From the NCBI GenBank assembly GCA_021740175.1, contig JAIPAH010000005.1, positions 1 to 47,484 on the forward strand: DNA of 47,484 bases. Direction: 5' to 3'. Within the stretch, counting starts at the first letter, position 1, and the number at the start of each line of letters is the position of its first letter. Position numbers and translations under genes: made by a program. Origin of the DNA: Bacteroidales bacterium (lineage in GTDB: Bacteria; Bacteroidota; Bacteroidia; Bacteroidales; JAIPAH01). This document shows positions 1-47,484 of the stretch, one piece after another. The notes below the pieces were generated by a model. The model was not told the DNA's origin and did no database searches. It saw only the letters and a program-made list of their open reading frames with translations.

Positions 1-503
1 TCAGCTTCTGTTTTCGAGTAATTGTAAGCTTGATGCTTCTCATTGCTCGTTTGGTTCCAATGCTCCTCGGTGAGCAAATTTCCCGGGGTTTTGTAACACT
101 CAGAATTATCGCCATGCACTGCGGCAACCGAAGAGGTGACCACTACTTTTTTGACTTTTTCTTCTTTTTCCACCGCCTGCAAAACATTGCGCGTACCTTT
201 TACAGCAGGCTCTATAAGCTGTTGGCGGGCATGCTTTACACCTGATATAAAAAATGGCGAGGCTGCATGGATAACAGCATCACAACCTTTAACCGCTTCA
301 TCAAAGGAGCCTTCCTGCAAAAGGTCGGCTTCAAAAAATGTTAAGTTGCCTTTCGCCTTTTCAGCAAGGCCGGTCAGATGTTCGGTTTTACTTTTGTTGT
401 TGATATCGCGGACTGTGGTATTCACATCATGCCCGTATTCAAGAAGATATTTGATAACCCAGGATGCAATAAATCCCGTTCCACCGGTCACTAAAATTTT
501 CAT
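1..503 (-). CDS. NAD(P)-dependent epimerase/reductase, extended SDR (3' end cut off)
   Basis: Not in the ORF track because its stop lies outside the window. Reading the minus strand from the ATG at 503 gives MKILVTGGTGFIASWVIKYL, the Rossmann dinucleotide motif GGTGFIA of extended short-chain dehydrogenases. Further on are the TSS stretch (VVTSSVAAVHG) and, near the window edge, the catalytic YxxxK as YNYSK. The pattern resembles the dihydroflavonol 4-reductase / cinnamoyl-CoA reductase-like branch, which reduces carbonyl groups with NADPH in the cytosol. About 167 residues are visible, roughly half of the usual length of about 330. The substrate cannot be inferred. Confidence 0.85.
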   Translation of the reverse strand, partial: MKILVTGGTGFIASWVIKYLLEYGHDVNTTVRDINNKSKTEHLTGLAEKAKGNLTFFEADLLQEGSFDEAVKGCDAVIHAASPFFISGVKHARQQLIEPAVKGTRNVLQAVEKEEKVKKVVVTSSVAAVHGDNSECYKTPGNLLTEEHWNQTSNEKHQAYNYSKTEA

Positions 504-669
504 GAGTGTTGTTTTTTTTATGTTCGCTTGCCTTATAAACAGTCCATCAGACAGGTAGTTCAAAATTACCGGATAATAGTAGCCCAGTAACCGGTTAAAA
601 GGATGTTAATAAGTTTCCCAATGGTGAATTATTTGAACTTTGGTTGCGTATTGCGGTTATTTCTCTGTC

Positions 670-1269
670 ATGAAATATTTATTGATATCCATAGCAATCT
701 TTTGTATGGCTTTCACCGTGCAAAGCCAGTCGCCCCACTTTATCTTATCGGAATTTTTTGCTTACCAGGAGGATAATGTAGTGAAACTGCAATGGAGCAT
801 CAAAGAAGGAAATACCTGTAATGGAATCGACATAGAGCGGGCAGGAAAAGAAAAAAAATTCGAAAAGATCGGTCGAATCAGCGGAGTCTGCGGTGCTCCC
901 GATCAGAGTGTCACCTACCGTTATGTGGATAGCCTGCCCTTAAAAAACCAGGTAAATCATTATCGCCTGGAGCTGGGAACGCAGGGCTACTCTTCTCCCG
1001 TGCAGGTAGAAACCCGGTTTTATAACAGTAAATCATATGTCGTAAAAAGGAACCCTTCATCGTCAAACATTTCCATACTGTTTAAAAACGAAGAAAACAT
1101 TCATTATACTTTTAAGATTTTTGATACACAGGGGAACCTGGTCAGGGAAATCACTACCCGGAGCGACCGGCTGGATATGCCGGTTCGTAAGCTTTCAACG
1201 GGGATATATATTTTCCGGGCTGTCTCGGCCGGCGGTTCCAAATTCAAAGGTAAATTCGCAGTTTTGTAA
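670..1269 (+). CDS. Secreted protein with C-terminal T9SS (type A) sorting domain
   Basis: I take the start at MKYLLISIAIF (670), not the track's 640, because a signal peptide begins there (hydrophobic core, then a cleavage-like AFTVQSQS). The mature part is about 180 residues. The last 70 or so follow the Por-secretion/T9SS type A tail: an FKIFDTQGNLV strand, a spaced LSTGIYIFRA strand and a final basic strand KFKGKFAVL. Family knowledge: such tails direct proteins through the outer membrane by the type IX system in Bacteroidota. The middle part (about residues 20-115, with WSIKEGNTCNGIDIER) resembles a small beta-sandwich of unknown function. There is no operon partner, but the phosphodiesterase starts 14 nt downstream. 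Confidence 0.75.
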   Translation: MKYLLISIAIFCMAFTVQSQSPHFILSEFFAYQEDNVVKLQWSIKEGNTCNGIDIERAGKEKKFEKIGRISGVCGAPDQSVTYRYVDSLPLKNQVNHYRLELGTQGYSSPVQVETRFYNSKSYVVKRNPSSSNISILFKNEENIHYTFKIFDTQGNLVREITTRSDRLDMPVRKLSTGIYIFRAVSAGGSKFKGKFAVL

Positions 1270-1283
1270 GAAATGAATTGCTC

Positions 1284-1784
1284 ATGAAGAAAATTGGATT
1301 GCTCTCCGATACCCATGGATTTTTACATCCCGGTATTATGGAATTTTTTGAGCACGCTGATGAGATTTGGCATGCCGGAGATATCGGCGATATGCAGATT
1401 ATAAGCAAGCTTGAGAGTATTGCTCCCGTAAAAGGCGTGTACGGTAATATCGACCGCACGGAAATACGCCATCGGTTCCCTGAAGACAATATTTTTTGGG
1501 TGGAAGGAGCTAAGATTTATATGAGACATATTGGAGGCTATCCGGGAAAATATAAACCCGAAGCCAAGAAACTTATTGATTCCGAAAAGCCCCATTTATT
1601 CATATCCGGGCACTCCCACATTTTAAAGGTTATGAATGATAAAAAACGCGGCATGCTCCACATGAATCCCGGAGCTGCAGGTAAATCGGGATTTCATAAA
1701 AAAATTACCGCCCTGAGATTTGAAATTAACTATGGCCGCTTCGAAAACCTGGAAGTTTTTGAAGCGTCCCGGAAAAGCAATTGA
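1284..1784 (+). CDS. YfcE/MJ0936-family metallophosphoesterase
   Basis: The product has 166 residues, normal for the small calcineurin-like phosphodiesterases of the YfcE/MJ0936 group. Metal-binding motifs are present in order: SDTHG near the N-terminus (D-x-H), HAGDIGD (GD), GNID (the GNxD form of GNHD), and SGHSH near residue 110 with the final metal histidines. Family members hydrolyse phosphodiesters with Mn or similar metals, but the natural substrate is usually unknown. The track start at 1278 is a TTG; the in-frame ATG at 1284 (MKKIGLLSDTHG) is preferred. It follows the T9SS protein by 14 nt and may be co-transcribed. Its stop directly abuts the stop of the convergent DUF4293 gene, with no bases between. 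Confidence 0.88.
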   Translation: MKKIGLLSDTHGFLHPGIMEFFEHADEIWHAGDIGDMQIISKLESIAPVKGVYGNIDRTEIRHRFPEDNIFWVEGAKIYMRHIGGYPGKYKPEAKKLIDSEKPHLFISGHSHILKVMNDKKRGMLHMNPGAAGKSGFHKKITALRFEINYGRFENLEVFEASRKSN

Positions 1785-2270
1785 TTATCTTAACCGATCC
1801 ACCGATCTTACCATTTTTTCATCTTTTCGTATGAATCGATTGGCCAGAATAAGAAACACCAAAGATATCAACGGCAAATAAATGCCGATGTCCTGGTAGT
1901 TGGCCATTGTATCTGTCACTTTTTCGATTTGGTCGATATAGAAAAACAGGATACCCATCACCATAATTATATTGAGAAATATGCCGATTTGGGTTAATTT
2001 CATTTGCAGAGGACGCTTTTTGTATAAAAATACAGTAGTAATGGAAATAACGGCTATTGCTGCTACAAAAACCAGTAGCGGAAGGTTGAACCAAAAGGAA
2101 AAGGGATTGGGTCCTACCTCGTTGGAGACCTCAAAAATGGTAAAAATCATATATTTCGTATTGGTTTCGGCGGCAGCAGCGTCCGTGAAAACAGCAATAG
2201 GGAAAAAGGCCATTAAAATAATGGCGATTCCTGATAAAAATAAGAAAATCGTTTGAACTCGTTGTATCAT
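1785..2270 (-). CDS. DUF4293 integral membrane protein
   Basis: The product begins MIQRVQTIFLFLSGIAII, the characteristic opening of the Bacteroidota DUF4293 family. I therefore choose this ATG at 2270 over the track's 2297. About 161 residues contain four hydrophobic helices: residues 8-28, about 58-80, 88-108 and 125-145. A small extracytoplasmic loop lies between helices 1 and 2, and the C-terminus is basic (FIRKDEKMVRSVDRLR). The family's function is unknown. It stands divergently upstream of rho, a neighbour often seen in Bacteroidota, although joint regulation cannot be shown from this window. Confidence 0.82.
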   Translation of the reverse strand: MIQRVQTIFLFLSGIAIILMAFFPIAVFTDAAAAETNTKYMIFTIFEVSNEVGPNPFSFWFNLPLLVFVAAIAVISITTVFLYKKRPLQMKLTQIGIFLNIIMVMGILFFYIDQIEKVTDTMANYQDIGIYLPLISLVFLILANRFIRKDEKMVRSVDRLR

Positions 2271-2360
2271 ACCTTTGTTTATGTTTTTAAAAAGCAAATA
2301 TAAAACAGTTGAGCATTTTTAACATGAAAACATGCTTTTTGGATTGAGATATTTTTTAAA

Positions 2361-2394
2361 TTTGCATTGTTGATTTAAATATTTTATATATTTG
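2361..2394 (+). promoter_or_regulatory. Putative rho promoter (Bacteroidota type)
   Basis: TTTG at 2361-2364 and TATATTTG at 2387-2394 match the -33 TTTG and -7 TAnnTTTG elements of Bacteroidota sigma-ABfr promoters, with 22 nt between them. A second TTG at 2367-2369 gives 17 nt. Transcription would begin near 2400, leaving a leader of about 160 nt before the rho start. The match is by eye. Confidence 0.5.
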
Positions 2395-2557
2395 CAGCCG
2401 AGAAAAATCCCTGTTTTTCTAGTTGGTTGTTATCAAAATAAATCAGAAATAAAAGGGGTAGAGAGGATAATTGGAGTAGTTAATTTTTCAGTAAATTTTA
2501 TCATAGCAAATAATGAAATAACTTACCTCAAGTTTTATAATTCATAAACAACTATTT
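2395..2557 (+). other. Long 5' leader of rho with a small hairpin
   Basis: There is no credible ORF here. A short A/U-rich inverted repeat, AGAAAAA (2401-2407) and TTTTTCT (2414-2420), lies at the predicted transcript start. The rest is AT-rich and unstructured by eye. In other bacteria rho is autoregulated by attenuation in its leader. A leader of this length would allow that here, but no decisive element is visible. Confidence 0.3.
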
Positions 2558-4273
2558 ATGTACGATATCATAGAATTAAATAGCAAGCTGGTATCAGAGC
2601 TCAAAGAAATTGCAAAAGAGCTCAATATCACCAAGGTCGAGGGTTTAAAGAAGCAGGATCTGATATATAAGATTCTGGATTACCAGGCATTAAATCCTGA
2701 TGATGAGACTGCGAAGAAAAAAGAGACCAAGAAAAAGCCCGGTCGACCCAAGAAAGAAAAAACCAATGCGGAGTCGGAAAATTCGGAAAATACCGAAGCG
2801 GCTGAAAACACTCAGGATAAACCTGAAGAGGAATCAAAAGATTCTAAAGACTCCAAGGATTCCAAAGAGAAAAAATCCAGGCGACGTCGTCGTGTCACTA
2901 AAGTAACGCCTGAGTCAGGAAAATCTGAGGAAAGCCAGGAGCCCCAAAAAGAAGAAGCGGCAGCGGAGTCTGAAAGCGACAAAACGCAGGAAAGCAAGAG
3001 TAAAGCTCCCGAAGTCGAAAAAAGCACTTCTTCGCCGGAAAAAATGACGGATGATGTTGAAAAGCGTATGTCGGATCATACTAAAGAACCTCAACAACGC
3101 GAAAGACATGCCCACAAAAAAGAGAAGGAAGAAGAATATTTTCCCTTTGAATCGGAAGGTATTGTTTCAAGCGAAGGTGTTCTGGAAATCATGCCGGACG
3201 GATATGGATTCCTCCGCTCGAGTGATTACAATTACATGAACTCACCGGATGACATTTATGTCTCCCAGTCCCAAATCAAACTGTTTGGACTGAAAACCGG
3301 TGATACGGTAAGGGGAAGCATACGCCCACCCAAGGATGGCGAGAAATTCTTCCCGCTGATAAAAGTAGAAAAAATCAACGGTAAAAATCCGGACACCATC
3401 CGCGATCGCATTCCCTTTGATTACCTGACTCCGCTATTCCCGAAAGAGAAATTTAATATTACGGCTCATAAAGATAAAGACAATCTCTCGGTACGTATTA
3501 TCGACCTGTTCTCCCCGCTGGGAAAAGGTCAGCGCGGTTTGATTGTGGCCCAGCCGAAAACGGGTAAAACTGTTCTTTTGAAAGAAATTGCCAACGCCAT
3601 AGCGGCCAATCACCCGGAAACCTACCTCATCGTATTGCTTATCGATGAGCGTCCGGAAGAAGTTACTGATATGGCTCGTAACGTCAAAGCGGAAGTTATA
3701 TCTTCCACTTTTGATGAACCGGCCGAGCGGCACGTTCGTATTTCAAACATCGTGCTGGAAAAATCCAAGCGCATGGTTGAAAGCGGCCATGATGTAGTTA
3801 TCCTGCTGGATTCTATTACACGCCTGGCAAGAGCTCACAACACCGTTTCCCCGTCCTCCGGAAAAGTATTATCCGGCGGAGTTGAAGCAAATGCCCTGCA
3901 GAAGCCCAAGCGTTTCTTCGGTGCTGCTCGTCAGATCGAAAACGGGGGTTCACTCACTATTCTCTCCACAGCTCTCATCGATACGGGCTCGAAAATGGAC
4001 GAGGTAATCTTTGAGGAATTTAAGGGAACCGGTAACATGGAGCTGCAGCTCGACCGCCGGTTGTCCAACAAGCGAATCTGGCCCGCTGTGGATGTTGTAT
4101 CATCAGGAACACGCCGCGAAGAATTGCTGCTTAGCAAAGAGTTCCTTCAGCGCGTATGGATCCTCAGAAACCACCTGGCCGATATGACAGTACTTGAGGT
4201 GATGGAATTCCTGAAGGATAAAATGGAAATGACAAGAGATAATGCTGAATTCCTGGCTTCTATGAACAGTTAG
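2558..4273 (+). CDS. rho: Transcription termination factor Rho, extended Bacteroidota form
   Basis: Hexameric RNA helicase that ends transcription at Rho-dependent sites. Domains in order: Rho N-terminal helical domain (about 1-45, with [26 protein letters not shown]-type helices); a very charged low-complexity insert (about 50-195) with runs of D/E/K/S and a basic patch [11 protein letters not shown]; the primary RNA-binding cold-shock-like domain (about 200-280, [15 protein letters not shown]); and the RecA-like ATPase. Walker A is AQPKTGKT at 331-338, Walker B is [14 protein letters not shown], and the secondary RNA-binding/Q-loop region follows. At 571 residues it is about 150 longer than E. 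coli Rho (419), all because of the insert, which is common in Bacteroidota. It is monocistronic, with its own promoter and a strong terminator. Confidence 0.97.
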
Positions 4274-4311
4274 GAAATCCTCTTGCATTTTAGTTCGACA
4301 TTGAATAAAGG

Positions 4312-4338
4312 CCATCTCCTTTTGGAGATGGTTTTTTT
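4312..4338 (+). terminator. Rho-independent terminator after rho
   Basis: Perfect 8-bp stem CCATCTCC / GGAGATGG with a TTTT loop, followed by seven T. It lies 38 nt after the rho stop codon. It is ironic but not unusual that rho itself ends at an intrinsic terminator. Confidence 0.9.
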
Positions 4339-4357
4339 ATGTTTAAAAATTAAGTCG

Positions 4358-4473
4358 AGTCTAAAAAGCCTTATGACCCCTAAATCCCCTAAAGGGGACT
4401 TTTTCAAACTGCTGATTTTTAGCAGTTAGGGATAAAAATGGTAAAAATCAGCTGTTTGAAGGCTTTTTAGACT
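4358..4473. repeat. 116-bp nested palindromic element
   Basis: The outer arms AGTCTAAAAAGCCTT (4358-4372) and AAGGCTTTTTAGACT (4459-4473) are a perfect 15-bp inverted repeat. Inside, TTCAAACTGCTGATTTTT (4403-4420) pairs with 4443-4460 at 17 of 18 positions, and a third small palindrome CCCCTAAAGGGG lies at about 4387-4398. There is no ORF. The architecture is that of a non-coding palindromic intergenic repeat (REP- or MITE-like). It sits between the rho terminator and the mpl stop, so it could also form a terminator-like RNA structure. Confidence 0.75.
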
Positions 4474-4507
4474 GCTCTCATAATTCCTTTCAAGACGAGC
4501 CATAAAA

Positions 4508-5857
4508 TTAAAGGAACAGCTCCTGGATACTTATTCCTCCCAAATTGCCGGAACTCATGATTAAAACCGCAGAATTTTGATAATCCCGGCGTTTTAAGAA
4601 TCGGCTCAAGGCATCACTATCCGTAAAAACCTGAAGGTCTCCCCTATCAAACGCTTTTTTTACTTCACTTTTCCGGAGAGCAGGAAGTCGCTTTAACTCC
4701 AGGGTGTGGGGATTGAAAAAAATGACAGCTATATCAGCTTCAGCCATAGTTCCCCGGTATTGAGCCAAAAATGATTTGTTAAGACTGCTATAAGTATGTA
4801 ACTCGAAGACAGCCACCAGCTTCCTATCAGGGTATTGTTCCCGTACAGCCTGCAGGGTAGCTTTTACTTTGGAGGGAGCATGAGCAAAATCCTTAAAAAG
4901 GACAAAATATTCGGTTTCGCGAACTTTTTCCAGGCGCTGTGAAGCTCCTCCGAAAGTTGAGATGGAACAAAAAAAATCCCTTTCACTTATACCCAAATCA
5001 TCGCAAACCAGCCTTGCAGCTTCCAAATTTAGCAGATTATGGCGTCCGAATATTTTTAATGGATAATTACCGGAGGAAGTTTTAAGGTAAGTCACACCAT
5101 CTTCAACAAAATGCGGAGGCAGCGAATAGCTTTCTGTTCGGGCCGGCATGCGATTGTTTTTGACCAATTGCGGAAGATGCTCATCTTCCCGGCAATAAAA
5201 TAAAGAGCCCCCGGGATCAATCTGGCGGATAAATAACCGGAACTGTTCAAGATAATTTTCAAAAGTAGGAAATACATTCATATGATCCCATGCAATCCCT
5301 GTGATAACAGCAGTATGGGGTTTGTAGACATGAAACTTGGGGCGCGGATCAAGCGGTGAGGTTAAGTATTCATCGCCTTCGAGCACCATAATGTCAGCTT
5401 CGGAGGAAAGCGAAACCATTGTTTCAAAACCTTCAAGCTGCGCCCCAACCATAAAATCGCACGCTATATTGAGGGTATGTAAAACATGCAGGATCATCGC
5501 CGTCGTTGTCGTTTTGCCATGGCTTCCGCCGATGACTATCCGCTTTTTATTTTTGGCATGTTCATAAAGATACTCCGGGAAAGAAAAAACAGGAAGATTC
5601 TGTTTACGGGCTTCCAGGAGCTCGGGATTGTCTTTTTTTGCATGCATACCGACGAGTACGGCATTAAGGTTGTTATGAATGCGTTCGGGAAACCATCCTT
5701 CTTCCGGAGGTAACAGGTTATATCCAGCCAGCCGCGTGCGGGAGGGTTCAAAAATTTCATCATCCGAGCCGGTTATTTCATATCCCTTCTTGTGCAAAGC
5801 TATGGCCAGGTTGTGCATGGCACTACCGCCAATAGCAATGAAATGGATTCGCTGCAT
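4508..5857 (-). CDS. mpl: Mur ligase, Mpl type (UDP-MurNAc:tripeptide ligase)
   Basis: Cytoplasmic Mur-ligase. Mpl joins a recycled L-Ala-D-Glu-meso-DAP peptide to UDP-MurNAc in murein recycling. The start MQRIHFIAIGGSAMHNLAIAL is the Rossmann-type UDP-binding motif of MurC/Mpl, with GGSAM where MurC usually has GGxGMS/GGxAM. The ATP-binding loop is GGSHGKTTTTAMI (about residue 110). The middle domain has LEGDEY, followed by HNLLNLEAA, and a C-terminal domain carries FKDFAHAPSKVKATLQAV. The length of 449 matches Mpl (about 450). FAHAPSKV, in place of the DYAHHPTE of MurC, also favours Mpl. A true MurC elsewhere would confirm the recycling role. No partner genes are adjacent. Confidence 0.85.
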   Translation of the reverse strand: MQRIHFIAIGGSAMHNLAIALHKKGYEITGSDDEIFEPSRTRLAGYNLLPPEEGWFPERIHNNLNAVLVGMHAKKDNPELLEARKQNLPVFSFPEYLYEHAKNKKRIVIGGSHGKTTTTAMILHVLHTLNIACDFMVGAQLEGFETMVSLSSEADIMVLEGDEYLTSPLDPRPKFHVYKPHTAVITGIAWDHMNVFPTFENYLEQFRLFIRQIDPGGSLFYCREDEHLPQLVKNNRMPARTESYSLPPHFVEDGVTYLKTSSGNYPLKIFGRHNLLNLEAARLVCDDLGISERDFFCSISTFGGASQRLEKVRETEYFVLFKDFAHAPSKVKATLQAVREQYPDRKLVAVFELHTYSSLNKSFLAQYRGTMAEADIAVIFFNPHTLELKRLPALRKSEVKKAFDRGDLQVFTDSDALSRFLKRRDYQNSAVLIMSSGNLGGISIQELFL

Positions 5858-6017
5858 GGTTTCTTTTTTTAGATAACCACAAAAATAAGAATACGCTGCA
5901 TTTCGTGGACTATGGCAGGAAATATTTAAGCATTTTTCGTCGGTCTAAAAACAATTTTTGCAAGCTACCTTGATTGCCTCACAGTTTATCCTGACATTTG
6001 CGAAAAAGCAAAATCCT

Positions 6018-6857
6018 ATGAAAATATCAACGGTCATAGCCGATACCTGGAAAATGGATGGTGGGGTATGTTTTGGTGTAGTGCCCAAAACTTTGTGGCG
6101 CAAGCATTATCCCGAAGCGGGAGATAACCTTGTCAATGTTGTCTCGCGTTGCTTGGTGGTTGAGACGGAAGAAAGAGTCTTTTTGGTTGATGCCGGTATG
6201 GGGCGAAAGCAAACGGCCAAATATTATGGCTACAAATACTTATCCCCGGAAGACGAGCTTCTCCAAAACCTTTCACGTTTGGGATATAAACCGGAAGACA
6301 TTACCGATGTTCTGCTTACTCATCTGCATGATGACCATGTGGGAGGAGCTTCCAGGCTTAACGAAAGCGGAGAGCCTGAGTTGCTATTTCCCAATGCCCG
6401 CTATTGGGTTAGTCTCAATCAATGGCAATGGGCCCGAAATCCCAATAAACGCGAGCAGGCTGCCTTCCTGGAAAAGAATCTGACTCCTTTGGCTGAATCG
6501 GGGCGCCTTTACCTTGTGGAAGAAGACAGGGAGCTGGCTGAGGGTTTCTTCGTGAAACATTTTTCCGGTCATACCAGCGGGATGCTTGTCCCCTATATTA
6601 ACTATAAAAACCGGTTTTTGGTATTTGTATCCGATTTAATTCCATTAACCGGCAACCTCCCGGTGGTTTATCTTGCCAGCGTGGATATACAGCCGCTGGT
6701 AGCTATGGAAGAGAAAGAAAAATTCCTTGAGGAAGCTGTGAAAAATGCTTATGTACTGGTTTTCGAGCATGATTACTACACCGAATGTGCCACATTAAAA
6801 AGAACAAACAAGGGGTATGCCTTGAATGAAACTTTTACTTTGCAAGAGTTAGGGTGA
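6018..6857 (+). CDS. MBL-fold metallo-hydrolase, lactonase-like
   Basis: The start is set at MKISTVIADTWKMDGGVCFG (6018), because the track's N-terminal extension has no family resemblance. The metallo-beta-lactamase metal site is HLHDDH at residues 102-107 (HxHxDH). A further metal histidine is likely in KHFSGHTSGM (near 190), and the last one in FEHDYY near 255. The 280-residue length and the order of motifs resemble the AHL-lactonase/AttM-like group, which hydrolyses ester or lactone bonds with a di-zinc centre. The real substrate is open; glyoxalase II-type activity is less likely. It is unclustered: mpl lies divergent and a repeat-rich gap follows. Confidence 0.8.
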   Translation: MKISTVIADTWKMDGGVCFGVVPKTLWRKHYPEAGDNLVNVVSRCLVVETEERVFLVDAGMGRKQTAKYYGYKYLSPEDELLQNLSRLGYKPEDITDVLLTHLHDDHVGGASRLNESGEPELLFPNARYWVSLNQWQWARNPNKREQAAFLEKNLTPLAESGRLYLVEEDRELAEGFFVKHFSGHTSGMLVPYINYKNRFLVFVSDLIPLTGNLPVVYLASVDIQPLVAMEEKEKFLEEAVKNAYVLVFEHDYYTECATLKRTNKGYALNETFTLQELG

Positions 6858-7012
6858 ATGATTCATATACTTTCTCCATTGATAATAGGAGTTTCAAGGA
6901 TAGTGGCATACGTGTCTTAAGAAATAAAAGATTCAGAACTCCTGACTTGCTTCATGAAATTCAATAATTTTACTGTCATCCCGATGAAAAATTAGACATT
7001 ATGTTTTATGGC

Positions 7013-7180
7013 GCATCAGGAGTTCTGAAACTAATACTTACATATGGGTTTGGGCAGCCAGAGGCCCGCCCGTACCGAATCCCGAGCCTTCGGGATTCGG
7101 GCGGGCTGCAAGAATTCCGGGTCAAAACGAAGACGTTTTGACGAACCTCTCTAACGTTGATTGTACGGCCTAAACGTTAG
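7013..7180 (-). repeat. Dispersed structured repeat, copy A
   Basis: The reverse complement is nearly identical to 21980-22104. Both share, in order, a CTAACGT block, a block CAATCAACGTTAGA, the palindrome GTCAAAACGTCTTCGTTTTGAC, then CCGGAATTCTTGCAG, CCTCTGGCTGC and a block similar to CAGAACTC. Copy A holds about 45-50 extra bases (hairpin 7064-7106) between TTGCAG and CCTCTGG. Stems visible here: GTCAAAACG (7121-7129) with CGTTTTGAC (7134-7142), and CTAACGTT (7151-7158) with AACGTTAG (7173-7180). A further stem, CGAAGCG with CGCTTCG (7182-7188 and 7193-7199), lies just outside. Confidence 0.8.
7064..7106. repeat. Long GC-rich hairpin nested in repeat copy A
   Basis: GCCCGCCC (7064-7071) pairs with GGGCGGGC (7099-7106), and CGAATCCCGA (7076-7085) pairs with TCGGGATTCG (7090-7099). 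The block is absent from copy B at 22 kb, so it looks like an insertion of one palindromic unit inside another. Confidence 0.7.
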
Positions 7181-7248
7181 ACGAAGCGTCATCGCTTCGC
7201 CTTCTTTCATTTTTTAAGTTTACCCGATTTTTACAAGCGGGCCTCTGG

Positions 7249-7315
7249 CTTCTGAAAATGATTAACTTTGTACAAAGTTGTATTTTATGGAAACTGAAGG
7301 ATTCAAAATATCATT
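7249..7315 (+). repeat. 67-bp direct repeat, left copy (TA promoter plus first antitoxin codons)
   Basis: This differs at only one base from 12058-12124. It spans the promoter/operator and the first ten or so codons of the antitoxin gene at 7287. After it the two loci stay loosely similar (AAGTTATA in both, offset by three bases) and then diverge. Confidence 0.9.
7263..7279 (+). promoter_or_regulatory. Promoter overlapped by a perfect 16-bp palindrome (TA operator)
   Basis: AACTTTGTACAAAGTT at 7264-7279 is a perfect palindrome. TAACTTTG at 7263-7270 fits the Bacteroidota -7 element TAnnTTTG, so a protein bound to the palindrome would cover the promoter. The antitoxin ATG is 8 nt downstream. 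This fits the usual autorepression of type II toxin-antitoxin operons. The same palindrome recurs at 12073-12088. Confidence 0.65.
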
Positions 7316-7535
7316 AAGTTATAATCAAATACGCGAATTGGTACGCCAGTTACCAAAAGAGGAAAAGCTTCAACTCAGTAAGGAATTGGCTAAAGAAACT
7401 ATTGATATAAGACTAAGCCGATTGCTTAAGTCATTCAAAACGGATGAGCTCACTCAAGATACTATAGATAAAGAGGTAGAGAGAATACGAAAAGAAATCC
7501 ATGAAGGAAAAAGATATAGTCAGGATTATCATTGA
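7287..7535 (+). CDS. Probable type II antitoxin of a PIN-toxin system
   Basis: The 82-residue protein starts at METEGFKISLSYNQI; the track's 7278 is a TTG inside the operator palindrome. The N-terminal part has a short strand followed by LVRQLPKEEKLQLSKELAKE helices. The C-terminus, ELTQDTIDKEVERIRKEIHEGK, resembles the tail of small Bacteroidota antitoxins paired with PIN ribonucleases (ltmdeI..eVk..R). An operator palindrome lies just upstream. No intact toxin follows: 68 nt downstream there is only a chimeric PIN remnant, so the antitoxin appears orphaned. Assignment is by pattern and context, not by a recognised family name. Confidence 0.55.
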   Translation: METEGFKISLSYNQIRELVRQLPKEEKLQLSKELAKETIDIRLSRLLKSFKTDELTQDTIDKEVERIRKEIHEGKRYSQDYH

Positions 7536-7603
7536 TACTCATTTGTTAATCATTAAATTTCATTACTTAATAAAAGATATTTGATAGTGATTAAATTTGT
7601 ATA

Positions 7604-7816
7604 ATGAAATACAGGATTTATATAGATACCTCAATTGTTGGTGGATATTTTGATAAAGAGTTCAAAAGTAAAGACAAAGAATTTGACGCAGTAAAAATGA
7701 TGCGTGAGATAAGGAATAAAATTACTTCTGAGACAAAAGACATGTCTTATGAAGAATTTAAAAGATATATCGATACAAAGTTGAAAAAAAGTGGTAAAAA
7801 ATCTGTAAAAAGATAA
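7604..7816 (+). pseudogene. Chimeric remnant: PIN-toxin N-terminus joined to a second antitoxin-like ORF
   Basis: Residues 1-20, MKYRIYIDTSIVGGYFDKEF, are the first strand of a PIN-domain ribonuclease with its first catalytic Asp (DTS). The chain should continue for another 110-130 residues with the remaining acidic residues, but from about residue 24 it changes. KEFDAVKMMREIRNKI..DMSYEEFKRYI resembles the short ORFs found beside such toxins. The simplest reading is an in-frame deletion that removed the toxin's catalytic C-terminal part and fused its start to the neighbour. It should have no nuclease activity. Whether the fusion is still expressed is unknown. Confidence 0.6.
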
Positions 7817-7940
7817 GATACTATTCCTCTAATTGGAACTATACAATTCACATAGTAGTATTGTTTTATATTTCACATGATCTTGTCTATAATACAATTA
7901 TAATCAGAAGTATTCATCTCCTACTACTATTATATCTTCT

Positions 7941-8107
7941 TTACCTAAACAACTCCTTAATATCCCCGGCACTCATGTTCCGGAACGGGTCGTTGGAATT
8001 GATGAAGGTCTCGGCCAGTTTCGACTTTCGCTCCTGGAGCTTGTAAATCTTTTCTTCGATGCTTCCGCGGGAAATCAGGCGGTAGACAAAGACGTTTTTC
8101 TCCTGGC
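7941..8107 (-). pseudogene. 3'-terminal fragment of the SNF2 helicase gene
   Basis: The minus strand encodes QEKNVFVYRLISRGSIEEKI and on to AGDIKELFR plus stop. This is identical except for one residue (INSND against INAND) to the last 54 residues of the intact helicase at 12886-15822. The similarity stops abruptly at about 8104-8107 (CTCCTGGC), where a glycerate kinase sequence on the opposite strand begins. A few silent differences show the copy is not brand new. There is no start or promoter, so it is a dead duplicate and possibly a product of recombination with the functional copy 5 kb away. Confidence 0.9.
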
Positions 8108-8632
8108 TGACGGGGGCGAGGGCACGGTCGATGCACTGGTGGCTGCCGCCGGAGGCACAAAAACGAAAGTACACGTGCACGACCCGCTCATGCGGGAAAT
8201 AGAAGCCGAATATGGTATCATTCACAACGATACGGCAGTCATCGAAATGGCGGCGGCTTCGGGACTGGAGCTGCTTTCCCGTGAAGAGCGAAATCCTATA
8301 ATTACCACCACTTTTGGCACCGGCGAACTTATCAGGGAAGCTATCCAAAAGTGCTACTCCCGTATCATCGTCGGGGTGGGTGGCAGCTCTACCAACTCGG
8401 GAGCCGGTATGGCGGAAGCACTCGGAGCTAAACTTTACAATAAGGAGAGTGAGGAAATTAACAAAGGAGGGACTCGCTGGGCAAACTAGCCTCGATTGAT
8501 CTTACCGAAAAGCCCGTAAGGCTCGAAGAGTCCATGCACAACGCCGAAAGGCTGCTGATACAGGCGGCGGCCAGAAAGACCCGGAGCCTTATGATCGGGA
8601 AGAAGTTACCGAATAAGAAACCTAAAATATAG
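8103..8632 (+). pseudogene. Glycerate kinase remnant (start lost, frameshift, internal deletion)
   Basis: From 8103 the frame reads LADGGEGTVDALVAAAGGT, then AVIEMAAASGL, ERNPIITTTFGTGELI and IIVGVGGSSTNSGAGMAEAL. These are the core motifs of the GarK/GlxK-type glycerate kinase family, which phosphorylates glycerate with ATP. The first 70 or so residues are replaced by the SNF2 fragment. At about 8470 the frame shifts: SLGKLASIDL continues in the next frame. It then jumps directly to a C-terminal-like EESMHNAERLLIQAA, so the middle part, roughly 150 residues of a family normally about 370-380 long, is missing. The track's 8139-8489 ORF is only part of this remnant. Confidence 0.85.
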
Positions 8633-8637
8633 AGAGT

Positions 8638-9436
8638 TTGATTGGAGCGATTGCCGGTGATATCATTGGTTCGGTGTTTGAAGCGATGCCCGTGAAAACC
8701 AAAGATTTTCCGCTTTTCCAGTCGCAAAGCCGCTTTACCGACGATTCGGTGCTGATCATAGCCATAGGAAAAGCCATTATCGATAAAGGTTCCTACCTGG
8801 AGTACGTCAAAAAAATCGGGCGAAGCTATCCCCATTGTGGGTATGGGGCTTCTTTCATTCGTTGGCTTCTCTCGGAAAGCACCCGGTCCTACTATAGTTT
8901 TGGTAACGGCGCCGCTATGCGGGTTTCGCCGGTGGGATTTGCTTTTGAAAGTGAAGAACAGGTCTTGCAGCAAGCCCAAAAAACCGCCGAAATAACCCAC
9001 AATCATCCCGAAGGCATTAAGGGAGCACAGGCCGTTGCATTAGCCGTATACCTTGCCCGCCACCGTTACAAGCAAAACGAAGATACGCAGCACTCTTGCC
9101 GCAGAGTTTGAGTATGATCTTGACAGGACCGTCGAATCCATCCGTCCCTCCTACCATTTTGATGTCACCTGCCAGGGTTCTGTACCGGAAGCCATCATCG
9201 CTTTCCTCGATTCGGAATCGTATGAAGAGGCCGTGAGAAATGCTGTTTCATTGGACGACGACAGCGATACGCTGGCCTGTATGGCAAGGGCAATAGCAGA
9301 AGCTTTTTACAGGGAGATTCCCAGCGAAATACTCAGACAAATTCCAACGCTTTTGTCGAAGGAGTTATGGAATTATACGATGGAGTTTTATCAATCCCAC
9401 GGTATCCGCCGCATCAAAAAACACATCCTGAACTAA
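8638..9436 (+). pseudogene. ADP-ribosylglycohydrolase-family gene, frameshifted
   Basis: The sequence IGAIAGDIIGSVFEAMPVKT opens at 8638 with TTG where family members have ATG. The metal site RFTDDSVL follows, then GNGAAMRVSPVGFAF, ITHNHPEGIKGAQAVALAVY and, in another frame, LDRTVESIRPSYHFDVTCQG and SLDDDSDTLACMA. One extra base near 9082 (between AACGAA and ATACGC) breaks the frame; removing it restores a full-length protein of about 265 residues. The second metal motif reads SLDDDSDT where SLGGDSDT is usual, a further sign of decay or divergence. The family removes ADP-ribose from proteins or from O-acetyl-ADP-ribose. It lies 6 nt after the glycerate kinase remnant. Confidence 0.85.
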
Positions 9437-9640
9437 TTTATTTTATTCCTAAATTGGTTGAAAAAAGATATAAAAAAATCAGTAATTTGATTGAGTTTTG
9501 AAAGATTTTGATTTAATTTAGAGTTTTGAAATTCAATCTTCCCATTATGGTAGCACTTCGTGGCATAGAATGGTTATCCGATTGGCAATCTTACCGGGCC
9601 AAAGCTATTGTTAATACTCAACCAATAAAATACAAAGTCT

Positions 9641-10921
9641 ATGAAAAAATGTACAATTGTTATGGTCCTCCTCCTTGGGTTTATTACGCTCCAGGCTCAG
9701 GATTATGAAATCACGTTTACAGGTTCGGGTGAAATTAACAACGTTGACAGCGTGTATGTCAAAAACCTTGACCAGCAAACAGAACTCACGATGAACGGCT
9801 CAGATATTCTTTATCTGACCGAAACGTTAGGAATAATCAACGCAGAAAGCTCATTGAATGAAGTGGCCGTATATCCCAACCCGATGAGCAATCAAGCCAG
9901 AATTCGTATTCACACTGCAGCTTCCGGGAATATGAAACTCAATATCTATTCGATAGCGGGAAAAAAAGTTGCTTCCATGCAAAAGCACCTCAAGGGTGGC
10001 GGGCATACCTTCAGGATAAGCGGCTTACCGGCAGGGGTATATACCCTTATGGCCAGTACCCAATCCTCCAGGCACGAATCAAAAATTGTAAGCCTCGGGA
10101 GTCACCGTTCTAACCCGTCCTTTACGTACTCAGGTAGCACAGGAATACCCAAGAAACTAACACACCCAAAGGGAACCGTAGATATGCAATACAACGACGG
10201 TGAACGGTTGCTTTTGAGGGGGTATGCGGAGCAGTATGGCAGAGTGAAAACTTTCATTCCTACCGAATCACAAACACAGGATTTTCATTTTATAGAATGC
10301 ATGGACTATGATGACAACAGCTATCCGGTAGTCACCATCGGCGAACAAATCTGGATGGCAAAAAACCTGCAAACCAGTCATTATATGGATGGCACCGAAA
10401 TACCTCTTGTGGAAACGAATGATGCATGGGATAACCTGGGGTATGAGCAACGCGCCTGGTGTTACTATGATAATTCGGATGCCAATGGGGCGACCTATGG
10501 CGTCTTGTACACCTGGGCTGCTGCATCCGACAACACCAGCAGTAAAAGTAGCCATAGTGATGTGCAGGGCGCGTGTCCGGGGGGATGGCATCTGCCCAGT
10601 GATGCTGAATGGACAGAACTCGTTGATTTTCTGGACGGAGAGGACGAAGCAGGCGGTGATTTGAAAGAAACCGGTACCGAACATTGGTACTCACTCAATG
10701 AAGGCGCCACCAACAGCAGTGGGTTTACTGCTTTACCCGGCGGCCATCGAAAAAGCTACGGAGAATTCTGGACTATCAACAGCCAGGTTAACTACTGGAC
10801 CTCCACAGAGAATACCGGCAACCATTCATGGATGAGAAGCCTGGATGCCTATGGAACACAAGTCAGCCGCATGGCCGACGAAAAAGATCACGGATTTTAT
10901 GTGCGCTGTGTAAAGGATTGA
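9641..10921 (+). CDS. FISUMP-domain secreted protein with an internal T9SS-like domain
   Basis: It begins with a signal peptide (MKKCTIVMVLLLGFITLQAQ). Residues about 70-150 (EVAVYPNPMSNQARIRI..., LNIYSIAGKKVASM, GLPAGVYTLMAS) have all the hallmarks of a T9SS type A sorting domain, yet they sit in the middle of the chain. From about 218 to 426 comes the Fibrobacter succinogenes major-paralogous (FISUMP, TIGR02145) domain: a YPVVTIGEQIWMAKNLQTS core, WCYYDN, GATYGVLYTWAA, CPGGWHLPSDAEW and a final GFYVRCVKD. The function of FISUMP proteins is unknown; they are cell-surface or secreted. The gene is intact although it is surrounded by debris. Confidence 0.85.
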   Translation: MKKCTIVMVLLLGFITLQAQDYEITFTGSGEINNVDSVYVKNLDQQTELTMNGSDILYLTETLGIINAESSLNEVAVYPNPMSNQARIRIHTAASGNMKLNIYSIAGKKVASMQKHLKGGGHTFRISGLPAGVYTLMASTQSSRHESKIVSLGSHRSNPSFTYSGSTGIPKKLTHPKGTVDMQYNDGERLLLRGYAEQYGRVKTFIPTESQTQDFHFIECMDYDDNSYPVVTIGEQIWMAKNLQTSHYMDGTEIPLVETNDAWDNLGYEQRAWCYYDNSDANGATYGVLYTWAAASDNTSSKSSHSDVQGACPGGWHLPSDAEWTELVDFLDGEDEAGGDLKETGTEHWYSLNEGATNSSGFTALPGGHRKSYGEFWTINSQVNYWTSTENTGNHSWMRSLDAYGTQVSRMADEKDHGFYVRCVKD

Positions 10922-10952
10922 TCAACCCTTTTCGGCATGATACAAACCTCAG

Positions 10953-10994
10953 GAAGCCAACTTCGCCAACAGGCATAGTTGGCTTCATCGTTTT
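10953..10994 (+). terminator. Terminator after the FISUMP gene
   Basis: A 10-bp perfect stem GAAGCCAACT (10953-10962) / AGTTGGCTTC (10977-10986) is followed by ATCGTTTT. The T tract is short, so efficiency is uncertain. Confidence 0.65.
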
Positions 10995-11019
10995 AATAGA
11001 CTGATCAGGTTCGGAATAC

Positions 11020-11049
11020 TTGCAGGATAGTAAAAATGCGCTATCTTTG
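11020..11049 (+). promoter_or_regulatory. Promoter of the TlpA-like remnant
   Basis: TTG at 11020-11022, exactly 19 nt, then TATCTTTG at 11042-11049, a very good Bacteroidota -33/-7 pair. The ATG is 27 nt further on. The promoter seems intact although the gene it serves is broken. Confidence 0.6.
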
Positions 11050-11075
11050 ACATCAACCCAAAAGAAAAACTTCTT

Positions 11076-12074
11076 ATGCGAACATATCACGTGCTCCTAT
11101 TGATGACAGTTTTGCAATTCTATTTTGTTGAGGGTAAAGCAACGTCTTTTAAGTCCGAAGTTGAAATCATTATACCGGATTCATCCCAAAATGAGTTATA
11201 TATTTGGAAGCTTCGGTATTTTTCATCGAAAGCAGAAAAAATAGACACTACTTTAAAAAGAGAGGTTGAAGGAGTTTTCCACTACACTTTAAATCACAAA
11301 AACCCTGTACTGATTCGTATCCTTCCTGATACAGGATTTGCCAAAGGAACTCGCATGCTAATCAATCCAGAGAAATATTTTTATTATACCATGTGTCACA
11401 ATTTTTATAACAAAGGATTGGATTTGTTCCTGGAACCCGGAGAAAGTTTGGAAATCAGAGTGCCTGATGCCAGGGATTTTAGGTATTCAGCCCGTTTTTC
11501 CGGGAATGGGGCTTCAAAACAAAAGTTTCTCCGCCATTTCAGGGACGAGTTTAACCGTCTGGCATATAACGATGAAATCGGGCTGCAAACAACTTCCGCA
11601 AAGGACTTAAATAAAAAGAAATTGCTCAAGAAGACTAACAAAGCCAAAAAAAAGTTACTCGGAATGCTTGAAGCCAAACGCGAGGTGCTTACACCGACAG
11701 CGGCTAATTACCTGAAAAATGAAATCATCTTCAAAACCCTTAACCGGAGGATACTTTATTTAAATAACTTTTTCCCGGAGTTTGTGAAAAATAGTATTTA
11801 AAATCCCAAAAAAAAGTTTTACGACTCCTTATTTTATGTACCTGACAGTATCGGAAAAATATCTACACTAAGCCGTGAATATATGGAGTTTCTCGAGTAC
11901 AAAGTAACCCATCATATGAATAAGGAATCTCAAGAGTTTCACAATTATTATCCCCCTAATAAGAAAAAACTTCAAGCAGCTAAAGATCTTTTGAGTGGAA
12001 AAAGCAAGGAAATTTATATCAAGAATTTAATAAGCAATAACCAAGACCTTTCGACTACTTCTGAAAATGATTAA
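11076..12074 (+). pseudogene. TlpA-like thiol-disulfide protein, N-terminal half only, with in-frame stop
   Basis: A signal peptide (MRTYHVLLLMTVLQFYFVEG) is followed by a beta-rich domain and helices of the kind found ahead of the thioredoxin domain in Bacteroidota TlpA/AhpC-TSA lipoproteins and periplasmic proteins (FLEPGESLEI, then a K-rich helical part). The 241-residue ORF stops at a TAA at 11799-11801, but the same frame continues without another stop. It reads NPKKKFYDSLFYVPDSIGKI... and SREYMEFLEYKVTHH to 12074, where it runs into the 67-bp direct repeat and ends SEND. The thioredoxin domain with its CxxC is absent. The family call rests on the domain layout and is moderate. Confidence 0.55.
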
Positions 12075-12124
12075 CTTTGTACAAAGTTGTGTTTTATGGA
12101 AACTGAAGGATTCAAAATATCATT
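12058..12124 (+). repeat. 67-bp direct repeat, right copy with TA operator
   Basis: Same as 7249-7315 with one change. It contains the palindrome AACTTTGTACAAAGTT (12073-12088) and the -7-like TAACTTTG. The first antitoxin codons (METEGFKISL) follow it, but the frame then ends quickly (ATTGATAAG). The genuine antitoxin of the next pair starts at 12158, so this copy may supply the promoter/operator to vapBC. Confidence 0.9.
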
Positions 12125-12157
12125 GATAAGTTATATTAAAAGTAGAAAGGATTATAA

Positions 12158-12394
12158 ATGAAAACAAATGCTGAAATATTAAATAATTACCTCGGATTAT
12201 TGAAGAATCTCAACCAAGAGACCAAATTGGAATTAATAGAAAAACTAGCTAAGTCTATCAAAACCGGAAAAAAGGAAAAAGAAAACCGTTTTGAGAAATC
12301 TTTTGGGTCGTGGAAAAGTAAGAAAAACTCGGAACAAATAATTAATGACATTAAAGAATCAAGAACGTTTAATCGTGAAATTGAGTCATTTTGA
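12158..12394 (+). CDS. VapB-like antitoxin
   Basis: A 78-residue protein directly ahead of a PIN toxin. The N-terminal LGLLKNLNQETKLELIEKLAKSIK forms the helical part seen in small Bacteroidota antitoxins. The C-terminal SFGSWKSKKNSEQIINDIKESRTFNREIESF is the typical toxin-wrapping tail (FG.W.....ee.I.dIr.sR.fnr.i..F). The tail neutralises the PIN ribonuclease by entering its active site. Expression is probably driven from the promoter/operator copy at 12073-12088, 70 nt upstream. It overlaps the toxin start by four bases. Confidence 0.8.
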   Translation: MKTNAEILNNYLGLLKNLNQETKLELIEKLAKSIKTGKKEKENRFEKSFGSWKSKKNSEQIINDIKESRTFNREIESF

Positions 12395-12789
12395 AAAGTT
12401 ATCTTTTTGATACTAATATTTGCATCTATTATATTAACGGGAAATTCCATTTAAAGGATAAAATCAAATCGATACCCAAAGAAAATCGATATATCTCTGA
12501 AATTACGCTTGCCGAACTAAAGTTTGGGGCTAAAAACAGTGATTATCCATTGAAAAATATGAAAAACCTTGAAGATTTCCTAACAGGGTTTCAAATATTA
12601 CCAATCTTCAATTCATTAGATAAATATGCTGATGAAAAAACCCGTTTGAGAAAGTCAGGCCTTACAGTAGATGAGTTTGACTTACTAATCGGCTGTTCTG
12701 CTGTTATGAATAATTTAATCATGGTTACCAACAACGAATCACATCTTGGAAGAATTGAAGGTATTACGCTAGAAAACTGGATAGAATAA
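12391..12789 (+). CDS. vapC: VapC-like PIN-domain ribonuclease toxin
   Basis: The product has 132 residues, the usual size. The acidic PIN residues are present: D7 in YLFDTNI, E near 42 in ITLAELKFG, D near 96 in VDEFDLLIG, and the final TNNESHLGRIEGITLENW, which is the standard C-terminal strand of this subgroup. VapC toxins cut tRNA or rRNA and stop translation; the target here is unknown. The only sensible start is a TTG that overlaps the antitoxin stop as TTGA. This implies translational coupling with a weak start, which would keep the toxin below the antitoxin level. It appears complete. Confidence 0.88.
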   Translation: MKSYLFDTNICIYYINGKFHLKDKIKSIPKENRYISEITLAELKFGAKNSDYPLKNMKNLEDFLTGFQILPIFNSLDKYADEKTRLRKSGLTVDEFDLLIGCSAVMNNLIMVTNNESHLGRIEGITLENWIE

Positions 12790-12885
12790 TCATTTTAGAT
12801 CGGGAATTGTTTATTAGAGTATTATATAGCTATTCATTGATTCAGATATTATTGAACTTTTAGATCCTAAAAATTTAAGTTATTT

Positions 12886-15822
12886 CTACCGAAACAACTC
12901 CTTAATATCCCCGGCACTCATATTTCGGAACGGATCATTGGCATTGATGAAGGTCTCGGCCAGTTTCGACTTTCGCTCCTGGAGTTTGTAAATCTTTTCT
13001 TCGATGCTTCCGCGGGAAATCAGGCGGTAGACAAAGACGTTTTTCTCTTGGCCGATGCGGTGAGCGCGATTAAGGGCTTGTTGCTCGGCGGCCGGATTCC
13101 ACCACGGATCAAGGATAAATACATAGCCTGCAGCCGTGAGGTTCAAACCGGTTCCCCCGGCTTTTAGGGAAACAAGAAAAAATTTAACTGTTTCATCTTC
13201 CTGAAACTTATGAACTTCCTCCTGCCGGTTGCGGGTCTGGCCGGTGAGCATGGCAAACGGATACCCTTGTTGCCTGAGATAGCGCGAGATAAGCTTGAGA
13301 TGTTCGACAAATGAAGAAAAGAAAATAGCCTTGTTTCCCTCGGCACGTAGTGATTCAATCGTCCGGAGCACCTCGTTGAATTTGCCGGAATCGCCTTCAT
13401 ACTCTTCATCGGCCAGCACCGGGTGATTCGACATCTGGCGGAGCCGTAGAATAGCTTCCAGCACCTGCATCCGGTGTTCCTGCAAATCCTGGTCGAGCAG
13501 GTTGTCGATGAGGCTGTTGCGAATACCCGATTTATAGCGCTCGTAAGCCTCGTACTGTTCCTCGGTCATCTCGCAGTAGTACACCTGCTCGGACAACGGT
13601 GGCAACTCTTTGGCCACATCCGTCTTTTTGCGCCGTAACAAGAAAGGCCGGATAATCCGGTTAAGCTTATCCTCCTGGGCTTCATCCTTCTTCCTTTCGA
13701 TAGGGGTGACAAACTTCTCGATAAAATTGCTGTAATTCCCCAGTAAGCCCTCGTTCAAAAAATTCAACTGCGACCAGAGGTCGGTCAGGGAGTTTTCGAT
13801 AGGCGTTCCGGTAAGCACCATTCCATGTTCGGAAACCAGAGAGGTTATCGCTTTGTAGGTTTTCGACTCAGGGTTTTTCACATACTGACTTTCATCGAGA
13901 ATGATGTAGAAAAAACTAAACGCCTTCAATGCTTCACTATCAATTCGGGCTACACCATAACTGGTGAGTATGAGGTCGTATTCAGGAAATTTTTCTATCA
14001 AACCTTCCCGCTTTCCACGGAAAACCAATACCTTCAAGTGGGGGGCAAACTTAGCAATTTCGGCTTCCCAGTTGTGCAGCAGCGAGGTGGGCATGATCAC
14101 CAGGCTGGTTTGCGAATGTGACGTATCCTCTGTTTCCTTGTCAAACATGGAGAGTTGATTTTCGGTAGCCTTCGGTTTGGTGGGAGCATTATCGCCTTCT
14201 TCCTCAGATGCAGCTTTGAGTAACAATGCCAGGGCCTGTACGGTTTTTCCCAGTCCCATATCGTCGGCCAGGCAACCACCGAAGCCATGTTGATGCAGAT
14301 GGTACAACCATGCATAGCCTTCCTTTTGGTAAGGACGCAGTCGGGCTTTCAAACCCTCCGGCGGCTCGATGTCTTTTTCAATGCGGCGGGTATAAAGCTG
14401 TTCCAGGCTCTCCGAAATTGGCGACTCCTTTTCAACCCCGGCATCCTCAAGCAAGGTGTAATGGAATTTCCGAATCAGCAGATTTCCTTCCTCTCCTTCG
14501 CGGGCATAGGTAATCAAATCGGCATATTGTTCAAACCATTCATCGGGAATGATAAATGTCGATCCGTCGGGTAGTTTGTAAAACTTCTCTCCCTTTAACA
14601 GATGGTTTCTTAGATTAATAAACGGGATTTCGAATTTCCCGGCCTTAACCTTGGCATACACATCAAACCAGTCGTTGGTTTCGTCTCTAAGGGTAGTGTC
14701 GAACCGAACCGGCCCGATATGATATTTGGGCGCTTCGCTACTACGAATCAGGGTAAAACCGGCTTTTGAAAGTGCGGCGGAAAGACGGTTAATCCAGGTA
14801 ACCAACTTAATCCCGTCAGTATCTTCCTTATCCAGGAAAAAGTAAACCCCGTCCCGGGATTGCAATTCATGTTGTTTTAGCTTTTTTACGGCTTGTTGTT
14901 CGCTTTCATAATCGCGGATGATCTTATCATAATGTATACCCTTATCTTCATACAGCACAACCAGGTTTTTCTTATCATCCGATGGCAAAACCTTCTTTTG
15001 GAGGTAATCAAAACTCAACTCCAGGCTGATGCTGCCGCTGATATCTTTGGTAAGCGTCAGTTTCCATTTCGGTTCGGGGCGATGCTCCTGTACCTCAAAG
15101 CCTTCGGCAATGACATCATAATCGCGCACCACTTTTTTTACAAATCCTTTAAAGTATTGCTCTTCGAGGCGTTTGGGGACCAGTATGTAATCCTTTGAGA
15201 AAAAGGGTTTTAACTTCTTACCATCAAACTGACGGAATGTTACCAAGGTATCATTGATCACCACAGCACAAGGTTGAAGGGATAGAAAAATGTGTGAAAA
15301 CCCTTTCAATGTGTTGGAATGGCCATTGTATGAGTACTTCATAGAATAACGTATGCCCTCATCAGTGTATCGGAAGTGAAAAAGAGGCTCAGCAAAACCA
15401 TTCTGTACGTAAATTCTTTCAGTCAACTGCAGGTTCAAACCTTGTCTTTCCTTTAATAATACAGGAATTTTCGTCTCTTTCAGCCATTCCACAATATGGT
15501 AGACTTTTTTCTGAACATAGGGCCGGATGTAATTTTGGGCATAATCATCCGGCACCGAATCGTAGAATTGCTGAATCCCCTTGTTTTTGTATCGGTTGGT
15601 CCGGGCAAAGCGCCTGAGGATTTCCGTATCGCTGTATTCGCCGGTCAACCGAACCACTTTAGCTTCCAATTCCTCCCATTCATCACCATCAACATCCTGC
15701 GCGGTAAGGTTATCCTGAATCTTCCACGCTTCTATTTCGGGGTTATATTCAGCCAAAAACGGCTTGAAAATATACCCGAGCACTCTGTGATATTGTATGG
15801 CAATGATTAGCTGCTGAGTCAT
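12886..15822 (-). CDS. SNF2/RapA-type DEAD/DEAH helicase
   Basis: A 978-residue Swi2/Snf2 ATPase that moves along double-stranded DNA and remodels protein-DNA complexes. The first 480 or so residues are a family-specific region without recognised motifs. The motor follows: motif I LADDMGLGKT (about 515), motif II DESQ (FFYIILDESQYVKN, where DEAH/DEAQ is usual), motif III LTGTPIENS, and in the second lobe KAIFFSSF, LVSLKAGGTGLNLT and motif VI RAHRIGQ. The ATG at 15822 (MTQQLIIAIQYH) is preferred over the TTG at 15828. It stands alone. Its last 54 codons are duplicated at 7941-8107, in a dead copy. The substrate is not predictable; HepA-like transcription recycling or repair are the usual ideas. 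Confidence 0.92.
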   Translation of the reverse strand: MTQQLIIAIQYHRVLGYIFKPFLAEYNPEIEAWKIQDNLTAQDVDGDEWEELEAKVVRLTGEYSDTEILRRFARTNRYKNKGIQQFYDSVPDDYAQNYIRPYVQKKVYHIVEWLKETKIPVLLKERQGLNLQLTERIYVQNGFAEPLFHFRYTDEGIRYSMKYSYNGHSNTLKGFSHIFLSLQPCAVVINDTLVTFRQFDGKKLKPFFSKDYILVPKRLEEQYFKGFVKKVVRDYDVIAEGFEVQEHRPEPKWKLTLTKDISGSISLELSFDYLQKKVLPSDDKKNLVVLYEDKGIHYDKIIRDYESEQQAVKKLKQHELQSRDGVYFFLDKEDTDGIKLVTWINRLSAALSKAGFTLIRSSEAPKYHIGPVRFDTTLRDETNDWFDVYAKVKAGKFEIPFINLRNHLLKGEKFYKLPDGSTFIIPDEWFEQYADLITYAREGEEGNLLIRKFHYTLLEDAGVEKESPISESLEQLYTRRIEKDIEPPEGLKARLRPYQKEGYAWLYHLHQHGFGGCLADDMGLGKTVQALALLLKAASEEEGDNAPTKPKATENQLSMFDKETEDTSHSQTSLVIMPTSLLHNWEAEIAKFAPHLKVLVFRGKREGLIEKFPEYDLILTSYGVARIDSEALKAFSFFYIILDESQYVKNPESKTYKAITSLVSEHGMVLTGTPIENSLTDLWSQLNFLNEGLLGNYSNFIEKFVTPIERKKDEAQEDKLNRIIRPFLLRRKKTDVAKELPPLSEQVYYCEMTEEQYEAYERYKSGIRNSLIDNLLDQDLQEHRMQVLEAILRLRQMSNHPVLADEEYEGDSGKFNEVLRTIESLRAEGNKAIFFSSFVEHLKLISRYLRQQGYPFAMLTGQTRNRQEEVHKFQEDETVKFFLVSLKAGGTGLNLTAAGYVFILDPWWNPAAEQQALNRAHRIGQEKNVFVYRLISRGSIEEKIYKLQERKSKLAETFINANDPFRNMSAGDIKELFR

Positions 15823-16175
15823 CCGCAAATTTTTAATTCCTCAAATATGACAAAAAAAATTAACCATATAAGCGATGAATTTGGTAAAAAAATAAGCGTC
15901 CGGAATTTTATAACTCGCTTCATTAGTAACGTATCAAAAGATGTAGTACTTTTACGGGAGGGAAAGATATCCCGGTATGGAGTCTCACTATGTGCTTTGT
16001 GCTTTTTACAATACTTTGACCGAACTTATTATCCTCTGTAAATATATACCCGGAGATGATAGTGTATTTCAAAATCCAAAAAGCAGTTAATTACGTTAGC
16101 AATTCGATTCTAATAGCACTAATAGCAAAATATGTAATCTAAAATACGCTTATTGAAATACCCGGCGGGGAGCAG
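15823..16175. other. AT-rich intergenic gap
   Basis: The track's 64-residue ORF at 15847-16041 has no recognisable composition or start signal and I do not accept it. Apart from runs of A and T, nothing structured is visible until the ferredoxin terminator. The SNF2 promoter should lie within the first 60 bases; its -7 element is not clear. Confidence 0.5.
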
Positions 16176-16253
16176 AAAAAAAAAGTAAAAGGCTGCTCTA
16201 AAAGGGAAGTCGTAGTTTTGTCATTTGTCCCTTCCCTAATAAAACAGCCTTTT
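16176..16253 (-). terminator. Terminator after the ferredoxin gene
   Basis: Read leftward, CAGCCTTTT (16245-16253) and AAAAGGCTG (16187-16195) form a 9-bp outer stem. CTTCCC (16231-16236) / GGGAAG (16204-16209) form an inner stem. A run of nine T (minus strand) follows after AC. It lies 45 nt behind the ferredoxin stop. Confidence 0.75.
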
Positions 16254-16297
16254 CCGTTACCTTGAACAATATATTCTTATCCGGTTGGCTTAATTAA

Positions 16298-16612
<315 letters not shown>

Positions 16613-16740
16613 TCATTTTTTTAGGTTAAACACTGAGCTCAAAGATAATGAATTTAATACTACCGCCCATTAAAACCGATTCTAAATTATGGTCTTTTAA
16701 AATTTTAATGATCGCCTTCTGGAAATAACCTTTGTTTTTC

Positions 16741-16971
16741 TCATCTTTTATCCAGATAAACGATTTTTACTTCCGGAACTTTCTCCTTAAGAATAGCTTC
16801 TACTCCTTCTCCGGTAATCCCTTTATTGACAGGACAAGAACGACATTGCCCCTTTAATTTCAGATAAACCTCATTGTCATCATTGATTTGCACGAGTTCG
16901 ATATCACCCCCGTCTTTTTGGAAAAAGGCTCTCAATTTTTCAACTTCTTGTGTTATTATATCTCGATCCAT
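16741..16971 (-). CDS. NifU C-terminal-domain Fe-S scaffold protein
   Basis: A 76-residue single-domain NifU-type protein with VEKLRAFFQKDGGDIELVQI, the usual R..l..DGGD.elv motif, and the cluster-binding CxxC as GQCRSCPVNK. Known NifU/NfuA domains hold a [4Fe-4S] cluster and pass it to target enzymes. I chose MDRDII at 16971. The track's 16998 start adds the nine residues MNFKKDKWD, which family members lack, although it remains possible. The adjacent ferredoxin is a plausible client. Confidence 0.88.
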   Translation of the reverse strand: MDRDIITQEVEKLRAFFQKDGGDIELVQINDDNEVYLKLKGQCRSCPVNKGITGEGVEAILKEKVPEVKIVYLDKR

Positions 16972-17155
16972 ATCCCATTTATCTTTTTTAAAATTCACAT
17001 TTAATCCATAAAATTAATAATTTTTATTTAGTTTAATTAAATTGACCTCGGATAAAATCCAATTAGAACGTTTTTTGCTTCAAATTAGGTTGTAAATTTT
17101 ATTTTTTACGGCATAATAGCGGAATCCGAAAATGACGTAAAAGTATACCGGTACA

Positions 17156-17185
17156 TTGTATTCTTCCTATATTATCGTATTTTTG
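17156..17185 (+). promoter_or_regulatory. Promoter of the glycosyltransferase gene
   Basis: TTG at 17156-17158, exactly 19 nt, then TATTTTTG at 17178-17185, matching the Bacteroidota consensus. The ATG lies 17 nt downstream, so the leader is short. Confidence 0.6.
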
Positions 17186-17202
17186 CTTTAAAATTCCGTT
17201 GC

Positions 17203-19170
17203 ATGAAGCTTTCGGTGATCATTGTCAATTACAACGTACGGCATTTCCTTGAGCAATGCCTCCATTCTGTGCGCAAAGCTTCGGAGAATCTACCGATGGA
17301 GACTTTTGTTGTTGACAATTCATCGGTAGATGGGTCGGTGAAAATGGTCGAGGAAAAATTTCCTGAAGTCCGGCTAATTGCTAACAAGGAGAACATTGGT
17401 TTTTCCCGTGCAAACAACCAGGCTATGCGGCAAGCCTCCGGTGAATACATCCTTCTTTTAAATCCGGACACTATTGTGGAGCACAGCACCTTCAGGGATG
17501 TGACGGATTTTATGGATAAACACCCTGAAGCCGGGGGATTGGGAGTAAAAATGGTGGACGGTAAGGGACATTTTCTGCCCGAATCCAAAAGAGGCCTGCC
17601 CACACCGGAAGTCGCCTTTTATAAAATTTTCGGGCTTTCCCGTTTATTCCCACATTCCAAACGTTTCTCACGATATCATCTAGGGCATCTTCCCCAAAAT
17701 GAAATTCATGAAGTCGACGTGCTTGCCGGAGCTTTTATGTTATTGCGGAAGGAAGCCCTCGATACCGTAGGTTTACTCGATGAGACATTTTTCATGTACG
17801 GAGAGGACATCGACTTGTCGTATCGCATTCTCAAAGCCGGATATAAGAATTACTATTTCCCAAAAGCACGTATCATCCATTATAAAGGAGAAAGCACAAA
17901 AAAAGGGAGCCTTAATTATATTTTCGTCTTTTACCAGGCTATGGTCATTTTTGCCCGGAAACATTTTTCCAGACAAAAAGCCTCAATATTTTCCTTTTTT
18001 ATTAATATGGCCGTTTATTTCAGGGCTTTCCTGGCTATCCTAAGTCGTTTCTGGACTAAGGGGCTTTTTCCCTTACTGGATGCCGTGGTTTTATCAGGGG
18101 GAATTATCGCTATAAAAAATTTGTGGGAGAGCAAGGTCATATTTTCCGGAGGAGAAGGGCAGTTTCCTCCGCACCTTGTCTATATCATGCTTCCTGCTTA
18201 TATTTTGATTTGGCTCTTTTCAGTGTTTTTAAGCGGGGGATATGATAAGCCGGTATACCGGTATAAAATATTGCGGGGATACCTGGTGGGAACCATCATC
18301 ATCCTTGCCGGTTATGGGCTCTTGAGTGAGGAATATCGTTTTTCGCGGGCAATAATTGTCTTCGGAGCTTTATGGGGGAGCATGGCGAGTATCGGGCTTC
18401 GATACATTGCCCGCTTCCTGCGAGTGAAAAATTTCCAAATGGGAACTGAAGACTCCCGCCGCTTTATCATCGTAGCCAACGAGCAAGAAAGTGAACGTAT
18501 CTCCGACCTGATTCGCAAAACCTACAGTCGGCCCGGATTTATCGGCCTTGTAAGTCCTTCAAAAGCTGTGCCCGATAATCATGGGTACCTGGGAAGTCTA
18601 TCACAAATCCGCGATATTATCACGATTTATGGCATCAATGAAATCATCTTCAGTGCCGATGATATTCCCGCCCAGGACATTATCGACCAGATGTCTTCGC
18701 TGCAGGGTATGCAAGTGGATTATAAAATAGCTCCACCCGAAAGCTATAGCATTATCGGCAGTAACTCAATCAGTACTACCGGCGATTTGTATATCATTGA
18801 TATCAATTCCATATCCAAGCCCAATAATAGAAGAAATAAGCGCTTGCTGGATTTCGTGCTGGCAACTGCTTTATTGATTAGCACGCCGGTGAATATATTC
18901 CTGGTCAAAAAGCCCTTAAGGTTTTTCTCCAATATGCTTAAAGTTATAGCCGGAAAAAAAACATTGGTGGGTTACGCCGACTCCGGAGGAATGGAGACCT
19001 TTAACCTTCCGCATTTGAAATCCGGAATCCTTTCACCGGCCGATAATGTTAAACTGAATTCATTGAACGGGGAAACCCTCCGGCGACTGAACTTGTTGTA
19101 TGCACGCAACTACAATGTATACAATGATTTGAATATTATATATCGCGGTTATAGGGAATTGGGCCGGTAA
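17203..19170 (+). CDS. GT2 glycosyltransferase fused to a degenerate phosphoglycosyltransferase-like part
   Basis: Residues 1-250 are a GT-A family 2 enzyme: SVIIVNYNVRHFLEQCL, VVDNSSVDGS for nucleotide binding, LLNPDT as the metal-site variant and MYGEDIDLSYRI as the acidic ED acceptor motif. This is like rhamnosyltransferases of the WsaE/RfbF group. Then come about five membrane helices (270-410) and a Rossmann-like CoA-binding_3 type domain (about 425-560, RRFIIVANEQESERI). Last comes NKRLLDFVLATALLISTPVN...LVGYA, which echoes the start of bacterial sugar transferases (WbaP/WcaJ) but lacks their catalytic DE and substrate motifs and stops after about 80 residues. It probably adds a sugar to a lipid-linked glycan at the inner membrane. 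The last part may only anchor or regulate. Confidence 0.82.
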   Translation: MKLSVIIVNYNVRHFLEQCLHSVRKASENLPMETFVVDNSSVDGSVKMVEEKFPEVRLIANKENIGFSRANNQAMRQASGEYILLLNPDTIVEHSTFRDVTDFMDKHPEAGGLGVKMVDGKGHFLPESKRGLPTPEVAFYKIFGLSRLFPHSKRFSRYHLGHLPQNEIHEVDVLAGAFMLLRKEALDTVGLLDETFFMYGEDIDLSYRILKAGYKNYYFPKARIIHYKGESTKKGSLNYIFVFYQAMVIFARKHFSRQKASIFSFFINMAVYFRAFLAILSRFWTKGLFPLLDAVVLSGGIIAIKNLWESKVIFSGGEGQFPPHLVYIMLPAYILIWLFSVFLSGGYDKPVYRYKILRGYLVGTIIILAGYGLLSEEYRFSRAIIVFGALWGSMASIGLRYIARFLRVKNFQMGTEDSRRFIIVANEQESERISDLIRKTYSRPGFIGLVSPSKAVPDNHGYLGSLSQIRDIITIYGINEIIFSADDIPAQDIIDQMSSLQGMQVDYKIAPPESYSIIGSNSISTTGDLYIIDINSISKPNNRRNKRLLDFVLATALLISTPVNIFLVKKPLRFFSNMLKVIAGKKTLVGYADSGGMETFNLPHLKSGILSPADNVKLNSLNGETLRRLNLLYARNYNVYNDLNIIYRGYRELGR

Positions 19171-19269
19171 AGGTCATGCAAATATGATAAACATTTTGTT
19201 TGATGATTTGTTAAAAAGTTGCATTCACGAATTGAATAGAGATCAGAATTATTACTTAACTATAAAACT

Positions 19270-20655
19270 ATGGCAAAATATGAAATAGTGATGCCCAAAA
19301 TGGGCGAGAGTGTTATTGAAGCAACCATCACTAAATGGCTGAAAAAAGAAGGCGATACCGTCGAAGAAGATGACTCGATTGCTGAAATAGCAACCGATAA
19401 AGTGGACTCGGAAATTCCCTCCCCGGTTGAAGGCACTATCAAAAAACTTCTTTACAATGAAGGCGATACGGTAGCTGTCGGAGAAGTCATTGCTGAAATG
19501 TCGGTAGAAGGAGAAGAAGGCGAAGAAAGTGAAGAAGAAGCGACCGAGGAAAAGTCCGCGGCTTCCCCTGCCAAGGAAGAGAAAAAAGAAGAATCCGCAG
19601 AGCCTGAAAAAGGACAGGTGCCTGTATCTGAGACTGACATCAAGAATTATTCGGCCAAGGACTTCGAATCCCTGAGTGGCTTTTACTCTCCCCTTGTAAG
19701 AAGTATAGCCCAGAAAGAAGATGTCAGCGTTGAAGAACTTCAGGCCATACAAGGAAGCGGCAAGGAAGGAAGAGTAACCAAACGTGACATCCTGGATTAC
19801 ATTGAAAAAAGAGGCGAAAAAGGCAAAGCGGCTGCTACCGGCGAACCGGCAGCCCCGAAAGAAGCACCCGCTTCCCAACCCGCTGCTGCTTCTCAACCTT
19901 CAGGAGCCGCGCAAACCATACAAGCTCCCAAAGTGCAATCATGGGAAGGCGATAATATCGTTGAAATGGACCGCATGCGCCGCATGATTGCCGATCATAT
20001 GGTTACTTCCAAGCACGTCTCGCCGCACGTAACCATGTTTATCGATGTAGATATGACCGAGATCGTGAACTGGAGAAATAAGGTTAAGAAAGACTTCCAG
20101 CAACGGGAAGGCGAAAAGATCACCTTTACGCCCATCTTCCTTGAAGCAGCCGCTAAAGCCCTGAAAGACTATCCTCGGGTGAATGCTTCCGTAGATGGCT
20201 ACAATATTATTGAACGCAAAAAAATCAACATTGGCATGGCAACGGCTTTGCCCGACGGAAACTTGATTGTTCCGGTTATCAAAGATGCCGACCAGAAAAA
20301 TCTCCTGGGACTGACAAAGAGTGTCAATGATTTGGCTAAAAGAGCCAGGGACAGGAAACTGACCCCGGATGAAATTTCAGGCGGCACCTTCTCGCTCACG
20401 AATTTTGGTTCTTTCAATAACATTACGGGCTCCCCCATCATTAATCAGCCTGAAGTGGCTATTCTTGGAGTAGGTGCTATTCAAAAGAAACCGGTGGTTG
20501 TGGAATCCCAGGCCGGCGATATGATAGGAATTCGCCATATCACCATTTTATCCATCACCTTTGATCATAGAGTTGTCGACGGTGCCATGGGTGGTATGTT
20601 CCTGAACCGGGTTAAGCATTACCTGGAGAATTTCGATACCGAACGCAACATGTAG
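19270..20655 (+). CDS. 2-oxoacid dehydrogenase E2 (dihydrolipoyl acyltransferase)
   Basis: Core of a pyruvate or branched-chain 2-oxoacid dehydrogenase complex. Domain order: one lipoyl domain (1-78, lipoylated K44 in EIATDKVDSEI); an acidic linker rich in E and K; the peripheral subunit-binding domain (about 140-176, YSPLVRSIAQKEDVSVEELQ and GRVTKRDI); an Ala/Pro linker (AAPKEAPASQPAAASQP); and the trimer-forming acyltransferase domain, with catalytic H433 and D437 in FDHRVVDG. The 461 residues are normal. The YSPLVRSIA form of the E3-binding domain and the single lipoyl domain lean to the branched-chain or generic type. No E1 or E3 gene is nearby, so the complex is encoded in separate places. 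Confidence 0.93.
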   Translation: MAKYEIVMPKMGESVIEATITKWLKKEGDTVEEDDSIAEIATDKVDSEIPSPVEGTIKKLLYNEGDTVAVGEVIAEMSVEGEEGEESEEEATEEKSAASPAKEEKKEESAEPEKGQVPVSETDIKNYSAKDFESLSGFYSPLVRSIAQKEDVSVEELQAIQGSGKEGRVTKRDILDYIEKRGEKGKAAATGEPAAPKEAPASQPAAASQPSGAAQTIQAPKVQSWEGDNIVEMDRMRRMIADHMVTSKHVSPHVTMFIDVDMTEIVNWRNKVKKDFQQREGEKITFTPIFLEAAAKALKDYPRVNASVDGYNIIERKKINIGMATALPDGNLIVPVIKDADQKNLLGLTKSVNDLAKRARDRKLTPDEISGGTFSLTNFGSFNNITGSPIINQPEVAILGVGAIQKKPVVVESQAGDMIGIRHITILSITFDHRVVDGAMGGMFLNRVKHYLENFDTERNM

Positions 20656-20679
20656 AATTTTTCAGAGAAGAAAAAAACG

Positions 20680-20728
20680 AAGCTTTGCAAGGGAAATTTT
20701 TTTATCTTTGCCCCCACTTGCAAAGCTT
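20680..20728 (+). promoter_or_regulatory. 12-bp inverted repeat enclosing a promoter-like element
   Basis: AAGCTTTGCAAG (20680-20691) and CTTGCAAAGCTT (20717-20728) are perfect inverted copies. Between them lies TATCTTTG (20703-20710), a -7 element; TTTG at 20684-20687 is 15 nt away, a little close for -33. The repeat is preceded by a run of A and followed by TTTTAATT. It could end the E2 transcript, or act as operator for the exonuclease gene, whose ATG is 17 nt away. Confidence 0.5.
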
Positions 20729-20745
20729 TTTAATTAAATGAAACT

Positions 20746-21570
20746 ATGGATCTTAAGCTGACAAAACCGCTCGCTTTTTTTGATTTGGAAACCACCGGTA
20801 CGGATGTGGGGAAGGATAAAATCGTGGAGATAAGTATTCTGAAAGTATACCCTGATAATACCCAGGAGACTTATACCAAAAGAATTAACCCCGAAATAAC
20901 TATACCGGAAAAAACCATAGCTATTCACGGTATCACGAATGAAGATGTGAAAGACGCCCCAACTTTTCCGCAAGTAGCCGGTGAGATCAATCAATTCTTA
21001 AAAAACTGCGATCTTGCCGGATATAATTGCCTGAAATTCGATGTGCCGCTATTAGTGGAAGAATTTCTCAGGGCGGATATGGATTTTGACATTGATAACC
21101 GTCGGGTGATCGATATTCAGAATATTTTTCATAAAATGGAGCCGCGGACTTTGCATGCCGCCTATCGCTTTTATTGCGAGAAAGATTTGTCGAATGCCCA
21201 TAGTGCCGAAGCGGACACTATTGCTACTTACGAAATCCTTAAAGCCCAGCTGGAGCGCTATCATGAACAACCTTACCATGACAAAAAGGGCAATAAAACC
21301 TATCCCGTACAAAATGATACCAATACGCTGCATGAGTTCTCCCACTACCACAGGAGTGCTGATCTTGTAGGACAAATCATTTATGATGAAAACGGGGTAG
21401 AAATTTTCAATTTTGGTAAACATAAAGGCCGGGCGGTTCGGGATGTTTTCAAAAAGAATCCCGCTTATTATGATTGGATGATGAAGGCCGATTTTCCGCT
21501 CTATACCAAAAAATTAATCACCTCCATCAAACTCCGGGAATTTAACAAAGGGGAAAGCAAAATGAAGTAG
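20746..21570 (+). CDS. DnaQ-like 3'-5' exonuclease with ExoX-type C-terminal module
   Basis: 274 residues. The DEDDh exonuclease motifs are present: FFDLETTG (Asp13/Glu15), GYNCLKFDVPLL (third Asp) and SAEADT with the preceding His of NAHSAEAD (about residue 150, His plus Asp). The C-terminal 50 residues, FNFGKHKGRAVRDVFKKNPAYYDWMMKADF, match the small module fused to ExoX-like nucleases (FGKhkG...d..YL.W), thought to help hold nucleic acid. Such enzymes degrade single-stranded DNA 3'-5' in repair, or serve as proofreading subunits. The stand-alone position makes repair more likely than a polymerase epsilon role. Confidence 0.9.
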   Translation: MDLKLTKPLAFFDLETTGTDVGKDKIVEISILKVYPDNTQETYTKRINPEITIPEKTIAIHGITNEDVKDAPTFPQVAGEINQFLKNCDLAGYNCLKFDVPLLVEEFLRADMDFDIDNRRVIDIQNIFHKMEPRTLHAAYRFYCEKDLSNAHSAEADTIATYEILKAQLERYHEQPYHDKKGNKTYPVQNDTNTLHEFSHYHRSADLVGQIIYDENGVEIFNFGKHKGRAVRDVFKKNPAYYDWMMKADFPLYTKKLITSIKLREFNKGESKMK

Positions 21571-21670
21571 CTCTTTTGAATTTTCCGAGGTGTTCAAAAA
21601 ATCCGAACTCGTTCAGATGGCTGGTTTATTGATCAAGCTGCCGCGGGGCCATCCCAAAAGCTTTATAATA

Positions 21671-21792
21671 GGATATTCAGCAACTTTTACCCTTAATTTC
21701 CCTGAAGGGAAGTTGCTGAATATCATTGAGTTTCGATTTTTAATTGGACTTTACCAAATTACTTTAACGGTAAATAGTTACCTTTTTGGACG
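21671..21792 (+). repeat. Palindromic intergenic repeat, family 2, copy 1
   Basis: It begins GATATTCAG, contains ACCCTTAATTTCCCTGAAGG and returns as CTGAATATC, followed by a tail TTGAGTTTCGATTTTTAATT and ending near TTTTTGGACGTCC. The reverse complement of 23811-23932 gives the same order of blocks over about 120 bp. The track's 72-residue ORF across it is spurious. Confidence 0.75.
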
Positions 21793-21809
21793 TCCCCGTG
21801 GCAAATAGT

Positions 21810-21892
21810 CTTTGCGTTTGTAACGCCATTGCGGAGCTTAAGCATTATAAAACAAATTAAGCGACTTACACCAATGCGTCACAGACGCAAAG
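21810..21892. repeat. Imperfect long palindrome
   Basis: CTTTGCGTTTGTAACGC (21810-21826) and GCGTCACAGACGCAAAG (21876-21892) pair at 15 of 17 positions. GCTTAA (21836-21841) and TTAAGC (21857-21862) pair inside it. Downstream a GC-rich hairpin CGCGAAGCATTCGCG is visible around 21905-21920. There is no coding potential. Together with its neighbours it makes 21571-22141 a gene-free stretch full of folded elements. Confidence 0.6.
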
Positions 21893-21979
21893 AAGGGGCC
21901 GCACGCGAAGCATTCGCGCGCGAGCTGTACCTTTATTAAGGAAAAACATGAAATTACTCCTATCCATGTTTTCTCTAAT

Positions 21980-22104
21980 CTAACGTATAGGCCGTGCAAT
22001 CAACGTTAGAAAGGTTAGTCAAAACGTCTTCGTTTTGACCCGGAATTCTTGCAGCCTCTGGCTGCGACCCCCACATTCAAACATTAGTTCCAGAACTCAT
22101 GAGC
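21980..22104 (+). repeat. Dispersed structured repeat, copy B
   Basis: Near-identical to the reverse complement of 7013-7180 (CTAACGT, CAATCAACGTTAGA, then GTCAAAACGTCTTCGTTTTGAC and CCGGAATTCTTGCAGCC). It lacks the long GC-rich hairpin found in copy A. It ends with a block similar to CCAGAACTCATGAGC. It stands just downstream of the gdhA terminator. Confidence 0.8.
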
Positions 22105-22141
22105 AGCTTATAACCTTTATTTTCAAAACACGATAAAGGAT

Positions 22142-22180
22142 AAAAAAAACCGCCCCGGTACTGCTACCAGGGCGGCCCTA
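22142..22180 (-). terminator. Terminator of gdhA
   Basis: On the minus strand CCGCCCTGGTA, loop GCA, then TACCGGGGCGG form an 11-bp stem (one mismatch), followed by eight T. It lies about 30 nt after the gdhA stop. Confidence 0.92.
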
Positions 22181-22205
22181 ATCAAATAACAAACCAAAGA
22201 TGATA

Positions 22206-23543
22206 TTATACTACGCCTTGCTCAAGCATTGCGTTGGCAACCTTGAGGAAGCCGGCAATATTCGCTCCTTTTACGTAGTCGATATGACCGTCTTCTTCAG
22301 TTCCATACTTTTGGCATTGGTTATGAATGTCCCGCATAATTTTCTGCAGGCGCTCATCTACCTCATCGCGTCCCCAATTCAATTTCATGGAATTTTGTGT
22401 CATTTCCAGTCCCGAAGTAGCGACGCCTCCGGCATTTACAGCTTTCCCGGGCCCAAAAAATACTTTGTTTTCATCAAATACTTCGATGGCCTCAGGGGTT
22501 GACGGCATATTCGCGCCTTCAGCAATACAAATGCAACCGTTGTTTACCAGCGTCTCAGCATCTTTTTCATTAAGCTCATTTTGAGTGGCACAAGGCATGG
22601 CCACATCTACCTTAGCTTCCCAGGGGTGTTTACCTTCATGAAACTGGGCATCGGGGAATTCGTAGGAGAAAGGTTTGACGATGTCCTGGTTGGAGGCTCG
22701 CAGTTCCAGCATATAATCTATCATTTCATCGTTGAGCCCGTCGGGGATATGAACATAACCATCAGGGCCGGAAAGCGTAACCACTTTACCTCCCAGTTGA
22801 TTAATTTTTTGAGCTGCACCCCATGCGACGTTACCAAAACCCGAAAGCGCTACGGTCTTACCTTCAAAGTTATCATCGCGGGTTCTCAGCATTTCCTGGG
22901 CAAAATATACCGTGCCAAACCCGGTAGCTTCAGGGCGAATGAGAGAACCGCCCCAGTTAAGCCCTTTGCCGGTCAGCACGCCCGTATTTTCGCGGGCCAG
23001 TTTTTTATACATTCCATAAAGGTAGCCGATTTCACGTCCGCCAACGCCGATATCACCTGCAGGCACGTCGGTTTCGGGGCCAATCATTTTCCAGAGCTCC
23101 AGCATGTAGGACTGGCAGAAGCGCATAATTTCGTCGTCCGATTTGCCTTTGGGGTTAAAGTCCGATCCGCCTTTACCTCCACCCATGGGCAAGGTGGTGA
23201 GGGCATTTTTGAAGATCTGTTCGAAACCCAGAAACTTGAGGATGCTGAGATTAACGCTGGGGTGAAATCTCAAACCGCCTTTATAAGGGCCAATGGCATT
23301 GTTAAACTGGATACGGTAACCAATGTTTACTTCCACTTTACCATTATCCGTTACCCAGGGTACTTTGAAGGTGAGCACGCGATCAGGTTCTATTAATCGC
23401 TCGACGATGTTTTTGCTCTCAAACTGTGGATTCTCGTTTAATACGTCTTCAAGTGTTTCCAACACTTCACGTACTGCTTGTAAATATTCTCCTTCACCCG
23501 GGTGCTTTTGCTCCAGGTTACTCATTACTTTTTCAATGTCCAT
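22206..23543 (-). CDS. gdhA: Glutamate dehydrogenase, NADP-type hexameric
   Basis: Converts 2-oxoglutarate and ammonium to glutamate with NADPH, or the reverse. 445 residues, the exact size of the bacterial small hexameric class. Diagnostic stretches: GYRIQFNNAIGPYKGGLRFH with the substrate lysine; PMGGGKGGSDFNPKGKSD with the catalytic Lys; DVPAGDIGVGGREIGYLYG; the nucleotide-binding TVALSGFGNVAWGAAQKI; and the C-terminal ARNAGGVA-like NAGGVATSGLEMTQNS. The glycine-rich loop GFGNVA followed by LSGPDG favours NADPH. It is monocistronic, with its own promoter (23619-23651) and a strong terminator, between two inverted copies of a palindromic repeat. Levels are probably set by nitrogen supply, but no operator is evident. 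Confidence 0.97.
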   Translation of the reverse strand: MDIEKVMSNLEQKHPGEGEYLQAVREVLETLEDVLNENPQFESKNIVERLIEPDRVLTFKVPWVTDNGKVEVNIGYRIQFNNAIGPYKGGLRFHPSVNLSILKFLGFEQIFKNALTTLPMGGGKGGSDFNPKGKSDDEIMRFCQSYMLELWKMIGPETDVPAGDIGVGGREIGYLYGMYKKLARENTGVLTGKGLNWGGSLIRPEATGFGTVYFAQEMLRTRDDNFEGKTVALSGFGNVAWGAAQKINQLGGKVVTLSGPDGYVHIPDGLNDEMIDYMLELRASNQDIVKPFSYEFPDAQFHEGKHPWEAKVDVAMPCATQNELNEKDAETLVNNGCICIAEGANMPSTPEAIEVFDENKVFFGPGKAVNAGGVATSGLEMTQNSMKLNWGRDEVDERLQKIMRDIHNQCQKYGTEEDGHIDYVKGANIAGFLKVANAMLEQGVV

Positions 23544-23618
23544 TGCTTCAACTTTTTTATGTTTCCAAATTGATATTACTACGTTAAAATATTAACATTG
23601 TTATTTTATTAACAAAAG

Positions 23619-23651
23619 CAAAGGTATAAACTTCCCATGAATTCTACCAAA
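23619..23651 (-). promoter_or_regulatory. Putative gdhA promoter
   Basis: On the minus strand TTTG (23651-23648), 21 nt, then TACCTTTG (23626-23619). It fits the Bacteroidota -33/-7 pattern and would leave a leader of about 70 nt. Confidence 0.55.
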
Positions 23652-23810
23652 CTTTTGTCAAAGATTAGTCTCTTTGATTATCAGGATCTCCATGGATCGA
23701 AAACGATTGCATAACTAGCTAAAAATTAAATGCTTATGCAAGCATGTTGTCAAAGAACTTCCGCAAAATTCGGAAAAATAATTTGTTGATTGATTATAAA
23801 TTATGAAGCT

Positions 23811-23932
23811 GTCCAAAAAAACACAAAACTTGATGCTAAAAGAACCGGAAACTCCATTCAAAAAACGAGATTCAATGATATTCAGGGCCTTCCCTTCAGG
23901 AAATTTAAGGGTAAAAAGTCACTGAATATCAT
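23811..23932 (-). repeat. Palindromic intergenic repeat, family 2, copy 2
   Basis: The reverse complement starts GATATTCAGTGACTTTTTAC, has CCCTTAAATTTCCTGAAGGG and CCCTGAATATCATTGA, then a diverged tail ending TTTTTTTGGACAGC. This is the same succession of blocks as in 21671-21792. It is oriented opposite to copy 1, with gdhA between. Confidence 0.75.
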
Positions 23933-23943
23933 TTTATATGGTT

Positions 23944-24603
23944 TTATTGGATAGCCCCTTCTTTCTCTTCAACTACCTTTCCCTCGTCATAGATAATGAT
24001 TTTATTGACTTCTCCGCTTTTGTCATAATGAATAGCTTTTCCATGCTTCTCGTTGTTTTTATAGGGTATTTCCCTTTGCTTTTTCCCGTTGGGATACCAT
24101 GAAACCTGAACACCGTCCCCGTTTTTATATTCGGCTTCCCCGGTCTTCGTCCCATATCCACTCCACCATACCCATTTTCCGGAATACAACCCATTTTGAA
24201 AAGCTCCCCAAATTTTGAGTTGCCCGTTACGATACCACTCCTTGTATTCGCCGTGAAGCGTATCGTTTTTGTAGGTCTCAAGCCTTTTCTTTTGTCCGTT
24301 GGAAAAATATTTTATCGATTTGCCATTAAGCTTGTCATTTTTATAATGCTCCACTGCTTTTTTGTCCCCATCGTAAAAATACCGGGCAACTTTCCCGTCA
24401 AGCTGCCCTTCATCGTATTCAGCGACCATCTTCAAATTTTCATTATCGTGATACCAGGTGCATTTTCCATGATATTCACCACCCTTAAGCTGAAGTTCCG
24501 CTTTTTTATTTCCGTTCGAATAATATTTTGTTTCCGTTTGCTCACAAGCAACAAAAAGCAGCGCTAATATTGCTATTATCCCTGTAAAGGCTATCTTCTT
24601 CAT
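23944..24603 (-). CDS. MORN-repeat lipoprotein (YwqK-like)
   Basis: The signal sequence ends in a lipobox (LLFVAC at residue 20), so the protein is anchored to a membrane. The rest of the 219 residues is a regular array of about eight MORN/YwqK-type repeats of 23 residues: KYYSNGNKKAELQLKGGEYH, YFSNGQKKRLETYKNDTLHG, WYPNGKKQREIPYKNNEKHG and so on. Such repeats form an elongated beta hairpin ladder. In Bacteroidota they are common and functionally vague; the database label antitoxin YwqK is not supported by a toxin neighbour here. It follows the GT39 gene by 24 nt and is probably the last gene of its transcript. Confidence 0.85.
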   Translation of the reverse strand: MKKIAFTGIIAILALLFVACEQTETKYYSNGNKKAELQLKGGEYHGKCTWYHDNENLKMVAEYDEGQLDGKVARYFYDGDKKAVEHYKNDKLNGKSIKYFSNGQKKRLETYKNDTLHGEYKEWYRNGQLKIWGAFQNGLYSGKWVWWSGYGTKTGEAEYKNGDGVQVSWYPNGKKQREIPYKNNEKHGKAIHYDKSGEVNKIIIYDEGKVVEEKEGAIQ

Positions 24604-24627
24604 ATTTATTTTAGTTTATAACGAAAA

Positions 24628-26517
24628 TCAATACCCATAAGCTGATATTGACAGCTTATCCATAAGCAAGGTTTCGCTTTTGCGGTTCCAAATATACACT
24701 TTTAATGAATAATCGGCCAAAGACATTTCATCCGTTTCGGGGGTAAAGATGATGTCTTGCCATTCCTCCGGCCTCCTGGAAAAATGTTTCAAAGGCATTC
24801 CTTTCCAGAATACCTGCTCCCCTTCATCATTTGTAAGGGATACAACCAACATAGCTTTTGAAAGGGGTTGGCCGGAAAACAGTTTCCCCCGGACCGCAAT
24901 TTCATTAATTCCTTGGCTGCCGAATTCATAATTCCCGGAAAAATTCAAATCATATTTTTGTTGACTTCCGACCCGATATGCTTTCTTACCCAATGTGTCA
25001 ACGATATTTTCCGTATTGATATCCAAATCCATTTCCTTATCGGAAAAATCTTCGTAAACCAACACATCCGGAGTGAATCTCTTCCTGAACACCGAGTCAT
25101 ATATTTGACCTTCTGTTTCGGAAAAAAGTGTAATCCGGGAAAGGTCGCCATAGTTTTTATCTTCTATTACCAATGGAAAATACCCCCTTATGATATCATA
25201 TACCTGCGGGTTGAAGGGTCTGGTCCGGGCATAGCATACTTTTGAATCTTGTGTATCAGCAAGATAATTCGACAAGTCATCCAGTTCTCCCTCCTCTCCA
25301 TATAAAACCTTATCAAACTCCACCTTGTTCCCATCAAAATAATATTTGATGTAATAGGGATCATTAACCACAAGGATATTGGACACTTCTTCGTCGCCGT
25401 ATTCCCTGTTCCATTGAATAAAACGTTCCGAGACACCCTCAAATTCGCCGAAATGCTGTTCTTTATAAAAACCGGTAATCCCGTCGGGGGGTATTAAAAG
25501 AAAAGCTGCCAGTAAATAGATGAGATATCGCGATACTTTGTTGCTTTTGACCCACGAAAAAATCATAAATAGCAAAAAGGGAAAAACGAAAATCATGGTG
25601 GAATTTTGCAATACGGGGTCTACTAAGTGTGAATAGCCAAACCCGATAACGAACACTGTTAAGAAAAGTGCTGATGATATCGTGTGATATTTTGTCCATC
25701 GGGGTATTTGGTTGGCATAAATACACGTAGCTGCCACGATAACTAAAGAAACAAACAGTAAAAACCTCGATTCGTTGAAGACGTATACCAAATGATTAAA
25801 AATCCAGACCCCGGACGGCTTCCCGAGCCAGCCGCCCACGCCGCCGATAGACAGATGGTGAAGGGTGATGGGAATATGGGGTAAAAATAAGACCACCGCT
25901 ATAATACCTGCCAGCAGGTAAGGCCACAGCCTTTCTTTTTTCACATAAAACAATCCAATAATGCCCAGTACGAATACGGTCAGGAAGCTGAAATAATGAT
26001 TGTACATAGCCAATGCATAGCCCAGTCCTGTCAATATAGCATAAGTCCGTTTTGGCTTATTTCTGAAAGTAAGACCATCCCAAAAGTAAACGGTCAATAG
26101 AATAAAAAACAACCCCGATATGTAAGGACGAGCTACCTGGCTGTACAAGACGGAAAATTCCAGCAGTGCCATGGCAAGCCCTGCATACAAAGCAGGCGTT
26201 TTCCCAAACCAGCGCCGGGCAATAATATACCCCAAAACTACCGAGAAAATACCCATAAGCACAAAAGGCAAGCGCACGGCGGTAGCCGATAAACCAAACA
26301 ATTGCGTCCAGTAGAACAAAAACACTTGTACCCCGGCCGGATGCCCATCCACCTTCACACCTCCTTCAATCAATTGGCTGAAAGAATCAAAGTGAAGGCG
26401 TAATATAGCGCTTAATTCATCATTACTCAGCGACCAGGCATCATAATGGTAAAAGCGTACTACCGAAGCAATGACAAGAATTATCGCAAGAGGGAGATAC
26501 GTTTTCAGTTTATTCAT
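24628..26517 (-). CDS. GT39/ArnT-like polyprenyl-phosphate-sugar glycosyltransferase
   Basis: 629 residues of a GT-C membrane enzyme. The catalytic acidic pair lies in the first outer loop (SLSNDELSA, D33/E34). About ten hydrophobic helices follow to residue 370 or so (for example WPYLLAGIIAVVLFLPHIPI and LFLTVFVIGFGYSHLVDP). After that comes a large soluble, periplasmic part. Its end (about 500-629, NFSGNYEFG, EIAVRGKLFS, EEWQDIIFTPETDEM, ADYSLKVYIWNRKSETLLMD) looks like a beta-sandwich carbohydrate-binding fold. Relatives transfer sugars from polyprenyl phosphate to lipid A or proteins. It is 18 nt downstream of rlmB in a leftward run. Confidence 0.8.
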   Translation of the reverse strand: MNKLKTYLPLAIILVIASVVRFYHYDAWSLSNDELSAILRLHFDSFSQLIEGGVKVDGHPAGVQVFLFYWTQLFGLSATAVRLPFVLMGIFSVVLGYIIARRWFGKTPALYAGLAMALLEFSVLYSQVARPYISGLFFILLTVYFWDGLTFRNKPKRTYAILTGLGYALAMYNHYFSFLTVFVLGIIGLFYVKKERLWPYLLAGIIAVVLFLPHIPITLHHLSIGGVGGWLGKPSGVWIFNHLVYVFNESRFLLFVSLVIVAATCIYANQIPRWTKYHTISSALFLTVFVIGFGYSHLVDPVLQNSTMIFVFPFLLFMIFSWVKSNKVSRYLIYLLAAFLLIPPDGITGFYKEQHFGEFEGVSERFIQWNREYGDEEVSNILVVNDPYYIKYYFDGNKVEFDKVLYGEEGELDDLSNYLADTQDSKVCYARTRPFNPQVYDIIRGYFPLVIEDKNYGDLSRITLFSETEGQIYDSVFRKRFTPDVLVYEDFSDKEMDLDINTENIVDTLGKKAYRVGSQQKYDLNFSGNYEFGSQGINEIAVRGKLFSGQPLSKAMLVVSLTNDEGEQVFWKGMPLKHFSRRPEEWQDIIFTPETDEMSLADYSLKVYIWNRKSETLLMDKLSISAYGY

Positions 26518-26535
26518 ACTTTTTTTTTCCTGTTG

Positions 26536-27273
26536 TTACGATCTTTGCCTGACAGTTTCATAAAGGACGATGCCATTACTTACCGATACATTCAGCGAAT
26601 CTATCGAACCCATCAAAGGAATTTTGGCAAAAGCATCGGCCTTTTGCAGGAGGGTGGCTTCGATTCCCTTATCTTCTGAACCCAGAACAACAGCTGTGGG
26701 TTTGGAATAATCATTTTCGTAGTAGAGCTCCCCGTTATTTTCAGTGCAGGCTACTACCTGCACCCCATAGCCCTTGAGTAAGTCAACGCTCTTGGCGAGG
26801 TTAAAACTTCTGTTGACAGAGATTTTCAGCAATGCCCCTGCCGAAGTTTTTATGGCATCGGCGTTAATCATGGCCCCTCCCCTTGCGGCCGTAACAATCA
26901 CGTCCACTCCCGCACATTCGGCCGTGCGGGCAATAGAGCCAAAATTACGTACATCCGTGATATGGTCCAAAACCAGCACCAACGGGGCCCGTCCTTCCTC
27001 AAATCTCCGCATCAACACTTCTTCAAGGTCAACATAGGTCACCTGGGCGATATAGGCTATCACCCCCTGGTGATTCTTTCCCGTCACCTTATTCAAAGCT
27101 TCCGGGGGTAAGGGTTGTATGGGAATCATTCTCTCCTTTGCCAGGGCGCGTAAATCCGAAACCAGCTCCCCTTTCAGGCCTTTCCGGAGAAGGATTTTTT
27201 CCAGTTCACGGCCGCTCTCAATCGCTTCTATTACCGGCCTTATTCCGTAAAGTAATTCGGTCTTAGTTTTCAT
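26536..27273 (-). CDS. rlmB: 23S rRNA (guanosine-2'-O)-methyltransferase RlmB, SpoU family
   Basis: 245 residues. The N-terminal RNA-recognition domain (ELLYGIRPVIEAIESGRELEKILL) precedes a SPOUT trefoil-knot domain carrying the three family motifs: NFGSIARTAE (motif 1), VVLGSEDKGI (motif 2) and IPLMGSIDSLNVSVSNGIVLYE (motif 3). RlmB methylates G2251 in the peptidyl-transferase loop of 23S rRNA. It starts 3 nt after the GWxTD gene and is surely co-transcribed with it. Confidence 0.93.
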   Translation of the reverse strand: MKTKTELLYGIRPVIEAIESGRELEKILLRKGLKGELVSDLRALAKERMIPIQPLPPEALNKVTGKNHQGVIAYIAQVTYVDLEEVLMRRFEEGRAPLVLVLDHITDVRNFGSIARTAECAGVDVIVTAARGGAMINADAIKTSAGALLKISVNRSFNLAKSVDLLKGYGVQVVACTENNGELYYENDYSKPTAVVLGSEDKGIEATLLQKADAFAKIPLMGSIDSLNVSVSNGIVLYETVRQRS

Positions 27274-27276
27274 GAT

Positions 27277-28530
27277 CTATTTTTTCCATTTTTCCACCGC
27301 CTTGTACCAGGGCAGCCTGTATTCTTCCTTTCTTTCCAGGACAAAATTATTAAAAGCGAAGGGTTCTGTACTGCGTTCAAAACGAAATTTTAGCGATTCG
27401 ATATTTCCCGGTTTACCGTAAATCCATTCTTCGCTGTCTTCAAAGAAATGAACGATGTCGGGCGGCCCCATAACAATATACAACATGCCGCGGTCCGTTT
27501 TCCATCCGGATTTATAGGAGGTGTACAGGATATTGGCCATTTCCACCCTTTCGTAATATTTTTCTCTTAGGTTAAATGTCCGCCTCGAATCGCCACCGGC
27601 TTTATACCAATAATCTTCCAGGGCAGCTTTGGGATCGGACGCCCTTTGGATGGTTGTATACTCTTTGTTCGTAGTAATGTATCGCAGGGCATTGATTCTC
27701 GTCTCTAATGAGCTGACTTTGGGAAAATCACCGGGCGCGGTATAAAACAAGCCCGTTGCTTGTTGCGAGTTCCGGGTCTTGATATGATACAAAAGCGGTT
27801 TTTTCGATACTTTGATATGGTTGTTCGGCAGCGAGGTGGTTTCTTGTTTATCTAACCCGCTTTCACTTTCCAGGTTGGGTACAAAAGGAGGAGCGGCAAT
27901 GGAGAAGGCATCGGCCGAAAATAGATCCGCCATAAGCTCATCCCGGCTCTTACGGTATTGAACCTGGTACTCTTTATAGTACCTGCTAAAGTGAGAGAAG
28001 TGAACCCGTTGGTTGGCTGTGCGGAATAAAAAATTCTGCTGACCGGGCTTTTTCCTTTTGTTTACGCGATAATACCTGCGAAGCTTTTTACCGGAATTTT
28101 TATCTGTGAAAGTAATTTCCATATGTCCTTTCAAGCCTTCATTGGCGGGTAAGACGATTTGATGCGTCAAAAATTTATCCCGCCCGAAATACAAAGAGTC
28201 CTCATAGACCACGGTGGAGGTGTCGACCAATTCATTGGAGGTATAGGAGGAATAGATTTCATAAAAAAGCGAATAGGTGGCCGAGTAGTTATCTTCATCC
28301 TTCTCCTTTTCATATTTGAGTCCCGGGAGATAAATCCTGAAGATATAAAGCGAGCTGCTATCGGATTGATGAAGTACTCTTCCCCGGAATTGGGTAGCCG
28401 TCGATGTTCTTTTATACAAGTGGTCGTAATTTCGCGTTGTAAGCTTATTGGTTGATATACAGCTGTTCAGAACCATCACGGCTGCTAAGCCAATAAACGC
28501 AATTACCGGTATGAAAAAGACTTTTCTCAT
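27277..28530 (-). CDS. GWxTD-domain lipoprotein
   Basis: 417 residues with a lipoprotein signal (MVLNSC near residue 23). The C-terminal third has the defining motif GWKTDRGMLYIVMGPPD, followed by WIYG, that names the GWxTD domain. It is preceded by YWYKAGGDSRR and REKYYERVEMAN helices. The earlier part is beta-rich with several FLF/HFS strands. GWxTD proteins are widespread in Bacteroidota with unknown function. The start codon overlaps the rmuC stop as ATGA, and the gene runs to within 3 nt of rlmB. Confidence 0.88.
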   Translation of the reverse strand: MRKVFFIPVIAFIGLAAVMVLNSCISTNKLTTRNYDHLYKRTSTATQFRGRVLHQSDSSSLYIFRIYLPGLKYEKEKDEDNYSATYSLFYEIYSSYTSNELVDTSTVVYEDSLYFGRDKFLTHQIVLPANEGLKGHMEITFTDKNSGKKLRRYYRVNKRKKPGQQNFLFRTANQRVHFSHFSRYYKEYQVQYRKSRDELMADLFSADAFSIAAPPFVPNLESESGLDKQETTSLPNNHIKVSKKPLLYHIKTRNSQQATGLFYTAPGDFPKVSSLETRINALRYITTNKEYTTIQRASDPKAALEDYWYKAGGDSRRTFNLREKYYERVEMANILYTSYKSGWKTDRGMLYIVMGPPDIVHFFEDSEEWIYGKPGNIESLKFRFERSTEPFAFNNFVLERKEEYRLPWYKAVEKWKK

Positions 28531-29882
28531 TGTTCCTCCTCCAATTCATTGAGATAATTTCCCGGAATATCCTTACTGGTTTTAGCCCCGAGCTCTTTAA
28601 GGCGCTGGGCTGTACGCGATATACTTTGCTGGGACCCTGACAGTTTATTTTTTAGCTCATAATACGAGTTTTCGGTTTGTTTGATAGGTTTTTCCAGTTT
28701 TTCAAACTCGGTAAGGAACGCAGCAATACGATCGTAGAGTTTCCCGCCTTCGCGGGCGATTTTCAGTGCATTGTGGGTCTGCTTTTTCTGCTTCCACAAA
28801 GAAGCTATGGTCTTAAGTGTAGCCAGGAGCGTCGTGGGGCTGACGATAACAATTTTCCGTTCCCAGGCATAGGAAAACAGCTCTTTGTCATTCTGCAGCG
28901 CCACGCTGAAGGCTGACTCAATCGGTAAGAAAAGCAACACAAAATCCGGAGTATCCAGTTTATCAGAGAGGTGATACTCTTTTTCACCAAGGCTTTTGAT
29001 GTGATTGCGAATCGACAGCGTGTGGCGCTTGAGGTGTTTTTGTCGCTCCTCATTGGTTTCAGCCTCCACCATGTCGTTGTAGGCTGTTAATGAGACTTTG
29101 GCATCAATGATAACATGCTTGTCATCGGGCAGGAAGACGACCACATCGGGACGGTAGGTATCCCCGTCATTGCCTGTCAGGGAAACTTCCCGCTTATATT
29201 CGGCATCTTTCTCCAGGCCGCTACGCTCCAGCACTTTTTCCAGCAACAATTCGCCCCAGTTCCCCTGCTTCTTGACATCTCCCTTCAGGGCCCGCGTAAG
29301 ATTATTGGCCTCATCGGCCATACGCTGGTTTAACTCATACAGGTTTTTTAGCTCCGTACGGAGACTCGACTGTTCTTTTATATTGTGCTGATGAGTTTCG
29401 CTGACTGTTTTTTCAAATTTCTCAATGCGCTCTTTCAAAGGGGAAAGGATCTCGTCGAGCTTTTTCTGGTTGGCATCGGCAAAGTCGCGGGAGTTGTTTT
29501 TTAAAAGCCGGGAGGCAATATTTTCAAACTCGGTGGTGAATTTCTTCCGGATTTCATCATATTCCTTGTTTTTTTCTTCCAGCCTTTTATCCCTGTTTTG
29601 CAATTCGCTCTCTTTGGCCGAAAGTTTGCGCCCGAGCTCAAACGAACGCTCCTGCTCGCTATGCAGCTCTTCCTTTTTTTCGTCCAGTTCCTTTTTGACG
29701 TGATGATACTGATTTTGGCTCACTTCAAGCTTTGTGTTCAACGTTGTAATCTGATGGCGGAGTTCCGCTGTTTGTTCATCACATTTCTTCCTAAACCTAC
29801 TTTTCAGCAAAAAAGAAAAGATTACCCAGCTTATCAATGCTGTGACTCCAACAGCCAGTATGAGAAGCGTAACTGATGCCAT
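28527..29882 (-). CDS. rmuC: DNA recombination protein RmuC
   Basis: 451 residues. An N-terminal membrane helix (LLILAVGVTALISWVIFSFLL) leads to a long coiled coil (about 35-190, EKNKEYDEIRKKFTTEFENIA). The nuclease-like RmuC core follows (about 210-400): ALKGDVKKQGNWGELLLEKVLERSGL, YRPDVVVFLPDDKHVIIDAK with the D...E/DxK PD-(D/E)xK-like strand, and SYAWERKIVIVSPTTLLATLKTI. The family limits DNA inversions and other rearrangements. It is the first gene of the leftward run rmuC-GWxTD-rlmB-GT39 and shares an ATGA with the GWxTD gene. Confidence 0.95.
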   Translation of the reverse strand: MASVTLLILAVGVTALISWVIFSFLLKSRFRKKCDEQTAELRHQITTLNTKLEVSQNQYHHVKKELDEKKEELHSEQERSFELGRKLSAKESELQNRDKRLEEKNKEYDEIRKKFTTEFENIASRLLKNNSRDFADANQKKLDEILSPLKERIEKFEKTVSETHQHNIKEQSSLRTELKNLYELNQRMADEANNLTRALKGDVKKQGNWGELLLEKVLERSGLEKDAEYKREVSLTGNDGDTYRPDVVVFLPDDKHVIIDAKVSLTAYNDMVEAETNEERQKHLKRHTLSIRNHIKSLGEKEYHLSDKLDTPDFVLLFLPIESAFSVALQNDKELFSYAWERKIVIVSPTTLLATLKTIASLWKQKKQTHNALKIAREGGKLYDRIAAFLTEFEKLEKPIKQTENSYYELKNKLSGSQQSISRTAQRLKELGAKTSKDIPGNYLNELEEEQ

Positions 29883-29968
29883 AATCCTATAATTTCAGAT
29901 AAAGGTATAAAAAACTAAGATTTCTGCGATTTTCATTGCTTCATTACTGTCTGACTTTACCACTGACA

Positions 29969-31156
29969 TCACTCAAAGTCAGGATATAAAAGATACTTTT
30001 TACGCAGTTGTCTGAATTCCTTTAAATCTTCTTCCCACGTTTCGCGTATTTGCTCGGCCGTCATGCCCTTTTTGATTTGTTGGCGCAAACGGGAAGAGCC
30101 CGCCAGCTTATCAAAATAGGAATTAAAGAATTCCCCTTCTCCTTTCAGGGAGTGATAGGCTTTAATCAGCCACTCCAGGTTCAACTGATGGGGTTTCTCC
30201 TGGAAACTGCGCCCGTAATCAACCAGCTTTTCCCCGCGGCATTCTTCGCCCTGCAATTTAGGATGCCGGCTTCCTTCGTTGGGCTGCGGCACGAACGTAT
30301 AATCCCCGTAATCAAGCCGGGGATGGCCGTAAATGGAAAAAGGATGTTCTGTTCCCCGGCCTACGCTTACCGTTGTTCCTTCAAAAAAGCACAGCGACGG
30401 ATACAAATAGACCGAGGCCATATCAGGGAGGTTGGGCGATGGTTTTACAGGAAGTTTGTAGTATTTGTCATGGGTATAATTTTCAGCCAATACCCATATC
30501 AAATCACAGTCACCGTTTATCCAGCCTTCATCATTCACCATCTGAGCGTATTCGGCAGCCGTCATACCATGTACCACGGGGATCGGATGCATCCCGACAA
30601 ATGACTCATGGCCGGGTTCCAACATCGGCCCGTCAACATAAAATCCATTGGGATTGGGGCGGTCAAGGACGACAAGCCTGGTGTTCGTTTCCGCACAAGC
30701 TTCCATCACATAGGTGAGGGTCGAAAAATAGGTGTAAAAGCGGGCGCCCACATCCTGGAGGTCAAAAAGGACAATATCCACATCCTCAAGATGGCGGTGC
30801 TTCGGTTTCCTGTTATCGCCATAGAGCGATATTACGGGCAAACCGGTTACCGTATCCGTCGAATTATAAAGATAGGTTCCGGCATCGGCTTTCCCGCGGA
30901 AGCCGTGCTCGGGACTGAATATTTTTTTAAGATTGTAATTCATCCCCACCAGGGTATCCACAAGATGCGTGTCTTCGACCATTGAAGTATGATTGGCCAC
31001 CACCGCAAAAGGCTTATCCCCGATAAAAGGGAGATAAATCCAGATACGCTCAGCTGCGGGGGTTATATCACTGCTGTATTGATTTTGTCCCTGGAGCGGT
31101 GAAATCTTGATGAGCGTTACCGCTATCAATATCAAAACAAATTGGTATTTTCGCAT
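29969..31156 (-). CDS. namZ: Exo-beta-N-acetylmuramidase NamZ (DUF1343)
   Basis: The start is at MRKYQFVLILIAVTL (31156), giving a signal peptide; the track's extra 18 residues would overlap the divergent permease. The DUF1343 motifs are clear: VVANHTSMVEDTHLVDTL, KKIFSPEHGFRG, DVDIVLFDLQDVGARFYTYFSTL, LVVLDRPNPNGFYVDGPML and VHGMTAAEYAQM. NamZ enzymes release MurNAc from the non-reducing ends of peptidoglycan fragments, feeding murein recycling in the periplasm. That process is linked in theme to the Mpl-type ligase at 5 kb. 395 residues is normal. It is divergent from the ABC permease with 34 nt between starts. Confidence 0.93.
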   Translation of the reverse strand: MRKYQFVLILIAVTLIKISPLQGQNQYSSDITPAAERIWIYLPFIGDKPFAVVANHTSMVEDTHLVDTLVGMNYNLKKIFSPEHGFRGKADAGTYLYNSTDTVTGLPVISLYGDNRKPKHRHLEDVDIVLFDLQDVGARFYTYFSTLTYVMEACAETNTRLVVLDRPNPNGFYVDGPMLEPGHESFVGMHPIPVVHGMTAAEYAQMVNDEGWINGDCDLIWVLAENYTHDKYYKLPVKPSPNLPDMASVYLYPSLCFFEGTTVSVGRGTEHPFSIYGHPRLDYGDYTFVPQPNEGSRHPKLQGEECRGEKLVDYGRSFQEKPHQLNLEWLIKAYHSLKGEGEFFNSYFDKLAGSSRLRQQIKKGMTAEQIRETWEEDLKEFRQLRKKYLLYPDFE

Positions 31157-31190
31157 AGCAAAATTTTGTGCAATATTAAAGAAATAAAAG

Positions 31191-32408
31191 GTGAATACAG
31201 AATTATTCATATCCCGAAAGACACTTTCAAAGGACAGTTTTAACTATTCCCGCCCTATCATACGTATCGCTATCCTCAGCATTGTCCTGGGTATAAGTGT
31301 CATGATTATTTCCGTAGCCATTGTCACAGGTTTTCAACAGGAAATCAGGGACAAGGTAGTGGGCTTTGGCTCCCATCTCCAAATCTCCCGTTTTGAATCC
31401 AATCAATCTTATCAGCGGGACCCGGTCTCCACGCAGCAGGATTTCTACCCCGATGTCAATATTGGAAATATCCGGCGCATCCAGATTTTTGCCATGAAGG
31501 CCGGCATTATAAAAACGAAAAATCAAATCCAGGGGGTGGCTCTTAAAGGAGCCGGCAGGGACTATGACTGGAGCTTTTTTGAGGATAAAATCAAGCAGGG
31601 CGATATTCCGCAGTTCCCGGAAAATGAAGCCTCAAACGAAGTGCTGATTTCCAAAACATTGAGTAAAAAACTCAAGCTGGATGTGGGCGAGGAATTAAGG
31701 ATGTATTTCATCATCGGCAAGCATCAGCGAGGCAGGAAGTTTACCATTTCGGGAATTTATGAAACGGGGCTGGTGGATTTTGATAAAAAATTCGTGATCG
31801 GTGATATACGCCATATTCAGAAGCTCAATGGATGGGAAGAAAACGAAGTAGGCGGTTTTGAGGTTCTGGTTAATGATTTCGACAAATTGAATGAAACCGG
31901 GAGAAAGCTCTATAAGGAAATTCCCTATGATTTAAATATTCAGTCCATTAAATCGTTGCACCCGGAAATCTTTGATTGGCTGGAGCTACAGGATATGAAT
32001 GTTGTCATCATTCTCATTATCATGATTTTGGTAGCCTCCATCACCATGATCAGTACCCTGCTCATCCTCATCCTGGAGCGCACCAACATGATAGGCATTC
32101 TGAAAGCCCTGGGCATGAAAAATAAGAGTATACGAAAAGTCTTCCTTTACAATGCTACATTTATTGTGATTCGCGGGTTGATTATCGGCAATATAGCAGC
32201 CCTGCTTCTGGCTTTCGTCCAGGACTACTTCGGCCTCATCACCCTCCCCCAGGAGTCCTATTTTGTAAGCGTTGTCCCCATCAACCTCCAAATTATGGAT
32301 TTGCTATGGATCAATGCCGGTACCCTCGCCGTATCTTACCTGATGATGATTGTGCCCTCCATGATTATCAGCGGTATTTCCCCGGTGAAGGCTATCCGGT
32401 TTGAGTAG
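31191..32408 (+). CDS. FtsX-like ABC transporter permease (LolC/LolE type)
   Basis: 405 residues. MNTELFISRKTLSKDS, then helix 1 (IIRIAILSIVLGISVMIISVAIVTGF), then a large periplasmic domain (about 55-255), then three C-terminal helices in the FtsX/MacB permease domain (MNVVIILIIMILVASITMI, FIVIRGLIIGNIAALLL, NAGTLAVSYLMMIVPSMI). This is the LolC/LolE or MacB-like arrangement that extracts lipoproteins or moves substrates through the envelope by mechanotransmission. No ATPase is next to it. The only reasonable start is GTG at 31191; with the divergent namZ ATG at 31156 only 34 bp remain for two promoters. Confidence 0.9.
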   Translation: MNTELFISRKTLSKDSFNYSRPIIRIAILSIVLGISVMIISVAIVTGFQQEIRDKVVGFGSHLQISRFESNQSYQRDPVSTQQDFYPDVNIGNIRRIQIFAMKAGIIKTKNQIQGVALKGAGRDYDWSFFEDKIKQGDIPQFPENEASNEVLISKTLSKKLKLDVGEELRMYFIIGKHQRGRKFTISGIYETGLVDFDKKFVIGDIRHIQKLNGWEENEVGGFEVLVNDFDKLNETGRKLYKEIPYDLNIQSIKSLHPEIFDWLELQDMNVVIILIIMILVASITMISTLLILILERTNMIGILKALGMKNKSIRKVFLYNATFIVIRGLIIGNIAALLLAFVQDYFGLITLPQESYFVSVVPINLQIMDLLWINAGTLAVSYLMMIVPSMIISGISPVKAIRFE

Positions 32409-32861
32409 GGGGGATTTGTTATTGGAAGGAATGGAGGTGTTTGGGGGGTTTAAGTGCGTTGTTGTTTAAGCGACTTGTCCTGAAATAAGTTCACAGTGGA
32501 AATAAACGAAAATTAGGATTATGAAAAGAAAAATACTCCAATCTCTCTTTGCTCCAGACGCTTCAACTCCTCTTCGCTATGCACTATCTGACCGAGGCAA
32601 TACAGCTCCACTCCGGCATCCAGCAATGCTTCCGCCTTACAGATGATACCCACCTTCCCGTAACAAAATCCCGCACTTTAGTTGGCATTTGCCTGCATAA
32701 TAATCCTTTTGGGGAGATTAAAGGTAATGGGTTTTTGGGAGAGGAATAATAAAAAGTCCTTGTTAATAATTCATTTTATTAACATTAGGAATTTTAAAAA
32801 CACTTTTTTTATTTTGAATGATATTTAGGGTAGTTACTTATTTACTTAATGATATTAGCCT
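32409..32861. other. Gene-poor boundary region between GC-richer core and AT-rich cluster
   Basis: Besides the ispH fragment, nothing coding is seen. The sequence TGTCCTGAAATAAGTTCACA near 32480 recalls ends of insertion sequences of the IS3 group, but no partner end was found. From about 32750 the sequence becomes much richer in A and T, and it stays so to 46.9 kb. The promoter of the HAD gene should lie in the last 80 bases; no clear TAnnTTTG is found. Confidence 0.5.
32519..32698 (-). pseudogene. ispH: Fragment of ispH (N-terminal part)
   Basis: On the minus strand the frame reads MQANAN, a stop, then SAGFCYGKVGIICKAEALLD and YCLGQIVHSEEELKRLEQ. The second part matches the start of 4-hydroxy-3-methylbut-2-enyl diphosphate reductase (IspH: SGFCFGV..A...AEe.l..G.lYcLG.IVHNeeEv.RL), with the first Fe-S cysteine preserved. 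An in-frame stop precedes it, and after GVFFFS the frame ends, so only about 50 residues of roughly 290-410 survive. A complete ispH must exist elsewhere if the MEP pathway is used. The remnant is placed exactly where base composition falls. Confidence 0.75.
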
Positions 32862-33575
32862 ATGAATAATTTAATCCTTTTAGACATTGATGGAACCTTA
32901 ATAAAAGGAAAATTCAAAAGATCATCAGAAGCATTTTATGAAAATATTAAAATGCAAGCTATTAAAGAAGTGTATAAAATTAATGTTAATATCGATTGGA
33001 GAATTATTCAAGGGAAAACAGATCAGCAAATTATAATAGATGCACTTACTGAAGCTAACCTAAATAGATATTATATTAAACAATACCTTAATAAATGTAT
33101 TGACACTATTATTGAAAAATTTGCTGATAATTTGGATGACTATTATGCTGAACCTTTACAGGGAGTAAAAAATCTACTTGATATCTTTAGGGCAAAAGGC
33201 GAATTGATAGGATTGGTTACCGGAAACATTGAGAAGGTCGCTAGAATGAAATTAAACAAAGCGGGGATTATGGATTATTTCGAATTTGGGGGTTTTGGGA
33301 ATGAAGATATTCTCAGATCTAAGCTTATTAGAAATGCCATTGATAAAGCTTCTTCATCTTCTAAATTCCAAAAAAAGGATAATGTTTACTATTTCGGAGA
33401 TTCTCCAAAAGATATACAAGCAGCTAAGGAAGCAAATGTCTATTCAGTAGCTGTTGCAACAGGAGTTTATGATGTAAATGAATTAAAAGAACATCAGCCC
33501 GATATACTGATTGAAGAATACTCAGATTCATCTATAAATAAAGTAATTAAAAGCATATACTATAATAATTATTAA
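32862..33575 (+). CDS. HAD-superfamily phosphatase, phosphoglycolate-phosphatase-like
   Basis: 237 residues, AT-rich. HAD motif I is LLDIDGTLI (nucleophile D8, acid D10), motif II is LVTGN (Thr), and motif III/IV is the Lys of RSKLIRNA with YFGDSPKDI (GDSxxD). A helical cap lies between motifs I and II (about 20-90, FYENIKMQAIKEVYKINVNI). Such enzymes remove phosphate from small metabolites. As first gene of the cluster it may dephosphorylate the imported or modified compound. The gene is separated from the cupin by 73 nt, so an internal promoter is possible. Confidence 0.85.
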   Translation: MNNLILLDIDGTLIKGKFKRSSEAFYENIKMQAIKEVYKINVNIDWRIIQGKTDQQIIIDALTEANLNRYYIKQYLNKCIDTIIEKFADNLDDYYAEPLQGVKNLLDIFRAKGELIGLVTGNIEKVARMKLNKAGIMDYFEFGGFGNEDILRSKLIRNAIDKASSSSKFQKKDNVYYFGDSPKDIQAAKEANVYSVAVATGVYDVNELKEHQPDILIEEYSDSSINKVIKSIYYNNY

Positions 33576-33648
33576 AAATTGGATATTAGATTTATAAATA
33601 AGGCTAAACAAAAATTTTATAATATCTGAAATATAAATAGATGTAATA

Positions 33649-34029
33649 ATGGAAATTATCAGGGATGGCATTACTAATACTAAAGAAGATGGTACAATTG
33701 TTACTTATTATATTTTCCCCGAATATGAAATCCATTACAACAAAATGCCGCCAGGTGTAGAGCAGAAATGGCATTATCACGATGCTATTGAAGAAACCAT
33801 TTATATTATTGATGGTGAAATAGATATTCTATGGAAAGAAAACAATCAATTTAATAATCAGAAAGTTGTGCCAGGTAATATTGTAAGAGTGGAAAAAACA
33901 TTGCATACAATAAAAAATAGCTCGCAATATAATGCTAAATTTATTGTATTTCGTATGATCTTATCAGGTACTGATAAGAGGGATGTAATAAAGAAAGATA
34001 AACACATCATAAATAATAAAAATACGTAA
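33649..34029 (+). CDS. Cupin_2-family protein
   Basis: 126 residues forming one small beta-barrel. Cupin motif 1 is GVEQKWHYHDAIEETIYIIDGEI (HxH, Glu), a metal site, and motif 2 is GNIVRVEKTLHTIKNSS with the closing His. Single-domain cupins are isomerases, dioxygenases, epimerases or binding proteins. In this context a small-molecule enzyme or carrier beside a radical SAM protein is likely. The exact reaction is not readable. It ends 25 nt before the radical SAM gene, probably on the same mRNA. Confidence 0.8.
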   Translation: MEIIRDGITNTKEDGTIVTYYIFPEYEIHYNKMPPGVEQKWHYHDAIEETIYIIDGEIDILWKENNQFNNQKVVPGNIVRVEKTLHTIKNSSQYNAKFIVFRMILSGTDKRDVIKKDKHIINNKNT

Positions 34030-34054
34030 GTAGTTTTAATTATTTTAGATCAAA

Positions 34055-35362
34055 ATGAAAGGATTTAAAACTTTACCGGAAATAGTATTAATAAAACCAC
34101 CGATACCCTATCACATGGCGCCTTCGGAACAGCAGCCTTTGGGTATTGCATATATTGCCTCTCAAACCAGAAAAAAGGGATACCAAGTATCTTTGGCAGA
34201 TTTGGGAGAACTGGAATTAAATGACAATAGCATAGAAAAAATACCTTATGGAGATATTTATGGGCTAACAGCTTCATTTTTAGATTTAAAGGCAAGCCAT
34301 TATATAGCCACTCAGTTAAGAAAAAGGAATCCACAATCAAAAATAATAATCGGAGGACCAGGACCTACTTCTTTACCTGAATTGATAGATTTTAATATTT
34401 TCAATTCCATGATTTTAGGCGAAGGTGAGAATGCGTTCATTGATTTAATAGAAGATTTCCAGGATAGCGGCATAATGAAATCACAGTATTCTGCTTCTTT
34501 TATTCATAATTTGGATAACATTCCCTTTCCAGCCAGGGATTTATTCAGAGTAAAAGGAGGTCGAATATTTTCCTTTGGGGCTTATTATGGAAGTGACAGA
34601 AGTACTGGATTGATTACGAGTCGCGGATGCCCTTATGATTGCGCTTATTGTTCCACTAATGCAATGTGGGAAAGAAAAGTAAGGTTCAGATCGGCTGAAA
34701 ATGTGGTAGATGAAATTGATGAATGTATCAATAAACATAATATAAGACAATTTAGAGTTCAAGATGACAATTTTACTTTAAAAAAAGAGCGGGTTGAAAA
34801 GATTTGTAATGAAATATTAAACAGAAAACTTAATATATATTGGCGATGCTCTACAGCGTCCTCCCTTGTAGATAAAGAGTTGCTGAAATTGATGAATAGG
34901 GCGGGATGTATGGAAATAAGCTATGGGGCGGAAAGTGGTGATCCGGATGTATTGCGACTTATGAACAGAAAACAAGATCCCGAAACTATTGCTCAATCAA
35001 TTGAAAAAGCCCATCAAGCAGGAATTAAAGTGCGCCTGTTTTTCATGGTGGGTTTACCCGGTACGAGCCAAAAAACTGCTGAAAGGGATATTGAATTTTT
35101 AAAGAAAGCAAAACCTGATGCACTAAACCTTGCTGTCTATACCCCTTACCCCGGTAGTGATATTTGGAATAATCCGGGTAAATACGGTGTTACGATTAAT
35201 ACAAAAAACTTTGATTACTATAATATGCATCTTTTTTCAGGGGAAAACAGGAGTATTGATTCTGTTATCTCTTCGAATACCATTGATAAAAAAACTTTGG
35301 AAATTCAAAAGAAAACAGTAATTGATTTTGCAGATAAAAAAGGAATAATTCATAAGTCTTAG
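34055..35362 (+). CDS. B12-binding-domain radical SAM protein
   Basis: 435 residues. The N-terminal 150 form a cobalamin-binding-like Rossmann domain (IVLIKPPIPYHM, PLGIAYIASQTRKKGYQVSL, YGLTASF, KIIIGGPGPTSLPEL, LGEGENAF). The DxHxxG cobalamin-ligand motif is absent, as in many members. The radical SAM core has the [4Fe-4S] motif C192-C196-C199 in SRGCPYDCAYCST, followed by FRVQDDNFTLKKERV, the GAESGD strand and HQAGIKVRLFFMVGLPGTS. Class B relatives methylate or rearrange unactivated carbons and phosphorus. It is neither MiaB-like (no TRAM domain) nor BchE by context. It is the likely committed chemistry of the cluster. Confidence 0.88.
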   Translation: MKGFKTLPEIVLIKPPIPYHMAPSEQQPLGIAYIASQTRKKGYQVSLADLGELELNDNSIEKIPYGDIYGLTASFLDLKASHYIATQLRKRNPQSKIIIGGPGPTSLPELIDFNIFNSMILGEGENAFIDLIEDFQDSGIMKSQYSASFIHNLDNIPFPARDLFRVKGGRIFSFGAYYGSDRSTGLITSRGCPYDCAYCSTNAMWERKVRFRSAENVVDEIDECINKHNIRQFRVQDDNFTLKKERVEKICNEILNRKLNIYWRCSTASSLVDKELLKLMNRAGCMEISYGAESGDPDVLRLMNRKQDPETIAQSIEKAHQAGIKVRLFFMVGLPGTSQKTAERDIEFLKKAKPDALNLAVYTPYPGSDIWNNPGKYGVTINTKNFDYYNMHLFSGENRSIDSVISSNTIDKKTLEIQKKTVIDFADKKGIIHKS

Positions 35363-35409
35363 TTGAATCAGTTTAACTAAATTTAAGCTAATTGTGGTAA
35401 AAAAATATT

Positions 35410-36843
35410 ATGAGTATGAATAAATTAATAATGATTGTGTTTTTTATATTTCAATTTCTTATAGGAGAAGGTGCTAAATATGATAATAATATACCTTATT
35501 ATGCTTTATCATCAGATTTTATTTCAATTCCATTTGATATGAAAAAAAATAACTTGTTTAGTAGAACAGGATTATTGTTATGGCTTAATACTTCAAAAAT
35601 TTTACCTTCAAACAAAAGTGTTAAAAAAGATGATTCTGAGAATATTAAGTATTCATATTTTAATAATATAAAAAAGGATACATTAAGAAAAAGGATTATT
35701 TATGTAAACAAACGTTTTAAAGATTCTATTGATATTGATTTCTCGCATAAAGTTTTCAATAACAAAGTGGATTTTTACAATTGTGTTTTTATTAATAATG
35801 GTAAACTTACATTTAAAAGTTCAAAATTCAATTCTATATGTGCTTTTGAAAGAAACACATTAAGACATGCCCAATTTAGATATTCTACATTTAACTCTTA
35901 TGCTAGTTTTAAGAATTCTAGTTTTACAACTGCAACTGATTTCTATAAAGCACAATTTGATTCTACAGTAAAATTCAATAACTCATTTTTCAATAATGTT
36001 GTTGATTTTAGAAAAGCTTATTTTAACTCAACAAGTTATTTTATTAACGTAAAGTTTGATTCAATTGCAGATTTCAAAAATGCAGAATTTACATCAAAAG
36101 TAAATTTCCAAAAAGCAACGCTACCGGACATTCTAATTTTATCTGATGTAAAAACCAATCAAGAAATTGATTTAACCAGTGCAAAGTTGAAAAATAACAG
36201 CCCTTGTAAAATAAAAATATTAAATACTGATATCAATAAAATAAGATTTCGTTACAAAAGATTTAAATTATTATTTCCAGAAGAAACTCCCTCGGAGATA
36301 AAATCTAATGTTTATCAAAAACTCATTCATAAACAAAAAAAAGAAGGTTTTATAAGCAGTGTGGAAAAACTAGACAAGGAATACCAAGAATTTAAATATT
36401 TAAAAAGCGGAAATTATAGTTTAGTATGGGGACATTTTAAGAATTGGCTTAAAAAAAACTGGTGGGGTTATGGTTATGAAAAAGAATTAATAATTTTAAA
36501 TACATTCATTCTCTTTTTAACTTTTGTTATTATAAATACTTTTATATTAAATTGTGTAACCCAGAATATTTATCATATACCATATATATCTCAATCATCT
36601 AATACCAAATTTAAGAGTAGAAATAATCCTTGGGTCATAGTAGAACAAATTATGAGTCGTTTTGCTAGAGCATTATTATATACAGGTTTTATTTTTTTTG
36701 GACTTAAATTTGATATTAAAAAACTAAACTATAAGGATAACTTACACGGAAAAAAAATTATTAATTTAATTTATTTTTTCCTGATTTACATTATTGGTTT
36801 AATTTGTATTGGCTATCTGGCAAACTTTGTTTTGAATGATTAA
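35410..36843 (+). CDS. Pentapeptide-like repeat protein with C-terminal membrane helices
   Basis: 477 residues, very AT-rich. An N-terminal hydrophobic stretch (LIMIVFFIFQFLIG) acts as signal or anchor. From about 115 to 240 there is a regular succession of F-centred units: FYNCVFINNGKLTFKSSKF, YSTFNSYASFKNSSF, FYKAQFDSTVKFNNSFF, FRKAYFNSTSYFINVKF and FKNAEFTSKVNFQKATL. This matches a pentapeptide-type right-handed beta-helix of quadrilateral coils, with F as the central residue. Helical linkers and two or three membrane helices follow (LIILNTFILFLTFVIINTFIL, YFFLIYIIGLICIGYLANFVL). Relatives with this layout are effectors or scaffolds at membranes; nothing more can be said. It separates the enzymes from the transporter and looks inserted. 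Confidence 0.65.
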   Translation: MSMNKLIMIVFFIFQFLIGEGAKYDNNIPYYALSSDFISIPFDMKKNNLFSRTGLLLWLNTSKILPSNKSVKKDDSENIKYSYFNNIKKDTLRKRIIYVNKRFKDSIDIDFSHKVFNNKVDFYNCVFINNGKLTFKSSKFNSICAFERNTLRHAQFRYSTFNSYASFKNSSFTTATDFYKAQFDSTVKFNNSFFNNVVDFRKAYFNSTSYFINVKFDSIADFKNAEFTSKVNFQKATLPDILILSDVKTNQEIDLTSAKLKNNSPCKIKILNTDINKIRFRYKRFKLLFPEETPSEIKSNVYQKLIHKQKKEGFISSVEKLDKEYQEFKYLKSGNYSLVWGHFKNWLKKNWWGYGYEKELIILNTFILFLTFVIINTFILNCVTQNIYHIPYISQSSNTKFKSRNNPWVIVEQIMSRFARALLYTGFIFFGLKFDIKKLNYKDNLHGKKIINLIYFFLIYIIGLICIGYLANFVLND

Positions 36844-36868
36844 ATAAATATTAATTTTAATGAAATTT

Positions 36869-36923
36869 ATGGTTCTAACTACCCAATAAATTTGGACAGA
36901 TATTGTAATTTTGGAAGAACCAT
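36869..36923 (+). promoter_or_regulatory. Inverted repeat with -7-like element upstream of the ABC operon
   Basis: ATGGTTCT (36869-36876) and AGAACCAT (36916-36923) are perfect inverted arms. TAATTTTG (36906-36913) between them fits TAnnTTTG. No good -33 element is seen, since TTTG at 36891 is too close. The SBP ATG follows at 36939. It is a candidate operator or promoter that starts a separate transcript for the transporter. Confidence 0.4.
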
Positions 36924-36938
36924 TAAAATATAACAATT

Positions 36939-38237
36939 ATGAAAACTATTAAGAAAATTCACTACATTTTATTGTTATTGATTATTGTTTTTGCAGTAAG
37001 TTCTTGTAAAGACAAGAAATCAGAAGCAATTAAAGTAGCTTTATTCAAAGCCCCAGCCAGTGAGGCTTTAATTGAGCAAATTCCCAAATTTGAAAAGGAA
37101 ACCGATTTAAAAGTAAAATATGAGATTTTACCTTATTCTGATTTGAAATCCAAATTAGAACAACAGTTTCTAACAAAAAGCGGGGATTATGATGTCATTA
37201 TGGCTGATTGTATATGGATCCCCTCTTTTGCAGATAGAGACTATCTTGGAGTCTTAGATACAACAGCTTATGAGAAGAATTACGATTTCAATGATATCCT
37301 TCCGAAATTAAAAGATTACCTCGGTAGATATCCACACAATGGTTCTTTATATGGTATGCCTTTCATGAGTAATACGCACATGCTTACCATCCGTAAAAAT
37401 ATCGTAAAACCGGTTGCTGATTCATTGGGTTATGAGTTGCCAGGAAAAACCATGGAGTCTGCATGGACTTGGAGTGAATATATGGAGATTTCCAAGGCTA
37501 TTACCCAAAAATATGAACAGGAAAATGTTTATGGCACCTCTTTACAAGCCCGGTCAGGAGCGTGGATAATATATGAATGGTATAGTGAGCTATTTGGTTT
37601 TGTAGAAAATGAAAAAGCACGCATAAACGGTTTACCCGAATTCAACGAAAATACAAAACAGGCTATACAATATTATGCTGACCTTTATCAAAATGCAGCA
37701 CCAAAGGCAGCTCTTACCTGGGGACATGAAGAAGAGACCAGTGCGATTTGTTCCGGTAAATGTGCAATGGATGCAACCTCAAATGTGGAGTTAGCTGCCA
37801 GCTTTTTCGATAGGGATTGTAATGCTCAGGAGCTTAAATTTGCATTTCCACCGATAGGGAAATCAGGACAGGCCTCACCGGATATGGGCGGATACGGACT
37901 ACTGTTAAATAAATTCAGTGATGATAAGGAAAATGCCAGTAAATTTATTATGTGGGCTGCAAGCAAAGAAATACATACTAAAGTCGTTTTAAATGGCGGA
38001 ACACCGATACGATATAGTGAAATAAGGAATGAAAAGGTGCTGGAAAAATATCCTTATTTTGAGTTTTATGATAAATTAATTGCAAATTCGGTTTATAGAG
38101 CCCGAATACCAAAATGGCCGGAATTACAGGATGTACTATCGAGGGAGTTGGTGAGTGTTATGAAAGAGGAGAAAAGTGCAGGTGAAGCCAATCAGGCTAT
38201 AAAAAACTGGATAAATAATAATATAGCTCAACAATAA
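36939..38237 (+). CDS. ABC importer solute-binding lipoprotein (family 1 type)
   Basis: 432 residues. A lipobox (AVSSC, Cys near 24) anchors it. The typical family-1 SBP fold follows: VALFKAPASEALIEQIPKFE, LKVKYEILPYSDLKSKLEQQ, DYDVIMADCIWIPSFADRDY, the hinge SLYGMPFMSNTHMLTIRKNI, TWSEYMEISKAI, SAICSGKCAMDATSN and MGGYGLLLNKFSDDKENASK. Such proteins capture sugars, polyols, polyamines or similar ligands and deliver them to MalFG-like permeases. CUT1-type importers with lipoprotein SBPs are uncommon in Bacteroidota, so acquisition by transfer is plausible. The stop and the permease start share one base (TAATG). The ligand is unknown. Confidence 0.9.
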   Translation: MKTIKKIHYILLLLIIVFAVSSCKDKKSEAIKVALFKAPASEALIEQIPKFEKETDLKVKYEILPYSDLKSKLEQQFLTKSGDYDVIMADCIWIPSFADRDYLGVLDTTAYEKNYDFNDILPKLKDYLGRYPHNGSLYGMPFMSNTHMLTIRKNIVKPVADSLGYELPGKTMESAWTWSEYMEISKAITQKYEQENVYGTSLQARSGAWIIYEWYSELFGFVENEKARINGLPEFNENTKQAIQYYADLYQNAAPKAALTWGHEEETSAICSGKCAMDATSNVELAASFFDRDCNAQELKFAFPPIGKSGQASPDMGGYGLLLNKFSDDKENASKFIMWAASKEIHTKVVLNGGTPIRYSEIRNEKVLEKYPYFEFYDKLIANSVYRARIPKWPELQDVLSRELVSVMKEEKSAGEANQAIKNWINNNIAQQ

Positions 38238-39076
38238 TGAATTATTTTTCCGTATTATTCGGAAATACCAGGTATTCCATTAAAGTAATGACAACAGGGG
38301 CATTTGCACTGTCTTTACTCGCAGCTATTATGCCCTTTGTTTTCATTATTGTTTCGGCCTTATCGTTGCAGGATTTTAGTTTCTCGAGATTTGTTGATAT
38401 TATTGGAGATCCCCGTCATCTTGCCTCTTTGGCCAATTCCTTTTTCATTGCATTTGTGGCCGCTGTTTTAATCACCTTATTAAGCTTCTTAATAGCCTTA
38501 TTTTTCAGAAAAATCAATTTAACCGGTAATAGGATAATATATGCCCTTGCCATAATACCCGTATTTATCCCTGACCAGGTTTTCGGCATTGCCGGGCGAA
38601 TCGTTTTTGATCCCTCTATTGGAATCTTTGCCGATACTTTTAGTACTTTAATAATTAACAGGTACTCATCACTTGCTTTGGTTGTTTTGTTTGTCATTTT
38701 AAAATGGTTACCATTAATGATAGTATTATGCGATGCAGTAATTAGTTCCATACCAAAAGATGAATACTATCAAACCATTATGGATCATAGCTCGTTTTTC
38801 AGACAAATTAAATATACATACTATCCTTACAGTAAAGGAATTCTGATACTAATATTCAGTATCATGTTTCTGATAGGTTTCCGTCAGCATGAAATGGCTT
38901 TCGAACTTACAAGCAGCGGTGGGGGATTCGTGTCTGAAACATGGTCATTGTGGAATTATAAAGAAATATTTGAGTTTGTGAATTTTGGCAGTGCGGCTAT
39001 TGAGGCGTTGATTGTATTGATATTGTTACTTATACCCATTATAGCAATTAAAAACCAAGCGCAAAAAATTATATGA
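38237..39076 (+). CDS. ABC importer permease 1 (MalF/UgpA position)
   Basis: 279 residues with six predicted membrane helices (VMTTGAFALSLLAAIMPFVF, IAFVAAVLITLLSFLIALFF, IIYALAIIPVFIPDQVFGIA, LALVVLFVILKWLPLMIVLC, ILILIFSIMFLIGF, AIEALIVLILLLIPIIAI). The coupling-helix region falls at about DHSSFFRQIKYTYYPYSKG, a weak form of the EAA loop that contacts the ATPase. It forms a heterodimer with permease 2. It overlaps the SBP gene by one base and permease 2 by four (ATGA), so translation is coupled. Confidence 0.87.
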   Translation: MNYFSVLFGNTRYSIKVMTTGAFALSLLAAIMPFVFIIVSALSLQDFSFSRFVDIIGDPRHLASLANSFFIAFVAAVLITLLSFLIALFFRKINLTGNRIIYALAIIPVFIPDQVFGIAGRIVFDPSIGIFADTFSTLIINRYSSLALVVLFVILKWLPLMIVLCDAVISSIPKDEYYQTIMDHSSFFRQIKYTYYPYSKGILILIFSIMFLIGFRQHEMAFELTSSGGGFVSETWSLWNYKEIFEFVNFGSAAIEALIVLILLLIPIIAIKNQAQKII

Positions 39077-39903
39077 AGTTGGTTTTAAATCCATATAAAA
39101 GTTCTCGTTACACCATGCTTATTATTATGGCTATCATAACCCTGATAATACCAATGCTACTTTTCTATGTCGGATTAAAACCCGGAGGAATCAACTTAAA
39201 CAGTGCCATTGCAAGTTCTGAATTCACATCGGAGAATTATGCCAAGTTATTATTCGGTAGCTCGGCAGGAGCTGAAGTATTCAGAGGCAGTATTCTGAAC
39301 AGTATTGTTTATTCTGCAATTGCAAGCTTTTTTGCCACACTTTTTGCTTTGATTGCCGGTGTATGGATTAGCGGGTATAACAAGAAAACCGCTGTGGGAT
39401 TGACGTTTATATTACTAACATTAGTACTTTTACCCCAAACCTATCTGGTATTAGCTGGTTTGAAGATTATTGGACATGTGCCGTTTTTAGAAAGTGAATC
39501 TATTCGTATAGTTTTTTTCCTGTTTCTTAGTGTTATCCCCTTGTCTATATGGTTTTTCTATTTTATGGGAGGTGAAAAAATTCGTCAAATGCTCACCTTA
39601 GTTGCCCTTGACGGAGCAAATACCAAGAAAATGATGTGGCTGATTTATAAGAATATAAAGATAGAAACGTTAATAGTTTTCTTATTTACATTTGCATTTG
39701 TATGGGGAAATTTCTTAATTCCATTTGCATTTGGCTCTACTGATAGTTTTACGGCCACGGTACAAATAAGTTCTTTTACTACTCATCTAGGAAAGGATTG
39801 GGCATCTATAGCAGCTGCTGGTTTTACAATGTTAATACCGTTAATATTAATAATAGTAGTCATAAAACTTTATAATTATGAAAATTACAGAAGACTCTCT
39901 TAA
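39073..39903 (+). CDS. ABC importer permease 2 (MalG position)
   Basis: 276 residues, six membrane helices (MLIIMAIITLIIPMLLFYVG to MLIPLILIIVVIKLY). The EAA loop is LDGANTKKMMWLIYKN, near residue 175, which docks onto the ATPase. The periplasmic loop after helix 1 fits MalG-like permeases. The last 14 codons are shared with the start of the following 776-residue gene (26-nt overlap). The tail ENYRRLS differs from usual MalG tails, so the C-terminus may have been altered when the next genes arrived. Confidence 0.87.
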   Translation: MKLVLNPYKSSRYTMLIIMAIITLIIPMLLFYVGLKPGGINLNSAIASSEFTSENYAKLLFGSSAGAEVFRGSILNSIVYSAIASFFATLFALIAGVWISGYNKKTAVGLTFILLTLVLLPQTYLVLAGLKIIGHVPFLESESIRIVFFLFLSVIPLSIWFFYFMGGEKIRQMLTLVALDGANTKKMMWLIYKNIKIETLIVFLFTFAFVWGNFLIPFAFGSTDSFTATVQISSFTTHLGKDWASIAAAGFTMLIPLILIIVVIKLYNYENYRRLS

Positions 39904-42208
39904 ACAATTTAAGACTGAATTGAACAAATTCTTGAGTGATTTATCTAAGTTTGAAAAACTTTCTGATATTCAGATCTATTTAAATTATTTTAATTTGTAT
40001 TTATATTCAATTGAATTATTATCACAAGGTAAAACCACAGATGCAATAAAGAAATTATGGGAAAATATCGTAAATAAACCTAATGGTAAAGAATCCGAAC
40101 TTTATATTAAAAGTTTTGGTGAAAAATCTTACAAACTTGAATTAGAAAAATCAATATTGCATGATATTTATTGGAATAAGTTTAAAAATAAATCTGTTTA
40201 TAAATATAACTATACTTTGATTACAATGGTATCTTTGGTAATCTTTCTTAATAAAAAAGGATTATTACCTGAAATGTCTCATAATCCAGCTAGTTATATA
40301 AAAAGTTTACTAAGTGATATATTACCTCACATTATATTCGAAGACCCCCAAAATTTAGGAATTAACACCTTACTATCAAATAAGCTAAATTCAATTGATA
40401 AAGATGTTTGGGATAAAATCTTAAGACGACCACAAACTGAGATTACTTTTTATTATTGGCCAAACATTGATCATAACTTTTATGCTACAGATTCAAATAT
40501 CTATTCAATACGAAGTTTCATCAAATATAAGAATTCAAATATAAATCTTAAAGATACATACATTATTGATGCTAGTAATGACAATATACTCTCGTATGAT
40601 CAATATAACTTTCGTTTTGATCAAGTATTAAGAAATAGATATGATAAACCTGATTTGTTTTTGATTGATTCAGTGAATCTTCCAGAGTATTTAGAAAAGG
40701 GTATATTAACAGGTACAAATACATTTTTTACTACTAGTATAGAAAGTACCTTAGATAAATTGTCTAAGCAAGATCAAGAGCTTGCCAAAACTATAAATGG
40801 TACACGGGAAGCTATCCCTTTGACAAGAAACTTTAATATTGTTGGATTTTCGAAAAATCTGAAGAATAGAGATGATTTTGATGATGCACTCGATAAAGGC
40901 ATTCATGATATGTTAAACAATGATGACATGACATTTAAGATAGATAAATGTTTAAGTCATTTAAAAATCAAAAACTTCATGAGCTTATTTAAAGGTCAAC
41001 AATACAAGTTAAAAGAAGGATGTTTTTCAACTTATGATATAGGCAGCAATAATTTGGTTATTCCAATGCAATTAGCAAAGGGAGCACATACAGCTTATAC
41101 TTTTTTCGCATACTTTGCAAATACTTATAAAGAGGAAGATAGAAATCAATATGAGAGTTTTATACACATAGAAAAACACAGTGATGATGAGGAGGAAGAA
41201 GAAATAGAAAAAAAATATTGTTACTTACCGAACAAGAATACTTCAGTTGAAGCATTTATTGATTTTTTTAAGTTGTTATTTAATTATGTTCCTATAATAT
41301 CTTTATTTATGGATCAAAAATATTCAGCAATGTATAGGACTAAGAGGGAATTGAAATGGTTTGATCCTTGTTTACCTATTGAAGCAATCAAATTTCAAAA
41401 GGATAAAATTATTAATATAAAACGCTCAAAAAGTGCTGAAAACAAACTAGAACCAGCCACCTCTCTAAATCAATATGATAAAAAAATGTCTTGCTTAGGA
41501 GGTTATGTAATTTCTTTATCAAAAGAAAGTAAAGAGCCATTTCAAGCAGTGGATTTTTCTATAGAACTTGCTCAGGAATATTTGAAAAAGGTCAAAGACA
41601 ATGCTAAAATTGAAAATATAAAAGACACAGATGTGGTTACAAAAATAAATTATAATGTCCTAAATGAAACAGAGAAAAAAGAGTTATATGAAGATAATAA
41701 ATACTTCAACACACCAGAAAATATTGCAAAAAGGCCTAGTGTCAGTCAATGGAAAGAAATTGAATCTAAGATTTCAGATTTGATAAGACCATATTCATTT
41801 GCGGTTTTCTTATTAAGAATATACACTTCTCTTATTCAATCTGTGGATTATCAGAACCAATCATTAGATACACAATCAATTGTTAATGAAATAGAGGATA
41901 ATTTTGATAGTATTCTTGCAGTCATTGAACAAAACATCAATACTTTCTTTAAACGTGACATATCTGATGACGAAGAAATAAATCTTAAAGAATGGATAAA
42001 AGATAATCTTAATGATATTAAAGCCAATAAACTTTTTATTTTAAGCCTTATTCGAATGCTAACAGATGAGAAGCTTCCGAAAGAAAATTATGATAAAAAA
42101 ATTGATAAGGTTATTGAGCAATTTGCAGAAAATATTACAGATTCTCTTTATCAACGAATAGCAAGTATATGTTTTAAAAGCGATTGGAATAGAGAATTTG
42201 AAATATAA
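39878..42208 (+). CDS. Unsecreted solute-binding-protein-like protein, function unknown
   Basis: 776 residues, very AT-rich, no signal peptide and no clear membrane helix. N-terminal part (1-200) is helical with no known motif. From about 200 the order of motifs resembles a family-1 SBP: strand ITFYYWPNID, then TYIIDASNDN, YDQYNFRFDQVLRNRYDKPD, LFLIDSVNLPEYLEKGIL, GTREAIPLTRNFNIVGFSKN, GAHTAYTFFAYFANTY, EAFIDFFKLLFNYVPIISLF, SCLGGYVISLSKESKEPFQA and RPSVSQWKEIESKISDLIRP. An acidic insert (DDEEEEEIEKK) lies near 435. The C-terminal 140 residues are again helical. It starts inside the permease gene and lies between permease 2 and the ATPase. A cytosolic ligand sensor is one idea; no family is recognised. 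Confidence 0.5.
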   Translation: MKITEDSLKQFKTELNKFLSDLSKFEKLSDIQIYLNYFNLYLYSIELLSQGKTTDAIKKLWENIVNKPNGKESELYIKSFGEKSYKLELEKSILHDIYWNKFKNKSVYKYNYTLITMVSLVIFLNKKGLLPEMSHNPASYIKSLLSDILPHIIFEDPQNLGINTLLSNKLNSIDKDVWDKILRRPQTEITFYYWPNIDHNFYATDSNIYSIRSFIKYKNSNINLKDTYIIDASNDNILSYDQYNFRFDQVLRNRYDKPDLFLIDSVNLPEYLEKGILTGTNTFFTTSIESTLDKLSKQDQELAKTINGTREAIPLTRNFNIVGFSKNLKNRDDFDDALDKGIHDMLNNDDMTFKIDKCLSHLKIKNFMSLFKGQQYKLKEGCFSTYDIGSNNLVIPMQLAKGAHTAYTFFAYFANTYKEEDRNQYESFIHIEKHSDDEEEEEIEKKYCYLPNKNTSVEAFIDFFKLLFNYVPIISLFMDQKYSAMYRTKRELKWFDPCLPIEAIKFQKDKIINIKRSKSAENKLEPATSLNQYDKKMSCLGGYVISLSKESKEPFQAVDFSIELAQEYLKKVKDNAKIENIKDTDVVTKINYNVLNETEKKELYEDNKYFNTPENIAKRPSVSQWKEIESKISDLIRPYSFAVFLLRIYTSLIQSVDYQNQSLDTQSIVNEIEDNFDSILAVIEQNINTFFKRDISDDEEINLKEWIKDNLNDIKANKLFILSLIRMLTDEKLPKENYDKKIDKVIEQFAENITDSLYQRIASICFKSDWNREFEI

Positions 42209-42231
42209 AATAAAATTATAATTATAAACTT

Positions 42232-43110
42232 ATGGATGTAAATATATTTTCTATCTGGGTATCAATAATAGGAGCGCTTTTTGTTATTGTTTTGTCAATT
42301 AAAATTACTATCAATAGTATTATCTTAAATTACAGTGATAAAAGCAAAGACTTGAAAGAAAACATAAGTGATATAATAAATGAGTTACAGAAAGATATTT
42401 ATAGTTTATCTGAACAATTAAATAAAGAGTCTAAACTACCAAATATTGAAAAAACAAAATCTGAATTTGATAAAATATATTCATCATTACTTGAAATAGG
42501 TAACAAAATCCTGTATGAATATAAAAGTCTGGATTATAAAACACTAATATATCGATTAAAAAATGACGTGTTTTTCTATTCATTAAGAACGAGTATTTTG
42601 TTATTAAAAAGTAGATACGAAGATCTTCAAACTAAATATACTTTACCTGCTATTAATAAAGAGATAGAGAATGCTAATATTTACGAAATATACGATGACT
42701 ATAATAGCAACGATGAAAAACTATATAATATGACTAAAATATTCGTTCGAAAGTATACTAATGTTGAAAAAATTAATCATATTGAAGAAAATATAAAGGA
42801 TTATTCGAAATTGGCAAGCCATCAATCATTTCTAAATAAAATAAATAAAAAAGTTAATCAAACAATTCTCATTTATTTTATATCTTTAATCACTTCAATA
42901 TTAGGACCAATTTTATATATTCATAATGAAATTAGGTTAAGTTATTCAATTCTACTTTTCGGTCTTATTATATTTCTTTTGATATCATCAATTACTTGGT
43001 TATCAAAGTATGAGAATATGGAATCCAAAGGTTTTGTTGTATTTTATTATATTTCAATTTTCATCAGTATTATTATTAGTATATTATTTTATTTTTTTCA
43101 TTCATTCTAA
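42232..43110 (+). CDS. Coiled-coil membrane protein, function unknown
   Basis: 292 residues, AT-rich. One N-terminal membrane helix (IFSIWVSIIGALFVIVLSIKI) is followed by about 180 soluble, mostly helical residues likely to form coiled coils (KSKDLKENISDIINELQKDI, LPNIEKTKSEFDKIYSSLLE). Then three helices close together (TILIYFISLITSILGPILYI, YSILLFGLIIFLLISSITWL, VVFYYISIFISIIISILFYF) with almost no loops. No family is recognised. It lies 23 nt after the SBP-like gene and 15 nt before the ATPase, and is probably cotranscribed; it may be the membrane partner of the 776-residue protein. Confidence 0.55.
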   Translation: MDVNIFSIWVSIIGALFVIVLSIKITINSIILNYSDKSKDLKENISDIINELQKDIYSLSEQLNKESKLPNIEKTKSEFDKIYSSLLEIGNKILYEYKSLDYKTLIYRLKNDVFFYSLRTSILLLKSRYEDLQTKYTLPAINKEIENANIYEIYDDYNSNDEKLYNMTKIFVRKYTNVEKINHIEENIKDYSKLASHQSFLNKINKKVNQTILIYFISLITSILGPILYIHNEIRLSYSILLFGLIIFLLISSITWLSKYENMESKGFVVFYYISIFISIIISILFYFFHSF

Positions 43111-43125
43111 TTTGTAACTTCGCTT

Positions 43126-44175
43126 ATGTTAGAGTTTAATAACCTAGAATATAAAACGCAAAATATAATTATATTGTACAATTTTACTTTAATAGTGAAT
43201 AGAAGTATAATTACTGGAATTATTGGACCCTCAGGTTCTGGTAAAACAACTTTGCTTAGAAATATAGCTGGAATAGTCACTCCTACAAATGGCAATATTA
43301 AATTTGATAAAAAGAAAATAAATCCTGTACCCGTTGCAAAAAGACCCATTTCCTATCTTCAACAATCTTTCCCATTATATGAGCGATTGACGGTAATGGA
43401 AAACATACTGGTTAGTTACAAAAAGGTTCAAAAGAAAGATATAGAAAAGACAAAAAATCTTCTCAATGAGTTTTTTATCAAAGAAGAGCAATGGAATAGA
43501 GTTCCGCTAAATTTGTCGGGAGGAGAAAGACAACGTATAGCCCTGATCAAAGCTATGATGAAACCTGCCGATATATTGCTTCTGGATGAACCTTTCAGTA
43601 ACCTAGACAAAAATTTAAAGAATAAAGCCTCTGCTATATTGATTAATCATATCAGAGAGAACAATAAAATTTGTCTATACGTCACCCACGATGAAAGTGA
43701 AGTGATTCTGAATTCGGATAAGCTTGTCGTTCTTGAGGACGGAAAACTTATCCAGGAAGGCACGCCTGAAGAACTTGTTAACCAACCATACAACAGTAAT
43801 ATAGCCTCACTTGGTAATCCATTAGGCTTGCAAAGCATTGAAGTGTCAATGCTTCCTGATAATACGAATCTGCATTATCCGAATAGTGTAAAAAAGCTTG
43901 CGTGGCATCCTCATAAAAGCAAATTAGTGGACTACTCCCATAAAGAAACCGTAACCTCTGACATCATGCTTCCAATGCAAATAGAGCAAATTAAAAAATC
44001 CGCGAACCGTGTGTTATACGCCTTAAAACCACTTAATGGGAAAGCAGATCATCTTTTACTTTGGCATGAATTTTATGGAATGAATTATAATTATACGAAG
44101 AATCAAAAAGTAACGCTAAGGGTAGCTAAAGAAGACATTATTAAATTGGATGAAAATAATAAAGTAGTCAACTAA
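43126..44175 (+). CDS. ABC importer ATPase (MalK/PotA position)
   Basis: 349 residues. Walker A GPSGSGKTT, Q-loop YLQQSFPLYERLTV, signature LSGGERQRIALIKAMM, Walker B ILLLDEPFSNLD and H-loop VTHDES are all intact, so it should hydrolyse ATP. A C-terminal part of about 110 residues, ending with a TOBE-like strand set (ANRVLYALKPLNGKADHLLL), is typical for CUT1 and polyamine importers. It energises the two permeases, though it is separated from them by two unrelated-looking genes of 3.2 kb. Its stop is immediately followed by the methyltransferase ATG. Confidence 0.92.
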   Translation: MLEFNNLEYKTQNIIILYNFTLIVNRSIITGIIGPSGSGKTTLLRNIAGIVTPTNGNIKFDKKKINPVPVAKRPISYLQQSFPLYERLTVMENILVSYKKVQKKDIEKTKNLLNEFFIKEEQWNRVPLNLSGGERQRIALIKAMMKPADILLLDEPFSNLDKNLKNKASAILINHIRENNKICLYVTHDESEVILNSDKLVVLEDGKLIQEGTPEELVNQPYNSNIASLGNPLGLQSIEVSMLPDNTNLHYPNSVKKLAWHPHKSKLVDYSHKETVTSDIMLPMQIEQIKKSANRVLYALKPLNGKADHLLLWHEFYGMNYNYTKNQKVTLRVAKEDIIKLDENNKVVN

Positions 44176-45321
44176 ATGAACGATTATTACAGTATTTTAT
44201 ACGATATAGATTTTTTCTCAACAGATGAATATAAAAATGAATTAGGCAAATCAAGTATTAGTGTGAATAATCCAGGTAAGATTGAATGGAACTCCTGGAT
44301 TGACGGAAATATAAACGGACAGGAAGCAAAATCCATTTTTGAATCGAATATTGAAAATTTTAATCAAAAGAAAAACCTTGAATTACTTACAGAACAAAAA
44401 CCAGAAGAATCATATCTTATAACGTTATTGATCGCAGAATATGCTTATAGAAATAATAATGAAAAATTATTTCTCAATTCTTTTGCTTTGTTAATTAAAT
44501 CTCCTTATCAAAATATAAAGTTAAAGGCTGTAAAATTATCTCATGCCTTTTACTCACTAAAAATGTTAGTTGATAATTTAAAATATAATACTGAAGCTCA
44601 ACTTAATCGTATTGAAAAAATTCAGAATCATGCTTTATCATTCCTTAATCAAAGATTTGAACAGAATTATAAACAAAAGGATATTAAAGTTGAGAAGTCC
44701 GTTAAAAAGGAATGGTTAAAGCACAATATGAATTTTTCCGATCCAAAAAGACTTGAAAACTTTTATAAAACTACCTCTTCCTATGTACTTGAATTAACTG
44801 CTGCAAATCATCAAGTAGAAACACTTTTTAACTATTCGTTGGTTATTAAAAAATTAAAGGAATTAGGAATTACACATCTTTATGATTATGCAGGCGGTAT
44901 AGGCACCTTTGTTTTAATGGCCAAGCTTAACGGATTGTCAGTTGCCTTCTCTGAATTAGATTCTATAACAAGAGAGTATGCTATACAAAGAATTAATGAT
45001 TCAGGGGATGACATGGATTTCCACGTTATTGAATATGACTCACCGGACTTAGAGGATAATCAAGGATGCATCGTCTGTACAGAAGTTCTGGAACATATAT
45101 ATGAACCGGAAAAACTGGTTGAATACTTCTATCAAAAATTAAAGTCAAATGGCATTTTGGTTGTCTCAGAATCTTTTGACTATGTAGAAAACTTTTGCAC
45201 CCATTTACCTAAACACAAAGGAAAAGGAGGTAAGAATTTTATCAATTACATGAAAAAGGTGGGTTTTGATTTAATTCCATTGAAATATCAAACCCACCCT
45301 AAGGTTTTCAGAAAAAGATAG
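44176..45321 (+). CDS. Class I SAM-dependent methyltransferase with helical N-terminal domain
   Basis: 381 residues. The first 200 form a helix-rich domain of unknown kind (KNLELLTEQKPEESYLITLL). The catalytic Rossmann domain begins with motif I LYDYAGGIGTFVLMAK, then the acidic end SELDS for ribose, then IVCTEVLEHIYEPEKLVEYF and GILVVSES, standard in small-molecule methyltransferases. It starts directly at the ATPase stop, with zero bases between, so it belongs to the transporter operon. It may modify the imported compound, or a product of the radical SAM step. Convergent with the next gene, with 4 nt between stops. Confidence 0.82.
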   Translation: MNDYYSILYDIDFFSTDEYKNELGKSSISVNNPGKIEWNSWIDGNINGQEAKSIFESNIENFNQKKNLELLTEQKPEESYLITLLIAEYAYRNNNEKLFLNSFALLIKSPYQNIKLKAVKLSHAFYSLKMLVDNLKYNTEAQLNRIEKIQNHALSFLNQRFEQNYKQKDIKVEKSVKKEWLKHNMNFSDPKRLENFYKTTSSYVLELTAANHQVETLFNYSLVIKKLKELGITHLYDYAGGIGTFVLMAKLNGLSVAFSELDSITREYAIQRINDSGDDMDFHVIEYDSPDLEDNQGCIVCTEVLEHIYEPEKLVEYFYQKLKSNGILVVSESFDYVENFCTHLPKHKGKGGKNFINYMKKVGFDLIPLKYQTHPKVFRKR

Positions 45322-45325
45322 AGCC

Positions 45326-46228
45326 TTATATCCTGTTTAAGGCTACCGCTGCAATCTCACGCATTTTTTCATGTTCATGATTTTCTTTAATATCATTGAG
45401 CAGTTCAATTACATGTTCAGAAGCAAATTTGTGTATGCTAAAAACATTGATTGGAGCAATACTTTGCCTATAACCAGATTGTACTATTTTCCAATAAAGA
45501 ATGTCGCCTGCCCGCTCGGGTGTTTCGCAGCTTTCAATGAAATGGCGGGTCTCATACTCCACCAGTTGCGGTTCATTCATCATACGATCCACAAATGGAA
45601 AGAGTGGCTCTTTTCCTTCAACAGTTGTTAGAGTAACCCTGGCATCACGCTGTACGGTAAATTCAGGATATGAATTTATTTCATTTGGAAGCTTCTCAAT
45701 GTAATTCTTTAGCCATTTTTCCCATTTCACATTACCCTCTACACCACATCTTCTCAATAATAAGAACAGAAACCTGATATAATGGGGATTATTAGAATTT
45801 TCTATTGCATTAATAATTGGCTCACCATCTTCTCCTGTAATAGCTGGCCTCAAATAACTTATTATATCATAAGGCATAAGTGTGTCCAGAAGATCGAGAT
45901 CTACCCCTTTAATAAATCTTTCATAAAAGCTTACACATACAGCAGCAACATGAAATTTTTCTTGTGTAAATGAAATATACCTACCATTTACATCAATAAA
46001 AGGTATTTTAACTAGGTTGCTGTAATCAAGCTCACCTACTTCATTTTCGAATTCTTGAAGTAAAAGCGGTTCTTTTCTGTTTAGGAGTCTATAAGCCAGA
46101 TTATCAATCCAGTAATTTTTACCAAAATGAAGTTCATGGCCTTTTTCTTGAAATATTTCTCTATCGGAACCTCTGTAGATGTAAATTTCACCTACTCCTG
46201 GGATGTCATCAAAAATTTTTGTGTGCAT
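45326..46228 (-). CDS. Hypothetical protein, possibly HEAT-like C-terminus
   Basis: 300 residues, soluble and acidic, no signal or membrane helix. I do not recognise a family. The N-terminal half mixes strands and helices (IFDDIPGVGEIYIYRGSDRE, FGKNYWIDNLAYRLLNRKEP). The C-terminal end (ASEHVIELLNDIKENHEHEKM, REIAAVALNRI) resembles one HEAT-type helical repeat. The middle has LRPAITGEDGEPIINAIENS. It is the last of three leftward genes with AT-rich composition; gaps to the next upstream gene are about 100 nt. Function cannot be given. Confidence 0.55.
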   Translation of the reverse strand: MHTKIFDDIPGVGEIYIYRGSDREIFQEKGHELHFGKNYWIDNLAYRLLNRKEPLLLQEFENEVGELDYSNLVKIPFIDVNGRYISFTQEKFHVAAVCVSFYERFIKGVDLDLLDTLMPYDIISYLRPAITGEDGEPIINAIENSNNPHYIRFLFLLLRRCGVEGNVKWEKWLKNYIEKLPNEINSYPEFTVQRDARVTLTTVEGKEPLFPFVDRMMNEPQLVEYETRHFIESCETPERAGDILYWKIVQSGYRQSIAPINVFSIHKFASEHVIELLNDIKENHEHEKMREIAAVALNRI

Positions 46229-46333
46229 AAAATATTATTTTGGTTTGTAATTAGTAATTATCAAATAGTTTCCTTGTATTAAATCCTTACATCAAATATT
46301 GCTTATAAAACGAATAGTATAGAATTTAATTTG

Positions 46334-46579
46334 TTAGTCCAAAACACCCATTGGTTTGGCTGCAAAAAATTCCACATGATAACATTTATTACAAATCACC
46401 TCTACTAATGGAAGACTATCTCCTCCCATATTTATTTGACCTTTACTGTTCATATTTGGTGGGCTTACCATATCACCAATTTGCCAGTTATTGCTGTCAC
46501 ATATCGGGCAACTAAAATTTCCAGCATTATCATCCAAGTATTCTTTTACTTTCTGAGTTTTTTCTTCATCTAAAGGCAT
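46334..46579 (-). CDS. Small zinc-ribbon protein
   Basis: 81 residues. CPIC (residues 24-27) and CNKC (near 63) make a four-cysteine treble-clef/zinc-ribbon site. In between is a loop (GDMVSPPNMNSKGQINMGGD) typical of small zinc-ribbon proteins of unknown role. No helix-turn-helix or catalytic motif is visible. It may be an accessory or DNA/RNA-contacting protein, but this is only by analogy. Its neighbours on the same strand are also unknown. Confidence 0.65.
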   Translation of the reverse strand: MPLDEEKTQKVKEYLDDNAGNFSCPICDSNNWQIGDMVSPPNMNSKGQINMGGDSLPLVEVICNKCYHVEFFAAKPMGVLD

Positions 46580-46668
46580 AATAAATTATTTTTAAGTTGA
46601 ATCATTTATTTAATTTTATGTTAAGTTATAATCCAATTTCCCAACAACGCCAGTTAATAAGAGATTTA

Positions 46669-46965
46669 TTACCAACCTTTATCACATCCTAAGTTAACCC
46701 CCTTTTCATCTCTTGTGCCCCAGGCTCTTGCTATTTGCATTGTTTGGTAGTTGATAGGATTGGTTTCGTCAACGAGTTGTTCGTAAGTGCCGTTGGGTGA
46801 AATCTTCTCCATCATCACCACGTATTCAAAAAATGCATTATTGTGTGGGCTGAAAAGTTGTCCCACCCCTGGGAAACCTTCTAGTTTGTTTTTAAAACCG
46901 GTTGAGAGATTATACTTCTCATCATTACGGAAGTAGCTAAAAACGATAGAATGATATACAGACAT
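46669..46965 (-). CDS. Small hypothetical protein
   Basis: 98 residues, no signal peptide or membrane segment and no recognised family. It contains IVFSYFRNDEKYNLSTGFK, a glycine/proline segment GFPGVGQLFSPHNN and ends GVNLGCDKGW. The start ATG at 46965 has an AT-rich upstream region of about 90 nt. It is the first of the three leftward genes. It is called coding because of its length in AT-rich DNA and its position; a wrong call is possible. Confidence 0.5.
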   Translation of the reverse strand: MSVYHSIVFSYFRNDEKYNLSTGFKNKLEGFPGVGQLFSPHNNAFFEYVVMMEKISPNGTYEQLVDETNPINYQTMQIARAWGTRDEKGVNLGCDKGW

Positions 46966-47340
46966 GGTTTTGTTTTTTAATTATAGAGTTTGTTTTATTG
47001 ATTCTGTTTAATAAAAATATGCATTCTTTCAGATATTACAAAAATTTTTTTGAAAAAAATGACTAAATAGAGCTTTAATCCGCTCATGATCTTCTGACAG
47101 TAAATACATTAATTAAGTTATTTTAGTAAATCAATAAGGTTGATTATACGAAGATTTCTGTGGCATCCAACAAATATTTCCCATCATTAGTGATTCTATT
47201 CCAGTCTAACTGGGAAATTTGACAGAACTGCCATGATATTAGTATCCAATGCATACAATTTCCAATCCGGCAGGTCGGACACATTTATACTACAAAACCT
47301 GTAAATAAGCTAATAAGGTTCATCTTTCACAGGGGATTTG
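46966..47340. other. Gene-free end region
   Basis: No ORF of family character. One short minus-strand stretch around 47207-47290 (VSDLPDWKLYALDTNIMAVL, then a stop) has the look of a coding remnant, but I cannot name it. The rest is AT-rich. Confidence 0.4.
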
Positions 47341-47353
47341 CTTATTGGATATA

Positions 47354-47484
47354 CCGGAGCAAGCTGACCCCCCAATTCTGCCGATAAAAAGGAAGATTTT
47401 TTTCTGTCATTCCGGCGGATGTTGACCCCCAAATCCTGATAATAGGGAAAATTTCCGGAGCATATTGACCCCGGATTATAGCAT
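47354..47484. mobile_element. Terminal repeats like one end of an IS21-family element (cut by window)
   Basis: Three imperfect direct copies of CCGGAGCATGTTGACCCCC are spaced by 40-60 bases: 47354-47373 (CCGGAGCAAGCTGACCCCCC), 47412-47430 (CCGGCGGATGTTGACCCCC) and 47455-47472 (CCGGAGCATATTGACCCC). Multiple internal copies of a GACCCCC-bearing end repeat are typical of IS21 (istA/istB) termini. No transposase gene is in the window; it may follow beyond the right edge, or this may be a lone end. Confidence 0.5.

Follow-up and report, generated by a model that had tools for sequence, protein, structure and literature searches.

An intergenic repeat of Bacteroidales is most likely a mobile REP element of double-hairpin form

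In E. coli, REP/BIME sequences and their TnpA-REP protein (subclass 2.2) combine dispersed intergenic palindromes, inverted doublets, and a bracketed RAYT gene, with each REP consisting of one hairpin with a GTAG foot. In Pseudomonas, REPIN doublets are the likely replicating unit, with the RAYT acting in trans (Bertels and Rainey 2011, PMC3116915). For RAYT subclass 2.6 (group 5), the main text of Quentin et al. 2018 (PMC6006769) gives the consensus motifs NH[LIV]H and YIH[QN]NP, a Bacteroidetes distribution, and REPs without the GT[AG]G tag, and calls these weaker REPs ‘atypical secondary structures’.

Here we analyzed two copies, A and B, of a repeat in a 47,484-nt stretch of Bacteroidales DNA (the window). 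The family has dispersed intergenic palindromes, inverted doublets, and a bracketed RAYT gene in common with the E. coli system, but is built from two hairpins with a GTT foot. It resembles REPINs in that doublets are the likely replicating unit and the RAYT would act in trans, whereas each half of the doublet is itself bipartite and copy number is in the tens. The likeness to subclass 2.6, as presented in the main text of PMC6006769, is closer: the associated RAYTs are ~180-190 aa, come from Bacteroidetes, carry NH[LIV]H/YIH[QN]NP-type motifs, and are flanked by genome-repeated secondary structures without GT[AG]G. However, the residue after YIH is wider here ([ENAQ]) than the printed [QN], and that main text gives no architecture, whereas we find a strong covarying double hairpin with an AAC foot and an AAGAAT linker. 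Our family thus fits subclass 2.6 / group 5, as assigned by motif, phylum, and tag absence rather than by a tree, and we think it very likely that A and B belong to a family of double-hairpin REPs whose cognate enzymes are Bacteroidetes RAYTs of this subclass. The main text of PMC6006769 mentions neither the double-hairpin plan nor the foot and linker signals nor the covariation, though our priority on these points is not certain.

A preliminary description of the window had presented A and B as inverted copies sharing several blocks, and this holds: positions 7104-7181 and 21979-22056 are 95% complementary over 78 nt, and a wider alignment adds more common blocks and a single large gap, which is the extra palindrome of A. 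The palindrome GTCAAAACG is likewise present in both copies (hairpin 2 in Table 1). Other details needed revision. Copy A does not end at 7180 but continues to ~7252 as an inverted doublet, and its second, GC-rich palindrome is real but measures 41 nt, not 43 bp, and lies between GCAGCCAGAGG and CTGC. No long ORF runs over either copy. Copy A lies between ORFs 5958-6857 and 7278-7535, copy B lies between ORFs 20746-21570 and 22206-23543, and both fold strongly as single-stranded DNA (z = -6.0 for A and -5.3 for B). Other repeats occur nearby. Direct repeats at 7249-7315 / 12058-12124 and 7942-8115 / 12887-13060 (99% and 94%) correspond to a duplicated gene start (METEGFKISL...), perhaps antitoxin-like, and copy A adjoins one of these two duplicates and not the other. 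On the side of copy B, positions 21644-21798, with an inverted partner at 23849-23916, form another dispersed, MITE-like repeat with a long hairpin (ATATTCAGCAACTTTTACCC...GAAGTTGCTGAATAT), a type with more than 20 matches in the sister-species genome introduced below.

Table 1. Positions of repeat features in the window and of a RAYT locus with its modules in a relative (locus L169 of genome G003, in that locus's own coordinates)
Feature	Position	Strand	Evidence
Copy A module 1, two-hairpin REP with long-armed hairpin 1	7054..7149	+	Covariance model R1 match, 58.6 bits, E 2.0e-13
Copy A nested GC-rich hairpin CCCGCCCG...CGGGCGGG inside hairpin 1, 41 nt	7065..7105	+	Sequence; recurs at that position in other copies
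Copy A conserved linker AAGAAT	7110..7115	+	Invariant in 26-copy alignment
Copy A hairpin 2, GTCAAAACG-AAGA-CGTTTTGAC	7121..7142	+	Covarying stem, DNA fold
Copy A AAC foot (other strand: GTT)	7144..7146	+	>90% conserved
Copy A doublet spacer, TCTAACGTT/AACGTTAGA palindrome extending into second foot	7147..7175	.	Conserved among long copies
Copy A module 2, inverted	7173..7252	-	Covariance model R1 match 7173-7222, E 6.9e-6; sequence
Copy A module 2 foot GTTA	7176-7179	-	
Copy A module 2 hairpin 2	7180-7201	-	
Copy A module 2 hairpin 1 with own inserted arm	7216-7252	-	
Copy B whole repeat: spacer, module, and conserved outer flank	21979..22098	-	Genome search, A/B alignment
Copy B two-hairpin module	22011..22065	-	Covariance model R1 match, 75.9 bits; DNA fold
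Copy B hairpin 1	22051-22065	-	
Copy B AAGAAT	22045-22050	-	
Copy B hairpin 2	22018-22039	-	
Copy B foot	22014-22016	-	
Type II REP copy beside B, GCTSGCG foot	21873..21925	-	Covariance model R2, 61.8 bits, E 3.3e-20; copy in model seed
G003 L169 module	1128-1183	-	
G003 L169 RAYT gene	1195-1779	-	
G003 L169 module	1896-1950	+	

The repeat is far from limited to the two copies first reported. When the window's own genome (G000; 3.43 Mb, 239 contigs, 79.65% complete) was searched with copy A, 59 matching pieces were found, and GCAGCCNGAGGCTGCAAGAAT with at most two mismatches gave 45 matches compared to none for the reversed control; several of the mismatched matches are compensatory stem changes. 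Covariance model R1 has 76 matches in G000, including a few weak ones and a few opposite-strand overlapping duplicates, which we take as about 75 copies of what we call the type I module; since R1 was seeded with G000 copies, the match scores in this genome are partly by construction. Among 59 genomes searched, R1 also matched 63 times in G001, a sister species of the same genus, and 26, 6, 3, 2, and 1 times in five further genomes, the only others with any match. The Bacteroidales MAG Tobar18m-G3, a record matching G001, contains the exact pattern in 15 contig stretches.

The type I module comprises 55 nt: hairpin 1 (NNNGCC-NGA-GGCNNN), AAGAAT, 3-6 nt, hairpin 2, and the AAC foot. An alignment of 26 diverse copies gives 6 bp and an NGA loop for hairpin 1 and ~9-10 bp for hairpin 2; AAGAAT is invariant and the bases between it and hairpin 2 are variable. 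In this alignment, 97.6% of cells are paired, and both stems covary, with changes on both sides in 12 of 16 pairs. Cells with double changes number 49, compared to 10.8 +/- 2.6 in shuffles, only 4 cells have one-sided changes, and all slid controls fall far below the true register. Compensatory changes therefore preserve this module. The GT[AG]G (or CGTC) tag is missing at the hairpin foot, which instead reads GTT on the complementary strand.

Two covarying hairpins in an intergenic position would also suit a structured RNA or an mRNA 3´-end element, acting in stability or termination, spread by recombination, and selected as RNA. We regard this explanation as very improbable. Rfam gave no gathering matches in the window and only chance-level matches at copy A, and there was no tRNA match at A or B; thus, the possibility that the repeat exists in two copies only, both parts of a known RNA gene, is contradicted by the many copies and the lack of an Rfam family. 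In addition, the excess of two-sided over one-sided pair changes (49 vs 4) and the few G-U pairs in type I stems are as expected of DNA hairpins, and both the inverted doublets and the placement of modules around RAYT genes in relatives speak against an RNA.

The genomic behavior of the modules points toward a REP element. Neighboring copies no more than 250 bp apart form 13 inverted pairs vs 2 direct pairs (p = 0.007), and the core falls within an ORF of at least 150 aa, as called by a simple scan and not a gene caller, at 3 of 26 loci, compared to 67% of random positions in those loci. Copy B and its neighbor repeats are missing from the orthologous intergenic region of G001 (flanks 87-89% identical), with no clean whole-REP empty site because the intergenic flanks of B have diverged; the region orthologous to copy A is rearranged in G001. 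Type I modules are thus dispersed between genes, often as inverted doublets, and their presence differs between sister species.

Could the modules be moved by something other than a RAYT? A-type copies have conserved flanks extending past the module, such that units of ~200 nt seem to move or be copied together, and the spacer ends resemble TCTAAC/GTTAGA, as might be seen for a MITE-like remnant moved by a non-RAYT transposase, or for a folded recombination site such as attC. Yet core-only copies without A-type flanks occur, RAYT genes of other families have the module at their flanks, and the copies showed neither a shared terminal inverted repeat nor a target duplication, although the B-locus flanks are too diverged to judge duplications. 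Target duplications are not expected of HUH enzymes. The attC idea was rejected, given that core-only copies lack the TCTAAC/GTTAGA palindrome, which forms the spacer of the doublet. We therefore consider movement of this kind to be very improbable.

The link between modules and RAYT genes is clearest in relatives. In G003, a 99%-complete genome from another family of the order, each of two genes for 194-aa Y1 transposases has a two-hairpin module inverted at both ends (Table 1). Modules also adjoin RAYT genes in G052, G037, G073, G129, G030, and G215, and the G073 module again has AAGAAT as its linker. These RAYTs carry the HUH motif as SNHIHL or TNHLHM and the tyrosine motif YIH[ENAQ]NP, pass NF047646, NCBI's REP-associated tyrosine transposase equivalog model (the first protein scores 94.8 bits, with a cut-off of 80), and have E. 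coli TnpArep (4er8) as their best PDB match. Of 295 genomes from the order, 77 contain the clade according to a profile built from these proteins, usually with 1-4 matches per genome. Across 30 RAYT loci, 11-mers in inverted or direct orientation usually recur in both flanks, while the reversed control had none, and a generic, sequence-independent scan found double hairpins at a density of 3.34/kb within 400 bp of the RAYTs vs 0.39/kb beyond 700 bp, at 25 of the 30 loci. The R1 module co-occurs with the RAYT clade (5/7 vs 7/52, Fisher p = 0.003) among the 59 genomes, which include G000 and in which genomes not listed as clade-positive were taken as negative. In many R1-negative genomes, the repeats of the RAYTs have other sequences, such that the association is one of architecture and position more than of identical sequence. 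In G029, several broken RAYT copies are clustered (C8 144840-154935 and C1 26147-27174), which is unusual because the gene is normally single-copy.

The search for a RAYT or Y1 transposase suggested in the preliminary description thus succeeded in relatives, but no RAYT of the flanking-module clade was found in the 79.65%-complete G000 assembly. The type I cognate may lie in the missing 20%, may have been lost, or may never have been in the G000 lineage. The sole PF01797 match in G000 (C177, L031), which is IS200-like, was rejected as the partner because the abundant repeat on its flanks is a different one (GCCCCAACGGGGCGAAATC, TTTACCCCGTGAAATC). Two weaker Y1 genes, on C172 and C14, were also rejected: their YIQNNP motif and in-frame repeat insertion mark a different type of RAYT, and no module lies closer than ~1.7 kb. 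The C172 gene (L248 2292-2915, minus strand) is RAYT-like, and VETHGRAS and SSESR repeats form an in-frame insertion between its HUH and Y motifs, an arrangement described for RAYT subclass 2.4.

In G001, eight copies of a second two-hairpin family lie around the one RAYT of the clade (C1:14462-15010). We call this family type II; it has 35 copies in G000 and 51 in G001. Type II also covaries, as judged from ten sequences for which two of five measures were not beyond shuffles. Since one type II copy lies beside copy B (Table 1), the window holds two REP families of one plan.

The nested hairpin of copy A raises a separate question. Every long copy seen in G000 or G001 carries its extra arm at one position, between AGCCAGAGG and the closing half-stem (CTGC, CTGG, CTTA, or CTTG), and the arm varies in sequence and in length from 23 to about 43 nt. 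A shared position with varied sequences could mean that the long arm is not a separate inserted element but marks an old structural subtype of the REP, which was inherited or has spread through gene conversion. This explanation, which concerns the nested hairpin only and is compatible with a REP/RAYT origin of the whole repeat, seems to us unlikely on comparison of the orthologous pairs. One orthologous copy (G000 C230 / G001 L063, flanks 83-84% identical) lacks exactly the 41-nt hairpin in G001, in keeping with the earlier proposal of a palindrome inserted in a palindrome. A second pair (G000 C153 / G001 C12) apparently differs in the opposite direction, being short in G000 and long in G001, though its left side aligns poorly; a third (L012/L220) gave no clean alignment. 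With one pair 41 nt apart and a second apparently reversed, the arms come or go, or are converted, as a unit, and the comparison favors gain or loss of the hairpin 1 arm as such. The nested hairpin would then be a separate 41-nt insertion (or loss) that yields a long-armed variant. GC-rich hairpins of a similar kind also occur elsewhere in G000, outside the module.

Copy number, intergenic position, inverted doublets, orthologous presence/absence, and the RAYT flanking in relatives all support the mobile, non-coding REP/RAYT type of element first proposed, and a mobile REP of unusual double-hairpin form is the most likely identity of the repeat. Because the repeat lacks the usual GTAG tag and the 80%-complete assembly yielded no cognate RAYT, we infer mobilization in trans by analogy, from the biochemistry of TnpA-REP and IS200/IS605. 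In this model, the RAYT would act in trans on the single-stranded module, for example on the lagging-strand template, reading the folded hairpins together with the GTT/ATTCTT strand signals and cutting beside the foot. Modules or doublets would then be pasted or copied into other single-stranded intergenic DNA.

A more general idea, which we offer tentatively and with some doubt, is that group 5 RAYTs have bipartite REPs as a rule. The enzyme might recognize both hairpins and both strand signals together, perhaps one per dimer protomer, in contrast to GTAG REPs with their single hairpin, and other hairpins could land preferentially on the loop side of hairpin 1. At an orthologous copy, the 41-nt dimorphism represents a hairpin gained or lost within a hairpin, and the defined double-hairpin module, with conserved strand signals beside intact RAYT genes, provides a directly testable substrate.
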